Under the pieces are notes generated by a model. That model was not told where the DNA came from and searched no databases. It saw only the letters and a list, made by a program, of their open reading frames with translations. The translations under genes and the position numbers were made by a program. A stretch of 64,000 nucleotides of DNA from Ferruginibacter sp. (lineage in GTDB: Bacteria > Bacteroidota > Bacteroidia > Chitinophagales > Chitinophagaceae): assembly GCA_025350645.1 (NCBI GenBank), contig JANXXM010000164.1, positions 1-64,000 of the forward strand, given 5' to 3'. Of the stretch, positions 1 through 64,000 are shown one piece after another. Position 1 is the stretch's first letter, and every line of letters starts with the position of its first letter.

Positions 1-502
1 CATCTGCTGCTTTTTCTTCTAATAGGGATTCTTCCAATAAACTTTGTGCTTCACCTAAGCCAAGCAGTTGAGCATACCTGCCCAGTGTACCATAAGTAGC
101 AATTTCATAATGCTCTACTTTTTGCCCTGCAGCAATAATGCCTGCATCTCTCATAGATCCTTTTTCGGTGTCTTCCATAATGCCGGTTGCTTCTTTTAAT
201 AATCCTTCCATTGCATCACATTTTTTTGCAACTACTTTCTGGTCTATGCTTGCAAACACCTGCTCCAGCCTAGTTATCTGGGTTTTTGTTTCTTCCAAAT
301 GTGCAGTAATTGCATCTGCCAATGGCTTAGATGTAACATTCTTTATCATTTTAGGCAATGCCTTTGTTAATGCTTTTTCTGCCCAGTAAATGTCCTTTAA
401 TCCATCAATAAAAAACTTATGCAAACCATCCGTATTTTTATTTTTAGCATCTGCAGGCATTTCGCCATTTTTTGTTTTTGATGGTTGTTTTGTTGTAGCC
501 AT
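1..502 (-). CDS. DUF892 / YciE-YciF ferritin-like protein, 3' end truncated by the window edge
   Basis: Minus-strand reading from ATG at 502: MATTKQPSKTKNGEMPADAKNKNTDGLHKFFIDGLKDIYWAEKALTKALPKMIKNVTS..., a typical DUF892 N-terminus. Open to the window edge. Confidence 0.85.
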   Translation of the reverse strand, partial: MATTKQPSKTKNGEMPADAKNKNTDGLHKFFIDGLKDIYWAEKALTKALPKMIKNVTSKPLADAITAHLEETKTQITRLEQVFASIDQKVVAKKCDAMEGLLKEATGIMEDTEKGSMRDAGIIAAGQKVEHYEIATYGTLGRYAQLLGLGEAQSLLEESLLEEKAAD

Positions 503-628
503 AATTTAATTTTTATAAGTGAAAAGAAAATTGATTTAAATGAATACTATTAGCCAGTATGCGCATAGCAATAAATTATACAAATGGCAACTTTTTAAAA
601 AATTGCCATTTGTTTTTAAAATGATCTT

Positions 629-835
629 TTATCCAATAGCATTTTTAATTTTTGCTTCCATTTTATCCTTTCCTGATTTTAATTTATTCTTTCCTTGCTG
701 TAGTGCATCTTCCGCATCATCCTTATAACCATAAATCATTTCTTTTATTTTTCTCCTAGTTTTTGTGCCTTTGTGCGGGGCAATCAATATGCCGATGGCA
801 ATGCCATATAACATTCCTTTTAATACTTTGAACAT
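629..835 (-). CDS. YtxH domain-like small protein
   Basis: 68 aa: MFKVLKGMLYGIAIGILIAPHKGTKTRRKI..., a TM segment followed by a basic, YtxH-like motif. Confidence 0.7.
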   Translation of the reverse strand: MFKVLKGMLYGIAIGILIAPHKGTKTRRKIKEMIYGYKDDAEDALQQGKNKLKSGKDKMEAKIKNAIG

Positions 836-1277
836 GATGGTAGATTTTAGTTGTTTTAAAATGTATAAATAATAAACAGGGTTATTACCTTACTTTACAA
901 ATTAAGAACTATGCCTATTATATTTATGTGGAAAAAAATTTTGGAAATGCTAATAGGGTTAACCAAATTTTTATTTTTTTTGCTGCATTGAATTTAAAAT
1001 TTTGAATAATTTTTAAATATAAAAATGAAGATTACAATTGTGTTGCATAATATAACTACATATTTTTTGTTTAAAAGGAAGCAATGAAGAAAACGGTATA
1101 TTCCATTATTTTAGAAATTACTGCTCTTTAAATAAATAAAAAAGTTTCCCTTTTTGGGTAAAAGAGGGGAAATGCAAACACATATTTATTATTATAGTTG
1201 GCCTGCCCAAAATTATTATAGCACTGGTAAAACTTCTATCTTCTTATTGCTTATTTTTATCTATAAATTTATTTACA

Positions 1278-3449
1278 ATGATGATATACAAGAATAGTAT
1301 TTTTTTTATAGCCCTCATCTTTATTTCTGCAACTATACATGCACAGCAGCGAGGTATAAACTGGACAGCAGACGGATTAGGTTATGTAAAATTTAAAGAA
1401 GGAAACATTGTACGGGTAGATCCTAGAACAGATGCAGAAACGATTATCGTAAAAAAAGAAACCCTTACAGCGGCAGGTGCAGCCGGTCCTCTAAGAGTGC
1501 AGTCTTTTGATTACAGCGCAGACAAAACAAAAATTTTATTATTTGCAAATACGGTCAAAGTATGGCGTTACAATACCCGTGGAGATTATTATATACTTAC
1601 CATTGCCAGCAGCAGTTTAAAAAAGATAGGTGCAGCATTACCGGCTCAATCGCTGATGTTTGCCAAGTTTTCGCCAGATAGTAAATCCGTAGCGTATGTA
1701 AGTGCAGGTAATATTTATGCGGAAAATATTGCCGGCAGCCAATTAAAAAAACTAACGAATGATGGCACTAGAAAACTAATAAACGGCACATTTGACTGGG
1801 TATATGAAGAAGAATTTGGCTGCAGGGATGGTTTTAGATGGAGCCCCGATAGCAGGCAAATTGCTTACTGGCAAATAGATGCTACCGAAATAAGAGATTA
1901 CTATATGCTTAATACTACAGACTCTGTGTATAGCCGTGTTATACCAGTAGAATATCCAAAAGTAGGAGAAGACCCATCCCCTGCATATATACAAACGGTG
2001 AACATAGCCAGTGGACAAATACGACGCATGGGCATAGACGGAGACCCTCGCCAGCACTATATTACACGAATGGAGTGGAGTGGCACAAACGAATTAATTA
2101 TTCAGCAACTGGATCGTAAGCAGCAGGAAAGCAGGCTGATGTATTGCAATACAACCAATGGAACCAGTAGTACTTTTTGGGCAGAAAATGATGAAGCCTG
2201 GGTAGATATGAATACCGATGACCCTAAAGGCTGGAGTTGGATAAACCAGGGAAAAGATTTTTTGTGGGTGAGCGAAAAAGATGGCTGGCGACATATTTAC
2301 CGTATAAGCAGAGATGGAAAAACAGTATCATTAATTACCAAAGGAAACTATGATATAGAAAAAATAAAAGCAGTAGATGAAGTAAACAATTATATTTATT
2401 TTACTGCATCGCCTAATAATGCCACCCAGCTTTATTTATACCGATTATCTTTAACCGAGCCTAAAAGTAATCCTGAAATGGTGAGTAATAATAAATTATT
2501 GGGTACCCATTCCTACGATATATCTCCTGGCGCAAAAGTGGCACTCCACAGTTTTAGCAATCACAATATTCCACCTGTAAAAGAGTGGATTACCCTGCCG
2601 GATAATACAGCGTTTTCCAAAGCAAAAAGTATAGCAGCTACCATAAAAACTGATCCCAATATTAATGTAGAATATCTACAGGTAACTACAGATGATAATG
2701 TGCTGCTAGATGCCTGGATAAACAAACCCAAAAACTTTGACCCCAACAAAAAATACCCTGTAATATTATACGTTTATGGTGAGCCGGCTACGGCTACCAC
2801 AGGAGATGAATATGGTGCACACAGCAGCTATTTATACAACGGCGATATGGCTGCAGATGGCTATGTACAAATAGCGGTAGATAACCGGGGTACACCATCA
2901 TTAAAAGGTGCAAAATGGCGCAAATCTATTTATAGAAAAATAGGCACGCTAAACATAAGTGATATGGCGCAGGGTACTAAAAAATTACTCGAAAAACCTT
3001 ACATGGATAAAAGCCGTGTGGCAGTGTGGGGCTGGAGCGGCGGCGGTTCTTCTACACTAAACCTTATGTTTACTTACCCGGATATATTTAAAACCGGTGT
3101 GGCAATAGCCGCCGTAGGAAACCAGCTTAACTACGACAATATTTACCAGGAGCGCTACATGGGTTTGCCGCAGGAAAACCGTGAAGATTTTGTGAAAGGA
3201 TCTCCCATAACCAATGCTAAAAACCTGCAGGGAAAATTGTTGTACATACATGGTACCGGCGATGATAATGTGCATTACGATAATGCAGAAATGCTGCTGA
3301 ACGAATTGATAAAATACAATAAACAATTTGAGTTTATGGCTTACCCAAACCGCACACATAATATAAACGAAGGGCCAGGCACCTGGCAGCATTTAAGTAC
3401 ACTATTTACCAATTTCATCAGAAAAAATTGCGAACCCGGTGGAAGATAA
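1278..3449 (+). CDS. S9 family peptidase, dipeptidyl peptidase IV type (DPP4 N-terminal plus prolyl oligopeptidase catalytic domain)
   Basis: Signal peptide; GWSGGGSSTLNLM nucleophile elbow; GTGDDNVHYDNAEML Asp region; RTHNI His region. Confidence 0.9.
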   Translation: MMIYKNSIFFIALIFISATIHAQQRGINWTADGLGYVKFKEGNIVRVDPRTDAETIIVKKETLTAAGAAGPLRVQSFDYSADKTKILLFANTVKVWRYNTRGDYYILTIASSSLKKIGAALPAQSLMFAKFSPDSKSVAYVSAGNIYAENIAGSQLKKLTNDGTRKLINGTFDWVYEEEFGCRDGFRWSPDSRQIAYWQIDATEIRDYYMLNTTDSVYSRVIPVEYPKVGEDPSPAYIQTVNIASGQIRRMGIDGDPRQHYITRMEWSGTNELIIQQLDRKQQESRLMYCNTTNGTSSTFWAENDEAWVDMNTDDPKGWSWINQGKDFLWVSEKDGWRHIYRISRDGKTVSLITKGNYDIEKIKAVDEVNNYIYFTASPNNATQLYLYRLSLTEPKSNPEMVSNNKLLGTHSYDISPGAKVALHSFSNHNIPPVKEWITLPDNTAFSKAKSIAATIKTDPNINVEYLQVTTDDNVLLDAWINKPKNFDPNKKYPVILYVYGEPATATTGDEYGAHSSYLYNGDMAADGYVQIAVDNRGTPSLKGAKWRKSIYRKIGTLNISDMAQGTKKLLEKPYMDKSRVAVWGWSGGGSSTLNLMFTYPDIFKTGVAIAAVGNQLNYDNIYQERYMGLPQENREDFVKGSPITNAKNLQGKLLYIHGTGDDNVHYDNAEMLLNELIKYNKQFEFMAYPNRTHNINEGPGTWQHLSTLFTNFIRKNCEPGGR

Positions 3450-3656
3450 TGAACGGTAAATATATTTGTTATAAACTTCATGATTTTACTTTTTACATCA
3501 ATGTTTGATCAGAGGAAAATAGTTTTTACGGATATTAAAAATAGGAGCAGTCTTCCTGTATTCAGTTATTTGTTTGATCATAACATAACAATAAAAATAA
3601 ACAGAACTATTGTAAAACTTTTACTAAAGAATGCTAAAATAATTGCAGCATTTTTT

Positions 3657-3866
3657 TTAATAATGATGGGGCAATACAGGCCCGTAATGCAATTTTTTAA
3701 ATCGTTTACTCTTTTCCGGATGTAGAATATCAGCAGCGGTTTCGTACCCTTCGTTGGCTACCTGGGCTACTCTTTTTTTGGTATTTTTTTTTCTGATAGC
3801 ATACACTAAAAGCCCCGTAAATGCTATGGTTGCTGCGCTGTAAATAATTTTTTTAGTTGTTTTCAT
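3657..3866 (-). CDS. small membrane-anchored hypothetical protein
   Basis: 69 aa with one TM segment and a basic region: MKTTKKIIYSAATIAFTGLLVYAIRKKNTKKRV... Confidence 0.5.
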   Translation of the reverse strand: MKTTKKIIYSAATIAFTGLLVYAIRKKNTKKRVAQVANEGYETAADILHPEKSKRFKKLHYGPVLPHHY

Positions 3867-3938
3867 GCTATTGTGTTCTAAAGGGTGATGTTACAAAAAT
3901 ACAATATCATTTTATAAATAGTTGTTATTATACTCGTG

Positions 3939-4334
3939 TTACATTTTACCAATCATATCAAAAAGATTGCCATAAAGATCTTCAAATACAACTACTTTTC
4001 CATAAGGCTGTACCACCGGCGGTCTTACTATGGTTACCTTATTTTTAAGTAAATGTTCGTAGTCTTTTTCAAAATCATTGGTTTGTAAAAATAGAAATAC
4101 CCTTCCTCCGGTTTGGTTACCTACAGCTTTTTGCTGCGCTTCATTTGCAGCCTTAGCCAGTAATAAGTTACAACCTTTTTGTGTTGCACCATTAGGTGCA
4201 ATAACCACCCATCTTTTTTCAGCAGATAAAACAGTATCTTCTATAAGCGTAAAATTTAATTTTTGGGTATAAAAATCTATAGCTTCATCATAATCATTTA
4301 CCAAAAGGGTTATCTGAAATATATAGCTGCTCAT
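3939..4334 (-). CDS. VOC family protein (glyoxalase/bleomycin resistance-like)
   Basis: 131 aa: ITLLVNDYDEAIDFYTQKLNF...VFEDLYGNLFDMIG. The start overlaps the upstream stop codon (ATGA). Confidence 0.88.
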   Translation of the reverse strand: MSSYIFQITLLVNDYDEAIDFYTQKLNFTLIEDTVLSAEKRWVVIAPNGATQKGCNLLLAKAANEAQQKAVGNQTGGRVFLFLQTNDFEKDYEHLLKNKVTIVRPPVVQPYGKVVVFEDLYGNLFDMIGKM

Positions 4335-4816
4335 AGTTTTATTTTTTCTATTTGCAATTCATCCCAGGGAGTTGTACCATCTTTTGCCCGTTTAAAGTTA
4401 AAATCACCGGAGCTTTGCAGTACAATTTCTGCAGTAGTATAAATAGTGCAGCCTACAAGTAAATGCCCGCCAATAGTACGCCCTGTGCTATCGCTTATGC
4501 TTAAATGTATATGGCAGCCACTTGTGCTAAGCGTACCGGTTAGGCTCACAATTTCAAAATGGCCATTACCTGTGCTGCTATTTTCTTCATTTGCAAAACG
4601 AATATTGTAATGGGTGAGACTGCCGGCACAGGTATTTATCCACCCTGCTTTTATGTTATTTTCTTTTACATATTTTTCTATTTCCTGGCGCAGATCCTAT
4701 CCGGGTTTTAAACGTATTGCATGTACCTGTATATTTTGTGCAGTCATATTTTTAGCTGTTTTGCATCCGTATAAAACAGATAGCAGTAAAATAAAAAAGA
4801 GTATTTTTTTAATCAT
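4331..4816 (-). pseudogene. PPC (DUF296) domain lipoprotein interrupted by one in-frame TAG
   Basis: Minus-strand reading from ATG at 4816: MIKKILFFILLLSVLYGCKTAKNMTAQNIQVHAIRLKPG*DLRQEIEKYVKENNIKAGWINTCAGSLTHYNIRFANEENSSTGNGHFEIVSLTGTLSTSGCHIHLSISDSTGRTIGGHLLVGCTIYTTAEIVLQ... The frame is continuous apart from TAG at 4699-4697. Confidence 0.85.
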
Positions 4817-5489
4817 TTTTTAAAGGCTTTTTTAATAATATAGAAAGTATTCTTAGCATTTCTTCCCGTAGCTGTTCATCGTCAAAATATTCTTCTACCT
4901 TTTCTATATGTAAACCATACTGTTTAGCAGGTTTTAAAAAATCTGACAAATGATGGTTGAAACACTTTACTACAGTGGTGCTCTCTGTTGTTCTAAACCG
5001 GGCTTTACTGCCATTGTATTGCTTACAGGGATGAAGCTCACCAATGTAAATATAACCTCCCGGCTCTAATGTGGCAATAGCTTTTTTAAAAATAAGATTT
5101 AAATTTTCTATATGCTCCAACACCAGGCTAAACGTAATGAGGTCAAAAGAATATTTGGTGAAATTCCAATCCTGTATTATGTCTTCCTGTATAAAGTTTA
5201 CATGTGCCGCATGCACTTTTTGCCGGGCTATTGCAAGCATTACTTCGGAAAAATCTACCGCAGTTATTACATCCGCTTTTTCTGCAAGCCACAAAGTATT
5301 CTTACCTGTACCGCAGCCAATTTCCAAACAGCTTTTAAAACGTATATCTTCTAAAGTCTGTCTTAATGCAAAAGCTTCTACATCTCTTGTTTTATTTACA
5401 TTTCCGTCGTATAGCGGCGCCCACTGGTTGTATGCTTCTTGTGTATTCATAACCACAAATTTATCGAAATGTGTTTTGCTGGGTATCAT
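4809..5489 (-). CDS. class I SAM-dependent methyltransferase
   Basis: CLEIGCGTGKNTLWLAEKA (motif I), FSLVLEHIENL; 226 aa. The stop overlaps the ATG at 4816. Confidence 0.88.
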   Translation of the reverse strand: MIPSKTHFDKFVVMNTQEAYNQWAPLYDGNVNKTRDVEAFALRQTLEDIRFKSCLEIGCGTGKNTLWLAEKADVITAVDFSEVMLAIARQKVHAAHVNFIQEDIIQDWNFTKYSFDLITFSLVLEHIENLNLIFKKAIATLEPGGYIYIGELHPCKQYNGSKARFRTTESTTVVKCFNHHLSDFLKPAKQYGLHIEKVEEYFDDEQLREEMLRILSILLKKPLKND

Positions 5490-5618
5490 TTTATTTACTA
5501 GTATGCACGTATTGTCTCTGGCAGTATATAGGTAAAATTATTGATAGCTTTATCTTGTGTGGTATAAATCAGACTTTATTTTAAGGGCAAATACAGCTCT
5601 GCTCCAATTATTTTCATT

Positions 5619-5697
5619 TGTCAAATTGAGCTTGTCCAAATTGATAATCTTTTGAATGATGAAGTGTATGTAATGTTTCAACAAGTTCAACATGAGA
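5619..5697. repeat. degenerate REP-like inverted repeat
   Basis: Arms TGTCAAATTGAGCTTGTCCAAATT and ATGTTTCAACAAGTTCAACATGAGA are imperfect reverse complements. Confidence 0.5.
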
Positions 5698-5988
5698 TAC
5701 ACTTCAACATTTTGAGAAGGCCTCTCCTTTTATTGCTGGGAAAGCAGATTTTAAATCGGAAGATAGTTTTGGTATTAGAGCTGCTGACTAACCTTTTGTT
5801 TCTTGCTGTTGAGGCTTGGTACTACCAATTTGCAAATACAAAAAATCATTTAGGCATTTACTCATAAAACTGCTTTTAGTTGAGCTTATTCTATTTGCCG
5901 TTTTATATCGCTAAACAACGACTAATATAAAAAAATGCATTTCCATTATTACAGCTTTTTAAAGTCAATCGCTTTATTTAATAAATAA

Positions 5989-8451
5989 TTACTGCACAGC
6001 AGGCAAAATAATATTAAATATTGCAGCGCCCGTAGTACTACCTACAGCATTAATTTCCCCCTGGTGGTTTAATACTATTTTTTTACACATCGCCAGCCCT
6101 ATGCCGGTTCCTTCATACTCAGATTTTCCGTGCAGCCGCTGAAAAATATTAAATATTTTTTTAGCATATTCCTTTTCGAAACCCATGCCATTATCCCGAA
6201 AGGTAATAACATACCAGGTGCCGGCATTTGTAAAAGGAAATTGTTTCTTTTCTTTGGAACTTAATATTGCAATGGTTATTTCTATAAGGGGTTTGATATC
6301 TTTTCTTGAAAATTTTAAGGCATTACTTATGAGGTTACTAAACAGCTGAGACATTTGCAAAGGGATTGCTTCAATAACAGGCAATACATCAAAAGTAATA
6401 GTAGCCTCTTTTTCTGTAATAAGCAATTCATAATCTACGATATTATTTTTAAGAATTTCATTAAGGTCGGTTTGCTTAAATATTTCCAGATCTTTTATGA
6501 GGCCGGAGTACGTTAACACATCCCGTATAAGGGTATTCATACGGGAAGAAGAGTTGTATATTTTATTAAGATAATTTTTAGATTGTTCATCAATACTGCC
6601 GGCAATGCGGTTCTCCAGCATTTGGGTAAAAGTGTGTATTTTTCTTAGTGGCTCCTGCAGGTCGTGGGAGGCAATGTATGCAAATTGCGATAGTTCTGCA
6701 TTGGACCGCTGCAAATCTTTGTTTGCATCTGCAAGTTCTTTTGTACGTTCTGCTACTACCTCTTCAATTTTTTGCCTTGCTATTATTTCTGCAGTTACAT
6801 CTATTGCAAGGCAAATAATACCAAATATTTTTCCATCCGTTTCCAGGTAAGCTTTATAAATAAGGTTCATGAAAATATGCTGATCTGCACCGTTTTTATG
6901 GAGTGTAACAGGGATACCTTGTGCAACATAAGTGTTACCGGTAAGGTACACTTCATTCATAATATCTTCATAACCCTGGTCCATAATTTCCGGTATGGCT
7001 TCTACAAGTGGCTTCCCTATTACCTCTTCAGTTTTTTTACCCCAAAAATCTATCATGTAAGTGTTTGCCAGCTCTACGATATGGCTAGGCCCACGTAGTA
7101 TACACATAGCCGCAGGAGCCTGCAAAATAGTTTGTCTTAAATTTCGCTCACTCTCCTGCATTTTTTTTGAAGCCAGTACTTTTTCAGTAACATTTACAAC
7201 AGTACTCATAATACCAAATACTTCATTATCTGCATTGCGAAGCGGCTTATACGTAAAATCAAAATACCGGGTTACTTCTTTACCATCAACAATAAGTTTG
7301 GCGGGTTTATCTTTTGCCTCATACATTACTCCACTATAAAACACTTCATTTAGTATTTGCAGGTAGGGCTGTCCGGCTATTTCCGGTATTGCATCTTTCA
7401 ATTTTTTTCCAATTACAGATTTATCTTTTCCCCAGTAGTTTAATATGGCTTTATTAGCTACTTCTATAATCATATCTTTTCCTACATAAAGACTACTGGC
7501 CACAGTTGCTTCTTCTATCAGGTTTTTAAATCGCAACTCACTGTTCTCAATTTTTTTGCGGGCAAGTATTTTTTCGGTAACCTCTACTGAAATACATACC
7601 ACGCCATATACCCTTCCTTCTGCATTACATACGGGGTTAAAAATAAAATCAAAATAATTTTCCCTTAACCTCCCATCTACCACTAAATTAATTAATGCTT
7701 CATTAGCTTTAAATGAGGTATTACTATTGTATACATTTTGCAGTATATCAAAAATATGCTGCTCTTTTAATTCTGGCAATACATCCTCCAGCCTTTTATG
7801 CAATACGTTATTTCCTTTGCCAAAATAGTTTATCATAGTATTGTTTATTACCGATATTACCATGCCTTTGCCGGTTAGCAAACAAGATCCCACGGAGGAG
7901 TTTTGAATAAGATCCTTGAAACTGTTTTCTGACGATTGTAATCTTTTCAGACTCAATATTTTTTCTGTAGTTTCTGTGCAGGTTACAAATACACCTGCTA
8001 TATTTCCAGCTTCATCTTTTACAGGGCTGTAGCTAAACGTCCAGTATACCTGTTCCATTTGTCCGTTTCTTTCTATAGGCAAAAGTTGATCTTCATTCCA
8101 GCTTGCTTCTCCGCCTGCCATAATATTTTTTATTAGCGGTGCTATTACATCCCATATTTCCGGCCATATATCTTCAGCTTTTTTGCCCAGTGCATACGGG
8201 TGTTTTCCATTAGTACCCAGGCTGGGCCTGTAAGCATCGTTATAAAAACAAATACTATCAGCCCCCCAAAAAAGAAACATCGGAAATTTAGAATGCAAAA
8301 TAATACTGAGTGTGGTGAGTAAACTTTGCGGCCAGGTATCCTGTTCGCCCAGCGGGGTGGCGCTCCAGTTATAATTGCGGGTAAGTTTACCCATTTCTCC
8401 GCCGCCAGAAAGGGAAGATAATTTACCCGGGGTTCCTGTACTATTGCTCAT
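5989..8451 (-). CDS. multi-PAS domain sensor histidine kinase
   Basis: 820 aa with repeated PAS/PAC-like units (…GIVCISVEVTEKI…); HisKA (LSQFAYIASHDLQEPLRKI); HATPase motifs (NALKF, DNGMGFE, GTGIGLAMCKKI). Confidence 0.93.
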   Translation of the reverse strand: MSNSTGTPGKLSSLSGGGEMGKLTRNYNWSATPLGEQDTWPQSLLTTLSIILHSKFPMFLFWGADSICFYNDAYRPSLGTNGKHPYALGKKAEDIWPEIWDVIAPLIKNIMAGGEASWNEDQLLPIERNGQMEQVYWTFSYSPVKDEAGNIAGVFVTCTETTEKILSLKRLQSSENSFKDLIQNSSVGSCLLTGKGMVISVINNTMINYFGKGNNVLHKRLEDVLPELKEQHIFDILQNVYNSNTSFKANEALINLVVDGRLRENYFDFIFNPVCNAEGRVYGVVCISVEVTEKILARKKIENSELRFKNLIEEATVASSLYVGKDMIIEVANKAILNYWGKDKSVIGKKLKDAIPEIAGQPYLQILNEVFYSGVMYEAKDKPAKLIVDGKEVTRYFDFTYKPLRNADNEVFGIMSTVVNVTEKVLASKKMQESERNLRQTILQAPAAMCILRGPSHIVELANTYMIDFWGKKTEEVIGKPLVEAIPEIMDQGYEDIMNEVYLTGNTYVAQGIPVTLHKNGADQHIFMNLIYKAYLETDGKIFGIICLAIDVTAEIIARQKIEEVVAERTKELADANKDLQRSNAELSQFAYIASHDLQEPLRKIHTFTQMLENRIAGSIDEQSKNYLNKIYNSSSRMNTLIRDVLTYSGLIKDLEIFKQTDLNEILKNNIVDYELLITEKEATITFDVLPVIEAIPLQMSQLFSNLISNALKFSRKDIKPLIEITIAILSSKEKKQFPFTNAGTWYVITFRDNGMGFEKEYAKKIFNIFQRLHGKSEYEGTGIGLAMCKKIVLNHQGEINAVGSTTGAAIFNIILPAVQ

Positions 8452-8488
8452 GGTGCAATCCTTAAATTGTGCTTGCTGTTATAAATGT

Positions 8489-8869
8489 TTAAGAAATAAG
8501 CGGCGTAAGTATATTTACAAGGTCATCGTACTTTTCCGGCTTGGTAATAAAATCTGCCGCCCCCAATTTTTTTGCAACTAAAATAGTTTCTGCATGAGAT
8601 GACGTAGTAAATATAATTACGGGTATATGCTTTAACTCCGGGTTTTTTTTTATTTCAAATAAAAACTCCTGCCCGTTCATTAAAGGCATATTGAGGTCTA
8701 AAAATATTACATCTGCCATTATTTCTTTGGACGATAGTTTTTGAAGTGCCTTTGCAGCGTGGGTTACAACTATACATTGCACATGCCCCGAAACCTGGGT
8801 TACCGCACTTAGAAAAATTTCCTGATCTTCTTCATCATCATCTATAAGCAATATGTTTTGGTAATGCAT
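8489..8869 (-). CDS. response regulator, single REC domain (CheY/Rcp1-like)
   Basis: LLIDDDEEDQEIF...VIFLDLNMPLMNGQEFL...FTTSS...TKP. Confidence 0.92.
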   Translation of the reverse strand: MHYQNILLIDDDEEDQEIFLSAVTQVSGHVQCIVVTHAAKALQKLSSKEIMADVIFLDLNMPLMNGQEFLFEIKKNPELKHIPVIIFTTSSHAETILVAKKLGAADFITKPEKYDDLVNILTPLIS

Positions 8870-9226
8870 TTTCTAAAAATAAATGGCTAAGGTAGATATT
8901 TTTTTATATCAAAAAACGGCAATTATTAAAAACAAAAATATCAGCAGGTTAGATAAGTCTTTTTGGGTGAAATTAAGAAGCATTAAGTTCTACCATTGAG
9001 AAAATTAAAGAATTTAGATTTTATAAGTTAGAAGATTAAGGGAAAGTATTTAGGGGTCATTTACCTGCACATCGTTGTTCATCTGCTACTTTTAATCAAC
9101 ATAAATATTTCGGATACAATTTTTATCCCGTAAAAAATCCGAGTACAGTTTGATACTTTTTTATTTAATCCTATTTATTTTTTGTATTTGGTTTTCTTTT
9201 TTGCAGTGATGATGAAGCATTGTCAG

Positions 9227-10075
9227 TTACGCTTCTGCTGCATATAACAACGCTGCTATATCAAATTTTTTCATTTGCATAAATGCCTTTACTACCTTTT
9301 GCGATGTAGCAGGGTTGCTCATAAGGCTGCCTAATATTGCCGGCACTACCTGCCACGATACACCAAACTTATCCTTGAGCCAGCCGCACTGGCTTTCTAT
9401 TCCACCTTCTGTAAGCTTGCTCCAGTAATAATCTATTTCCTGCTGGGTGCTGCAGGTTATTACAAAAGAAATGGCTTCATTAAATTCAAAAGCATGCGCA
9501 GCACTACTGTCCATAGCTATTATGGTATACCCGCTTAAATTAAATTGCGCATGCTTTACCAACTCTTCGCTATCTGCATCTTCTTTTGCATATTTTAAAA
9601 TACCACTTACCCCTGATCCGGGAAAAATATTTTTATAAAACTCAACAGCTTCTTCTGCTTTGCCGCAGTATTGTTTGGTAAACATAAGTACCGGCGAAAT
9701 TTTTTGTGATACATCTTCTTTGCTGCCCATATTCAATTGCCACGATACCCCGAACCGATCTTTTACCCAGCCATATTTCGGACTCCATTCGTATGCATTA
9801 AGCGGCATTAAAATGCTGCCACCCTCAGTTAGTTTTTGCCATAGGCTGGTTATTTCTTCCTCATCATCGCTAGTTACAAAAAAAGATATTGATGGATTTA
9901 TGGTAAATACCGGACCACCGTTTAGCCCCATAAATTTTTGCCCAGCCAGATTAAAGCGTACAACCATCCCATTATCTGTAATAATATTGGCATCAGCAAA
10001 CATGCCGGTATAAAAATCTGCTGCGGCTCTGGCATTATCATTAAACCAGAGGCAGGGATATATTTCGTTTGTCAT
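9227..10075 (-). CDS. two-domain VOC/PhnB-like protein (3-demethylubiquinone-9 3-methyltransferase-like fold)
   Basis: Two repeats of PCLWFNDNARAAADFYT.../LMFTKQYCGKAEEAVEFYKNIFPGSG...GWLKDKFGVSWQVVP. Confidence 0.88.
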   Translation of the reverse strand: MTNEIYPCLWFNDNARAAADFYTGMFADANIITDNGMVVRFNLAGQKFMGLNGGPVFTINPSISFFVTSDDEEEITSLWQKLTEGGSILMPLNAYEWSPKYGWVKDRFGVSWQLNMGSKEDVSQKISPVLMFTKQYCGKAEEAVEFYKNIFPGSGVSGILKYAKEDADSEELVKHAQFNLSGYTIIAMDSSAAHAFEFNEAISFVITCSTQQEIDYYWSKLTEGGIESQCGWLKDKFGVSWQVVPAILGSLMSNPATSQKVVKAFMQMKKFDIAALLYAAEA

Positions 10076-10086
10076 AACTGCAATTT

Positions 10087-10557
10087 TTATAATGATGATG
10101 AAATGGTTTCTGCATATTTTTTAAAATTATCCAGTATAGCCTGCCAGCCCTGTCGTTGTAGGTCTGCAGGGTTTTCATTTTCGAGTTCAAAGGTTTGGTC
10201 TATTTCAGTATGAGCATCTGCTGCAAAAAAATTTATCGTTACTCTTCTGCCATCATCCAGTGTATAACTTATATATTTATGCAGTACCACATCGTTGTAA
10301 GTACCACTAAAATCAAAGCCGAAACTATTATCTTTTGCCTGCATCCGAAAAATAAATTTGCCTCCGGGTTGCACATCATTCACTGCACGCAGCGTGTGCC
10401 AATCCGGCGAAGCATTGTTCCATTGTACAATATGTTCTGGCTTCGTAAAATATTCCCACACATTTTCCCGGCCTGCGTTTATGCTGGTATTAAGGTGAAT
10501 AATATGTGCAGGGTTTTTCATAAATCCCGGTTTTTTTAAACTTAGGCTTTTGGCCAT
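10087..10557 (-). CDS. SRPBCC / AHSA1 domain protein
   Basis: IIHLNTSINAGRENVWEYFTKPEHIVQWNNASPDWHT...GWQAILDNFKKY. Confidence 0.88.
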   Translation of the reverse strand: MAKSLSLKKPGFMKNPAHIIHLNTSINAGRENVWEYFTKPEHIVQWNNASPDWHTLRAVNDVQPGGKFIFRMQAKDNSFGFDFSGTYNDVVLHKYISYTLDDGRRVTINFFAADAHTEIDQTFELENENPADLQRQGWQAILDNFKKYAETISSSL

Positions 10558-10789
10558 AATAAAGATGCAGTATTATTTTTAAAAAAGGTGATCCTCTAAA
10601 ATAAAAATAATGATTTTTTTTCTTGCATTTTTAAGGATTTCTATTTTTTATATTCCTTTATTTGAAATTAATTAAATAAAAATTCAGGTGTCAAAACTAC
10701 AGCAATAGTTTTTTTTATAGCCGTTTTATACAACTGCTTAAAACAGTACACAAAACTTAATGTTGATGCTGGTATAATTATTTTACCTT

Positions 10790-10978
10790 TTGGCAAATAT
10801 TAAAAACATGAACTGGTTTATAATAATACCCGTAGCAATTGTTATAGTAATGGTTATTCTTTTTACCATTAAGCGCAATCAAAAAGATGAAAAAGAATTT
10901 GAACAGCAGCTTAATAATGATTACCCTGTAAGCGATGATATACCCAAAGATGCTGATGGCGAAGAGACAACTAAATGA
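10790..10978 (+). CDS. small single-TM hypothetical protein
   Basis: 62 aa: NMNWFIIIPVAIVIVMVILFTIKRNQKDEKEFEQQLNNDYP... Confidence 0.6.
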   Translation: MANIKNMNWFIIIPVAIVIVMVILFTIKRNQKDEKEFEQQLNNDYPVSDDIPKDADGEETTK

Positions 10979-10992
10979 ATATAAAAAAGAAA

Positions 10993-11120
10993 TTATTTTA
11001 CCAATATACCTAATGCCTTTGCACCTGCGGTCGATGCCTTGCCCAGCATTTTAATTTTTTCACATCGCCTTCTTCTGCGCTCTCAGCGGCTTTGGTGGTT
11101 TTGTCTCCCAGGTTCGCCAT
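10993..11120 (-). pseudogene. frameshifted small ORF (about 42 aa if one A is restored)
   Basis: ATG at 11120: MANLGDKTTKAAESAEEGDVKK then, after a shift in the A6 run, IKMLGKASTAGAKALGILVK*. Span is 128 nt, one short of a multiple of 3. Confidence 0.6.
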
Positions 11121-11382
11121 AATAATTAATACAAATTTTTACTTTTACAGTCAATTTAAATCAATCAAAAAATGTAAGCTTAAATATGAATTTATCAGCT
11201 ATATTTTTCTATTCCTGCAGAAGAAACACTAATTAAAACGCTCATAATAAAAAAAGTTGATTAAATAATATTAGATCCGCAGTTACCTGCAATATAGTTT
11301 TGCATCTTGGTAAACAATAGTCAAAACCCAACAAAACACGTGCTTTAATTATCTCGTATCTTTACGCCAAGTAAGGAAAAAT

Positions 11383-14379
11383 ATGGCTACAAAAAAAGCA
11401 GTAAATGCAGCACCTATGGCTGCGGAAGAGGTTATAGAAGTGTTTGGGGCAAGAGAGCACAACCTCAAAAATATTGATATAAAAATTCCAAAAAACAAGC
11501 TGGTGGTTTTTACAGGGGTAAGCGGCAGCGGCAAAAGCAGCCTGGCGTTTGATACCATTTACAACGAAGGGCAGCGGCGATATATGGAAAGTTTTAGTGC
11601 GTATGCAAGGCAGTTTGTGGGAGATATGGAGCGGCCGGATGTAGATAAGATTACTGGCCTTAGCCCCGTAATATCTATTGAGCAAAAAACCACTAATAAA
11701 AACCCCCGAAGTACGGTGGGTACCATTACCGAAATTTATGATTTTTTACGCCTGCTATACGCCCGCACGGGTGAAGCATACAGCTACAATACGGGTAAAA
11801 AAATGGTAAAATTTTCCGAAGAAGAAATTGTAACCAACATTTATAAAAAATTTGCCGGGCAAAAAATAAGTTTGCTTGCGCCACTCATACGTGGGCGCAA
11901 AGGGCATTATAGGGAGTTGTTTGAAGATATTCGCAAAAAGGGTTTTTTAAAAGTGCGGGTAGATGGGGTAATACTGGACCTTGCGCCACGTATGCAACTG
12001 GACCGTTATAAAATACATGATATAGAAGTGGTAGTGGACAGGCTCGAGGTATCGGATGATATGCGTTTTCGCCTGAGCCAGAGTGTTCAAAAAGCTTTAC
12101 AGATGGGTAAAGACTTAATGTTTGTAGCCCCCCAACCACCCACAGGGGGGCTTTTGGAACCCTTGGCTAAAAAAACTAACACTAAAAAGAATGAAGTCGC
12201 CCAAATTCCCCCTTCAGGGAGCGGGGGGAACGGAGTTACTATGTACAGCAAGCAACTCATGTGCATAGATACTGGCATAAGCTACGAAGAGCCATCACCT
12301 AACGCATTTTCTTTTAACTCGCCGTACGGCGCATGCCCTATGTGCAAAGGCCTTGGTACAGTGTTTCAGATAAATATGGATGCGATTATTCCCGATAAAA
12401 ATTTGAGTGTAAAAGAAGGCGGCATCGCACCACTGGGCGAAGAACGGGAAGCAAATTCGTACAAGCAAGTAGTGGCTATTGCAAAAAAGTATAAAATAAG
12501 CCTGGATAAACCCGTAAAAGACCTGCCACAAAAAGCAATGAATGTGCTGCTCTATGGCAAAGAAATAACAGACACAGAAATGATATCTGCAGATGTGGAT
12601 ATGGACATGCAGCAAACAGGCGACAGTTTTTATAACACAGAATATGAAGGCGTTGTTACCATGGTAAAACGCTGGTTTGCCGCCACCTCATCCAGCGAAA
12701 GTATAAGAGACTGGGCAGAAAAATTTATGCAGCTTCGCCCCTGCGATACCTGCGGTGGTACAAGGCTTCGCAAAGAAAGCCTGTGGTTTAAAATTGATGA
12801 AAAAAATATTGCAGAACTTAGCCTCATGGATCTGGATGTGTTGTACGAATGGTTTAAAGCTGTAGAAAAAAGATTAAACAACAAACAAAATATTATTGCA
12901 AAAGATCTGCTTAAAGAGATAAGAGAGCGGTTGGAATTTATGTTAAACGTAGGGCTTACTTATCTCACACTTTATCGCCCCAGCAAGAGCCTAAGCGGCG
13001 GTGAGTACCAGCGCATACGGCTTGCCACGCAGATAGGATCGCAGTTGCAGGGCATTACTTATATTTTGGATGAGCCAAGTATTGGGCTGCACCAGCGAGA
13101 TAACCAGCGGCTCATACTTGCTCTGCAAAACCTGCGGGATATTGGTAACAGTGTACTGGTGGTGGAGCATGATAAAGATATTATGCTGGCAAGCGATCAC
13201 CTCATAGATATAGGCCCGAAGGCGGGAACGCACGGCGGGCGTATAGTTGCAGCAGGTACGCCACAAGAAGTTTTACGCTCCGGCTCGGAAACTGCAAAAT
13301 ACCTTACTGGTGAAAAAAGCATTGCCATCCCTCCCGAAATAAGAAAAGGAAACGGAAAGTTTATAGAACTAAAAGGTGCTGCGGGCAATAATCTAAAAAA
13401 TGTATCTGTAAAACTACCCTTAGGCCAATTTATAATGGTGACGGGAGTAAGCGGCAGCGGAAAATCTACACTCATAAACGAAACCTTATACCCGCTGCTG
13501 GCTACTTTTTGCTATGGCAGCAAGGGAGAAGCTATGCCATATAAAAGTATAAGCGGGCTAGAAAATATAGATAAAGTAATAGAGATAGACCAGAGCCCTA
13601 TTGGCCGCACACCCCGCAGCAACCCGGCTACTTACTGCGGATTTTTTACAGATATACGCACCTTATTTTCTGCCGTGCCCGAAGCAAAAATACGGGGCTA
13701 CAATGCAGGCCGTTTTAGTTTTAATGTAAAAAGCGGCCGCTGCGAAGTATGCGAAGGCGGCGGTATGCGTACGATAGAAATGAATTTTTTGCCTGATGTA
13801 TATGTGCATTGCGAAAAGTGTAACGGCAAGCGGTATAATCGGGAAACGCTGGAGATTAGGTACAAAGGAAAATCTATAAGTGATGTGCTGAATATGACGG
13901 TGGATGATGCGGTAGAATTTTTTAATGCAGTGCCCTACATTTACCGAAAAATAAAAGTATTGCAGGAAGTAGGGCTGGGATATATAACCTTGGGGCAAAG
14001 TGCCGTAACCCTTAGTGGCGGCGAAGCACAGCGGGTAAAACTGGCTACCGAACTGGGCAAAAGAGATACCGGTAAAACATTTTATATTCTGGATGAACCT
14101 ACAACAGGATTGCATTTTGAAGATATACAACACCTGCTGGATGTATTAAATAAATTAGTGGACAGGGGCAATACCGTACTTGTAATAGAGCACAACCTGG
14201 ATATGATAAAAGCAGGAGATCATATTATTGACATTGGGCCCGAGGGCGGTAATGCTGGTGGCGAAATTTTATATGAAGGCACCGCCAGAAATATGCTGGA
14301 TGTAAAGAAAAGTTTTACTGCAAAATATTTAAAGGAAGAGTTTAGGGTAAGTGATATGCATAGGTTGAAGAAGAAATAA
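11383..14379 (+). CDS. uvrA: excinuclease ABC subunit UvrA
   Basis: 998 aa; two ABC modules (GVSGSGKSSLAFDT, GVSGSGKSTLINET), CPMCKGLG and CEVCEGGG zinc modules, LSGGEYQRIRLATQIGS. Confidence 0.97.
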   Translation: MATKKAVNAAPMAAEEVIEVFGAREHNLKNIDIKIPKNKLVVFTGVSGSGKSSLAFDTIYNEGQRRYMESFSAYARQFVGDMERPDVDKITGLSPVISIEQKTTNKNPRSTVGTITEIYDFLRLLYARTGEAYSYNTGKKMVKFSEEEIVTNIYKKFAGQKISLLAPLIRGRKGHYRELFEDIRKKGFLKVRVDGVILDLAPRMQLDRYKIHDIEVVVDRLEVSDDMRFRLSQSVQKALQMGKDLMFVAPQPPTGGLLEPLAKKTNTKKNEVAQIPPSGSGGNGVTMYSKQLMCIDTGISYEEPSPNAFSFNSPYGACPMCKGLGTVFQINMDAIIPDKNLSVKEGGIAPLGEEREANSYKQVVAIAKKYKISLDKPVKDLPQKAMNVLLYGKEITDTEMISADVDMDMQQTGDSFYNTEYEGVVTMVKRWFAATSSSESIRDWAEKFMQLRPCDTCGGTRLRKESLWFKIDEKNIAELSLMDLDVLYEWFKAVEKRLNNKQNIIAKDLLKEIRERLEFMLNVGLTYLTLYRPSKSLSGGEYQRIRLATQIGSQLQGITYILDEPSIGLHQRDNQRLILALQNLRDIGNSVLVVEHDKDIMLASDHLIDIGPKAGTHGGRIVAAGTPQEVLRSGSETAKYLTGEKSIAIPPEIRKGNGKFIELKGAAGNNLKNVSVKLPLGQFIMVTGVSGSGKSTLINETLYPLLATFCYGSKGEAMPYKSISGLENIDKVIEIDQSPIGRTPRSNPATYCGFFTDIRTLFSAVPEAKIRGYNAGRFSFNVKSGRCEVCEGGGMRTIEMNFLPDVYVHCEKCNGKRYNRETLEIRYKGKSISDVLNMTVDDAVEFFNAVPYIYRKIKVLQEVGLGYITLGQSAVTLSGGEAQRVKLATELGKRDTGKTFYILDEPTTGLHFEDIQHLLDVLNKLVDRGNTVLVIEHNLDMIKAGDHIIDIGPEGGNAGGEILYEGTARNMLDVKKSFTAKYLKEEFRVSDMHRLKKK
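12127..12237. repeat. in-frame GC-rich palindromic insertion within uvrA
   Basis: ccccccaaccacccacagggggg ... aaattcccccttcagggagcggggggaac encodes PQPPTGGLLEPLAKKTNTKKNEVAQIPPSGSGGNG, an extra segment between FVA and MYSKQLMC. Confidence 0.6.
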
Positions 14380-14602
14380 ATTTTTGGATAATTCAGAAGA
14401 TATTTTTAAATGAAATACTTCTCCTGCTCCATTGGAGCAAAATATGGATACCAATAAACTAATGATTTTCTTAATGCCGTAGGTACGATATATACCTTAG
14501 ATATTATTGGCAGGAAAAAAAATGAAAAAAATTATTGCCAGATTATATGCTGGGTAGGCTTTATTGCTTTCTCTATCAAAAAAATAATTCTCCTGCAATA
14601 AA

Positions 14603-14630
14603 AAACTGCCGGTTTTTATACCGGCAGTTT
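14603..14630. terminator. strong hairpin, likely a terminator downstream of uvrA
   Basis: AAACTGCCGG-TTTTTATA-CCGGCAGTTT, perfect 10-bp stem. Confidence 0.6.
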
Positions 14631-14993
14631 ATTGGTTAAAAAGTTTCTAACACCAACTTTTGAAAATATAGCTAAGGATGTTAACGAAATAAATTTTGCT
14701 GGTTTCAGAGGTAAGGCATGCTTGTATGAATACATAATCCTTTATACAAAATCCGGCTTCTGTTATATGCTTTGCATTTTTCAGTTATAAAACGGAAACA
14801 TTGCTTAATTATTGTATAAATGTGTGTACCTGAATATAAAATATTTGAGAGATCATCGAATTTAATATAAATACGGACAGGCTATAGTATTTATTCTATC
14901 AAAATTAATCTTTGCTGTTTCGTAAAATTTTTAAACCGCTCACCCCTAGTGCTGATAAATTATTTGAAAGATTAATATTATTAACGAATATTT

Positions 14994-15659
14994 TTACGGC
15001 TTGCCACCAATCACAATTACAATTTCACCTTTTACAGGCTTTGCGCTAAAATAATCAAATACTTCCTGCAAAGTACCCCGTTTATTTTCTTCAAATTTTT
15101 TACTAAGCTCCCGGCTCACACAGCATTGCCGCTCGCCACCAAAATAGTCTATACTCTCCCTTAGTGTACGAAGCAGTCGCATGGGGCTTTCATAAAAAAT
15201 CATGGTACGTTCTTCGAGTGCCATTTTTTTAAAAAAAGTTTGCCTGCCTTTTTTAAGGGGTAAAAAACCTTCAAAACAAAAACTGTTCATGGGCAACCCA
15301 CTATTTAACAATGCAGGAACAAATGCAGTGGCACCTGGCAGGCATTGTACTTCTATATTATTTTTTATACATTCTTTTATGAGCAGGTAAGCAGGGTCGC
15401 TTATGCCTGGTGTACCGGCATCGGTAAGTAATGCCATTGTTTTGCCTGCCGTCATTTGCGCTGCAAGGTGCACTGCCACCCGGTGTTCGTTATGCTGGTG
15501 GTAAGTAGAAAGCTGTTTGTGTATCCCATAATGGTTCAATAAAACAGAAGATGTTCTGGTATCTTCTGCAAGGATAAGATCTGCATTTTTTAAAATTTCT
15601 ATAGCCCTAAAAGTGATATCGCCTAAATTACCAATGGGGGTGGGGACCAGATAAAGCAC
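14994..15659 (-). CDS. rsmI: 16S rRNA (cytidine(1402)-2'-O)-methyltransferase RsmI
   Basis: MLYLVPTPIGNLGDITFRAIEILKNADLILAEDTRTSSVLLNHYGI...ALLTDAGTPGISDP. Confidence 0.96.
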   Translation of the reverse strand: MLYLVPTPIGNLGDITFRAIEILKNADLILAEDTRTSSVLLNHYGIHKQLSTYHQHNEHRVAVHLAAQMTAGKTMALLTDAGTPGISDPAYLLIKECIKNNIEVQCLPGATAFVPALLNSGLPMNSFCFEGFLPLKKGRQTFFKKMALEERTMIFYESPMRLLRTLRESIDYFGGERQCCVSRELSKKFEENKRGTLQEVFDYFSAKPVKGEIVIVIGGKP

Positions 15660-15747
15660 GAGGAGTTAATAATTAATAATGAATAATTGATAATGTTTTA
15701 AACCCGATAATAAAATATAAATAGGTTACTTGTCTTTATTTATTTTG

Positions 15748-15996
15748 CTAACTGCTAACTATTATTTCATAATTTTCCATCACGGCATTTGCCAATAATT
15801 TTTGTGCGGCATCGTCTGCTTTTTGTTTTGCCTCTGCTTCGGTTGATGCTTCTATGGTAAGATCTATATGCTTGCCGATGCGTACATCATTTATACCGGT
15901 AATGGCCAGGTTGTTTAACCCGCCCATTACTGCCTTGCCCTGCGGATCTAATAAATTTTTTAGTGGCATTACTTTTATTTGTACAGTAAATATCAT
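15748..15996 (-). CDS. purS: phosphoribosylformylglycinamidine synthase subunit PurS
   Basis: 82 aa: IKVMPLKNLLDPQGKAVMGGLNNLAI..DVRIGKHIDLTIEA. Confidence 0.93.
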   Translation of the reverse strand: MIFTVQIKVMPLKNLLDPQGKAVMGGLNNLAITGINDVRIGKHIDLTIEASTEAEAKQKADDAAQKLLANAVMENYEIIVSS

Positions 15997-16757
15997 GTTG
16001 TTTTGTTTTTAAAAGCCAAAGATAAAATAATGTAGGCTATAAAAACTATGGGCACAGCAAGCCAGTGCATAAATATTGCTGCTGCAATTGCAAACAGTAT
16101 CAACAAATATTTTGGCAGATTATTTTTAATAGTAACGTCTTTAAATTTTAAGGCCATTAGCGGCAGTTTACTTACCATTAGTGTGCTAACCACAATGATT
16201 ACTGCATACAAAAACCATTTGTTTTGCAGCAAGCCGGTTATGGTTTCGTTGTCTGTATTCCACAAAATAAGAGGAAAACTTGCTATTAATAAACCGGCGG
16301 CGGGTATAGGCACTCCTTTAAAACCATATTGCTGGCTGGTATCAATATTAAACCTTGCAAGCCTGTAAGCTCCTGCGGCGGCAATAATAAATGCGGGCAA
16401 GAGCCATACCGTAGAAACATCGATACCGCCTTCTGTTTGCGCAAAACTTATTCTTAAAAACTGGTAAATAATCATAGAAGGTGCTACACCAAAACTTACT
16501 ACATCTGCCAGCGAATCCAGTTGCTTTCCCATTTCGGAGGAGGCATTAAAAAGCCTTGCAACAAAGCCATCTAAAAAATCTACCACCGCTGCAATACCGA
16601 TAAACAGTGATGCCATCCATATTTTTTCGGGTATGTTTATAAACTGGCCATTATCTGCTGTGTATTGAATGCTGATGCCGTTTTGTAAAGTATACACTAT
16701 AGCAATGCAGCCGCAAATAAGATTAAGGAGTGTGAAGATATTGGGGAGTTGTTTCAT
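15993..16757 (-). CDS. pssA: CDP-diacylglycerol--serine O-phosphatidyltransferase
   Basis: CDP-alcohol phosphotransferase motif DFLDGFVARLFNASSEMGKQLDSLADVVSFGVAP. Confidence 0.93.
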   Translation of the reverse strand: MKQLPNIFTLLNLICGCIAIVYTLQNGISIQYTADNGQFINIPEKIWMASLFIGIAAVVDFLDGFVARLFNASSEMGKQLDSLADVVSFGVAPSMIIYQFLRISFAQTEGGIDVSTVWLLPAFIIAAAGAYRLARFNIDTSQQYGFKGVPIPAAGLLIASFPLILWNTDNETITGLLQNKWFLYAVIIVVSTLMVSKLPLMALKFKDVTIKNNLPKYLLILFAIAAAIFMHWLAVPIVFIAYIILSLAFKNKTT

Positions 16758-16828
16758 GTAATTATGACGACAGACAACGGACCATAAACTACCAGTTAGT
16801 AAAGGTTGAAGGTTGTTTTATCTGAGTT

Positions 16829-17221
16829 TTATTTGTTTAAAGCGTTTTTAAAAACCTGCATTTTTTTAACCAGATTATCTAATTCGTTGTATCTGATATT
16901 AAATATTTCTTTGGTAATATATTCACTTTTAATTGAAAGATATAAAGCAGTTACAACTTCTATCGAAGACCGTTGTGCGTATCCTAAAAGTTTTCTCTGT
17001 TCAGGATTTGATTGCCCGCTAAACCATTCCGCAATATTTAAAGCTGCTGCATCAGCGGCACATTTAATTTGAGAAGTTAGTAAAAACATTTCTGCTTTTA
17101 GAAAACTTCGGGTCATTAAATGAATGTTATTAGCCAGCTCAATCTCCAATTGCCAAATAACGAACTTTTCTAACTTAAAAGGCATGGATACTTTTTTTGA
17201 TATAAATAATTTTAGAGTCAA
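16829..17221 (-). CDS. four helix bundle protein (23S rRNA intervening-sequence protein family)
   Basis: FVIWQLEIELANNIHLMTRSF...AADAAALNIAEWFSGQSNPEQRKLLGYAQRSSIEVVTALYLS; true start may be at MPFKLEKF. Confidence 0.85.
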   Translation of the reverse strand: MTLKLFISKKVSMPFKLEKFVIWQLEIELANNIHLMTRSFLKAEMFLLTSQIKCAADAAALNIAEWFSGQSNPEQRKLLGYAQRSSIEVVTALYLSIKSEYITKEIFNIRYNELDNLVKKMQVFKNALNK

Positions 17222-17300
17222 CGAACCACAGAAAACTTTTTGAAACTTTGAATGTATATTAAAAGATGTCGTTCCATTATCTGTAGTCCATTGTCCATCC

Positions 17301-18593
17301 TCACCCCCTTCTCATCAAAGCCTCTATCTCCTCCACCTCTATCGGAATATTTTTCATCAAATCTTTATTACCATTCTTTGTTATCCAAAAATTATTTTCT
17401 ATACGCACACCCATTTTTTCTTCTTCAATGTAAATGCCTGGCTCTATCGTAAAAACCATTCCTGCTTTTATGGGTGCTGTGCGGGTGCCAAGGTCGTGTA
17501 CATCTATGCCTAAATGATGTGATATGCCGTGGTACAAATATTTTCTGTACGCCCTGTCATTAGGGTTTTCATTTTTAATATCGCTCCTTTTAAGAAGACC
17601 AATTTTTTGAAAAATAATGGTTGCTTCATCCCCTATTTTTTCAGTATAATCTACAATGCTAATACCCGGCTTTAAAATACCTGCTGCATATTTATGCAAA
17701 TGCAAACATGCCTTATAAACCGTTTTTTGCCGGCGTGTAAATTTGCCATTTACGGGGACTGTTCTGGTAAGATCTGCTGCATAGTTACCATACTCCGCAC
17801 CAAAATCCATTAATATTAAATCACCGTCTTTACACTCCCTGTTGTTCTCTACATAATGCAAAACACGGGCATTATCGCCACTTGCAATGATGCTTCCGTA
17901 CGCTTCGCCTGTTGCTCTTTGCATTAAAAAAGAATGGATAATTTCTGCATGAATTTCATACTCCATTACACCCGGTTGTATAAACTGTAATAGTTTTCTA
18001 AAAGTAATATCAGTAATATCCATCGCCTTTTGCATAACCTCAATTTCGTAGGCAGTTTTAATAGAACGCAGTTCCTTTAAAATGGGTGCGCTGCGTTTAT
18101 AATTATGTAGCGGATATCGATCCTGCATTTGTTTTGCATAACGATAATCTCGCACAGCAATATTGTTTCCTTTGCGATCGTTCTCATTTGTGTTCAAGTA
18201 AATATTTTCTGCAAGATGAATCCACGGTTGCAACATTGCATCTAGCGCATCTAAATAAACAACTGTTTCTATTCCAGAAATATTTTGCGCTTCATTTATT
18301 CTCAACCGGTGTCCGTCCCATTTTTCTTTCATTTCATTTGGGCGCACCACTACCAATACTTCCCTGTATTTAGCATCCGGGTTATCCGGAAAAAAAATCA
18401 TCATGGTATCCTCCTGCTCTATTCCCGTAAGCCAATACAAATCAGCATTCTGTTTAAACTTATGCAGTGCATCGCCGTTTAATGGCAGCTCATCATTACT
18501 GTTAAATATAGCAATTGAATTTTTAGAGAGATTGGCTACAAAACGTTTTCTGTTTTGTATAAATATTTCATTATTTAGTGGCAAATATTTCAT
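17301..18593 (-). CDS. aminopeptidase P family protein (Xaa-Pro aminopeptidase)
   Basis: 430 aa; AMP_N domain followed by LMDFGAEYGNYAADLTRTVPVNGKF...HGISHHLGIDVHD...VFTIEPGIYI. Confidence 0.93.
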   Translation of the reverse strand: MKYLPLNNEIFIQNRKRFVANLSKNSIAIFNSNDELPLNGDALHKFKQNADLYWLTGIEQEDTMMIFFPDNPDAKYREVLVVVRPNEMKEKWDGHRLRINEAQNISGIETVVYLDALDAMLQPWIHLAENIYLNTNENDRKGNNIAVRDYRYAKQMQDRYPLHNYKRSAPILKELRSIKTAYEIEVMQKAMDITDITFRKLLQFIQPGVMEYEIHAEIIHSFLMQRATGEAYGSIIASGDNARVLHYVENNRECKDGDLILMDFGAEYGNYAADLTRTVPVNGKFTRRQKTVYKACLHLHKYAAGILKPGISIVDYTEKIGDEATIIFQKIGLLKRSDIKNENPNDRAYRKYLYHGISHHLGIDVHDLGTRTAPIKAGMVFTIEPGIYIEEEKMGVRIENNFWITKNGNKDLMKNIPIEVEEIEALMRRG

Positions 18594-18733
18594 GCGGTTA
18601 ATTTTAATATCACAATATAAACGATGCGTTGTAAAGATTTATATTTTCTGCTATTGGTTGTATTGATAGAAAAAGTATTTTATAAAATAATTTGTAAGAA
18701 GTTGCATAAATAGTTTGTATAAAAAAACAACAT

Positions 18734-20908
18734 TTACCTTCTCATATCTGGCGGTACTTTTATAACATATTCTTTTGGCGGCACTGCACCCATAAGGTTT
18801 TTCACAAAATAATCCCAGCGGCGGCGCATCATATAATAACTGTCTTCTGCATAGCCATGGTGCGCATTGGGGAAGATGATAAGATCAAAATCCTTGTTTG
18901 CCTTTTCCAGTGCTTCCACCACCAGGTAAGTATTATAAGGCGGCACATTATCATCCATATTACCATGCGCTATCAGCAAATTTCCTTTAAGGTTTTTTGC
19001 ATTTACCTGGTTAGCCTGTATTTCATAATTCGTTTTACCACTAGCAGTTTTTGTTTCTAGCCCTATATACCTTTCGCCCCAGTCGTCTTCATAATTTCTG
19101 TTATCATGGTTGCCACTTTCGCTTATACCCACTTTGTAAAATTCGGGGAAATTAAACATAGCGGCAGCCGTTGCATATCCACCACCACTATGCCCCCAAA
19201 TGCCTACTTTATCCAGATCCAGGTAAGGATATTTTTGCTGCAATTGTTTTAATCCGCTTATTTGATCGGGCAATGTGTTTTCTCCCATATTTCCATAACA
19301 GGCATCATGAAAAGATTTGCTGCGATTGGGGTTACAGCTTCCTTCCAGCGCCACCACTATAAAACCAAGCTCTGCCAGTGCCTGGTGGTCAGATGCTCTT
19401 GTGGCATTAAAAGACCAATTACCCACACTGCCGCCCTGCGGCCCCGGATAAATATAATTAACCACCGGGTATTTTTTTGTTACATCCAGGTTTGACGGCT
19501 GGTACATGATCCCATATAAATCAAACCCATTGGCAGCAGATTTTACAGTAAAGGGCACTGGCGCTTTCCAGCCGGTAGCAGTAAGCCTTGTTATATCTGC
19601 CTTCTCCAGTGTAGTTATTAAAGTAGCATTTACATCTCTTAGTACGGCTACATTTGGAGTAGTTACCTGTGAGTAATTATCTGTAAAATAATTTTCATCT
19701 GCAGAAAAACTAATGTTATGGTCACCCTCTTCCGGTGTAAGAAGCACCAGGTTTTTTCCACTAAAATCTACTTTATAAAAATATTTAAAATAAGGATTGC
19801 GACCTGCCTCCTTACCTTTACCTTCAAAATATAACTGTCTTTTTTTCTCATCAATTTTAAGCAGTTTTGTTACCACATAATTTCCCTGCGTTATCCTGTT
19901 TTTTAATTTGCCGGTGGTAAGGTCATATAAATACAAATGCCCCCAGTTATCTTTTTCTGAGTACCATATAAATTCATTGCTTGCGGGTAAATATTTCCAG
20001 TTTATACTGCCCTGTCCGCTCTCATATTGTGTGGGTACAGTTTCTTCAAATACCTGCCTCACATCTCCTGTAGCGGCATTGGCTATGCGTAGCGTAGCTT
20101 TCTTATGATCTCTTGGTGTAGATACAAAAGCAAGTGTAGCGCCATCCGCAGCCCACTCATTATCATCAAAAGATCCGCTGCAGCTAATGTCATCGCATAG
20201 GGTGCTGCGATGATCATCTGCAGCAGTTTTTAATTTTATAATACTACCGCTGATTACATCAATAATTACCCGGTGTATTTTTACAATTGCAGAATCGCCG
20301 GGTAATGGGTATTTCCATTGACTAAGCTCCGGTGCGCCTACGGTTGTTTTTACCAGGTACATGTTTTTTACATGGCGCTCGTCCTGTATAAAAGTGGCAA
20401 TCTTTTTTGAGTCTGGCGACCATAACACAATAGCTTTGTCACTATGCGTCCAACCTGCATTGTCTGTAGCATAGCCAAAATCTTTTACGCCATCAGTGGT
20501 TATAGCATTTTCTTTTTTTGTATTAATGTCTCTAATCCACAAATTCCAGTTTTTTATATAGGCTGCTTTTTTACCATCGGGGGATAGTACCTCATTGTAT
20601 TTTGATGAAGGCATTGCCGGTATTTTATAGTCTGACAAAATACCCTCTCTTGTAGCTGCAGTTTTTTTAGTGCCCGTTTTACTGTTTACCAGTACATATT
20701 CTACCCCAGTGGCAGTATTTACTTTGTACCAAAAATTGCCATCAGGCAGCCATTGTGCAGCTACTGCATTTCGGTCTATGAGTTTACCCAGGTTATTGCC
20801 CAAGTTGTTTACTGCTTTAGTATAATCATCGCTAGTAAAAACCTTTTGTGCCTGTACGGAATTTATTGCCCCGCAGATGAGCATAAAATAAAAGCTAATT
20901 TTTTTCAT
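18734..20908 (-). CDS. S9 family peptidase, dipeptidyl peptidase IV type
   Basis: 724 aa; signal peptide; GIWGHSGGGYATAAAMF; HGNMDDNVPPYNT; NAHHGY. Confidence 0.93.
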   Translation of the reverse strand: MKKISFYFMLICGAINSVQAQKVFTSDDYTKAVNNLGNNLGKLIDRNAVAAQWLPDGNFWYKVNTATGVEYVLVNSKTGTKKTAATREGILSDYKIPAMPSSKYNEVLSPDGKKAAYIKNWNLWIRDINTKKENAITTDGVKDFGYATDNAGWTHSDKAIVLWSPDSKKIATFIQDERHVKNMYLVKTTVGAPELSQWKYPLPGDSAIVKIHRVIIDVISGSIIKLKTAADDHRSTLCDDISCSGSFDDNEWAADGATLAFVSTPRDHKKATLRIANAATGDVRQVFEETVPTQYESGQGSINWKYLPASNEFIWYSEKDNWGHLYLYDLTTGKLKNRITQGNYVVTKLLKIDEKKRQLYFEGKGKEAGRNPYFKYFYKVDFSGKNLVLLTPEEGDHNISFSADENYFTDNYSQVTTPNVAVLRDVNATLITTLEKADITRLTATGWKAPVPFTVKSAANGFDLYGIMYQPSNLDVTKKYPVVNYIYPGPQGGSVGNWSFNATRASDHQALAELGFIVVALEGSCNPNRSKSFHDACYGNMGENTLPDQISGLKQLQQKYPYLDLDKVGIWGHSGGGYATAAAMFNFPEFYKVGISESGNHDNRNYEDDWGERYIGLETKTASGKTNYEIQANQVNAKNLKGNLLIAHGNMDDNVPPYNTYLVVEALEKANKDFDLIIFPNAHHGYAEDSYYMMRRRWDYFVKNLMGAVPPKEYVIKVPPDMRR

Positions 20909-21190
20909 GTATTTATTTTATTTTTTATAGGAAAGTGATTGCGTACAAAATATTTATGACTGCACTCTTTCTAAAAATATTGTATTCATTTTTTATTATA
21001 ATACCAGGTTGTAAACTTACATTTTTTCAATATCATTTTGTATTCAAAATATATTTAGATGATGAGTTTCTTTTAATTACATCCGGTTGCAAAAATGCTG
21101 GCGGGTTTTTTAATAGAATCATGGCATATAAAATTATTTGTGTAAAGCCTTTAATTCTGTTCAGTACCTTTAGTTACTAAAAATACGAGT

Positions 21191-22594
21191 ATGACAATAG
21201 CTTTTCATGGTGCTGCACGAACCGTTACCGGAAGCAAGCATTTAATAACACTGGATAATGGAAAAAAATTATTGCTCGATTGTGGCATGTTTCAGGGCAT
21301 GGGTGCAGAAACGGATGGGCTTAACAGGAACTTTGGATTTAATGCTGCCGAAGTAGATTTTATGATTTTATCCCATGCCCACATAGACCATTGCGGACTT
21401 ATACCCAAGCTTATAAAAGATGGTTATAATGGAAAAATATTTGCAACACCTGCCACTAAAGATCTTGCAGCAGTACTCATGGAAGATAGTGCCGGCATAC
21501 AGGAAACTGATATAAAATTTGCCAATAAAAGGCGTGCACTGCAAGGTCTCCCCTACCTGGATCCGCTTTATACAACAGAAGATGCCATGAAGGCCGTAAG
21601 CCGTTTTGAAACTGTGGAATATGAAACATGGCATACCATAGAACCCGGGCTGGACTTTTGTTTTACAGATGCCGGGCATATTATTGGTAGTGCTGCGGTA
21701 CATGTGCGCATTACTACAAATGGCAGGCAAACACAAATAAGTTTTAGTGGAGATGTGGGCAGATACAGAGATATTATTTTACGCTCCCCCGCCTTATTTT
21801 CTCAGGCAAATTATATTTTAATAGAAAGTACTTATGGCGATAGCCTGCATGAGCAGTTTACCTCCACGCCGGATTTGCTACTGCAGTGGATAGAAAAAAC
21901 CTGCCTTCACAAAAAGGGTAAGTTAATTTTACCTGCATTTAGTGTAGGCCGCACACAGGAAATTTTATATGCACTTAACCAATTAGAACTGGAAGGCAGA
22001 TTGCCTGCGGTAGACTATTTTATAGACAGCCCCCTAAGTGTAAAAGCAACAGGTATAGTAAAAAGTTACCCACAATATTTTAATGATACTATACAACAGG
22101 TTTTACTAAAAGATAAAGATCCTTTTGGTTTTGCAGGGCTTAAGTTTATAGAGTCTGTAGAGGAATCCAAGAATTTAAATTATTATAAAAATCCTTGTGT
22201 AATAATTTCTGCAAGCGGCATGGCAGAAGCAGGGCGGGTAAAACACCACATTAGTAATAATATTGAGAACAGCCGCAACAGTATTGTTATGACGGGCTAT
22301 TGCGAACCCAACTCTCTCGGCGGAAGGTTAAAAAAACACCCCAAAGAGGTAATGATTTTTGGACAGCCACATGAGGTAAATGCAGAAATAGGCGAAATGC
22401 GCAGCATGAGTGCCCACGGGGATTACAACGACCTCTTACATTTTTTAGACTGCCAGAAAACAGACCTTGTAAAAAATATTTTTCTGGTGCATGGAGAGTA
22501 TATAGTACAACAGCATTTTAGAGATAAGCTGATTGCCGCAGGGTTTAAAAATGTATACATACCGGCGCAGCACACTGAAACAACTATTGAATAA
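21191..22594 (+). CDS. MBL-fold metallo-hydrolase with beta-CASP and RMMBL domains (RNase/CPSF-like)
   Basis: LSHAHIDHCGLIPKL; SFSGDVGRY; ILIESTYGDSLH; SASGMAEAGRVKHHI; VHGEYIVQQHF. Confidence 0.93.
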   Translation: MTIAFHGAARTVTGSKHLITLDNGKKLLLDCGMFQGMGAETDGLNRNFGFNAAEVDFMILSHAHIDHCGLIPKLIKDGYNGKIFATPATKDLAAVLMEDSAGIQETDIKFANKRRALQGLPYLDPLYTTEDAMKAVSRFETVEYETWHTIEPGLDFCFTDAGHIIGSAAVHVRITTNGRQTQISFSGDVGRYRDIILRSPALFSQANYILIESTYGDSLHEQFTSTPDLLLQWIEKTCLHKKGKLILPAFSVGRTQEILYALNQLELEGRLPAVDYFIDSPLSVKATGIVKSYPQYFNDTIQQVLLKDKDPFGFAGLKFIESVEESKNLNYYKNPCVIISASGMAEAGRVKHHISNNIENSRNSIVMTGYCEPNSLGGRLKKHPKEVMIFGQPHEVNAEIGEMRSMSAHGDYNDLLHFLDCQKTDLVKNIFLVHGEYIVQQHFRDKLIAAGFKNVYIPAQHTETTIE

Positions 22595-22605
22595 ATATTT
22601 TGCAA

Positions 22606-23886
22606 ATGGAAACTTATGGTAAAATTTTAATGATAGCAACACCTGCTTTTTTATTGCTGGTGCTGTTTGAAAAATGGTATGGCTGGCACAAAAATAAAAC
22701 AGCTCTGCAGTCTATGGATACCATTAGTAGCCTTACCAGCGGCGTTACCAATGCTACCAAAGATGTGTTGGGGTTAAGTGTGGTAGTGTACAGTTATAGC
22801 TGGATGCTGAACCACTTTGCTATTACGCATGTTAGCTCATCTGTACTTACTTATTTTATTGCATTTTTTGCATTAGATTTTGCTGGCTACTGTGTACACC
22901 GTATAGATCATGTAGTAAATATTTTCTGGAATTCGCATATCATCCACCACAGCAGCGAAGAGTATGACCTTGCATGCGCCCTCAGGCAAAGTATATCTTC
23001 CATCATAAAAATTTTTACCATATTTATATTCCCCGCAGCATTGCTCGGCGTGCCGGAAAATGTTGTGGCAGTAGTGGCACCGCTACATTTATTTGCCCAG
23101 TTTTGGTACCATACCGTACATATAAATAAAATAGGATTGCTGGAAAAAATATTCGTTACACCTTCACACCACAGGGTACACCATGCTATTAATAAAGAAT
23201 ATATTGATAAAAATTTTGGGCAGATATTTATTTTCTGGGATAAACTATTTGGTACTTTTCAGAAAGAAATAAAAGGGGTAAAAACGGTGTACGGAATTAC
23301 GCATCCGGTAAAAACATGGAACCCGGTGAAGATAAATTTTATGCATCTTGCTTCATTAATAAAAGATGCATGGCATACAAAAAACTGGAAAGATAAATTG
23401 CGGATATGGTTTATGCCCACCGGCTGGAGGCCTGCAGATATTGCAGTAAAATACCCGAAATATAAAATTGAAGACGTGCAGGATTTTGAAAAATATAATA
23501 CCGGCGAAACGAAGCAACTGGCAGCATGGTGCTGGTTTCAACTGGCGCTATTGATGATATTTTTAACGTGGTTATTTGGTAACATAGCCACAATAGGAAG
23601 CCCACAGATGTTTATATATGGCGGTTTTATTTTTTTGTTTGTATATGCACTTACAGAACTAATGGACAGGAATAAATTTGCTTCCCTGTGGGAAGGATTA
23701 AAAGCTGTAGCAGGCACCGGTATTATTTTTTATTATGATGATTGGTTTGGTGCGGTTAAATATATTACTGGTATAAAAATTATACTATCAGCTTATTTTA
23801 TTTTATCTTTTGCCATAACCCTGCTGTTTAGCCGTGCGCAATATGAAAAAAAGGATCTGAAGATAATACAGCCACAAACAGTATAA
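22606..23886 (+). CDS. sterol desaturase / fatty acid hydroxylase family protein
   Basis: Histidine boxes HRIDH, HIIHHSSEEY, HRVHHA; multiple TM segments. ORF-track start is 22600 (MQMETYG); METYG at 22606 is also possible. Confidence 0.9.
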   Translation: METYGKILMIATPAFLLLVLFEKWYGWHKNKTALQSMDTISSLTSGVTNATKDVLGLSVVVYSYSWMLNHFAITHVSSSVLTYFIAFFALDFAGYCVHRIDHVVNIFWNSHIIHHSSEEYDLACALRQSISSIIKIFTIFIFPAALLGVPENVVAVVAPLHLFAQFWYHTVHINKIGLLEKIFVTPSHHRVHHAINKEYIDKNFGQIFIFWDKLFGTFQKEIKGVKTVYGITHPVKTWNPVKINFMHLASLIKDAWHTKNWKDKLRIWFMPTGWRPADIAVKYPKYKIEDVQDFEKYNTGETKQLAAWCWFQLALLMIFLTWLFGNIATIGSPQMFIYGGFIFLFVYALTELMDRNKFASLWEGLKAVAGTGIIFYYDDWFGAVKYITGIKIILSAYFILSFAITLLFSRAQYEKKDLKIIQPQTV

Positions 23887-23924
23887 AAGGTATTGAAAGT
23901 ATTTTGCGACGTGCTTTGAAAAAA

Positions 23925-23956
23925 TTTGGATAACAAAGTTGATCTTTCTATATTTG
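23925..23956 (+). promoter_or_regulatory. Bacteroidota-type promoter for tRNA-Glu
   Basis: TTTG at 23925-23928, 20-nt spacer, TATATTTG at 23949-23956; matches the TTTG/TAnnTTTG consensus. Confidence 0.6.
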
Positions 23957-23973
23957 CAGTCCTAAAATAAGCT

Positions 23974-24045
23974 GCCGCGTTGGTCAAGGGGTTAAGACGC
24001 TTCCCTTTCACGGAAGAGTCACGGGTTCGATTCCCGTACGTGGTA
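23974..24045 (+). tRNA. tRNA-Glu (anticodon UUC)
   Basis: Cloverleaf by eye: GCCGCGT/ACGTGGT acceptor, CTTCC-CTTTCAC-GGAAG anticodon arm (TTC at 24007-24009), ACGGG-TTCGATT-CCCGT T-arm; no encoded CCA. Confidence 0.95.
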
Positions 24046-24046
24046 C

Positions 24047-24091
24047 AAAAGGGACTTTAACGATATATCGTTTTAAAGTCCCTTTTTTTTT
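24047..24091 (+). terminator. Rho-independent terminator of tRNA-Glu
   Basis: AAAGGGACTTTAACGAT/ATCGTTTTAAAGTCCCTTTTTTTT. Confidence 0.85.
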
Positions 24092-24298
24092 GCTCCTACA
24101 TTTCATTTTTAAGTATGTAATAAAATTCTGAAGATGAATTATAACCTTCTCTAGTAAACTATAGGGCTTATGGTATACCACCTAAAATTTAGTGATATCA
24201 AATTCTACAAACTTTTCAAAAAAAAATGAATGATATAATATAATCAGGCATTATGTTTGTTATTTAAAAATTTTATAAGTTTATTATAATTATATCCA

Positions 24299-26923
24299 AT
24301 GAAAAATTATCTACTTTTTTTGGCGATATTATTTGCCGGCTCTAAATCATTTTCTCAGCAAACAGTTTACCCTTCCGATATTAATTGGAACAATGCTAAA
24401 ACACGCTTTGGTTGCAAGGGCGATGGGATAACAGACGATACTGATAGCCTGCGAAAAGCAGCACGTACATACACTAATCCTTTTCACACCAATATTGTTG
24501 TATTTCTTCCTAAAGGCACTTATCTCATTAGCGATAGTATAAAATTACTTAGTACTTTTTTTGATAAAGATGTGGTCTTTTTAGGTGAACATCCTGATAG
24601 TACAATTATTCAATTGAAAGATAATGCTGCAGGTTTTCAGGATGCTGATAATCCTCGTCCTGTTATAGAAACCCGTGGCGGCAACCAAGCCTTTGGTATG
24701 TATTTTAAAAACCTTACCATTAACACAGGTACGGGCAATGCAGGAGCTGTTGGGCTAGATTATATTACCAGCAACTATGGTACTGTGGAAAATGTAAAAA
24801 TTATTTCGCCGGATAATATTGGTTACTGTGGTTTACGCATGGACAGGTTATGGGCAGGCCCGGGGCTAATAAAAAAAGTTTTTATCAAAGGATATCAGTA
24901 TGGCATAAGAGTAGATCAATGTGAATACAGTATGACTTTTGAAGATATAACTTTGCAAAACCAAACAGTATGTGGCGTATATAATGTGTGCAATACACTT
25001 GCCATGCGAAAAATTACAAGCACCAATAGTGTAAAAGCTTTTGAAAACAGAGGCAGAATAATTTTATTGGATAGTAAATTAAATGCTGGCAACTCTACTA
25101 CTAATGCTATTGATAATATCAATGGATTTTTCTTTGGCAGAAATATAACCACTACTGGTTATGCAAATGCATTTAGTAATAATGGTACAGCATTAATTGG
25201 TAATAATATCACAGAGTTGCATACAGATGAAGACAATTCAACATTTGCAAATGATGGCAAAAGCCTTAACCTTCCCATTGAAGAAACACCTGTATATGTA
25301 AATAATAATTTAAACGACTGGGGCAAGGCAAATAGTTTTGGCGCACAACCTACCAATCCAATTTATGGAGCACTAGATGCAGGGCCAGGTATACAGGCAG
25401 CTTTTGCCAGTGGCAAAAAAGTAATTTATTTTGATAAGATGGGAGATAATGGAAGTGGATATTGTATTTATAATGATATTGTAATTCCTGCTTCTGTACA
25501 AATGATAACTGGATTTTATCAGGCAAAATTTCAGTTTTTTAATAATAGTAAATTTATTATAAACGATAGTGCAGCTACATTATTTGTAGAAGGTATGGGC
25601 GGTACTAAACTTTTAAATAATAGTAAACGTACAATTGTTTTTAAAAGTGCATCGCTTGCCGATTACAATAACACTATAAACAACAAAAATGGAAAAGTTT
25701 TTTTACAGGATGAAGTCACTTATTTTAAACCTACTTTTCCTGTGCGCATGTGGGCAAGGCATTTAAACAGCGAAGTGCAACCCGAAGGGGATACCAATGT
25801 ATACAACAATGGTGGCAGGTACTGGATACTCGGCTACAAAACAGAAGGCAGGGCATCGCTTGCGATAACAGTAGATAGTGGGCGCACAGAAATATTAGGT
25901 TCGCTGGTTTATCCTGCAAGCGGTTTTGTAGCCACCAATACGCTACCTGCATTTATAGTAAAAGATGCCTGCTTTAGTGTTACAGGCCTTACTCGTACCA
26001 GTTATGTAGGCAATGGCTGGTATGGCATATCGGTAAAAGAAACACAAGCAGGAATTACTAATAATTTTATTACCGCTACTGCACCTAATTTTTATACCAT
26101 GCCATTTTATAGCAGTAGCAAAACAAATTGTTGCCTGCCTGCTATTGCTATTATTAGCGGGGCTAATAATGCAATTACAAATAGCCTCAATAATTATGCT
26201 GTAGCACCAGGTGTAGCTGGCACTATTTATAACTGGACAGTACAGGGCGGTACTTTACAAAGTGGGCAAGGCACCAATCAAATTTCTGTTTTGTGGAATA
26301 CAATAGGTGTAGGTATTGTACGGGTAAACCAATCTCAAAATAATTGCGGAGAGATATTTGAAATACCTGTAAACTTAGGCGCAGCGGTGTTATCAGCAAA
26401 TATTAGCAAACTCATATTGCAATGCAATAATAATAATGCAGATTTTATGTGGGATGTATATGCAGAACAAAATATAAAATCGTACAACATACAAGGCAGT
26501 AATGATGCTATTTTGTGGGATAATATAGCTGTAACAAATAGTGTAAATATTGTGCCTAAGCAATACAAAATATCAATACCAAAAAATGATTATGCATTTT
26601 ATAGATTAGTTATTTTAAACAATAACAATAATGAAGAAAAATTTTCTGCAATAATTACTAACCAATGTATTTATAAAAATGGAAATGTGGTAGTTTATCC
26701 AAACCCTGTAACAGATAATATATTTATAAGAACTATTGGTATTGATTATTATACAGCACAATTAACTGATGCGGCAGGAAAATTAATTATCCAAAAAGTT
26801 TTTAAAACACAGTTTAATCAGTCAATAACTATAAGCACAAATAATTTGAGTAAAGGCTTATATTTTTTAAAAATAACGAATGATAAGACTGGTGCTGTGG
26901 TTGCAAATAAAATTCTAAAATAA
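24299..26923 (+). CDS. secreted right-handed beta-helix protein (pectate_lyase_3 / GH28-related) with T9SS type A sorting domain
   Basis: Signal peptide; INWNNAKTRFGCKGDGITDDTDSLRKAARTY...VVFLPKGTYLISDSI; C-terminal VVYPNPVTDNIFIRT...GKLIIQKVF...LSKGLYFLKI. Confidence 0.88.
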   Translation: MKNYLLFLAILFAGSKSFSQQTVYPSDINWNNAKTRFGCKGDGITDDTDSLRKAARTYTNPFHTNIVVFLPKGTYLISDSIKLLSTFFDKDVVFLGEHPDSTIIQLKDNAAGFQDADNPRPVIETRGGNQAFGMYFKNLTINTGTGNAGAVGLDYITSNYGTVENVKIISPDNIGYCGLRMDRLWAGPGLIKKVFIKGYQYGIRVDQCEYSMTFEDITLQNQTVCGVYNVCNTLAMRKITSTNSVKAFENRGRIILLDSKLNAGNSTTNAIDNINGFFFGRNITTTGYANAFSNNGTALIGNNITELHTDEDNSTFANDGKSLNLPIEETPVYVNNNLNDWGKANSFGAQPTNPIYGALDAGPGIQAAFASGKKVIYFDKMGDNGSGYCIYNDIVIPASVQMITGFYQAKFQFFNNSKFIINDSAATLFVEGMGGTKLLNNSKRTIVFKSASLADYNNTINNKNGKVFLQDEVTYFKPTFPVRMWARHLNSEVQPEGDTNVYNNGGRYWILGYKTEGRASLAITVDSGRTEILGSLVYPASGFVATNTLPAFIVKDACFSVTGLTRTSYVGNGWYGISVKETQAGITNNFITATAPNFYTMPFYSSSKTNCCLPAIAIISGANNAITNSLNNYAVAPGVAGTIYNWTVQGGTLQSGQGTNQISVLWNTIGVGIVRVNQSQNNCGEIFEIPVNLGAAVLSANISKLILQCNNNNADFMWDVYAEQNIKSYNIQGSNDAILWDNIAVTNSVNIVPKQYKISIPKNDYAFYRLVILNNNNNEEKFSAIITNQCIYKNGNVVVYPNPVTDNIFIRTIGIDYYTAQLTDAAGKLIIQKVFKTQFNQSITISTNNLSKGLYFLKITNDKTGAVVANKILK

Positions 26924-27180
26924 AAATTTGCGTAGTTTATGAGTAATAATAACCTTCAATATACATAAGCAACTTAAGAAGAATGAAAATAGGATTAAAG
27001 AAAAGTTTGAGAATAGATACATGTACATTAGGAAGGTTTGTTGCAAAAAAATATAACAACATTAAAACAGCACCCTTGTTAATTTATTATAAAAACAACC
27101 CTCGTTTATTAATTATTCCTTTACTTTGCAATAATAAATAAAATACACAATTGCAAAATAATATTTTACATATTTATTTA

Positions 27181-27288
27181 ACACCCGCTCCCAGACAGGT
27201 GTTGGCAATTACTACCCGACGTAGTTGCTGATAGGATTAGCAAATAAAAAAATGCCCCTGTCAGTAAAAAAGACCCCCGGCCAACTAC
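27181..27288 (+). other. candidate structured 5' leader upstream of the GNAT/arginine block
   Basis: GACAGG (27194-27199) complements CCTGTC (27257-27262); GTAGTTG (27221-27227) complements CAACTAC (27282-27288); the pairings cross (pseudoknot-like). Confidence 0.3.
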
Positions 27289-27342
27289 TCGTTTCGTGTT
27301 TTTAATTTCAAAATTTTTTCTTTCATTTTCAATTTAATTAAA

Positions 27343-28035
27343 TTGGATAATTCAAGTATAGACATACGGACTGCAACAGTTGCAGATGTACAATATGCCA
27401 GCACCATTACAGCAGAGATGGAATCATCTGCCAAGGTAAGAGGCACAGGTATAGCTAAAAGATCTTCGGATTATGTGGCTAAAAAAATTACAGAGGGCAA
27501 AGCCGTTATTGCGGTTACCAAAAAAGGCGAATGGGTGGGCTTTTGTTATATAGAAGCCTGGGGCCACGATGCCTTTGTGGCAAATAGCGGCCTCATTGTT
27601 TCTCCGCCTTTTAGAAAAAGTGGCGTAGCAAAAAAAATAAAGGAAAACATTTTTGAGTTATCTAAAAGCATGTACCCTCATGCAAAAATATTTGGGCTTA
27701 CTACAGGCCTTGCGGTAATGAAAATAAACTCAGACCTTGGCTACGAGCCCGTAACCTACAGCGAACTTACAGATGATGACCAGTTTTGGGCAGGCTGCAA
27801 AAGCTGCGTAAATTATGACATACTCATAAGCAAGAATAGAAAAAACTGTATGTGCACCGCTATGCTATACGACCCTGCAGACCATTATGAACCTGCAGAA
27901 ACAGCAGAGGATTTTGAAAAACATTCTAAATTATACGAGCGGTTTATGCGCCTGAAGCAAAGTAAATTTTTAGGATTTTTAAAGCCGCTGCAAAAAGTAA
28001 AGGCGCATTTATTTACAGTATTAAATTTTTATTAA
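27343..28035 (+). CDS. GNAT N-acetyltransferase; candidate N-acetylglutamate synthase given its position next to arg genes (TTG start)
   Basis: 230 aa: DIRTATVADVQYASTITAEMESSA...GLIVSPPFRKSGVAKKIKENIF; begins the arg block. Confidence 0.75.
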   Translation: MDNSSIDIRTATVADVQYASTITAEMESSAKVRGTGIAKRSSDYVAKKITEGKAVIAVTKKGEWVGFCYIEAWGHDAFVANSGLIVSPPFRKSGVAKKIKENIFELSKSMYPHAKIFGLTTGLAVMKINSDLGYEPVTYSELTDDDQFWAGCKSCVNYDILISKNRKNCMCTAMLYDPADHYEPAETAEDFEKHSKLYERFMRLKQSKFLGFLKPLQKVKAHLFTVLNFY

Positions 28036-28225
28036 AAGAAAATATTTACTGCCCCTTAATGGGTTAGGAATTGGTATGGTTTTATTAAACTACACTATAT
28101 AAGCTTAGGTCGTTTAGAAATTTAGTTAAACACTAAATAGCAAATAACTACTAATTATGCTTACAATAGTTTTAAAAAATGCAGGAAGTAATACGGGTAA
28201 AAGTTGAAAATGAATGATGGCTGAG

Positions 28226-28288
28226 CATGGCAGGGGTGGCAGCGAATGCCGCTTTCTTTGAGCGGCAGCAGCGAACAACCCGTGCATG
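28226..28288. other. structured intergenic element (nested hairpin with duplicated GCAGCGAA)
   Basis: CATGgCAgGGG / CCCgTGCATG outer stem, GCAGCGAA direct repeat on both sides of the internal loop, TGCCGC-TTTCTTTGA-GCGGCA inner hairpin. Confidence 0.4.
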
Positions 28289-28379
28289 AAGCTGAAAATT
28301 TTATAAAAGCTGATGCCCCATGTTTTAAAAAATGTATTGGAAGTGATAAATAAAAACGATTACTGTAAAATAAAAGAAG

Positions 28380-29591
28380 ATGATAAAAAAAGTTGTACTT
28401 GGTTTTAGTGGTGGTTTAGATACATCATATTGCGCAAAATATCTTACCAAAGAAAAAGGTTATGAAGTACATTCTGTTGTGGTAAATACGGGTGGTTTTA
28501 CAAAAGAAGAACTGACGCAGATTGAAACCAATGCTTACAACCTTGGCGTAAAAACGCATATTGCTATTGATGCTATAAAAAATTATTACGATACCATTAT
28601 TAAATACCTTGTATTTGGCAATGTGCTAAAAAACAATAGTTACCCGCTAAGTGTAAGCGCAGAGCGGCTTAGCCAGGCTGTAAATATTGCAACGCATGTA
28701 AAAAAAATACAGGCAAATGCGGTAGCGCACGGCAGTACGGGCGCAGGCAACGACCAGGTTCGTTTTGATATGATTTTTAATACCCTCATACCTGGTGTGC
28801 AAATAATAACGCCCATAAGAGATATGCAACTGAGCAGAGAAGCAGAAATAAAATACTTGCAAGACGAAGGTGTGGCAATGAATTTTGAAAAAGCCGCCTA
28901 CTCCATAAACAAAGGTTTGTGGGGCACAAGTGTAGGAGGTAAAGAAACACTGCGGAGTAACGGCATGCTGCCGGAAGAAGCCTGGCCCACACAACTGGAT
29001 GGTACATTGCAACCACAAAATATTAAACTTCATTTTATAAAAGGCGAGTTACTGGCAGTAAATAATAAAACGTTTAACCACCCAAGCGAAGCCATACAAT
29101 TTTTACAGAATATAGCAGCAGCCTACGCTATAGGCAGAGATGTACATGTGGGCGATACCATCATTGGCATAAAGGGGCGTGTAGGTTTTGAGGCCGCTGC
29201 ACCCATGGTAATTTTAAAAGCGCATCATGCCCTGGAAAAACATGTGCTCACCAAATGGCAATTAAATTTAAAAGATAATCTTGCACAGTTTTATGGCAAC
29301 TGGCTGCACGAGGGGCAAATAATGGACCCTGCCATGAGGGATATTGAAGCTTTTTTTACCAGCACGCAGCAGCATGTAACGGGAGATGTATTTGTAGAGT
29401 TAATGCCTTATCGCTTTGTAGTAACGGGCATACAATCTGCCTACGACCTTATGAGCAGCCGCTTTGGCAGCTATGGGGAAATGAATACCGGGTGGACAGG
29501 CGAAGATGTGAGAGGTTTTTCAAAAATATTTGGTAACCAAACCGCAATTTATCACCTCATAAAAAAAGATGCAGATGATACAAAAGATTAG
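28380..29591 (+). CDS. argG: argininosuccinate synthase
   Basis: VVLGFSGGLDTSYCAKYL; AVAHGSTGAGNDQVRFD; GLWGTSVGG. Confidence 0.96.
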   Translation: MIKKVVLGFSGGLDTSYCAKYLTKEKGYEVHSVVVNTGGFTKEELTQIETNAYNLGVKTHIAIDAIKNYYDTIIKYLVFGNVLKNNSYPLSVSAERLSQAVNIATHVKKIQANAVAHGSTGAGNDQVRFDMIFNTLIPGVQIITPIRDMQLSREAEIKYLQDEGVAMNFEKAAYSINKGLWGTSVGGKETLRSNGMLPEEAWPTQLDGTLQPQNIKLHFIKGELLAVNNKTFNHPSEAIQFLQNIAAAYAIGRDVHVGDTIIGIKGRVGFEAAAPMVILKAHHALEKHVLTKWQLNLKDNLAQFYGNWLHEGQIMDPAMRDIEAFFTSTQQHVTGDVFVELMPYRFVVTGIQSAYDLMSSRFGSYGEMNTGWTGEDVRGFSKIFGNQTAIYHLIKKDADDTKD

Positions 29592-30558
29592 AGCCGGTAT
29601 TATTGGCGGTGCAGGTTATACCGGCGGGGAGCTTATAAGAATTTTAATAAACCACCCGAATACAGAAATAAGTTTTGTACAAAGTAAAAGCAATGCAGGC
29701 AATGCTTTAAGTAAAATACATGATGACCTTATTGGTGAAACAAATATGATTTTTAACAGCGGGCATCATAACGATATTGACGTTTTATTTTTTTGTGCCG
29801 GGCATGGAGAAGCCATCCGTTTTTTAAAAGATAATGAAATTGCTGCCTCCACAAAAATTATAGATATTGGGAATGATTTTCGGTTACAAAAAGATGCAGC
29901 ATTTAACGGTAGACAATTTATTTATGGCCTGCCGGAATTAAATAAAGAAAAAATAAAAACCGCAGCTAGTATTGCAAACCCCGGCTGCTTTGCTACAGCT
30001 ATACAGTTAGGATTGCTGCCCCTAGCAAAAAATAAGTTATTGCAGCGTACTATATATATCACGGGCATTACAGGGTCTACCGGTGCCGGGCAGCTTCCCT
30101 CTGCCAGCACACATTTTAGCTGGCGAAGCAATAATATACAAGCATACAAAACTTTATCTCACCAGCACCTGGGCGAAATTGGTGAAAGCATTTTTCAATT
30201 GCAGCAACAAAATATTGAACTAAATTTTGTACCATGGCGTGGCGATTTTGCAAGAGGAATTTTTATAAGTTCTCAGCTAAAAACTGAGCAAAGTGTGGAA
30301 GAACTTACTAGGCTCTACAAAGATTTTTATACCAATAATCCTTTTGTATTTATTAGTGATGATCCTATACATTTAAAACAAGTGGTAAATACCAATAAGT
30401 GTGTTATCAATTTAGAAAAAGCAGGGAATAACCTTGTGGTGCATTCTGCCATAGATAATTTATTGAAAGGCGCAAGCGGGCAGGCAGTGCAAAATATGAA
30501 CCTGATGTTTGGCATAGAAGAAACGATGGGATTACAACTAAAAGCAAATTATTTTTAA
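29569..30558 (+). CDS. argC: N-acetyl-gamma-glutamyl-phosphate reductase
   Basis: IRAGIIGGAGYTGGELIRILINHP; IANPGCFATAIQLGLLPL; overlaps the argG 3' end. Confidence 0.96.
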   Translation: MQMIQKIRAGIIGGAGYTGGELIRILINHPNTEISFVQSKSNAGNALSKIHDDLIGETNMIFNSGHHNDIDVLFFCAGHGEAIRFLKDNEIAASTKIIDIGNDFRLQKDAAFNGRQFIYGLPELNKEKIKTAASIANPGCFATAIQLGLLPLAKNKLLQRTIYITGITGSTGAGQLPSASTHFSWRSNNIQAYKTLSHQHLGEIGESIFQLQQQNIELNFVPWRGDFARGIFISSQLKTEQSVEELTRLYKDFYTNNPFVFISDDPIHLKQVVNTNKCVINLEKAGNNLVVHSAIDNLLKGASGQAVQNMNLMFGIEETMGLQLKANYF

Positions 30559-30559
30559 G

Positions 30560-31684
30560 ATGAATTTATTTGATGTATACCCGCTAAATGATGTGACCAT
30601 TGTAAAAGCTGAAGGCAGTTACGTTTGGGATAATAAGGGAGAGAAATATCTTGACCTTTATGGCGGCCATGCCGTAATAAGTATTGGCCATACCAATGCA
30701 CACTGGGTAAAAAGAATAGAAGAGCAAATGCACAAAATTTCTTTTTATTCCAACTCTATAAAGATACCGTTGCAGCAGGAGCTGGCATATAAACTCGGCA
30801 GGCTTTCCGGTAAAGAAAACTACCAGCTATTTTTATGCAACTCCGGCGCAGAGGCAAATGAAAATGCGTTGAAGCTGGCTTCTTTTTACAACGGGCGCAA
30901 AAAAGTTATTGCGTTTAAAAAGGGGTTTCACGGCCGCACATCGCTGGCAGTTGCAGCCACAGATAATCCTGCCATCATTGCACCGGTAAATGAAACAAAT
31001 AATATTATTTTTCTTCCTTTAAACGATGAGGCAGCTCTGGCAAATGCTTTTAGTGAAAATGAAATATCATCTGTTATTATAGAAGGCATACAGGGTGTTG
31101 GCGGTATAAATATTGCAAATGACAGTTTTTTGAAAACCATAAGAAAATTATGCGATGAGCACAATGCTATTTACATAGCGGATAGTGTGCAGTGTGGTTA
31201 TGGCCGTACCGGTAAATTTTATGCGCATGACCATGCCGGTGCAGATGCAGATATTTATACGATGGCAAAAGGTATGGGTAATGGTTTTCCGGTAGCAGGT
31301 ATTTCTATATCTCCAAAAATACACGCAAAACATTTTATGCTGGGTACCACATTTGGCGGCAACCACCTTGCATGTGCAGCAGCCCTTGCCGTGCTGGAAG
31401 AAATGGAAACACACCAGCTTATGGATAACGCACAGCAGGTAGGAAACTACCTTATGACTGAATTAAAAAAACTGCCTCATATTATTGAAGTGAGAGGAAG
31501 AGGACTGATGATAGGCATTCAATTGCCAGATGAATTTGCCCGTGTAAAAAAACAATTATTATTTACCCATAAAATTTTTACAGGCGAAGCTAAACCAAAT
31601 GTAATCCGGCTTTTACCTGCATTAAATATTACAAAAAAGGAGGCCGATATTTTTTTAGCGGCCATTAAAAATGAATTAGAATAA
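30560..31684 (+). CDS. argD: acetylornithine aminotransferase (class III PLP)
   Basis: LYGGHAVISIGHTNAHWVKRI; SGAEANENALKLASFY; ADSVQCGYGRTGKFYAHDHAGADADIYTMAKGMGNGFP. Confidence 0.95.
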   Translation: MNLFDVYPLNDVTIVKAEGSYVWDNKGEKYLDLYGGHAVISIGHTNAHWVKRIEEQMHKISFYSNSIKIPLQQELAYKLGRLSGKENYQLFLCNSGAEANENALKLASFYNGRKKVIAFKKGFHGRTSLAVAATDNPAIIAPVNETNNIIFLPLNDEAALANAFSENEISSVIIEGIQGVGGINIANDSFLKTIRKLCDEHNAIYIADSVQCGYGRTGKFYAHDHAGADADIYTMAKGMGNGFPVAGISISPKIHAKHFMLGTTFGGNHLACAAALAVLEEMETHQLMDNAQQVGNYLMTELKKLPHIIEVRGRGLMIGIQLPDEFARVKKQLLFTHKIFTGEAKPNVIRLLPALNITKKEADIFLAAIKNELE

Positions 31685-31809
31685 AGAATACGAAAACTTT
31701 GCTGCGGTTGCAGGCTCTACAAAATTTATAAAGCCATTAGCATTTAAACCTTTTAAATTAATTGCACACCCTGTAAAAAAAGACGGCAGTTTAAACAAAT
31801 AAAATATTA

Positions 31810-32763
31810 ATGAAAAATTTTATTTCTGTACATGATGTAGAAGACATTGATGCACTGGTGCAACAAGCTCTATTGTACAAAGCAAACCCATTAGCAGATA
31901 TAACGCTTGGCACCAATAAAAAAATTGGTTTATTGTTTTTTAACCCCAGCCTGCGCACAAGAATAAGCACACAAATAGCCGCACAAAATTTGGGCATGGA
32001 GCCCATCATTTTCAATGTAGATAAGGAGGGCTGGGCATTGGAGTTTATGGATGGTGCAATAATGAATGGCAATACCGTGGAGCATATAAAAGATGCAGCA
32101 CCAGTGCTGGGAAGCTACTTTGATATATTGTGCATCCGCACTTTTCCCGGGCTAAAAAACAGGGAAGATGATTATGCGGAAACAGTTATAAATAAATTTA
32201 AAACATACTCCGGAGTACCGGTAATAAGTTTAGAAAGTGCAACGCTTCATCCGCTGCAATCGCTGGCAGATATGGTTACAATAAAAGAACACATAAAAAT
32301 AGAAAAACCCAAAATTGTTTTATGCTGGGCCCCACATATAAAGCCCCTACCACAATGCGTAGCCAATTCCTTTAGCCAGTGGGTAAGCGCATGCGGCAAT
32401 GCAGATTTTTTTATAACACACCCAAAAGGATACGAGCTGGATGCTAAATTTACGAAAGGCGCTGCCATAACCAACCACCAGCAAGAAGCACTTGCAAATG
32501 CAGATATTGTGTATGTAAAAAACTGGAGTGCTTTTAATGATTATGGTGCAATGCCCGGCAACCATGCACACTGGATGCTTACCAACAAAAAATTAGCAGT
32601 AAGTAACAATGCTAAAATAATGCATTGCCTGCCGGTGAGAAGAAATGTAGAGTTAAGTGATGAAGTACTGGATGGTGAATATAGCTTGGTAACCCGGCAG
32701 GGAGAAAACAGAACCTGGGCTGCACAGGCTGTACTTGCAGATATTTTAAAAAATAATTTTTAA
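31810..32763 (+). CDS. argF': N-acetyl-/N-succinylornithine carbamoyltransferase (argF')
   Basis: FFNPSLRTRISTQIAAQNLG (SLRTR rather than canonical STRTR); HCLPVRRNVELSDEVLD; arg cluster context. Confidence 0.9.
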   Translation: MKNFISVHDVEDIDALVQQALLYKANPLADITLGTNKKIGLLFFNPSLRTRISTQIAAQNLGMEPIIFNVDKEGWALEFMDGAIMNGNTVEHIKDAAPVLGSYFDILCIRTFPGLKNREDDYAETVINKFKTYSGVPVISLESATLHPLQSLADMVTIKEHIKIEKPKIVLCWAPHIKPLPQCVANSFSQWVSACGNADFFITHPKGYELDAKFTKGAAITNHQQEALANADIVYVKNWSAFNDYGAMPGNHAHWMLTNKKLAVSNNAKIMHCLPVRRNVELSDEVLDGEYSLVTRQGENRTWAAQAVLADILKNNF

Positions 32764-32929
32764 TACATTATGCCAACACATTATTATGCCGGTTAAAAAG
32801 ATAACGTAGAAACAGCAATTTTGTAGCAGCAGCTTGCTGCAAAAAAACCAGTTAAATTAATTTAATGGGAACTTCACTTTAATCTTTTACATTTAATTTA
32901 TGTTTCCTTACCAGAAACAGCATGCAGAA

Positions 32930-33748
32930 ATGAAGAAATTATTTATCATAAAAATCGGTGGCAATATTATAGATGATGAAGATAAACTATCCTCATTTTT
33001 AAAAGATTTTGCAGCGATTATAGAAGATAAAATACTCGTACATGGCGGCGGAAAACTAGCCACTACAATAGCGGAGGCCATGGGCATACCCCAGCAAATG
33101 GTGGAGGGCAGGCGTATTACAGATGCAGAAACCTTAAAACTGGTAACCATGGTATATGCTGGTTATATCAACAAAAATATTGTAGCGCTGTTACAATCAA
33201 AAGATTGTAATGCCATCGGGCTTAGTGGCGCAGATGGTAACCTAATACAGGCGCACAAAAGAATTAACGAAGATAAAAAACCAACAGATGATGGTGAACA
33301 TACGAAAATAGATTATGGTTTTGCAGGCGATATTGATGCAGTAAATGCAACCCTGTTACAACAACTGCTATCCCAAAAAAGCACGCCGGTTATAGCACCC
33401 ATAACCCATAATAAAAACGGAACCCTTCTAAATACAAATGCAGATACCATTGCAAATGAAACAGCAAAAGCCATGGCAGTATTTTACGATGTTTCGCTTA
33501 TTTATTGTTTTGAAAAAAATGGCGTGCTTTTAAATGCAGCGGATGATGATGGTTTTATGCCAGCCATAAATGTAAAAGAGTATGCCTTTTTAAAAAATAA
33601 AAACATTATTACTGCTGGCATGATACCCAAGCTGGATAATGCTTTTGCAGCTTTGCATGCCGGTGTGCAGCAAATAACTATTGGGCATGCGGCCAGTATA
33701 AATTTATTGATACATCAAAAAGCCGGCACGGCCATTATACATGAGTAA
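32930..33748 (+). CDS. argB: acetylglutamate kinase
   Basis: KLFIIKIGGNIIDDEDKL; ILVHGGGKLATTIAEAMG; ITAGMIPKLDNAFAAL; ORF-track start is 32900. Confidence 0.95.
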   Translation: MKKLFIIKIGGNIIDDEDKLSSFLKDFAAIIEDKILVHGGGKLATTIAEAMGIPQQMVEGRRITDAETLKLVTMVYAGYINKNIVALLQSKDCNAIGLSGADGNLIQAHKRINEDKKPTDDGEHTKIDYGFAGDIDAVNATLLQQLLSQKSTPVIAPITHNKNGTLLNTNADTIANETAKAMAVFYDVSLIYCFEKNGVLLNAADDDGFMPAINVKEYAFLKNKNIITAGMIPKLDNAFAALHAGVQQITIGHAASINLLIHQKAGTAIIHE

Positions 33749-34841
33749 CCAGCCACTGCACATATTATATACCGGTGCTGTGGCACTTTTGCAACAGTTA
33801 ATTGCTACCCCATCTTTAAGTAAAGCAGAAAATAAAACAGCAGCTATTATTGAATATTTTTTAAAAGAAAAAAATATTACCTGTCATCGCCTTGTAAATA
33901 ATGTGTGGGCTGTAAATAAATTTTTTGATGAAAATAAGCCTTCCATTCTTTTGAATTCTCACCACGATACAGTGGCAGCAAATGCAGGCTATACCCGCAA
34001 CCCATACGAGGCTAATATTGAAAATGGAAAATTGTTTGGCCTGGGGAGTACTGATGCCGGCGCATCGCTTGTAAGTTTATTGGCAGCATTTTTATTTTAT
34101 TATGCTAATGAAAATCTTTCGTACAATATTGTGTTTGCAGCCGCAGCAGAAGAAGAAATAAGCGGAGTGAATGGCATTGAAAAACTGTTTGCTGAAGCTG
34201 CCTTTAAAAACCTGTTTGCGCATAAATACAGTTTTGCAATAGTAGGTGAGCCTACACAATTACAGCTTGCAGTAGCAGAAAAAGGCTTGCTGGTACTGGA
34301 TTGTATAGCTTATGGCACCGCAAGCCATGCAGCGAATATAACAAACGATAACGCAATTTATAAGGCAATGCAAGCCATAGAATGGTTTAAAAATTATTCG
34401 TTTGATAAAATATCTCCATTACTTGGAGCTATAAAAATGACCGTAACCAGTATTCAAACAGAAAATAAAATACATAACATTGTTCCTGCAACCTGTAGTT
34501 TTATAGTAGATATCCGCATTAATGAATGCTATACTGCTACTGATGTTTTAACCATCATAAAAGAAAATGTAGCAGTAGAAATTATAGCAAGAAGTACAAG
34601 ACTGCGAGCCACTATTATAGATACTGAATATGTTGTAATAAAAGCTGGAATAGTATTGGGCAAAACAATTTATGGCTCACCCACCATGAGTGATAAAGCA
34701 TTGATACCATTGCCCACATTAAAATGTGGCCCTGGCAACAGTTTGCAAAGCCATACTGCAAATGAATTTGTAGTATTAAAAGACGTAAACGAAGGAATTG
34801 AATTTTATGTGCAGTTACTGGGCTTAGTATTAAATAATTAG
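33741..34841 (+). CDS. argE: M20 family deacetylase (ArgE-like; likely acetylcitrulline/acetylornithine deacetylase)
   Basis: ILLNSHHDTVAANAGYTRNPYEA; GLGSTDAGASLVSLLAAF; AAAEEEISGVNG; overlaps argB. Confidence 0.88.
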   Translation: MSNQPLHILYTGAVALLQQLIATPSLSKAENKTAAIIEYFLKEKNITCHRLVNNVWAVNKFFDENKPSILLNSHHDTVAANAGYTRNPYEANIENGKLFGLGSTDAGASLVSLLAAFLFYYANENLSYNIVFAAAAEEEISGVNGIEKLFAEAAFKNLFAHKYSFAIVGEPTQLQLAVAEKGLLVLDCIAYGTASHAANITNDNAIYKAMQAIEWFKNYSFDKISPLLGAIKMTVTSIQTENKIHNIVPATCSFIVDIRINECYTATDVLTIIKENVAVEIIARSTRLRATIIDTEYVVIKAGIVLGKTIYGSPTMSDKALIPLPTLKCGPGNSLQSHTANEFVVLKDVNEGIEFYVQLLGLVLNN

Positions 34842-34906
34842 TATGGAGTATTGAGATAAAAAATTGTTGTTAATTTTTAAAAAAATAAGGAATCTAAAAT
34901 TAATCG

Positions 34907-36238
34907 ATGAAACTCTGGCAGAAAAATACTGATAGCAATAAAATTGTAGAAACCTTTACCGTAGGGCGTGACAAAGATTTTGACCTCATGCTTGCCCCGT
35001 ATGATGTACTGGGTAATATTGCACATGCAAAAATGCTGGGTACTATCGGGCTGCTCACCAATAATGAGGTAAACGATCTTGTAAAGGAATTACAGCATAT
35101 TTATAAAAACATTGCAGCGGGCACATTTAGTATAGAAGAAAATGTTGAAGATATCCATTCGCAAATAGAATTTTTGCTCACGCAGAAACTGGGAGATACC
35201 GGTAAAAAAATACATGCCGCCCGCAGCAGAAACGACCAGGTACTGGTAGATATAAAATTATTTTTGCGGCAGCAAATTGAAGACCTTGTAAAAACAATAA
35301 AATCGTTTTTTATTTTGCTCCAGCAAAAAAGTGAAGTGTACAAAAATCATTTGCTTCCCGGCTATACCCATTTGCAACTGGCCATGCCTTCCTCCTTTGG
35401 TTTATGGTTTGGTGCTTATGCGGAAAGTTTGGTAGATGATGTGGAAATACTAAAAGCAGCATACCATGTGGTAAATAAAAATCCGCTGGGAAGCGGTGCT
35501 GGCTATGGCTCTTCGTTCCCTATAGATCGTACCTTAACCACAAAATTGCTGGGCTTTGCTTCGCTCAATTACAATGTAGTGTATGCACAAATGGGCAGGG
35601 GCAAAGCAGAGCGTATTACTGCACAGGCATTGGCTAATGTAGCAGATACGCTTGCAAAAATGAGTATGGATATATGCCTTTATCTTAATCAGCATTTTGC
35701 TTTTATATCTTTTCCTGATGAGCTTACCACCGGCAGCAGTATAATGCCCCATAAAAAAAACCCTGATGTATTTGAACTCATCCGTTCCTACTGCAATCGT
35801 ATAAAGGCATTACCCAACGAAATAATAATGATGACCACAAACTTGCCCAGCGGTTATCACAGGGATTTACAATTATTGAAACAGCATCTTTTTCCTGCGT
35901 TTCACACGCTACAGGATTGTATAAATATGGCAACACTTATGTTTACAAATATTACCGTAAACGAAAATATTTTAGCTGATAAAAAGTATACCTATTTATT
36001 TAGTGTGGAAGAAGTAAATAAACTCGTACTACAGGGAATACCTTTTAGAGATGCATATAAAATAGTTGGGGAACGCATCGCACAAAATAATTTTACCGTT
36101 GAACCAACTGTAAATCATACACACGAAGGATCTATTGGTAACCTGCAAAATACTTCCATTGCAGTAATGATGAACCAGCTCATAGCAGCTTTTAATTTTG
36201 AAGAAGCTGCAGATGCTTTGAAATTATTAACTGGATAA
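34907..36238 (+). CDS. argH: argininosuccinate lyase
   Basis: GSSIMPHKKNPDVFELIR signature; HAARSRNDQVLVDIKLFLR. Confidence 0.96.
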   Translation: MKLWQKNTDSNKIVETFTVGRDKDFDLMLAPYDVLGNIAHAKMLGTIGLLTNNEVNDLVKELQHIYKNIAAGTFSIEENVEDIHSQIEFLLTQKLGDTGKKIHAARSRNDQVLVDIKLFLRQQIEDLVKTIKSFFILLQQKSEVYKNHLLPGYTHLQLAMPSSFGLWFGAYAESLVDDVEILKAAYHVVNKNPLGSGAGYGSSFPIDRTLTTKLLGFASLNYNVVYAQMGRGKAERITAQALANVADTLAKMSMDICLYLNQHFAFISFPDELTTGSSIMPHKKNPDVFELIRSYCNRIKALPNEIIMMTTNLPSGYHRDLQLLKQHLFPAFHTLQDCINMATLMFTNITVNENILADKKYTYLFSVEEVNKLVLQGIPFRDAYKIVGERIAQNNFTVEPTVNHTHEGSIGNLQNTSIAVMMNQLIAAFNFEEAADALKLLTG

Positions 36239-36402
36239 AAATATTATCATTTATAAATACGAGCAAACTCCTTTTAAAAGCAAAATAATTATATTTCTGA
36301 AAATAATAATTTAACCCATTTCATAACTATTTGTTAACACAGCCCCGTGGCTTGGTATTGCTTTATGAGCCACATTTGCGCAATATTTCAAAAACAACTT
36401 TT

Positions 36403-39400
36403 ATGAAAAAAATTAGACAATTATTGGTGATGTTTTCACTGGTATTGGTGGGTGCAACTTCGTATGCACAGGAAACTACCTCGGAAATAAGAGGGAAAAT
36501 TTCTGATGAAACTAACAAAACGATTGCAAAGGCAACCATTACTGCCATTCATTTACCCACAGGTACAAAATATGTAACTACCAGCCGGGCAGATGGTGCT
36601 TACAATCTTGCAAATCTTCGTATTGGCGGGCCTTACCTTATTACTACTACCTCAGTAGGATATACAGAGCAAAAACAAGAAAATATTTTTCTTGCCCTTG
36701 GTCAGGAATACAATGGAAATTTTATACTAGTTACAGATACGAAAGCCTTAACAGGCGTTGTTGTTACTGCTACAAGACAAGATAAAGTTTTTAATAATAA
36801 CCGCACAGGAAGCCAGGAAGTAATTTCCCGCAACCAAATTGAGCGTTTACCTACTATCAGCAGATCTTTTGGAGATTTTACAAAACTTACTCCCTCTGCA
36901 AATGGAAACAGCTTTGGTGGTGTAAGTTCTTCATATAATAACCTTACAGTAGATGGTGCAAATTTTAATAATGCTTTTGGTTTATCTGGAACACTAGGCG
37001 GGCAAACCAGTTCTCAGCCTATAAGTATAGATGCCATTGAGCAAATACAGGTAAACATTTCTCCGTACGATGTGCGCCAGGGAAGTTTTACAGGTGCCGG
37101 CATTAACTCTGTAACCCGCAGTGGTACTAATAAATTTAAAGGTTCTGTTTATGGTTTTTCCCGGTCAGAAAATACTCAGGGCTATAAAGTAAATGCAGCC
37201 CAGGCGGTAAAAACCAACATTGATTACAATCAATACGGGGCTTCTTTTGGTGGTCCGATTATAAAAGATAAAGTATTCTTTTTTGGAAGTTACGAGCAAG
37301 AAAAAATTGCCTTACCAGGTTCTCCAACATGGAGAGCAGCACAACCAGGCGAAACCGGTGATAACATTGGAATTTCTCAGGCGAAATCTGCAGATCTGGA
37401 TGCATTGAAAACATTTTTAATCAGCAAATTTGGCTATGACCCTGGTTCTTACGATAATTATAATTATAGAACTGAAAGTAAAAAAGCTACAGTTCGCTTT
37501 GATTGGAACATTAACAGCAAAAATACTTTTACCATAAAATATAATTATTTACAATCATTAAAAGATCAGCCTGCAAGCAATAGTGGCGCACAAGGCAGCC
37601 GCCAGCCGAGCAATACAGGTATGCCCTTTAGTGGTAATGGTTATACGATCAATAACAACTTTAATATTTTTATTGCAGAATTAAATACCCGCTTTAATAA
37701 TAAAGCAAACAACAAATTACAAATTGGTTATACTGCGCTAAGAGATTTTAGAGCCAGCCTTAGCGCAAGTAAAGATTTTCCGTTGGTAGATATTTTGAAC
37801 GGACAAAACCAAACGTATACATCGTTTGGATATGAGCCATTTACTTACAATAATAAACTGAATACAAATATTTTTCAATTCTCCGATATTTTTACAGTGT
37901 ATAAAGGTGCGCATGAAATTACAGTGGGAACACAAAATTTTATAAAAAAATTCCAAAACGGTTTTGCACCTAATTATAACGGGTATTTCCGTTTTAATAC
38001 ACTGGCAGATTTTTATGCTTCTGCAAACGATCCTTACCTCTCTGCCACACAACCTGGTACACAATTAGCTACGCAGCGCCGTTTATCTTATTCGTCTACA
38101 AAAGATGGCAGCTTTCCTTTTGCAGAAATAGGTGCGGTAGAATTGGGCTTTTTTGCACAGGATAAATTCAGGGTTAAACCAAATTTTACCGTTACTTATG
38201 GTGTACGTATAGATGTGCCAACATTCAACAATAAATTCGCAACAAACGATAGTTTAAAAACCCTCACATTTAGAAATGGCGAAAAAATTGATGTAGGTTT
38301 AAAGCCTCCAACAAAAGCATTGTTTAGCCCACGTGTAGGTTTTAACTGGGATGTGGCCAATGATAAATTAACCCAGATTAGAGGTGGTGTAGGTGTATTT
38401 GCAGGCCCGCCTCCTTTTGTATGGATAAGCAACCAGGCAGGTAACAATGGTGTACAATTTGGTAGTTTTGTAGCAGGTAATGCGGCTACCGCAAACCAGC
38501 CGTTTTCTCCTGATGTAAATGCTTTTCGCCCGGCAGGTGGTTTGCTTTCTACCAGCTATAATATTGCTGTTACCGATAAGAATTTCAGGTATCCTCAAAA
38601 TCTAAAAGCCAGCCTTGGTATAGATAGAAAATTACCCCGTAACTGGTCGGTAACTTTAGAAGGTACATACAACAAAGACATTAATGCTGTATATTTTCAA
38701 AACATAGGTTTACCAGCATCTGGTGTTCCATTGGTAGGTACAGATAACAGAATTCGTTACAGCGCTACACAAATTTATTCAGGGTCTACTTTATCAAACC
38801 CAAATATAAGCGATGCAATACTGATGAAAAATTCCAATAAAGGGTATGGTTATTTTTTAACAACACAGATACAAAAAACGTACAAAAATTTTAGCGGTAG
38901 TGTATCGTATACTTACAGCAAAGCAAAAACAATAAATGATGGTGGCTCTATTGCACAAAGTAACTGGAGAGACAGGCCGGTAGCGGGAGATCCTAATGCA
39001 AATGACCTGGGTTATGGTAACTTTTACCAGCCGCACAGGGTTATAGCTTATGGTACCTATCGTTTTGAATATGCAAAACATTTTGCAACATCATTGGGTA
39101 TTACTTTTGAAGCCGCAAATAATGGTGCAGCTTCTTATGTATACAACGGAGATGTAAACGGTGATGGACAAACCACCAATGATCTCATGTATATTCCAAG
39201 AAGTCAATCAGAAATCCTACTGGTAAAATCCAGCACTACAGATCCAAGATCTGCAGACCAGATATGGACACAATTAAATGCATTTATAAACCAGGATGTT
39301 TACTTAAGCAAACACAGAGGCGAAGTTGCTGAAAGGAATGCTGCCATCGCTCCTTTTTTTAAGCAGGTAAATTTTAATCTTACACAAGATGTTTATTTTG

Positions 39401-39672
39401 TAACAAAAGATAAAAATAAGCACACGCTAAGGTTTACAATGGATGTAATAAACCTGGGTAATCTTATTAATAAACAATGGGGTATTACAAAAACATTTAA
39501 CAGCACTTCTCCTATAAGATATGTGGGCATAAACAGCGATGGTAAACCAGCGTTTACAGTTCCCTTCCTGGATAATGCCAACCAAATTCCTTTAACCACT
39601 TCTTACAGAGATAACCTGGGTATTGCAAGCCGCTGGCAAATGCAATTGGGTTTACGCTACCTGTTTAATTAA
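36403..39672 (+). CDS. TonB-dependent receptor, Oar-like (carboxypeptidase-regulatory N-terminal domain)
   Basis: MKKIRQLLVMFSLVLVGATSYAQ signal; TSEIRGKISDETNKTIAKATITAIHLPTGTKY; plug NNLTVDGANFNNAFGL; C-terminal aromatic strand; ORF-track start is 36331. Confidence 0.9.
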   Translation: MKKIRQLLVMFSLVLVGATSYAQETTSEIRGKISDETNKTIAKATITAIHLPTGTKYVTTSRADGAYNLANLRIGGPYLITTTSVGYTEQKQENIFLALGQEYNGNFILVTDTKALTGVVVTATRQDKVFNNNRTGSQEVISRNQIERLPTISRSFGDFTKLTPSANGNSFGGVSSSYNNLTVDGANFNNAFGLSGTLGGQTSSQPISIDAIEQIQVNISPYDVRQGSFTGAGINSVTRSGTNKFKGSVYGFSRSENTQGYKVNAAQAVKTNIDYNQYGASFGGPIIKDKVFFFGSYEQEKIALPGSPTWRAAQPGETGDNIGISQAKSADLDALKTFLISKFGYDPGSYDNYNYRTESKKATVRFDWNINSKNTFTIKYNYLQSLKDQPASNSGAQGSRQPSNTGMPFSGNGYTINNNFNIFIAELNTRFNNKANNKLQIGYTALRDFRASLSASKDFPLVDILNGQNQTYTSFGYEPFTYNNKLNTNIFQFSDIFTVYKGAHEITVGTQNFIKKFQNGFAPNYNGYFRFNTLADFYASANDPYLSATQPGTQLATQRRLSYSSTKDGSFPFAEIGAVELGFFAQDKFRVKPNFTVTYGVRIDVPTFNNKFATNDSLKTLTFRNGEKIDVGLKPPTKALFSPRVGFNWDVANDKLTQIRGGVGVFAGPPPFVWISNQAGNNGVQFGSFVAGNAATANQPFSPDVNAFRPAGGLLSTSYNIAVTDKNFRYPQNLKASLGIDRKLPRNWSVTLEGTYNKDINAVYFQNIGLPASGVPLVGTDNRIRYSATQIYSGSTLSNPNISDAILMKNSNKGYGYFLTTQIQKTYKNFSGSVSYTYSKAKTINDGGSIAQSNWRDRPVAGDPNANDLGYGNFYQPHRVIAYGTYRFEYAKHFATSLGITFEAANNGAASYVYNGDVNGDGQTTNDLMYIPRSQSEILLVKSSTTDPRSADQIWTQLNAFINQDVYLSKHRGEVAERNAAIAPFFKQVNFNLTQDVYFVTKDKNKHTLRFTMDVINLGNLINKQWGITKTFNSTSPIRYVGINSDGKPAFTVPFLDNANQIPLTTSYRDNLGIASRWQMQLGLRYLFN

Positions 39673-39697
39673 TTAAGAAAAAATTAAAAAATAAATT

Positions 39698-40453
39698 ATG
39701 AAATCAATTTTTAAAAATCTTCTTGTAGCAATTACTGTAATTGGGTTTGCAGCAAGCTGTACAAAAGATGAAGTAATAAATACGGATGCAAATGCAGGTC
39801 TTGCAGGTGCCTCTACCTTTACGCTGAGCAACAGATTACTCGCTGGTTTTGTACTGGACTCCACAGCTGCAGGTGTGCCAGCGGGTGCTTTACCCACAGG
39901 TTACAACAACTTTAGAAAGCAATTAACCTACGATACTATTGCTACTGCAAATAAACCAAAAATAGACACAGTAGGCCAGGTTATTACCATTGCTGTTTTT
40001 ATAAAAGGGGATGATGCTGCTATTTCAAATAGTTTGAATGGTATCAATTTCAGGTTTTTTGGAACACCTACTTTATATCCTTTTGCATCATCTGCAAGTA
40101 ACTGGGTAAAACTGGCATCCAACCCTCCCCAGTCTTTTATACAAGCTGCCGAAGATTCTATCCGTGGGTTTATACCAAAAGCAACAGATGTATTAGCAAC
40201 AGTAGCTTCACCGGCAATTGCCGCAGGCAGTACGCCAACTTTTACCATTACAAAAGTAGCTGCGGAAAATATAAACGGTGTATCATACAGTACTTACGTG
40301 ATACTATTAACCTACAGCATTCCACCAGCATTTGCAGGTAAATTAATATCCGTAAATTTTTGTACAAGAACATCTTTATCTGGGGCTTCACCAAGTAATT
40401 TTAGAAATGATCTTGGAAATGTAAACTGGAATTATGCTTTTAGAGTAAAATAA
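39698..40453 (+). CDS. lipoprotein of unknown function, downstream partner of the TonB-dependent receptor
   Basis: MKSIFKNLLVAITVIGFAASCTKDE lipobox; 251 aa; 25 nt after the receptor gene. Confidence 0.75.
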   Translation: MKSIFKNLLVAITVIGFAASCTKDEVINTDANAGLAGASTFTLSNRLLAGFVLDSTAAGVPAGALPTGYNNFRKQLTYDTIATANKPKIDTVGQVITIAVFIKGDDAAISNSLNGINFRFFGTPTLYPFASSASNWVKLASNPPQSFIQAAEDSIRGFIPKATDVLATVASPAIAAGSTPTFTITKVAAENINGVSYSTYVILLTYSIPPAFAGKLISVNFCTRTSLSGASPSNFRNDLGNVNWNYAFRVK

Positions 40454-40471
40454 ATTTTAACCACATTATTT

Positions 40472-40505
40472 AAAAGCCGCTATACACTTTTGTATGGCGG
40501 TTTTT
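40472..40505 (+). terminator. Rho-independent terminator
   Basis: CCGCTATACA-CTTT-TGTATGGCGG followed by TTTTTATTTT. Confidence 0.75.
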
Positions 40506-40632
40506 ATTTTATACATTAGCAATATATGGCAGCAATGTTGCACTGCTACCGATATATCTTACCATTTTTTTTGATTAAATTGCTTAGATCTTAAAAATAG
40601 TATTTCATGTAAAATTGTATACTTCGTTTAGC

Positions 40633-43479
40633 ATGCTTAAAAAAAAATTACTACTCTTGTTTTTATGGATAGCTGCCCTGAATGCCCGTACACAAACGGT
40701 AGATTTTTCGTTTATCACAAACAGTGGTTTATTCTGTAGCCCGCAGCGTGTAATTTTTACCCAAAACTGTAGTAACAATCCCGGTGGCTTTATCTGGAAT
40801 TTTGGCAATGGCAGCAGCAGCGTGCACGGCACAGATTCTACTATATATTTAAATGCAGGCACTTACAATGTAACATTAACGGGGCTTTACGCAGATAGTG
40901 CCATTGTAAAAACAAAAACCATCACCATAAATCCTACACCTGCCATTGCTATAACTACAAATACAGATAGTCTTTGCCAGCCGGGTACTATAAATTTTAC
41001 AGCAACAGGCAGCAGTTCTGTTAGCAGCTATGAATGGAATTTTGGCGATGGAGGCCCCGTGGAAATTAGCAGCAACAACAGCATCAGCCATAATTTTTCT
41101 ACTTACCAAAATTATACTGTTATTGTAAAAGGCATTACCGTTTTTGGATGCTATGCTCAAAATGTGCGTGTGGTAAAAGTAGAAAAATTCAATATTTCCG
41201 GTACCCGCAGTCCATCGTTTGGCTGTATACCACAAACGGTTTCTTATAATGTAATTAGCCATATAGCTTCGCCGGATATTGCACAAAATTATTCCTGGAA
41301 TTTTGGCGATGGGAGCCCGGCACTACAAGGTACAAACGCCATACAAACTCATTTATATAATGTAACAGATACTGCTGTTGCCTCTGTAATAGTTACGAGC
41401 ACTACAGGTTGTACTTCCACCTATACTTTTTTACCTGTGGCGTTTGGAATACCGCCAACCAATACACATTTGCAAACGCTTAGTGGCAGAGATACTTTTT
41501 GCGGAAACGAAGTTATACTTATAAAAGGTACAGCAGTTAACGCAAATTTTTATAATTTTAATTTTGGCGTAGGCAATTTTTCAAACCAACCAGATTCCTT
41601 TACCAGCACACGTTATAGAGATACCGGCTGGAAGATGATAGTAGTAACGCCTTTTTTTAATGGCTGTGCAGGGCCAAAGGATACCATTAGTGTTTATATA
41701 AAGGGAGTGATAGCAAAGTTTGATTTTGGTAATACCTGCGCACAAAAAAATGATTACCTCTTTCAGAATATTTCTACCGGCATTATTACCGATTTTCTAT
41801 GGCAGTTTTCTGATGATGCCTCTATAAAAGATTCTGTGCATACAAACGTTAACCATGTTTTTCCGGTAAGCGGTACATACGTTGTTACATTAATTGTGCG
41901 GGATAGTGTAACAACCTGTGCAGATACTTTGCTTTACCCAATATATACTGCACAACCTGCTTTTGCCAGCAATACATTTCTTGTATGTAAGGATAGTGTG
42001 GCTCATTACAAGGTAAGCAACACGTATTCGCCTCAAAGCCCTGCCCGCTATACCTTTCATGTAAACGGAGATATTGTTTATAACGCAGCCGATTCTATTT
42101 TAAACTATACTTCCGCAGCTTACGGTACTTTTTTCGATTATGTAGTTATTACCGATAATATTGCTCAAACATGCGATGATACTTTATACCTGCCCGTTGC
42201 TACCCGTGTAGCCGGGCCGCTTACAAACTTTACAGCCCCTGCAAGGCTTTGCAGAAATGAACGGGTAATATTTACAAACCTTACCCAGCCTTATTTTGCA
42301 GCAGACAGTATTAACACCTGGCATTGGGATTTTTGGGATGGCACTACAGATAATTTAAAAAATACGCCGCCACATTTATACAGCAGCCCCGGCACTTTTG
42401 TAATAACGCTTACTGCAACAGATATTAATGGCTGCGCACAAAAAAAGCAGCAAAATATTTTGCTGGATCCTGCGCCAGAAATAACGGTGTACCCCCGCAT
42501 AGATACTATTTGCCAGGGCAGGGATACTGCCGTGCTTACCGCCTATTCTATTGATCCTTTTATATGGAGCCCCAATGTAAATATTAGCTGTAACAACTGC
42601 GATACCATTACTGCCTATCCAAATATTAGTACCACTTACATTGCCAAAGCCACCAACATTAGTGGCTGCAATGCTGTAGATTCATCAGTGCTTAAAGTTT
42701 TTGCACCATTAAATATTACACTATCCCAAAGTGCTTTTGAAGTGTGCCCAAAAACACCGGTAAGTTTTAATACTAATGTAAATGGCATTACGATATGGGA
42801 GCCAAATATATACCTGGATAATGCCAGCATCGCAAACCCCACGGCTATTGCAGATAGCAATGTTACTTACCGTATAATTGTAAAAGACAGTGCCGGTTGC
42901 TTTGCAGATACTGCATCGGCAAGCATTAAAGTATTTCCCCCGCCAGTAGTAAATGCCGAGCCAAACAGGAGATATGCTTACGGTACAAACTTTATATTGC
43001 AGCCGCAATACAGCAATAATATTACTTTTTATCTATGGGCACCCGCCGGCGACCTGGATTGTATAAACTGCCCAAACCCCACCGGTATTGTACAACATGC
43101 CATAAATTATATAATTAATGTAGTGAGTAATAAAGGTTGCAAAGCAAAAGATAGTATTGCCATTTCATTTACGTGTGCAAACAGTAATATTTATATGCCT
43201 TCTGCATTTACGCCTGGCAATGCTGGCCCTAATAATTATTTTTACCCCATAACAAGAGGGTTTAAAACGATAAAAACATTTATCATTTACAATCGTTATG
43301 GCAACAAGGTTTTTGAACGGCAGAACTTTTCGCCAAACGTGGAAACTCTTGGCTGGAACGGTTTTACAGGTACAGATAATCGTGGCGATAATACGCAGGC
43401 TTATGTTTGGTACTTAGAGGCCATTTGCGAACAGGGAGAAAACTTTACAACCAAGGGAACAGTGGTGCTGGTGAAGTAA
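40633..43479 (+). CDS. multi-PKD domain protein with gliding motility-associated C-terminal (T9SS type B) domain, paralog A
   Basis: Repeated WNFGDG..PKD motifs; C-terminal FTPGNAGPNNYFYPITRGFKTIKTFIIYNRYGNKVFERQNF...GWNGFTGTDN. Confidence 0.92.
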   Translation: MLKKKLLLLFLWIAALNARTQTVDFSFITNSGLFCSPQRVIFTQNCSNNPGGFIWNFGNGSSSVHGTDSTIYLNAGTYNVTLTGLYADSAIVKTKTITINPTPAIAITTNTDSLCQPGTINFTATGSSSVSSYEWNFGDGGPVEISSNNSISHNFSTYQNYTVIVKGITVFGCYAQNVRVVKVEKFNISGTRSPSFGCIPQTVSYNVISHIASPDIAQNYSWNFGDGSPALQGTNAIQTHLYNVTDTAVASVIVTSTTGCTSTYTFLPVAFGIPPTNTHLQTLSGRDTFCGNEVILIKGTAVNANFYNFNFGVGNFSNQPDSFTSTRYRDTGWKMIVVTPFFNGCAGPKDTISVYIKGVIAKFDFGNTCAQKNDYLFQNISTGIITDFLWQFSDDASIKDSVHTNVNHVFPVSGTYVVTLIVRDSVTTCADTLLYPIYTAQPAFASNTFLVCKDSVAHYKVSNTYSPQSPARYTFHVNGDIVYNAADSILNYTSAAYGTFFDYVVITDNIAQTCDDTLYLPVATRVAGPLTNFTAPARLCRNERVIFTNLTQPYFAADSINTWHWDFWDGTTDNLKNTPPHLYSSPGTFVITLTATDINGCAQKKQQNILLDPAPEITVYPRIDTICQGRDTAVLTAYSIDPFIWSPNVNISCNNCDTITAYPNISTTYIAKATNISGCNAVDSSVLKVFAPLNITLSQSAFEVCPKTPVSFNTNVNGITIWEPNIYLDNASIANPTAIADSNVTYRIIVKDSAGCFADTASASIKVFPPPVVNAEPNRRYAYGTNFILQPQYSNNITFYLWAPAGDLDCINCPNPTGIVQHAINYIINVVSNKGCKAKDSIAISFTCANSNIYMPSAFTPGNAGPNNYFYPITRGFKTIKTFIIYNRYGNKVFERQNFSPNVETLGWNGFTGTDNRGDNTQAYVWYLEAICEQGENFTTKGTVVLVK

Positions 43480-43546
43480 AATTTATATGCTTAGTTATTG
43501 TTGAGAGACGCGGAACAGGGTGTGGGATTTTGCTTATGTGTTGGCA

Positions 43547-43617
43547 CAAGGCAGGCTCTTTTGCAAGGTTGGCTTTTGTGTATCGGCTTTGTGTTCCTTG
43601 CAAATGTGCCTGACTTG
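43547..43617. repeat. long imperfect inverted repeat at the RM-island boundary
   Basis: Arms 43547-43568 CAAGGCAGGCTCTTTTGCAAGG and 43596-43617 CCTTGCAAATGTGCCTGACTTG are 19/22 reverse complementary; 27-nt loop. Confidence 0.8.
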
Positions 43618-43626
43618 TTGCGTTGG

Positions 43627-45173
43627 TTAAGTAAGTAGTATCCTTTCTATTTCCTCACTTGCGGTCTTCAACAGTTCTTTTGTTTTGTCTTTTAGTTGCT
43701 GTGCTTGTTGTCGTATGTCTGTTATGTGATTTGCTATTTCTTTTTGTTTGTCAAACGGTGGAATTGGAATTTTGAAATGTGATACATCGTCTGGTGATAA
43801 ATGTCCATTTGTTGCACCCGTAATGTTTCTTTTAATTTCTGTTTGCATTAAATTACTTCTTAAAAAATAAAAAACAAAAGCATTGTCTACTAATGAATTA
43901 GTTTGAAACTTTACTATGTCACCACCTAAGTAATATTCTCCATCATAATTCCAATAAGCAATTTTTCCAATTGTTGCACCTGTTATAACAACTAATACAT
44001 CATCAAGGTTTAATTTTTGTTCTTCACTAAAAATGTTTTTCGCAGTGAGTAAATCGTCAAGTGCAATAGTGCCATCAGTATTAATTGAATTAATTTGAAC
44101 AACTGATATTTCGCCTTCCTTTTCATCTTGTTTTGGCAAACTTCCTTTAATTAGATTACCCGAAATAATTTCACGAAGTGGCATAACTGGATATTTGCCA
44201 TTTGAAATTGCATTAAGATTGTTTTTAAATTTTTCTTGATGGAAAAATGGGTCAAATCTTTTTGCTGTTATTTCATTTAGCAAAGAAATAAAAATCTTTT
44301 TTCGCTGTAGTAATTTATTTTTTTCATCTAATATGTATTTTTCTTTTGCAAACCGATGATTACCGTATTTTTCTTCGGGTTTGCTAACTATATTTTTGAG
44401 ATCATCATCTTGTAAATAGTAGGTTTCTTTTGGCAAAATAATTCCCAACTCATTCAACAAATAATCATCAATGCTTGAAAGTAGTTTTTCTGCTTCTGCG
44501 TCGTTTTTTTGTTTTTTAGAAATAAAATCAAAATAAATATCAATTACCTTTTCTTGTGTTTTTTTATCGGGAAGTGGAATTTCTAAACTTCTATATTCTT
44601 CTGCATTTATATTTGGCTGACCTGTTGTTCGCTGTATGGCTTTCGTCCACTTTTTATAAAATTCTGTCTGAGTATACGCAAATATGTATTGAGGAATAAC
44701 TTTTGCTTCATCAATTTTAAATCTAATCATGTAACCTGCAAAAAACATTCGTAAGCCATTTTTTTATATAGATATGACTTGCCAACTGTATTGCCACTTC
44801 TTGCAAGTAATAAATCGTTTTCTTGTAAAAAGTATTTTTCTTCAATATTTTCTGCTGTTTTACCTAACACGTTTTCTAACTCACCGAATTCATTAATGTC
44901 TGTTATTCTAATGTATCTTGGTTCTGTATTCGTTTCTCGGCTAATGCCTATTTCATTTGCACCATATTGTGGATTTTCTATCAGCAAATGTTTTAACTCT
45001 ACTTTTTTGTATTTAAAACCTTGAATGGACTGTAAATAGACGTACCAAGACGGATCCCACCGTTTCTCTAATTCGCTTTTTTGCAAAATGTACATTCTAT
45101 TTGTCAGAACAGGATTTTTAAGATTATACGATATACAAGATTTTTCTTTTGATGTATTATTTTTCATTGTCAT
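43627..45173 (-). pseudogene. hsdS: type I restriction-modification specificity subunit HsdS, split by a frameshift
   Basis: ORFs 45173..44727 and 44748..43627 join as ...KMAYECFFAGYMIRFKIDEAKVIPQYIFAYTQTEFYKKW... if the T6 run (TGTTTTTTGCAGG) gains one T; two target-recognition halves. Confidence 0.85.
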
Positions 45174-45608
45174 CTATTTTATATCTTTTAAATCTTTAAA
45201 TCCTGTAATCGTGTTCAGCCTTTTTACTAATTTTTTATTGTACACACGATTAAATTCTAAACTTAACCCACCAAAATTAATCAGCAAACCATCTGCAATA
45301 TTGTAAGCTTCGCAATAATTTATTGCTTGTGCTTTATGAACCGCTTCCAATTTTTCAAGTGCTTTTAGTTCTAACATTACTTTGTCTTCCACAAAAAAAT
45401 CAACTCTTCTTGTACCAATATCTATCCCTTCATAAAAAATGGGCATTTCCATTTCTCTCACAAAACTTAAACCTTGCTTTTGCATTTCTATAGCTAAAGC
45501 CCGTTGGTAAATTACTTCCTGAAAACCATTACCAAGTGTATTATGGACTTTCATTGCACAACCTATTATTTTATGGGTCAGCTTATCTATTTCTATCTTG
45601 TCAATCAT
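45174..45608 (-). CDS. GxxExxY protein family
   Basis: HKIIGCAMKVHNTLGNGFQEVIYQRALAIEMQKQGLSF...RRVDFFVEDKVMLELKA. Confidence 0.92.
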   Translation of the reverse strand: MIDKIEIDKLTHKIIGCAMKVHNTLGNGFQEVIYQRALAIEMQKQGLSFVREMEMPIFYEGIDIGTRRVDFFVEDKVMLELKALEKLEAVHKAQAINYCEAYNIADGLLINFGGLSLEFNRVYNKKLVKRLNTITGFKDLKDIK

Positions 45609-46434
45609 ATAATTTTTTAATCGTGTTCAGACTTTTTTTTGCATTTTGTGCTGTTACTACTTTTTTGCCTGTTTTTGCTTCTAATTCTTTCAATGCTACT
45701 TTGGCTACATTACCACCTTGCGCAGCAACTTTTTTGCTGGCTTCAAAATCTTTGGGGTTTACAGCCTGCGAAATATCTTTGGTAGATGCTTCGGCAAGCA
45801 TATTTAATATGAGTTCGGTATTGGTCATATTATCCCGTAGGTTTTCTTTCTTTAACCCTTTTAATATTTTATATTCTTTGGTGGTTTTGCCTGCCCAGGC
45901 TTTGGTAATAATATCGGTAAGGGTGGCAAATTGTTGCCCTTCTTTTAAACCTCTTTTTTTCCATTCATCGGTTAGTTCTTTGCGTATTTCAATACTTTTT
46001 AGGCGTTGGTTTATCCAATTTTCGGAATAGCCTAGTTGTTGGTATTCGTACAAAGCCCTGTCTATGGTAAGTTCTGGATCTTGCATTTCGTCTAATCTTT
46101 CGGCTGCAATTTTGGCCAACCAAAGTTTAAAAGGTTCTGCCTTTGGGCTTGGTATAGATTGAATAAGGCGAAAAAGTTGCTCGGTATCGGCAACATCAGT
46201 TAAATATAATTTACCATCTGCGGATGGCATTTTCAGTTGTCCCAATTTGTGGGACAACTCACTTCCCTCGGTGTGTAGCTTTGTTTTTAAGGCATTCCAA
46301 TACTTTCTAGGTCTTGGGCTACCTGTTAAAATTTCAATTACATCAATAATTGATAAATACCATTTTTCCTGGTCTTCATCCCAAATAGTTCTTACTTTTT
46401 TATCTTCAAATAATTTTATATCGTTATTTTTCAT
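45601..46434 (-). CDS. Bro-N domain-containing protein (phage antirepressor-like)
   Basis: IKLFEDKKVRTIWDEDQEKWYLSIIDVIEILTGSPRPRKYWNALKTKL...LLRLIQSIPSPKAEPFKLWLAKIA-type region. Confidence 0.88.
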   Translation of the reverse strand: MKNNDIKLFEDKKVRTIWDEDQEKWYLSIIDVIEILTGSPRPRKYWNALKTKLHTEGSELSHKLGQLKMPSADGKLYLTDVADTEQLFRLIQSIPSPKAEPFKLWLAKIAAERLDEMQDPELTIDRALYEYQQLGYSENWINQRLKSIEIRKELTDEWKKRGLKEGQQFATLTDIITKAWAGKTTKEYKILKGLKKENLRDNMTNTELILNMLAEASTKDISQAVNPKDFEASKKVAAQGGNVAKVALKELEAKTGKKVVTAQNAKKSLNTIKKLYD

Positions 46435-46453
46435 TCATCAATTTATTTATTTC

Positions 46454-46478
46454 AGTTGTAAAGTAATTCTTTACAACT
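46454..46478. repeat. perfect inverted repeat 1
   Basis: AGTTGTAAAG-TAATT-CTTTACAACT, 10-bp perfect arms. Confidence 0.85.
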
Positions 46479-46488
46479 CGTTTTATAA

Positions 46489-46507
46489 AAATCGGAAATT
46501 CCGATTT
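46489..46507. repeat. perfect inverted repeat 2
   Basis: AAATCGGAA-A-TTCCGATTT, 9-bp perfect arms. Confidence 0.85.
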
Positions 46508-46518
46508 ATCTATATCAA

Positions 46519-46758
46519 TTACTTTTCGGTCTTGTTGATGTGGGTAATAAACCTGGAAAGTTCAATTCCTATTTCTATTAATTCGTTGTTGTTGGTATTT
46601 CGTCCCGTTGCGTCATAGCCAATATCTTCGGCTATTGCCATAAAAATGGGGTAGTCGTCTAAAGCAGTTTGTTTGGCTAAAAAATATTTTTCAGTGAGTT
46701 CTTCTTTAAACAAATTCACTTTGTCGGTAAAGGTTGTCTGAATCTGATACCATATCAA
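46519..46758 (-). pseudogene. C-terminal fragment of a type I RM methyltransferase (HsdM / N-6 DNA methylase)
   Basis: 79 aa: ...ALDDYPIFMAIAEDIGYDATGRNTNNNELIEIGIELSRFI, typical of the HsdM C-terminal region; no catalytic NPPF motif upstream; in-frame stop just before the TTG start. Confidence 0.7.
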
Positions 46759-46953
46759 AGCTAGATATCAAAATAAAAAATAATGTTTACAAAATAAATA
46801 ATGTAAGCTTTTTATAAAGCTGGTTAGGTGTGGCACTTGTGCTGTTAAATGTAATGGCAAGCAAAAGAGAATTTAACTGGGCTGCCTTATTTTTACTTTA
46901 ATCTTAAAATATTAAATACACTTTTCAAATACAATTTTGGTTAACAACAAAAC

Positions 46954-47625
46954 TTATTTTTCTATTTCCCCCGCCAGTTTCACTATATCCTTTACTTCCA
47001 CAGCATTTTTTTCATGCCCGCTTATAACTGCCTGTATCATGGCGAGCCCCAGTTCTTTTAAAGTAGAAAAATATTTTGGCAAAACTTTTCTAAAAAAAGG
47101 GTATGACCAATTAAAATACTTATAATATTTTAATGTTCTTTTTAAACCTGCTGTAGGCAGCATAAAACCGGGGCGAAAATTATAAACTTTTTTGAAAGGC
47201 AGTTTAATAAGATCGTTTTCTGTTTTGCCTTTTACCCTTGCCCACATACTGCGACCTTTTTCTGTACTGTCTGTACCGGTGCCAGATACGTAACAAAAAT
47301 CCATATCAGTATTATTTGCTGCAGCAATACGGGCAAAGTTCATGGTAAGCGTATAAGTAAATTTATAATACGCCGCCTCTTTAAATCCCACTGAAGATAC
47401 GCCGAGGCAAAAGAAACAGGCATTGTAGCCATGGAGTTGATCTTGTATGCTGGTAAGGTCAAAAAAATCTTTTAAAATAATTTCTTTCAATTTTGGGTGC
47501 ACAATACCACAGGATTTTCTGCCCACAACTAATACTTCGGCTACATGGTTACTTAGCAGGCATTCATGCAAAACACCCTCTCCTACCATACCTGTAGCTC
47601 CTGTTACTATTGCGTTGATTTTCAT
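46954..47625 (-). CDS. NAD(P)-binding Rossmann-fold / epimerase-like protein
   Basis: INAIVTGATGMVGEGVLHECL...CFFCLGVSSVG...FCYVSGTGTDSTEKG. Confidence 0.88.
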   Translation of the reverse strand: MKINAIVTGATGMVGEGVLHECLLSNHVAEVLVVGRKSCGIVHPKLKEIILKDFFDLTSIQDQLHGYNACFFCLGVSSVGFKEAAYYKFTYTLTMNFARIAAANNTDMDFCYVSGTGTDSTEKGRSMWARVKGKTENDLIKLPFKKVYNFRPGFMLPTAGLKRTLKYYKYFNWSYPFFRKVLPKYFSTLKELGLAMIQAVISGHEKNAVEVKDIVKLAGEIEK

Positions 47626-47880
47626 AAAGGCTAAATTAAATTATATCGGTCAAACATTTTGTAATTACTCATACCAAAGCTAAAGTGATCAATTATGCAA
47701 ACACTTATTTAATTTTACCTTCTATGCAATAATAATATATTATATCCTGTTAAAGGTTAAACCAAGCAAAGGGCATAACTTTTGCTAAAGGCACGTTGCA
47801 GGGCAGCAATGCGGTTTTAAAGAGCATCTGTTTTAAGTATTACTCTATTATCCGCATAAACTCCAAAATCAATAGTACGA

Positions 47881-50733
47881 ATGAAGCCTAATTTTATTTA
47901 TTTATTTTTACTTTTTTTTATTGCTTCATATGCACGGGGGCAAACGGCAGATTTTAATTTTACTACTCCCGGTGGTTTATTTTGCAATCCTCAAACAGTT
48001 ACTTTCACGCAAAACTGCACAGGTTCTCCTACAGGTTTTATATGGGATTTTGGTAATGGGCGGGATGGTAACAATCCCACAGAAACATCAGTTTACAATA
48101 CTGCAGGCACCTATACCATAAAACTTACTGCCTTGTTTGATAATGGCGCAGTAAGTATAAGCAAAACCATTACCATCAACCCCACACCTACTGTAACACT
48201 TACTGCCAATACCAATTATTTGTGCCAGCCAGGTGCTGTAAATTTTGTTGCCACGGGCAGTGCCGGTATAGCAAGTTACGACTGGGATTTTGGAGATGGT
48301 ACTCCTCTACAAACCAATGCCGGCAATACACTCAGCCATAGTTATGCAAGCTACAATGGATATACCGCCAGTGTAAAAGCAACTTCTTCATTTGGTTGTA
48401 CGGCAAGTAACTCCTATGCCATACAGGTTAAAAAATTTGATATTACCGGCAGCATTACACCCGCCAGTGGCTGCATACCAGCAAATACTACACTAAGCGT
48501 AACCCCTGTTTTGCCAGCAGGGGATAATGCCCAAAGCTTTGTATGGAATTATGGTGATGGCACACCAAATTTTACAGGAACAGCCAGTACCTCGCCACAC
48601 ACTTATAATATTACAACACCTGTAACAACAGCCAGTGTAAGCATTACCAGTGTGCAGGGTTGTACAAACCAATTTACTTTTTCCGGTGTTGCATTTGGCA
48701 CACCACCCTTTGGTACAACCATTAATACCACTAATAGTCTGGATACTTTTTGCGGTTCTCAAACAATAACCTTTACCGGTAATGCTACCAATGCCAATAG
48801 TTATTTCTGGGATTTTGGAGATGGCACTGCTGCAGGTACATCTGCAGCGAGCATCACCCATAAATACAATACCCTGGGCAATAAACCTGTAACGCTCACC
48901 CCTTCTTTTAATGGCTGTAATGGCATTGTTGCTGGCAAAAATATTTTTATCCGTGGCGTTATTGCTTCATTTATTTATAGCAATACCTGTGGCAATAAAA
49001 ATACTTATGCATTTCAAAATACATCGTTAGGCCCCATTTCTCATTTTGAATGGCGGTTTTCTGATTTACCCGGTTTTGTAGATTCTGTGAATATAAATCC
49101 CACACATAGTTTTCCACCGCAGGGCAGTTTTACAGTTACGCTAAACCTTGTTGATAATACCACAGGCTGTACAGATGTTTTTGTGAGCAATATTTATACA
49201 GCCCGTCCTTCTTTTAGCAGCAATAAAATATCAGTATGTAAAGATAGCGCTATCATTTTCCGTGTATCAAATACTTACTCCTCCGCAGGCGCATATAGCT
49301 ATGAGTTTCATGTAAACGGTGCCACCATACCCAATGGCGGCGATTCCATTTTAAATTATAATTCCAATTACCATGGCACCACAAAAGATTTTGTTGTTAT
49401 AAAAGATAATATCAACACTACCTGCAGCGATACCCTTTATTTAACAGACAGTATAAAAGTAAAAGGACCTGTGCCGGTATTTATAGTACCAGCAAGGCTT
49501 TGCGCAAATAATAGTTATGCAATAACTAATAGCAGCTACCCGTTTTTTGCAGGTGAAAATATTGTGAAATGGAAATGGGATTTTGGTGATAATAAAAAAG
49601 ATTCTGTTCAAAATCCTGCTCCACATTTATATCCTTCATCTGGCGGTACGTTCAATATTGTACTTACCGCTACAGATGCAAATGGCTGTGCACTTAAAAC
49701 CCAGCAAACGGTAATAGTAGATCCGCTGCCACGCATCAGCTCTTTTCCTGCAATAGACACCATTTGTCAAAATAGGGACACTGCCGTTTTGAGAGCCTAC
49801 ACAATAGATACTTTGCTGTGGATACCTGCAACCAATATTAGTTGCACCACCTGCGATACTACAAAAGTATATCCATTAACTACCACGCAATACATAGCAC
49901 AGGCCACCAATAGCTTTGGCTGCAAAAATTTTGATACCAGCCTGGTAAAAGTATATGAGGCCATTAATTTAATTGTTTCCCCGGCAGATACAACGGTATG
50001 CCCCGGCAAGCTGGTACAATATAATCTGAATACTGATGGTATTACTATCTGGAGTCCTTCCCTGTACCTCACTAATACCAATATTAAAAATCCTATTGCC
50101 TATCCAGATAGCTCAATTACCTATACCGTTATTGTAAAAGATTCTGTAGGTTGTTATGCAGATACTGCCCTGGCAAATATTATTACCTATCCTAAACCAA
50201 CTGTAGATGCAGGACCGGATAGAATTGTACCTTATGCCTCCCTTTTTACTATAAGCCCGGCTTACAGTGCAGATGTTATTAAGTATTTGTGGACACCCGC
50301 AGGAGACCTTGCTGCTACTACGTTTGCAGATGCAAGCGGCACTGCATTAAAATCTCAATTATACAATATAGAAGTTACCAATATCAATGGATGCAAAAAC
50401 AGCGATAATATTAATATCATTATTGCCTGCGAATTTAGTAACCTGCTTTTACCTTCTGCATTTACACCAGGTACAGGCTCCATAAACAATTATTTTTATC
50501 CTATTACCCGTGGCTACAAAATCATAAAATCTTTTATTGTATATAACAGGATGGGAAATAAAGTTTTTGAGCGTCAAAATTTTACCCCAAATATTGCCAC
50601 ACTAGGCTGGGATGGCAATATTAAAAGCGATAACAGGGGTGCGGGTACGCAAGCCTTTGTGTGGTACATAGAAGCCGTATGCGATCAGGGACAAACAGTA
50701 GTAAATAAAGGAAGTGTATTGCTTATAAAGTAA
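47881..50733 (+). CDS. multi-PKD domain protein with gliding motility-associated C-terminal (T9SS type B) domain, paralog B
   Basis: Aligns along its length by eye with 40633..43479; C-terminal FTPGTGSINNYFYPITRGYKIIKSFIVYNRMGNKVFERQNFTPN. Confidence 0.92.
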   Translation: MKPNFIYLFLLFFIASYARGQTADFNFTTPGGLFCNPQTVTFTQNCTGSPTGFIWDFGNGRDGNNPTETSVYNTAGTYTIKLTALFDNGAVSISKTITINPTPTVTLTANTNYLCQPGAVNFVATGSAGIASYDWDFGDGTPLQTNAGNTLSHSYASYNGYTASVKATSSFGCTASNSYAIQVKKFDITGSITPASGCIPANTTLSVTPVLPAGDNAQSFVWNYGDGTPNFTGTASTSPHTYNITTPVTTASVSITSVQGCTNQFTFSGVAFGTPPFGTTINTTNSLDTFCGSQTITFTGNATNANSYFWDFGDGTAAGTSAASITHKYNTLGNKPVTLTPSFNGCNGIVAGKNIFIRGVIASFIYSNTCGNKNTYAFQNTSLGPISHFEWRFSDLPGFVDSVNINPTHSFPPQGSFTVTLNLVDNTTGCTDVFVSNIYTARPSFSSNKISVCKDSAIIFRVSNTYSSAGAYSYEFHVNGATIPNGGDSILNYNSNYHGTTKDFVVIKDNINTTCSDTLYLTDSIKVKGPVPVFIVPARLCANNSYAITNSSYPFFAGENIVKWKWDFGDNKKDSVQNPAPHLYPSSGGTFNIVLTATDANGCALKTQQTVIVDPLPRISSFPAIDTICQNRDTAVLRAYTIDTLLWIPATNISCTTCDTTKVYPLTTTQYIAQATNSFGCKNFDTSLVKVYEAINLIVSPADTTVCPGKLVQYNLNTDGITIWSPSLYLTNTNIKNPIAYPDSSITYTVIVKDSVGCYADTALANIITYPKPTVDAGPDRIVPYASLFTISPAYSADVIKYLWTPAGDLAATTFADASGTALKSQLYNIEVTNINGCKNSDNINIIIACEFSNLLLPSAFTPGTGSINNYFYPITRGYKIIKSFIVYNRMGNKVFERQNFTPNIATLGWDGNIKSDNRGAGTQAFVWYIEAVCDQGQTVVNKGSVLLIK

Positions 50734-50741
50734 ATTTTTTC

Positions 50742-51210
50742 TTATCCAATATTAATATTGTTTTCTTTTAAAACTTTCATAAACAATTTAGCTTGTTCGC
50801 TTTTTTAATTTGGAGTATATTCATTAAGAAGATTTTCTGCATCTACTCGGTATGGGAAGTTCTAATTTGTATAAACATTATATGCTTTGCAGGAAAATTG
50901 TAATCCTTTCTTCAGTTCATATTTATCAATATAAATTCTTGCAATGCCATAAAAAGCTTCTGCCTTACTTTGCATTACTTCAAAATTTTTTGTACTCTTC
51001 TATAGCTTTGTCATAACCCTCCATTAATCCTTGTACTACCTGCAAATTCTGTAATAGTTGAAGGTTAGTAGAATCTACATTAGAAGCTTTGTATGCTGCT
51101 GTTAGCGTTCGTAACTGTAGTTTTGGAACTGCAGTATAAAAATGTATGCAATCAAAAATTACAAGCAGTAAGAATATTCTTTTTATTAAATTAATGTTGG
51201 CAAAAATCAT
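50742..51210 (-). pseudogene. decayed TPR-like protein
   Basis: Frame 1 MIFANINL...AIEEYKKF then, after a frameshift, EVMQSKAEAFYGIARIYIDKYELKKGLQFSCKAYNVYTN*NFPYRVDAENLLNEYTPN*KSEQAKLFMKVLKENNINIG*. Confidence 0.6.
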
Positions 51211-52410
51211 TTATCCATTCACAGCCTCAATGCCAGGTAATATTTTTCCTTCAAAATACTCCAGTAACGCTCCGCCTCCTGTGCTCACATAGCTAACTTT
51301 ATTTGCCAGGTTAAATTTGTTTACCGCAGCTACACTGTCCCCGCCACCTACTAAAGAAAACGCACCATTCTCAGTAGCTTTTGCAATAGCCAGTGCAGTT
51401 TGTTTTGTTCCTGTTTCAAATTTTTCCATTTCAAAAACGCCCATTGGTCCGTTCCATAAAATCGTTTTTGATTTTCCTATTATTTCGCTGAAAATACCAA
51501 TAGCTTTTCCGCCAATATCCAATCCCATCCAGCCATCGGGTATCTGGTCACTGGGTACATCCTGCGTATTTGCATCAGCAGCAAACTTATCTGCAATCAC
51601 GGAATTTTCCGGTAAATGAATACTTACATTTTTTTGTTTTGCTTTTTCTAAAATATCCAATGCGGTCTGCAGGCGATCATCTTCGCAAAGCGAATTTCCT
51701 ATTTTACCGCCGCGAGCTTTTATAAAAGTGTATGCCATGCCTCCGCCAATAATAATATCTGTTACACGTTCCAGTAAATTTTCTATTATTAATATTTTAT
51801 CGGAAACCTTTGCCCCTCCTATAATTGCGCAGAATGGTTTGTCGCTTTGGTGCAGTACTTTTTCTGCACTGGCTACCTCGGCTTCCATGAGCAGGCCAAA
51901 CATTTTATTGGAAGGCTCATAAAATTTTGCAATTACTGCTGTGGAAGCATGTGCCCTGTGTGCTGTACCAAATGCATCGTTTACGTACACATCCCCCAGT
52001 GTACTCAATTTTTTTGCAAATGCTTCATCGCCATTTTCTTCTTCTTTATGAAAACGAAGATTCTCCAGCAACAACACTTCACCCTCACGCAGCATCGTTG
52101 CTGTCATACCCGCCTGTGAGCCTACGCAATCATCTGCAAAAAAAACTTTTGTTTCGCCGCCCAATAATTCATGTAAATGTTTTACCAAATGTTTTAAAGA
52201 AAATTCATCTGTAGGTCCGTCTTTTGGTCTGCCGAGGTGGCTCATTAAAACAACCTTCCCAGCATCTGCCAATATTTTTTTTATGGTAGGAATAGTTGCT
52301 GTCATTCTTGTATCATCAGTAATATTAAATTCCGCATCAAGCGGTACATTAAAATCTACCCGTACAAGTGCAGTGTGTCCTTTAAAATTGAAGTCGGAAA
52401 ATTTGCTCAT
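51211..52410 (-). CDS. pgk: phosphoglycerate kinase
   Basis: [48 protein letters not shown]. Confidence 0.97.
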
Positions 52411-52414
52411 AGTA

Positions 52415-52729
52415 TTATTGTGTTGAAATTTCTATTAAGGGATTATTGATTGTCAGAAATAAATTTATAATTTCAGTAAACTTTTTTGAAGTAATATTTT
52501 TAAGTTTTTGTTAGATATGTTTCCAATATTTAGATATAAATTATTGATGGAGCACCTATAATATTTTGATAATTGTAAAAGTCAATATCTTTTGTTGTAA
52601 TAATTATTTTATTATTTGATTATTTTGTAACTGCTGTGTTCAAGCAATAAATCCATCTTTAAGCCAACTTACCATTTGAGGAGGCAGATTTAAATCAATC
52701 CAAAATTCCAGTTCATCAAGCTGCGTCAT
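52415..52729 (-). pseudogene. decayed DUF5615 (PIN-like) toxin remnant
   Basis: MTQLDELEFWIDLNLPPQMVSWLKDGFIA* in one frame; then IIITTKDIDFYNYQNIIGAPSIIYI, YLNIGNISNKNLKILLQKSLLKL and [15 protein letters not shown] in others; overlaps the 3' end of the DUF433 gene. Confidence 0.65.
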
Positions 52730-52958
52730 TTGCTACAAGTATTATTGTGTGATCCAATTTTATTGCAGCATATGCCAAACATGCAGAGATATCCTCCTTT
52801 TCCAAATATGAAAAATCTTCCAAAATTTCACTCTCAGTCATACCTGAGAAAAGATACCCTAATACATCAGATACTTTAAACCGCATCCCTCTAATTGTAG
52901 GTTTCCCACCCATCAATCCCGGTAAAATAGTTATTCCTTTTAATAATTCTTTTTCCAT
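52716..52958 (-). CDS. DUF433 domain protein (VapB-like antitoxin family)
   Basis: 80 aa: ITILPGLMGGKPTIRGMRFKVSDVLGYLFSGMTESEILEDFSYLEKEDISACLAYAA. Confidence 0.92.
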   Translation of the reverse strand: MEKELLKGITILPGLMGGKPTIRGMRFKVSDVLGYLFSGMTESEILEDFSYLEKEDISACLAYAAIKLDHTIILVANDAA

Positions 52959-53009
52959 AAAATTATCATTTATGTAAAGTTACTGTTTAAGCTGTACTTG
53001 TAAAAAACA

Positions 53010-53037
53010 AAAAAGACCTTCCGAAGAAAGTCTTTTT
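53010..53037 (-). terminator. terminator hairpin downstream of gapA
   Basis: AAAAAGAC-CTTCCGAAGAAA-GTCTTTTT. Confidence 0.7.
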
Positions 53038-53055
53038 ACATTTATTTTAAAGATT

Positions 53056-54066
53056 TTATTTTATCAATCCTGCAAAATAATTTACTGTTCTCACCAATTG
53101 AGACACATAACTCATTTCATTATCGTACCAGCTTACTGTTTTTACCAGTTGCTTATCGCCAATGGTTTGTACTTTAGTTTGTGTAGCATCAAACAACGAT
53201 CCGAATTTAATTCCAATAACATCGCTGCTCACAATCTCATCTTCGTTATACCCAAAACTTTCGTTGCTTGCGGCTTTCATGGCTGCGTTTACTTCGTCTA
53301 CCGTTACTGTTTTTTCTAAAATAGAATATAATTCAGTTAACGAACCGGTAATTACAGGCACTCTTTGCGCACCGCCATCCAGCTTGCCTTTAAGCTCCGG
53401 AAGCACCAGCCCTATTGCTTTTGCTGCGCCAGTACTATTGGGTACAATATTGGCTGCGGCAGCCCGTGCTCTTCTTAAATCGCCTTTTGGGTGCGGTGCA
53501 TCTAAAGTATTTTGATCGTTGGTATAGGCATGTATAGTACTCATCATACCCGTAATAATCCCAAAATTATCGTTCATTACTTTTGCCATTGGTGCGAGGC
53601 AATTGGTGGTACAACTGGCGCAACTTATAATGGTTTCTGTACCATCTAATATGGCATGGTTTACATTAAATACAACTGTTTTTAAATCGCCAGTAGCCGG
53701 TGCGGATATTACCACTCTTTTAGCACCTGCCGTAATGTGAGCCTGTGCTTTTGCAGCATCAGTAAAAAAACCAGTACTTTCTATTACCACATCTACATCA
53801 TGCGTACCCCATGGAATTTGTGCCGGATCTTTTTGTGCATATATTTTTATTTCGTGGCCATTTACTACTATTGCATTTTCTGTAGAGGTTACCTGCTGCT
53901 CAAACCTGCCTTGCGCACTATCGTACTTTAATAAATGAGCCAGCACGGCCGGGCTTGTTAGATCATTTATGGCAACTACATCTATACCTTCCATATTGTG
54001 TATCTCACGAAAAACCAAACGGCCAATACGACCAAAACCATTAATTGCAACTTTTACTGAACTCAT
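53056..54066 (-). CDS. gapA: glyceraldehyde-3-phosphate dehydrogenase
   Basis: [51 protein letters not shown]. Confidence 0.97.
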
Positions 54067-54245
54067 AATAAAATATTTAAAGTGATTGTTTTTGCGCTGC
54101 GAATTTACAGGTTGTTATTCTCTTTTTTAATTTTAATTTTTTACGTAATAATGATTTTTTTAAAAACGTATATCATATGTAAAGAAAACACACCTGCATA
54201 TATTATTTCCTTACATTTACGTTCTTAACCATAAAACAAAGCAAA

Positions 54246-54851
54246 ATGAAACGTCCCGGATTATTAATTTTATTAGCAGTTGTTGCCATCATACTTTTTA
54301 TGGGCTGCAACGGATACAATGGCCTTGTAAAGCAAGATGAAAGTGTAAAAAAAGCATTCAGCAATGTACAGACGGAATATCAGAACAGGTCTGACCTTGT
54401 AGGTAACCTTGTAAATACAGTAAAAGGTGCTGCCAATTTTGAGCAGAATACATTGACTGCGGTAGTGGAAGCAAGAGCAAAAGCTACTAGCGTAAATATA
54501 AATGCAGATAACCTTACGCCAGAAAAAATTGCGGAGTTTCAGGCTGCGCAGGGGCAGTTATCCGGCTCGCTAAGCAGGCTGCTTGCTACAGTAGAAGCAT
54601 ATCCTACGCTAAAAGCTACAGAAGGTTTTATGAAACTACAAAGCCAGTTGGAAGGAATAGAAAACAACATTAAAAATTCCAGGAAAATTTTTAATGACGA
54701 AATTAATATTTACAATACAAAAGTACGTTCGTTCCCAATGAACATACTCGGTGGTTTGTTTGGTTTTCATGCAAAACAAGGTTTTACTGCAGATGCTGGT
54801 GCTGAGAAAAAAGTAGATGTAAATTTTGATGACCTGAATAAAAAGAAATAA
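54246..54851 (+). CDS. LemA family lipoprotein
   Basis: LFMGCNGYNGLVKQDESVKKAFSNVQTEYQNRSDLVGNLVNTVKG. Confidence 0.92.
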   Translation: MKRPGLLILLAVVAIILFMGCNGYNGLVKQDESVKKAFSNVQTEYQNRSDLVGNLVNTVKGAANFEQNTLTAVVEARAKATSVNINADNLTPEKIAEFQAAQGQLSGSLSRLLATVEAYPTLKATEGFMKLQSQLEGIENNIKNSRKIFNDEINIYNTKVRSFPMNILGGLFGFHAKQGFTADAGAEKKVDVNFDDLNKKK

Positions 54852-54977
54852 TTACTTCTCAATCTATTAAAAGAGACGGAAGGTAAGTGTGTAAATTTTA
54901 GACGAAATTATACCGGCGTAAAATAGTTTAGCCTATAGATTATTTCCCTTCGGTATAATTTTCTATTTTAATTTCTT

Positions 54978-55571
54978 ATGAATAAGAAAAAATATTCCGG
55001 ATATATTTTTGGTGCCGTATTGATACTATTGGGCATTTTTGTGATAGTAACTTACAATGGTCTTGTAAAAAAAGAGGAGAAGGTTACACAACAATGGAAC
55101 GAAGTGCAGAATGCTTACCAGCGCAGGCTGGATCTTATTCCCAACCTGGTAAATGTGGTAAGCGGCGGGGCGCAATATGAGCAAAATACGCTGCAACAGG
55201 TTATAGAAGCCAGAAGCAGGGCAGCAGCCACAAATGCAGGCGCAGCAACGGTTTCGGCAGAGGGCTTTACTACACAAGGCAAGGCGCAGGATGAGCTTGC
55301 CGGTGCTGCAAACAGGCTGCTCATAAATGTAGAAAAGTATCCGGATATACAAGGCACGAAAGCATTTACCACTTTGCAAACACAACTGGAACGTACAGAA
55401 CTTCGCATAAAAATAGCCCGCAAAGATTTTAATGAATCTGTACAAACGTACAACAGTTCGGTAAGAAGTTTTCCTGTAAGTATGGTTGCAGGTTTGTTTG
55501 GCTTTAAATATAAAAATGGTTTCTCATCAGATGCAGGAGCAGATAAAGCAACAGAAATAAAATTTAAATGA
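54978..55571 (+). CDS. LemA family protein (TM-anchored)
   Basis: TYNGLVKKEEKVTQQWNEVQNAYQRRLDLIPNLVNVV. Confidence 0.94.
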   Translation: MNKKKYSGYIFGAVLILLGIFVIVTYNGLVKKEEKVTQQWNEVQNAYQRRLDLIPNLVNVVSGGAQYEQNTLQQVIEARSRAAATNAGAATVSAEGFTTQGKAQDELAGAANRLLINVEKYPDIQGTKAFTTLQTQLERTELRIKIARKDFNESVQTYNSSVRSFPVSMVAGLFGFKYKNGFSSDAGADKATEIKFK

Positions 55572-56029
55572 AGCTATTTCCCTTTTTTAAAAAACCAGCT
55601 TTTTTTACCGATGCCGAAAAACACCGGATTGTAGAAGCTATACGCCATGCAGAGCAGCAAACCAGTGGCGAAGTGCGGGTGTATGTAGAAAGTAAAACCC
55701 CTTATGTGGAAACGATGGACAGGGCAGCAGAGGTTTTCTTTGACCTAAAAATGGACAAGACAGATCACCGGAATGCAGTGCTGCTATATATTGCAACTAC
55801 GCACAAAGAACTGGCGCTTTTTGGTGATGAAGGAATTTATAACCAAACGGGCGAACTCTTTTGGAATAATGCCGTAAAAAAAATGATGAGCGATTTTAAT
55901 GAAGATGATATTTGTGAAGGCATGGTACAGTGTATAAAAATGATTGGCGAAACGCTCAAAGAAAAATTTCCTTATAACAGATCAGAAGATAAAAATGAAT
56001 TGCCTGACGAAATCGTTTTTGGTAAATAA
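55568..56029 (+). CDS. TPM domain protein (short)
   Basis: IVEAIRHAEQQTSGEVRVYVESKTPY...ELALFGDEGIYNQTGELFW; ATGA overlap with the upstream lemA. Confidence 0.88.
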   Translation: MKLFPFFKKPAFFTDAEKHRIVEAIRHAEQQTSGEVRVYVESKTPYVETMDRAAEVFFDLKMDKTDHRNAVLLYIATTHKELALFGDEGIYNQTGELFWNNAVKKMMSDFNEDDICEGMVQCIKMIGETLKEKFPYNRSEDKNELPDEIVFGK

Positions 56030-56210
56030 TTATTTACATCAAGTGATGCCGATGGTATAAGAATCAGTAAAAATAAGAATGATTTTCTCTTTGGTCTGGA
56101 TAAAAATTATGATAAAATTTATGCGCACAAAAAGAATCTCCCAGGCAGTCTTTGCACCCCCGTTATAAAAAATATAAATACCGGATAATCACTACCATTT
56201 AAAAATTACA

Positions 56211-56984
56211 ATGAGCAGGTTTAAAAAAATATTATTTTCTTCTTTTTTACTGCTGATGACCCTCAGCGTTTTTGCTCAGTTACCCGAGCGGCCAAACCCG
56301 CCACGTCTAGTAAACGATTTTACCAACACACTTACTGCAACTCAGGGAGCAGAGCTGGAGCAAAAGTTGGTAGCATTGGATGACAGTACTTCTACGCAAA
56401 TAGCTGTTGTAATTGTGCCCTCGGTAAACGGGCGAACGATATCCGATTATAATGTAGACCTTTTAAGAAAATGGGGTGTAGGTTCAAAAAAAAATAATAA
56501 TGGAGTTGTACTGCTTATTGCAAAAGATGACCGCACCTTAGATATAACCGTAGGTTATGGGTTAGAAGGCAACCTTACCGATGCAACTGCAAAGCAAATA
56601 ATAGATGATATTATTGTGCCTAATTTTAAAGGCAATGATTATTACAGAGGTATAGACCAAGGTACAGATGCAATAATGCAAGCTGTAAAAGGGCAATACA
56701 ATACAGTAAGGCAAAGAAGTACTGGCAAAGGTGGCAGCAGCTTTATTTTTATTATTATCATCGTCATTATTGTTTTATTAATATCCCGCAGAGGCGGTGG
56801 TGGCGGTACTTTTATGAGCCGCCGCGGGCAAACGGGTATTGGAGAAGCAATATTATGGAGCACACTGCTGGGTGGCGGCAGGGGAGGCGGTGGCGGCGGA
56901 GATTGGGGTGGCGGCGGGGGTGGTGGCTTTGGCGGTTTTGGTGGTGGCAGCGGCGGTGGCGGCGGTGCAAGCGGAAGCTGGTAA
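56211..56984 (+). CDS. TPM domain (YgcG-like) membrane protein with glycine-rich C-terminus
   Basis: VNDFTNTLTATQGAELEQKLVALDDSTSTQIAVVIVPS...GNDYYRGIDQGTDAI; TM segment; GGGGGDWGGGGGGGFGGFGGGSGGGGGASGSW. Confidence 0.93.
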   Translation: MSRFKKILFSSFLLLMTLSVFAQLPERPNPPRLVNDFTNTLTATQGAELEQKLVALDDSTSTQIAVVIVPSVNGRTISDYNVDLLRKWGVGSKKNNNGVVLLIAKDDRTLDITVGYGLEGNLTDATAKQIIDDIIVPNFKGNDYYRGIDQGTDAIMQAVKGQYNTVRQRSTGKGGSSFIFIIIIVIIVLLISRRGGGGGTFMSRRGQTGIGEAILWSTLLGGGRGGGGGGDWGGGGGGGFGGFGGGSGGGGGASGSW

Positions 56985-57083
56985 ATGTTTTACACTATTT
57001 CATATTCTTTTCTAAAAAAATACTTTTGTGTTTTTAAGTTTAAAATATACTTTCTGTTTTAAACGTTTCGTAAATAATTTCAG

Positions 57084-57965
57084 ATGAAAGTTGCAGGGTT
57101 TACTTTTATACGCAATGCCATAAAATACGATTATCCTGTAGTGGAATCTATAACATCTTTATTGCCGCTGGTAGATGAAATGGTAGTGGCTGTAGGTAAT
57201 TCTGATGATGGCACAAGAGCATTGATAGAAGCCATACCCAGCCATAAAATTCGTATAATAAATACTGTATGGGATGAAAATATAAGAACAGGCGGCGCAG
57301 TACTTGCGGTAGAAACCAATAAAGCATTTGCAGCCATAAGTGCCGGTGTAGACTGGGCATTTTATTTACAGGCAGATGAAGTAATTCATGAAAAAGATTA
57401 TGATGTTATACGTACAGCCATGAAGGATAATCTTACCAACAAAAAAGTGGATGGGCTGCTATTTAAATACATTCATTTTTATGGCAATTACAATTATGTG
57501 GGTGCCGGAAAACAATGGTACAAAAATGAAATAAGGATTATAAGAAATAATAAAAATATTACTTCTTACAGAGATGCACAGGGCTTTCGTTTTGGCGATA
57601 ATACAAAATTAAAAGTAAAAAAAATAAATGCGTATATCTATCATTATGGCTGGGTAAAACACCCAACTGTATGCAACCAGAAATCGCTGAATTTTACTAA
57701 AATGCACAATCCCGGTTTTGTGGCTACAGCAGAAGAACTCCAGAGAGATTTTGATTATCACCGAATAGACAGGCTGCTGTTATTTAATGGCACACACCCA
57801 CACGCCATTGCAGAAAAAATTAAAAAAGTAAACTGGATATTTGAGTACAATACTTTGCAAAGCAGCTATGCAAATATGAAGCTTAGCCATAAGATCAGTT
57901 TTTTTATTGAAGATATAACAGGCTACAGAATTGGTGAGTATAAAAATTATAAACTAGTTCGATAG
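57084..57965 (+). CDS. glycosyltransferase (GT-A/GT2-like)
   Basis: FTFIRNAIKYDYPVVESITSLLPLVDEMVVAVGNSDDGTRALIEAI...AFYLQADEVIHE. Confidence 0.82.
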   Translation: MKVAGFTFIRNAIKYDYPVVESITSLLPLVDEMVVAVGNSDDGTRALIEAIPSHKIRIINTVWDENIRTGGAVLAVETNKAFAAISAGVDWAFYLQADEVIHEKDYDVIRTAMKDNLTNKKVDGLLFKYIHFYGNYNYVGAGKQWYKNEIRIIRNNKNITSYRDAQGFRFGDNTKLKVKKINAYIYHYGWVKHPTVCNQKSLNFTKMHNPGFVATAEELQRDFDYHRIDRLLLFNGTHPHAIAEKIKKVNWIFEYNTLQSSYANMKLSHKISFFIEDITGYRIGEYKNYKLVR

Positions 57966-57997
57966 GGAAGTTTACACTTTTTATTTTTCTTTGATAG

Positions 57998-59818
57998 TTA
58001 TTTCACCTGCTGCATAGTTACCAAACGCTTGTAAAAACCATCCTGGTTTATAAGGCTGGTATGCGTACCTCGTTCTACCACTTGTCCTTTGCGCAGCACA
58101 ATAATTTCATTTGCATGGCGTATGGTACTTAGCCGGTGTGCTATTACAACAGAGGTTCGGTTTTCCATTAAATTATTTATAGCATCCTGCACCAGTCTTT
58201 CACTTTCTGTATCCAGAGATGAAGTGGCTTCGTCTAAAATAAGTATGGGAGGATTTTTTAAAACCGCTCTTGCTATGGTAAGCCGCTGCCTTTCGCCGCC
58301 GCTTAGTTTCATTCCTCTGTCGCCTATATTGGTATCATAGCCCTGCTCTTTTTTTTCTATAAATAAATGAGCATTGGCAATTTTTGCTGCATTAAAAATT
58401 TCTTCCTGTCCTGCATTTTCCATACCCAGTGCTATATTGTTTGCAATAGTATCATTAAAGAGTATCGGCTCCTGTGTTACGATACTCATAAGGCTTCGCA
58501 GGGAAAATAAAGAGTAGTCTTTTATGTCAACTCCATCCACTAATATTTGCCCGCTGGTAGTATCATGAAACCTAGGAATAAGATCTGCCAGGGTAGATTT
58601 TCCTGCACCGCTGCTGCCTACCAGTGCTACTGTCTCGCCTTTTTTTACGGTAATATTAATGTCTTTTAAAATCATTACATCTTCATAATAAAAACTTACG
58701 TTTTTAAATTCTATGCTTTCATTAAAATGGGTTATTTGTATGCCTCCCGGGTTTTCATTTACCGTTACGGGTGCGTTTAATACTTCTTCTATTCTTGCAA
58801 TAGCGGCACTGCCCCGCTGCAGGTTACTAAATGCCCCGGATATACTTTTTGCAGGATCAATAATACCCCAGAACATAGCCATATAAGTAAGAAAATCTGC
58901 ACCTTTTAGTAAAGACATTTCGTTGCCCAGCACCTTGCTGCCCCCATAATAAAGTATGCTTGTAAACATGGTAACACCAAGCATTTCGCTCATAGGCGAT
59001 GCAAAGCTTTGCCTGTATCCTATTTTATTGGTAATATCCAAAAGATGATAACTGTTATCAGCAAATTTTTTTCTTATGGCCCGTTCTACATTAAATGCTT
59101 TTATCACTCTTAGCCCACTTAATGTTTCATCTAATATAGAAATAGATTCTCCGCTTTTTTGCGCAACTTCTCCTGATGGTTTTTTTAAAGATCGTCCCAG
59201 TCTTCCTATAAAAAACCCCATAACAGGAATAAAAAATAAAATGATAACCGTGAGTTCTGCACTTACAGAAAAAAGCACAATGAGATAAAAAATGATTTGC
59301 AAAGGATCTTTTACCCATCCCTCCAAAGCAGATAATACAGAGCCTTCTACCTGCCCCACATCATTGGTCATACGGCTCATAAGGTCACCTTTTCGCTGCT
59401 CCGTAAAATAGCCAATAGGCAGGCTGAGTACTTTATTAAAAATATCTATCCTGAACCTGGTAGCTACTTTATTTTTTGCGGGCATTAACGACCGGGAGGC
59501 CAGGTACAGGAAAACATTTTTTAAAACAATACTTATAATTATTAAAACACAAATTATACCAAGCGCCTGTACAGGCGTGCTGGTACTTACTAAAACCGTA
59601 ATCTTCTCTTTTATAAGTTGAAAAAGAGATAATTTGGTAGCGCCGTTGCTCACTGGAATAGCTCCCATATCTACTTTAAACAACACCTGCAAAAAAGGAA
59701 GAAACATACCCAGAGATGCTATTCCAAAAAGTATAGAAAGTATAGTACAAACTATGTAAGAAGTAATAGCCAGCTTGTAATCCTTTAAGTACGCAAAAAT
59801 GAGTGAATATTTTTTCAT
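57998..59818 (-). CDS. ABC exporter, fused permease and ATPase (MsbA-like)
   Basis: 606 aa; Walker A VGSSGAGKSTLADLIPRF; LSGGERQRLTIARAVLKNPPILILDEATSSLD. Confidence 0.94.
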   Translation of the reverse strand: MKKYSLIFAYLKDYKLAITSYIVCTILSILFGIASLGMFLPFLQVLFKVDMGAIPVSNGATKLSLFQLIKEKITVLVSTSTPVQALGIICVLIIISIVLKNVFLYLASRSLMPAKNKVATRFRIDIFNKVLSLPIGYFTEQRKGDLMSRMTNDVGQVEGSVLSALEGWVKDPLQIIFYLIVLFSVSAELTVIILFFIPVMGFFIGRLGRSLKKPSGEVAQKSGESISILDETLSGLRVIKAFNVERAIRKKFADNSYHLLDITNKIGYRQSFASPMSEMLGVTMFTSILYYGGSKVLGNEMSLLKGADFLTYMAMFWGIIDPAKSISGAFSNLQRGSAAIARIEEVLNAPVTVNENPGGIQITHFNESIEFKNVSFYYEDVMILKDINITVKKGETVALVGSSGAGKSTLADLIPRFHDTTSGQILVDGVDIKDYSLFSLRSLMSIVTQEPILFNDTIANNIALGMENAGQEEIFNAAKIANAHLFIEKKEQGYDTNIGDRGMKLSGGERQRLTIARAVLKNPPILILDEATSSLDTESERLVQDAINNLMENRTSVVIAHRLSTIRHANEIIVLRKGQVVERGTHTSLINQDGFYKRLVTMQQVK

Positions 59819-59881
59819 TAGATTTAATAAGAGAATAGAACCGCAAAGTAACTAATTTTACAGCCATATAAAGCACAACAA

Positions 59882-60274
59882 ATGATAGAAGGAAAAAGAC
59901 AAAAACAAGTGGCGGCAGTTTTAGAAAAAGACCTTAATGAGATTTTTCAGCGTATGGGACTTACAATGATGGATGGCGGGATGATTTCTATAGCCTCAGT
60001 AAAAATAACCCCCGATCTTTTTGATGCAAGGATATACCTCAGTTTTTTTAAAATAACCGATGCCGTTGCCACCCTTAATAAAATACAGGAAAAAGCATGG
60101 GAAATAAAAAAAGAACTTACCGCAAGAGTGCGCCACCAGTTGCGCAGCATGCCACAACTTACTTTTTATATAGATGATACGCTGGATTATGTAGATAAAA
60201 TGGAACAGATATTTAAAGAAATAAAAGTACAGGATAAAAATATTGCAGATAATTTAGACCCTAAAGAAAACTGA
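59882..60274 (+). CDS. rbfA: 30S ribosome-binding factor A
   Basis: KRQKQVAAVLEKDLNEIFQRMG...ITPDLFDARIYLSFF...HQLRSMPQLTFYIDDTLDYVDKMEQIF. Confidence 0.92.
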   Translation: MIEGKRQKQVAAVLEKDLNEIFQRMGLTMMDGGMISIASVKITPDLFDARIYLSFFKITDAVATLNKIQEKAWEIKKELTARVRHQLRSMPQLTFYIDDTLDYVDKMEQIFKEIKVQDKNIADNLDPKEN

Positions 60275-61491
60275 TGTATTTTTTATTTGCGTGGCGATAT
60301 TTCAGGGCAAAAAAATCTGCAAATGCGGTAAATATTATAGCATGGGTAACTACTATTGTAATTGCATTTGCTACCTGCTGCCAGGTGCTGGTGCTTAGTG
60401 TTTTTAATGGTTTTGAAGACCTTGTAAAATCTTTATACTCCTCTTTTTATACAGATATTAAAATTGTACCCGCCAGCGGAAAAACGTTTACCCTTACGCA
60501 GGAAAATATTGTGCAAATAAAAAAGCAACCTTTTGTTGCAGGTGCTTCTATGGTTGCAGAAGATAAAGCGCTGCTGCAAAATGAAGCATCACAATCTGTA
60601 GTTACCTTAAAGGGTGTAGATACCAATTACAGGATAATAACTGGTGTAGCTTCCAAAACAAATACCGGCACTTTTAATATTGGTACTATTGATGACCCAG
60701 GGCTAGTGGTAGGTTACGGTGTACAAAATGCTGCAGATATCAGTATGAATGCTGCTTTTCCGCCGGGTGTGGTAACCATTATTCTTCCTAAAAAAAATAA
60801 AGGTATAGATGCTGCCGATGCTATGAGCGAAGGCAATGCAAAAACAAACGGCGTATTTGCTATACAGCAGGAAATAGATAACCAATATGCCATTACCAAT
60901 ATTGATTTTGTGAAACGGCAAATGGGGTATGCAGCAGATGAATATAGTGCTATGGAAATTAAATTACTGCCAAAGCAAAACGCAGCAGAAGCAAAAAAAA
61001 AATTACAGATTGTACTGGGCAATAAATTTTTAGTAAAAACAAGGTATGAGCAAAATGCAGGTTTATACAATACAATGAACCTGGAGAAATGGGCTATTTA
61101 TGCCGTGTTTACACTCATACTTATTATAGCTGCTTTTACCATGGTAAGTGCGCTTACCATACTTGTATTAGAAAAGAAAAAAGACATCGGAATTTTAAGA
61201 AGCATGGGGGTAACAAAAGCTGGTATTCAAAAAATATTTCTGAGCGAAGGCCTGCTCCTTGGCTTTGCAGGTGCCGCCATTGGTATTGTACTGGCACTTA
61301 TTATTTGTATGTTTCAGTTAAAATTTCATCTCATAAAAATACAGGGTGGGTCTTTTTTAATAGATTATTTTCCTATAAAATTAATAGCTACAGATTTTTT
61401 AATGGTAGCCGGTGCTGCTATATTTATTTCTTTTTTAGCTTCATGGTTTCCTGCATATAAAGCTGCGGGAGAAAATATAGGTCTTAAATAA
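60274..61491 (+). CDS. FtsX-like permease (LolC/LolE-type ABC lipoprotein transporter permease)
   Basis: FLFAWRYFRAKKSANAVNIIAWVTT...VLEKKKDIGILRSMGVTKAGIQKIFLSEGLLLGFAGA; overlaps rbfA. Confidence 0.92.
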   Translation: MYFLFAWRYFRAKKSANAVNIIAWVTTIVIAFATCCQVLVLSVFNGFEDLVKSLYSSFYTDIKIVPASGKTFTLTQENIVQIKKQPFVAGASMVAEDKALLQNEASQSVVTLKGVDTNYRIITGVASKTNTGTFNIGTIDDPGLVVGYGVQNAADISMNAAFPPGVVTIILPKKNKGIDAADAMSEGNAKTNGVFAIQQEIDNQYAITNIDFVKRQMGYAADEYSAMEIKLLPKQNAAEAKKKLQIVLGNKFLVKTRYEQNAGLYNTMNLEKWAIYAVFTLILIIAAFTMVSALTILVLEKKKDIGILRSMGVTKAGIQKIFLSEGLLLGFAGAAIGIVLALIICMFQLKFHLIKIQGGSFLIDYFPIKLIATDFLMVAGAAIFISFLASWFPAYKAAGENIGLK

Positions 61492-61513
61492 CTATTGCTT
61501 TTATATCAAGTTT

Positions 61514-62377
61514 TTAGGGATGAAGGATATCTGGATATTTATCTAATGTTTCAAAATTGTATTCATCTGTACTTTTCAATTTTTGTATCATCCAACTCAA
61601 AGCCGCAGAATCTGTACTGTTTTTAAACGTACGGTCATGCATAAGCAATACTAAATGCCCCGGAGTTCTGGTTTCAGATTTTACAAAGAAGTTATTTATT
61701 TCATTTACCAAAAGAGTGTCTGATTGTATTAACTTTTGATTTCTTGTAAAACGCCATTCCAGATCCCAGCCAATCAGATTATAATTGCTTCTTTTTAAAC
61801 TATCTGCCGTTTGTGTGCTTTTTTTTAAATCAGTAAAATTAATCTTTGCTGTGCGCCAAATGTTACGACCAGGGGTGCGAATAATATTAGTAGTAAAATG
61901 AAAGCTGTCATTACTTCTGCCAAAATCATTTATTGCTCCGGCACTTTCTCTGTAAAATTTATTAAAATTATTATGAAAAGCATGAGTATAACTGTGATTG
62001 CATATTTGTAAAAAAGAATCAAACTGCATTGTATTCCACGTATTATTTTGGCTTGGGCTGCCATGCACATGTTCTCCAATTATAAACATTGTAGCAGTTA
62101 CTTTTTCCTGTTTTATAATATTAATAACGTTATTGGTACCAGCTCCTGGTCCATCATCAAAAGTGAGATAAATTGTTTTTGCTTTTTTAATTTTTATAAC
62201 GCTGTCAGCTTTTTGTTTTGCCAGTACAGTATCTGCCTTTACATTAGCCTCTTTAAGAAAAGGCTTATTATAATTGCAAAATTCTAAACCGTAAATGCTA
62301 GTGAAGGTGATGCTGGTTAGTATTGATGCTTTGGCAAGCATTGAGCTGTTAAGATAACTGCTCTTCTCGGTATTCAT
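61514..62377 (-). CDS. polysaccharide deacetylase family protein
   Basis: KTIYLTFDDGPGAGTNNVINIIKQEKVTATMFIIGEHV; ICNHSYTHAF. Confidence 0.92.
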   Translation of the reverse strand: MNTEKSSYLNSSMLAKASILTSITFTSIYGLEFCNYNKPFLKEANVKADTVLAKQKADSVIKIKKAKTIYLTFDDGPGAGTNNVINIIKQEKVTATMFIIGEHVHGSPSQNNTWNTMQFDSFLQICNHSYTHAFHNNFNKFYRESAGAINDFGRSNDSFHFTTNIIRTPGRNIWRTAKINFTDLKKSTQTADSLKRSNYNLIGWDLEWRFTRNQKLIQSDTLLVNEINNFFVKSETRTPGHLVLLMHDRTFKNSTDSAALSWMIQKLKSTDEYNFETLDKYPDILHP

Positions 62378-62455
62378 TTATTAATTAATTTATGCAGTAA
62401 ATATATGTACTTGTTTAAATAAACAAAATTTTTATTTGTTAACAAAAAATAAAAA

Positions 62456-63592
62456 CTATTTGTTGCTGTTGCCTATCTGAAGATCTGTAATTATTGGGAA
62501 ATGATCACTCATCTTTTTGTTGATACGTACAAATTGTTTTACTCCAAAAAGTTTATCACAAAGAATATTATCTATGCGTAGTGTGGGAGATATTGCAGAA
62601 AAAGTTCTGCCTATGCCACCTCCTTTTTCTACAAAAGCATTTTTTAGATTTTTTCCTATAATATCGTAAGCATAACTATTAGGTACATCATTAAAGTCGC
62701 CGCAAATAATTACCGGGTAAAGACTTTCATTTACCGCTTTTCGTATACGATCGCTTTGCAGTCTTCTTTTTAAAAAACCTGTTTTTAATTTTACAATTAT
62801 ATTTTTAGATTTTTTAAGATCGCTTCCATTTTCTATGGTAGGATCATCCATATATTGCCTATTTACATTGCTAAATTTTAAAGACTGCAGATGAACGTTA
62901 AATATGCGAAAAGTATCTGCACCTTTCTGAATATCTGTGTATTGAAATATCGAATTATAGTCATTAGGATCATAGCTAATAGTATGTTGACGTACTATCG
63001 GAAATTTACTGAAAGTAATAATTCCAAAACGATGCTTTCCGTCAAAGTCCAGTTTTTTATTATAGGAATAATTATACTGGGAAAAATGAAGTTCTTTTAA
63101 AAACTGGGGTACATAATTTATTGCTGTGGAATCAAAATCACTAGCTACCATTTCCTGAAAGCAAGCGATATCCGGCTCATATTTATTTATAAGCGCAATC
63201 ATTTTTTCTTTCACTTCGGGATGCTTTTTATGCTCCAGAATATCGAAGTGTTCCACATTCCAGCTCATCACCCTAATATCCGCAGGTGCTTTGGCTGTCA
63301 TATCTTCTGTAGAAAACCTAAATTTTATAAGCTGTCTCACGGGGTTCCATGCAAGCAATATTGCAGCTATACTTATGAATGCAAATTTTGTTTTAAAAAT
63401 AAGCCAAAAAATAATAAACAACACCAATATTAATAAGAGATAAAGAGATGCAAGCGTGAGTAAGCCTACAAACCAAAAATAAGCGGGATTAAACCAGGAA
63501 CAATAGCACCCAAGCAAAAATGATACAGCAATAACAATATTAAAATATACAAAAAATCGTTTTGTATATCTTCTGAAAATTCCTGTTCGCAT
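62456..63592 (-). CDS. membrane-anchored endonuclease/exonuclease/phosphatase family protein
   Basis: N-terminal TM segments; VMSWNVEHFD; IACFQEM; FNVHLQSL; VIICGDFNDVPNSYAY; DHFPI. Confidence 0.93.
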   Translation of the reverse strand: MRTGIFRRYTKRFFVYFNIVIAVSFLLGCYCSWFNPAYFWFVGLLTLASLYLLLILVLFIIFWLIFKTKFAFISIAAILLAWNPVRQLIKFRFSTEDMTAKAPADIRVMSWNVEHFDILEHKKHPEVKEKMIALINKYEPDIACFQEMVASDFDSTAINYVPQFLKELHFSQYNYSYNKKLDFDGKHRFGIITFSKFPIVRQHTISYDPNDYNSIFQYTDIQKGADTFRIFNVHLQSLKFSNVNRQYMDDPTIENGSDLKKSKNIIVKLKTGFLKRRLQSDRIRKAVNESLYPVIICGDFNDVPNSYAYDIIGKNLKNAFVEKGGGIGRTFSAISPTLRIDNILCDKLFGVKQFVRINKKMSDHFPIITDLQIGNSNK

Positions 63593-63716
63593 ACAATAAA
63601 GATAAGGCTTAGTTAAAAGCGATTAACATAAAAATTTCTTAATAGCATACTGTTTTTATGTACTGGCATTATTTTGCGTAATGTGTATTATTCACTAACA
63701 AAATAAAACAAACATT

Positions 63717-64000
63717 ATGAAAAACACTTTACTCATATTATCCTCAACAATTCTTTTTTTTACTGCATGTAAAACAGAAAAAAAAGAGGCATTGCAAATT
63801 GATAAAGGCATTGTATTTACGGATACCTCATTGCTTAAGCAAGGTAATTATTCTACTGATGTTGCACCGGCAGGTAATATTGAACCAGCCGTTTTACCGC
63901 AAGAAAAAAATACCCGATCAAAACCTGAGATAAGAACAATTACCAAAATAATAAGAGTGGTAGAAAAAAAACGACCTATAGCAATACAAAATCCGCAGCC
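63717..64000 (+). CDS. lipoprotein, truncated by window edge
   Basis: ATG at 63717: MKNTLLILSSTILFFTACKTEKKEALQIDKGIVFTDTSLLKQGNYSTDVAPAGNIEPAVLPQEKN...; lipobox FTAC; open to the window edge. Confidence 0.7.
   Translation, partial: MKNTLLILSSTILFFTACKTEKKEALQIDKGIVFTDTSLLKQGNYSTDVAPAGNIEPAVLPQEKNTRSKPEIRTITKIIRVVEKKRPIAIQNPQ

Follow-up and report, generated by a model that had tools for sequence, protein, structure and literature searches.

A divergent Flavo-1 copy upstream of argG in Ferruginibacter sp. and its possible nature as a folded DNA element of hosts and phages

Introduction

The Flavo-1 RNA motif was described by Weinberg et al. in 2010 (PMC2864571) and is listed in Rfam as RF01705. 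It belongs to the most abundant annotated small-RNA families, where it is given without a function (PMC9029176). In F. psychrophilum, Flavo-1 elements lie sense or antisense to transcripts indistinctly; many are outside the transcribed regions and some coincide with 5′ transcribed regions, and the transcript mapping provided no clue to their function (PMC9723704).

Several systems outside the regulatory RNAs invite comparison. The REP, BIME and REPIN sequences, which are associated with the TnpA-REP (RAYT) transposases, are, like Flavo-1, short, dispersed, intergenic and palindromic, and form genome-specific subfamilies. The conserved part differs: in REP it is a hairpin with a GTAG foot, whereas Flavo-1 conserves an internal loop and carries interchangeable hairpins. 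In recombination sites of the attC type, the hairpin is paired almost perfectly by Watson-Crick rules, an unpaired region is conserved and the terminal part varies. Flavo-1 resembles them in general build, by analogy only; neither an integrase nor a cassette array nor RYYYAAC/GTTRRRY boxes are seen. Intrinsic terminators, in turn, can fill the same intergenic slot as Flavo-1 in related genomes, and differ from it by their U-tract and by the absence of the large conserved internal loop.

The window considered here is a stretch of 64,000 nucleotides from a Ferruginibacter sp. genome. In the gap between a GNAT gene and argG, the first-pass annotation marked a nested hairpin at 28226-28288 and proposed a structured RNA, a REP-type mobile element or a leader peptide. 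Judged by its letters and predicted fold, this hairpin is part of a divergent, lineage-specific copy of Flavo-1, a known family without known function.

The element of the window and its family

All the hairpin features were found again on re-reading of the letters. The strand GCAGCGAA is present twice, at 28239-28246 and 28268-28275, and CATG at 28226-28229 can pair with CATG at 28285-28288. Folded as RNA, the segment 28226-28288 reaches -33.4 kcal/mol (z -2.8) and beats 200 of 200 dinucleotide shuffles, and further copies occur elsewhere in the genome (E down to 2.4e-20), so the structure is not due to chance. The coordinates were right and the hairpin is real, but the extent was drawn too short: the covariance model alignment passes the noted end at 28288 and reaches 28320, giving a full element of 28224-28320 (Table 1). 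In the minimum-energy RNA fold of this whole element, the three-stem layout of Flavo-1 appears unaided (z -2.07, a modest value), with P1 formed by GCAT 28225-28228 and ATGC 28313-28316. The CATG/CATG pairing is predicted to be a competing alternative within this larger fold. The core strands pair by GGG/CCC, U-A and G-C, plus non-canonical G.A/A.G steps, and on the family alignment the two GCAGCGAA strands correspond to the conserved internal loop of Flavo-1, GGGATAGnAGCGG on the 5′ side and TAGCGGATAGCCC on the 3′ side.

Table 1. Features of the Flavo-1-type element and its surroundings in the window, with the phage loci that carry the same element
Feature	Position	Strand	Basis
Whole Flavo-1-type element	28224..28320	+	model R1 from other genomes, end to end; sister copies
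Outer stem P1, 5′ strand: GCAT 28225-28228, 2-nt insertion, C28231	28225..28231	+	R1 and minimum-energy fold
Outer stem P1, 3′ strand: GATGC	28312..28316	+	R1 alignment, minimum-energy fold
Conserved core, 5′ strand GGGGTGGCAGCG; family version GGGATAGnAGCG	28233..28244	+	family alignment, R1
Conserved core, 3′ strand CAGCGAACAACCC; family version TAGCGGATAGCCC	28269..28281	+	family alignment, R1
Variable hairpin HP1: TGCCGC 28247-28252 / GCGGCA 28262-28267, 9-nt loop	28247..28267	+	letters, folds
Second arm HP2: AGCT 28290-28293 / AGCT 28308-28311	28290..28311	+	minimum-energy fold; same place as family HP2
Box U GGTAAAAGTTGAAAATGA, upstream motif common to many own-genome copies	28196..28213	+	motif score 195 vs 127-136 in shuffles
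Box D CATGAAGCTGAAAA, overlaps HP2; directly 3′ of the core in most own-genome copies	28285..28298	+	score 227 vs 130-139 in shuffles
20-aa ORF MAGVAANAAFFERQQRTTRA, judged accidental	28227..28289	+	same reading in unrelated sister copies, broken elsewhere
argG (argininosuccinate synthase), downstream, without special link to the element	28380..29591	+	gene-order comparison in congeners
Tailed-phage loci with Flavo-1	L211-L215, L325, L326, L332, L333, L338, L344, L345, L347, L353	opposite to gene	viral contigs

The gathering threshold of RF01705 is 42 bits. The window region 28150-28380 did not attain it, and the copy was not listed even at E up to 10; it is too divergent for Rfam's own model. 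The sister copy on C19 exceeds the threshold with 63.3 bits, those on C49 (39.1), C170 (32.7) and C77 (32.6) fall below it, and in the own genome 14 places lie above it, the best at 72.4 bits. An independent model of 93 positions, R1, contains 29 copies from other genomes and none from the own genome. It matches the 64-kb window at 23.4 bits (E 0.0011, the E-values being rough) over positions 1-93 of 93 with all modelled pairs standard, and this is the only good match, as the next one reaches 9.5 bits. The window copy shows that diverged Flavo-1 copies drop below the Rfam threshold, so that copy numbers are underestimated.

Flavo-1 is common in the phylum Bacteroidota. When bacterial genomes were searched for the core pattern, more than 119 places came up, mostly in Bacteroidota and some in Spirochaetales MAGs, presumably termite-gut ones, as read from the isolate names. 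The family unit is Y-GCGTKA-GGGATAGnAGCGG (HP1) TAGCGGATAGCCC-GACC (HP2) GG-TMACGCCC-AAA, and conservation ends sharply on both sides. Across the 29 copies, the structure holds in 97.2% of cells against 81.8% in shuffles, and 12 pairs are changed on both sides (0/500 shuffles), although the P1 part of this covariation is helped by selection, the copies having been picked for a complementary P1. Of 171 copies, 89 have A-T and 76 have T-A at the loop pair 13/69, which was not selected for pairing, and none has G-T. The covariance model suggested as a check has thus confirmed a structured element through family-wide covariation.

The window copy shares with RF01705 the core strands, the three-stem layout, the variable hairpins and the phylum. 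It differs by compensated core changes, by the 2-nt insertion in P1 and by a subfamily-specific outer stem, GCAT/ATGC. The core changes, relative to the sisters, are two paired ones, A.G to G.A (28236/28278) and A-U to G-C (28238/28276), and by a rough hand estimate their chance occurrence has a probability under 1/100. The letters read as those of a divergent yet not decayed copy.

Sister copies in the same genome

The genome has a size of 3.6 Mb and is 99% complete; copy counts are taken from the search output. The query 28215-28295 gave nine matches, three of them strong, and inspection led to eight true copies of the window subfamily with the conserved arms GCATGGCAGGGATAGCAGCG and ATAGCCCGTGCATGAAGTTGA. 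Counting the R1 and Rfam matches, about 25 Flavo-1 copies are present in all, which is the many-copies, REP-like outcome of the BLASTN comparison that the first-pass annotation had suggested. HP1 is common to the copies on C3, C170 and C49 and different in those on C19, C77 and C84, and where the sequence between the arms differs among sisters, the hairpin is still able to form a stem. Near-identical arms and HP1 occur at unlinked sites, where the flanks are not homologous once the element and the boxes are passed. The subfamily consensus gave no BLAST match in 18 congeners.

The neighbours of these copies, named from sequence, are unrelated genes (alaS, dnaN, smc, pheA, cysD and others). By reading, ten copies are tandem sense, seven or eight tandem antisense and three convergent, and four copies occupy three divergent sites; there is no rule for the orientation of the element relative to genes.

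The argG locus

The GNAT-argG gap measures 344 nt in the window. Five congeners with the same gene order have gaps of -1, 5, 11, 12 and 29 nt, and none of them has the element in front of argG. The congeners are distant, the closest ArgG being about 78% identical, so no clean empty site is obtainable. Cis-regulation of argG, one of the earlier proposals, is left unsupported: because the element is missing before argG in the congeners and its sisters adjoin unrelated genes, it is not a private argG switch. The two genes that flank the window copy are in tandem; the copy has the sense orientation and is closer to argG than to GNAT. It would be an insertion tolerated in the intergenic gap, with at most an incidental effect on a transcript running from GNAT into argG. 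Mobility within the genome is suggested by the unlinked near-identical copies, the lack of a consensus match in the 18 congeners and the difference between the 344-nt gap and gaps of -1 to 29 nt.

The leader peptide has practically no chance of being the explanation. Such a peptide, of 20 aa with three Arg codons, would control argG by attenuation, and an ORF with an ATG and a stop does exist at 28227-28289. Its reading, however, follows from the conserved arms and recurs before unrelated genes: almost the same peptide, MAGIAANAAA(F/L)ERQQ.., is read from the copy that precedes pheA (C3) and from the one that precedes an ABC-permease gene (C170), the copy on C156 stops early, and those on C19, C77 and C84 read differently. 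Attenuation is further opposed by the lack of any terminator-like site before argG in 28000-28420.

The gap is also bracketed by a 23-nt imperfect inverted repeat (28012-28034 / 28347-28369, 74% complementary), which may be due to chance in AT-rich DNA.

Composition of the helices

Among about 790 P1 pairs, 4 are G-U and 5 are A-C, and at the HP1 base, with 513 pairs, the numbers are 2 and 13. Seven tRNAs from the same locus set, a small control of 153 pairs, hold 15 G-U and 0 A-C pairs. The share of G-U is therefore 0.4-0.5% in Flavo-1 helices against 10% in the tRNAs, and the helices are nearly pure Watson-Crick. Since RNA stems tolerate G-U, and an inverted repeat present on both strands of DNA gains nothing from it, this scarcity favours a DNA-level reading. 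A strand test, which compares G-U with A-C, seemed to favour the reverse strand; the signal came nearly all from one conserved bulged C of HP1, for which two registers are possible, and was gone once this position was excluded.

Placement near gene ends

The placement of Flavo-1 was assessed on 121 chromosomal copies from other genomes, with genes defined by simple ORF calls. Within 100 nt of the copies, gene 3′ ends are more frequent than 5′ ends (58 vs 25, p 4e-4), and copies near 3′ ends are more often reverse to the gene than in the same sense (38 vs 20, p 0.025). An example of stable placement is the udk-ftsB gap of Flavobacterium, where Flavo-1 occupies one position in the majority of the species examined, its hairpins varying yet staying paired, and three species have another short hairpin instead; with this distribution the gap does not qualify as a clean insertion site. 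Some Flavobacterium copies have stayed in place in many species, which suggests that they have kept a function. At the udk-ftsB site, the core also alternates among species between the internal-loop versions GCTATTCGTT..TTTTCACTnCTATC and GCTTTCGCCTTTATC..GATATCGGCTCTATC.

As for the window element, it is followed by no U-tract, and this rules out the identity of a simple terminator; the search of 28000-28420 for intrinsic terminators was negative.

Flavo-1 in phages

Flavo-1 is present in at least 14 diverse tailed-phage contigs, whose hosts are probably Bacteroidota. It follows a gene of about 550 aa at a distance of 20-60 nt, invariably on the strand opposite to that gene, and its hairpins differ. 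The gene probably encodes the terminase large subunit, as indicated by the match of one member to phrog_2 (terminase large subunit, E 7e-6), a weak match of the gene profile to the terminase structure 4zni (E 0.005) and a fitting gene order; the comparison with Pfam gave no useful match. When sampling started from the terminase-like gene, 16 of 160 loci had Flavo-1, and 16/16 had it in the same slot and strand, in a sample that comprises two closer groups of the gene and some loci from contigs of the Flavo-1-first set. Where relatives lack Flavo-1, the slot often holds an ordinary terminator-like hairpin. The fixed slot and strand behind the terminase-like phage gene are a new observation.

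The element also occurs between genes in two contigs of Microviridae, i.e., single-stranded DNA phages: OM869667.1:1434-1534 (L216), which is annotated as Microviridae, and L335:2321-2414, which is assigned to them by a pilot-protein-like gene only. BLAST of the consensus against plasmids and against phages gave only one partial match each, but searching viral contigs by pattern and by model was productive; the exception was the reverse-type Flavobacterium pattern, for which nothing was found there.

What kind of element Flavo-1 may be

Flavo-1 resembles folded DNA carried by hosts and their phages more than it resembles a regulatory RNA. The family-wide tests favour a quasi-palindrome at the DNA level, through the near absence of G-U pairs, the loop pair that is never G-T and the location near gene 3′ ends, often reversed; the F. 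psychrophilum copies outside transcribed regions point the same way. The favoured reading, in which belief and doubt are about evenly balanced, is that the window element is a divergent copy of a family maintained as folded DNA and spreading as small non-autonomous units. Flavo-1 would be read and maintained as a cruciform or a single-strand hairpin, its mismatched internal loop would be bound by a putative protein, and copies would spread within the genome. Some results count against this reading. Folded as plain DNA, the window copy does no better than shuffles (z -0.70), although as RNA it reaches the z of -2.07 given above; Rfam's own model passes over the window copy; no mobilising enzyme was found; and the Flavobacterium copies that keep their place in many species suggest a retained function. 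The proposal of a REP-type element is confirmed in one half, as many dispersed intergenic palindromic copies exist, and fails in the other: the Y1 transposase (PF01797) is absent from the own genome. In the phylum, a Y1 gene is present in 15 of 20 high-copy Flavo-1 genomes and in 174 of 248 Bacteroidota overall, five high-copy genomes are without it, and Flavo-1 is not associated with REP-type Y1 transposases. It is therefore very improbable that a Y1 tyrosine transposase moves the hairpins in the manner of a REP/RAYT system, even if these are short dispersed palindromic repeats and a Y1 subclass of Bacteroidota (2.6) is flanked by atypical secondary structures (PMC6006769).

The main rival to folded DNA is the use of Flavo-1, including the window copy, as a transcript boundary, where folded 3′ ends stop transcription or protect mRNA ends and are interchangeable with ordinary terminators. 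The preference for 3′ ends and the reverse orientation, the replacement by another hairpin at udk-ftsB and the terminator-like hairpins of phage relatives all fit such a role. Tolerated insertions would sit near 3′ ends as well, and the window copy, with neither a U-tract nor a terminator-like site around it, stands in sense orientation and closer to argG; the proposal is considered unlikely. A structured RNA, as the Rfam name implies, would be an sRNA or a cis element of UTRs, with the window copy acting in the argG transcript. The conserved internal loop, the strong covariation, the RNA fold scores of both hairpin and whole element, the compensated changes in the window copy and the 5′ transcribed copies of F. 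psychrophilum speak for it. This is nevertheless slightly less likely still, as tRNA stems are 10-20 times richer in G-U pairs, the own-genome copies follow neither gene orientation nor a gene theme, the element is missing before argG in other species, and transcript mapping in F. psychrophilum was uninformative as to function.

A wider form of the folded-DNA reading is tentative, possible though more doubted than believed: Flavo-1 would be primarily a folded DNA site, carried by hosts as a proliferating repeat, by tailed phages downstream of the terminase gene, always in one position and on one strand, and by microviruses between genes; with a protein that recognises its mismatched internal loop, it would act in DNA processing, packaging or transcript insulation. 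If Flavo-1 is a DNA site, many sRNA annotations are misleading. Its function can be approached by three handles, namely the G-U-free helices, the placement at gene 3′ ends and the fixed slot behind the phage terminase-like gene.

Boxes beside the own-genome copies

The copies of the own genome differ from Flavo-1 by two extra boxes, U and D, the one resembling the other: ATAAAAGTTCAAAAATG upstream, in most copies some 34 nt ahead of the core, and ACAAATGTTGAAAAAT downstream, directly after the core. In the window copy, box U and the core are about 10 nt closer together than elsewhere in the genome. The downstream-box pattern has six occurrences in the genome, five of them at known Flavo-1 copies, and a match away from the listed copies, C65:28407-28427, may be an unlisted or decayed copy. 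At C9:81185-81490, between a gene and alaS, two Flavo-1 copies stand in opposite orientation about 100 nt apart.
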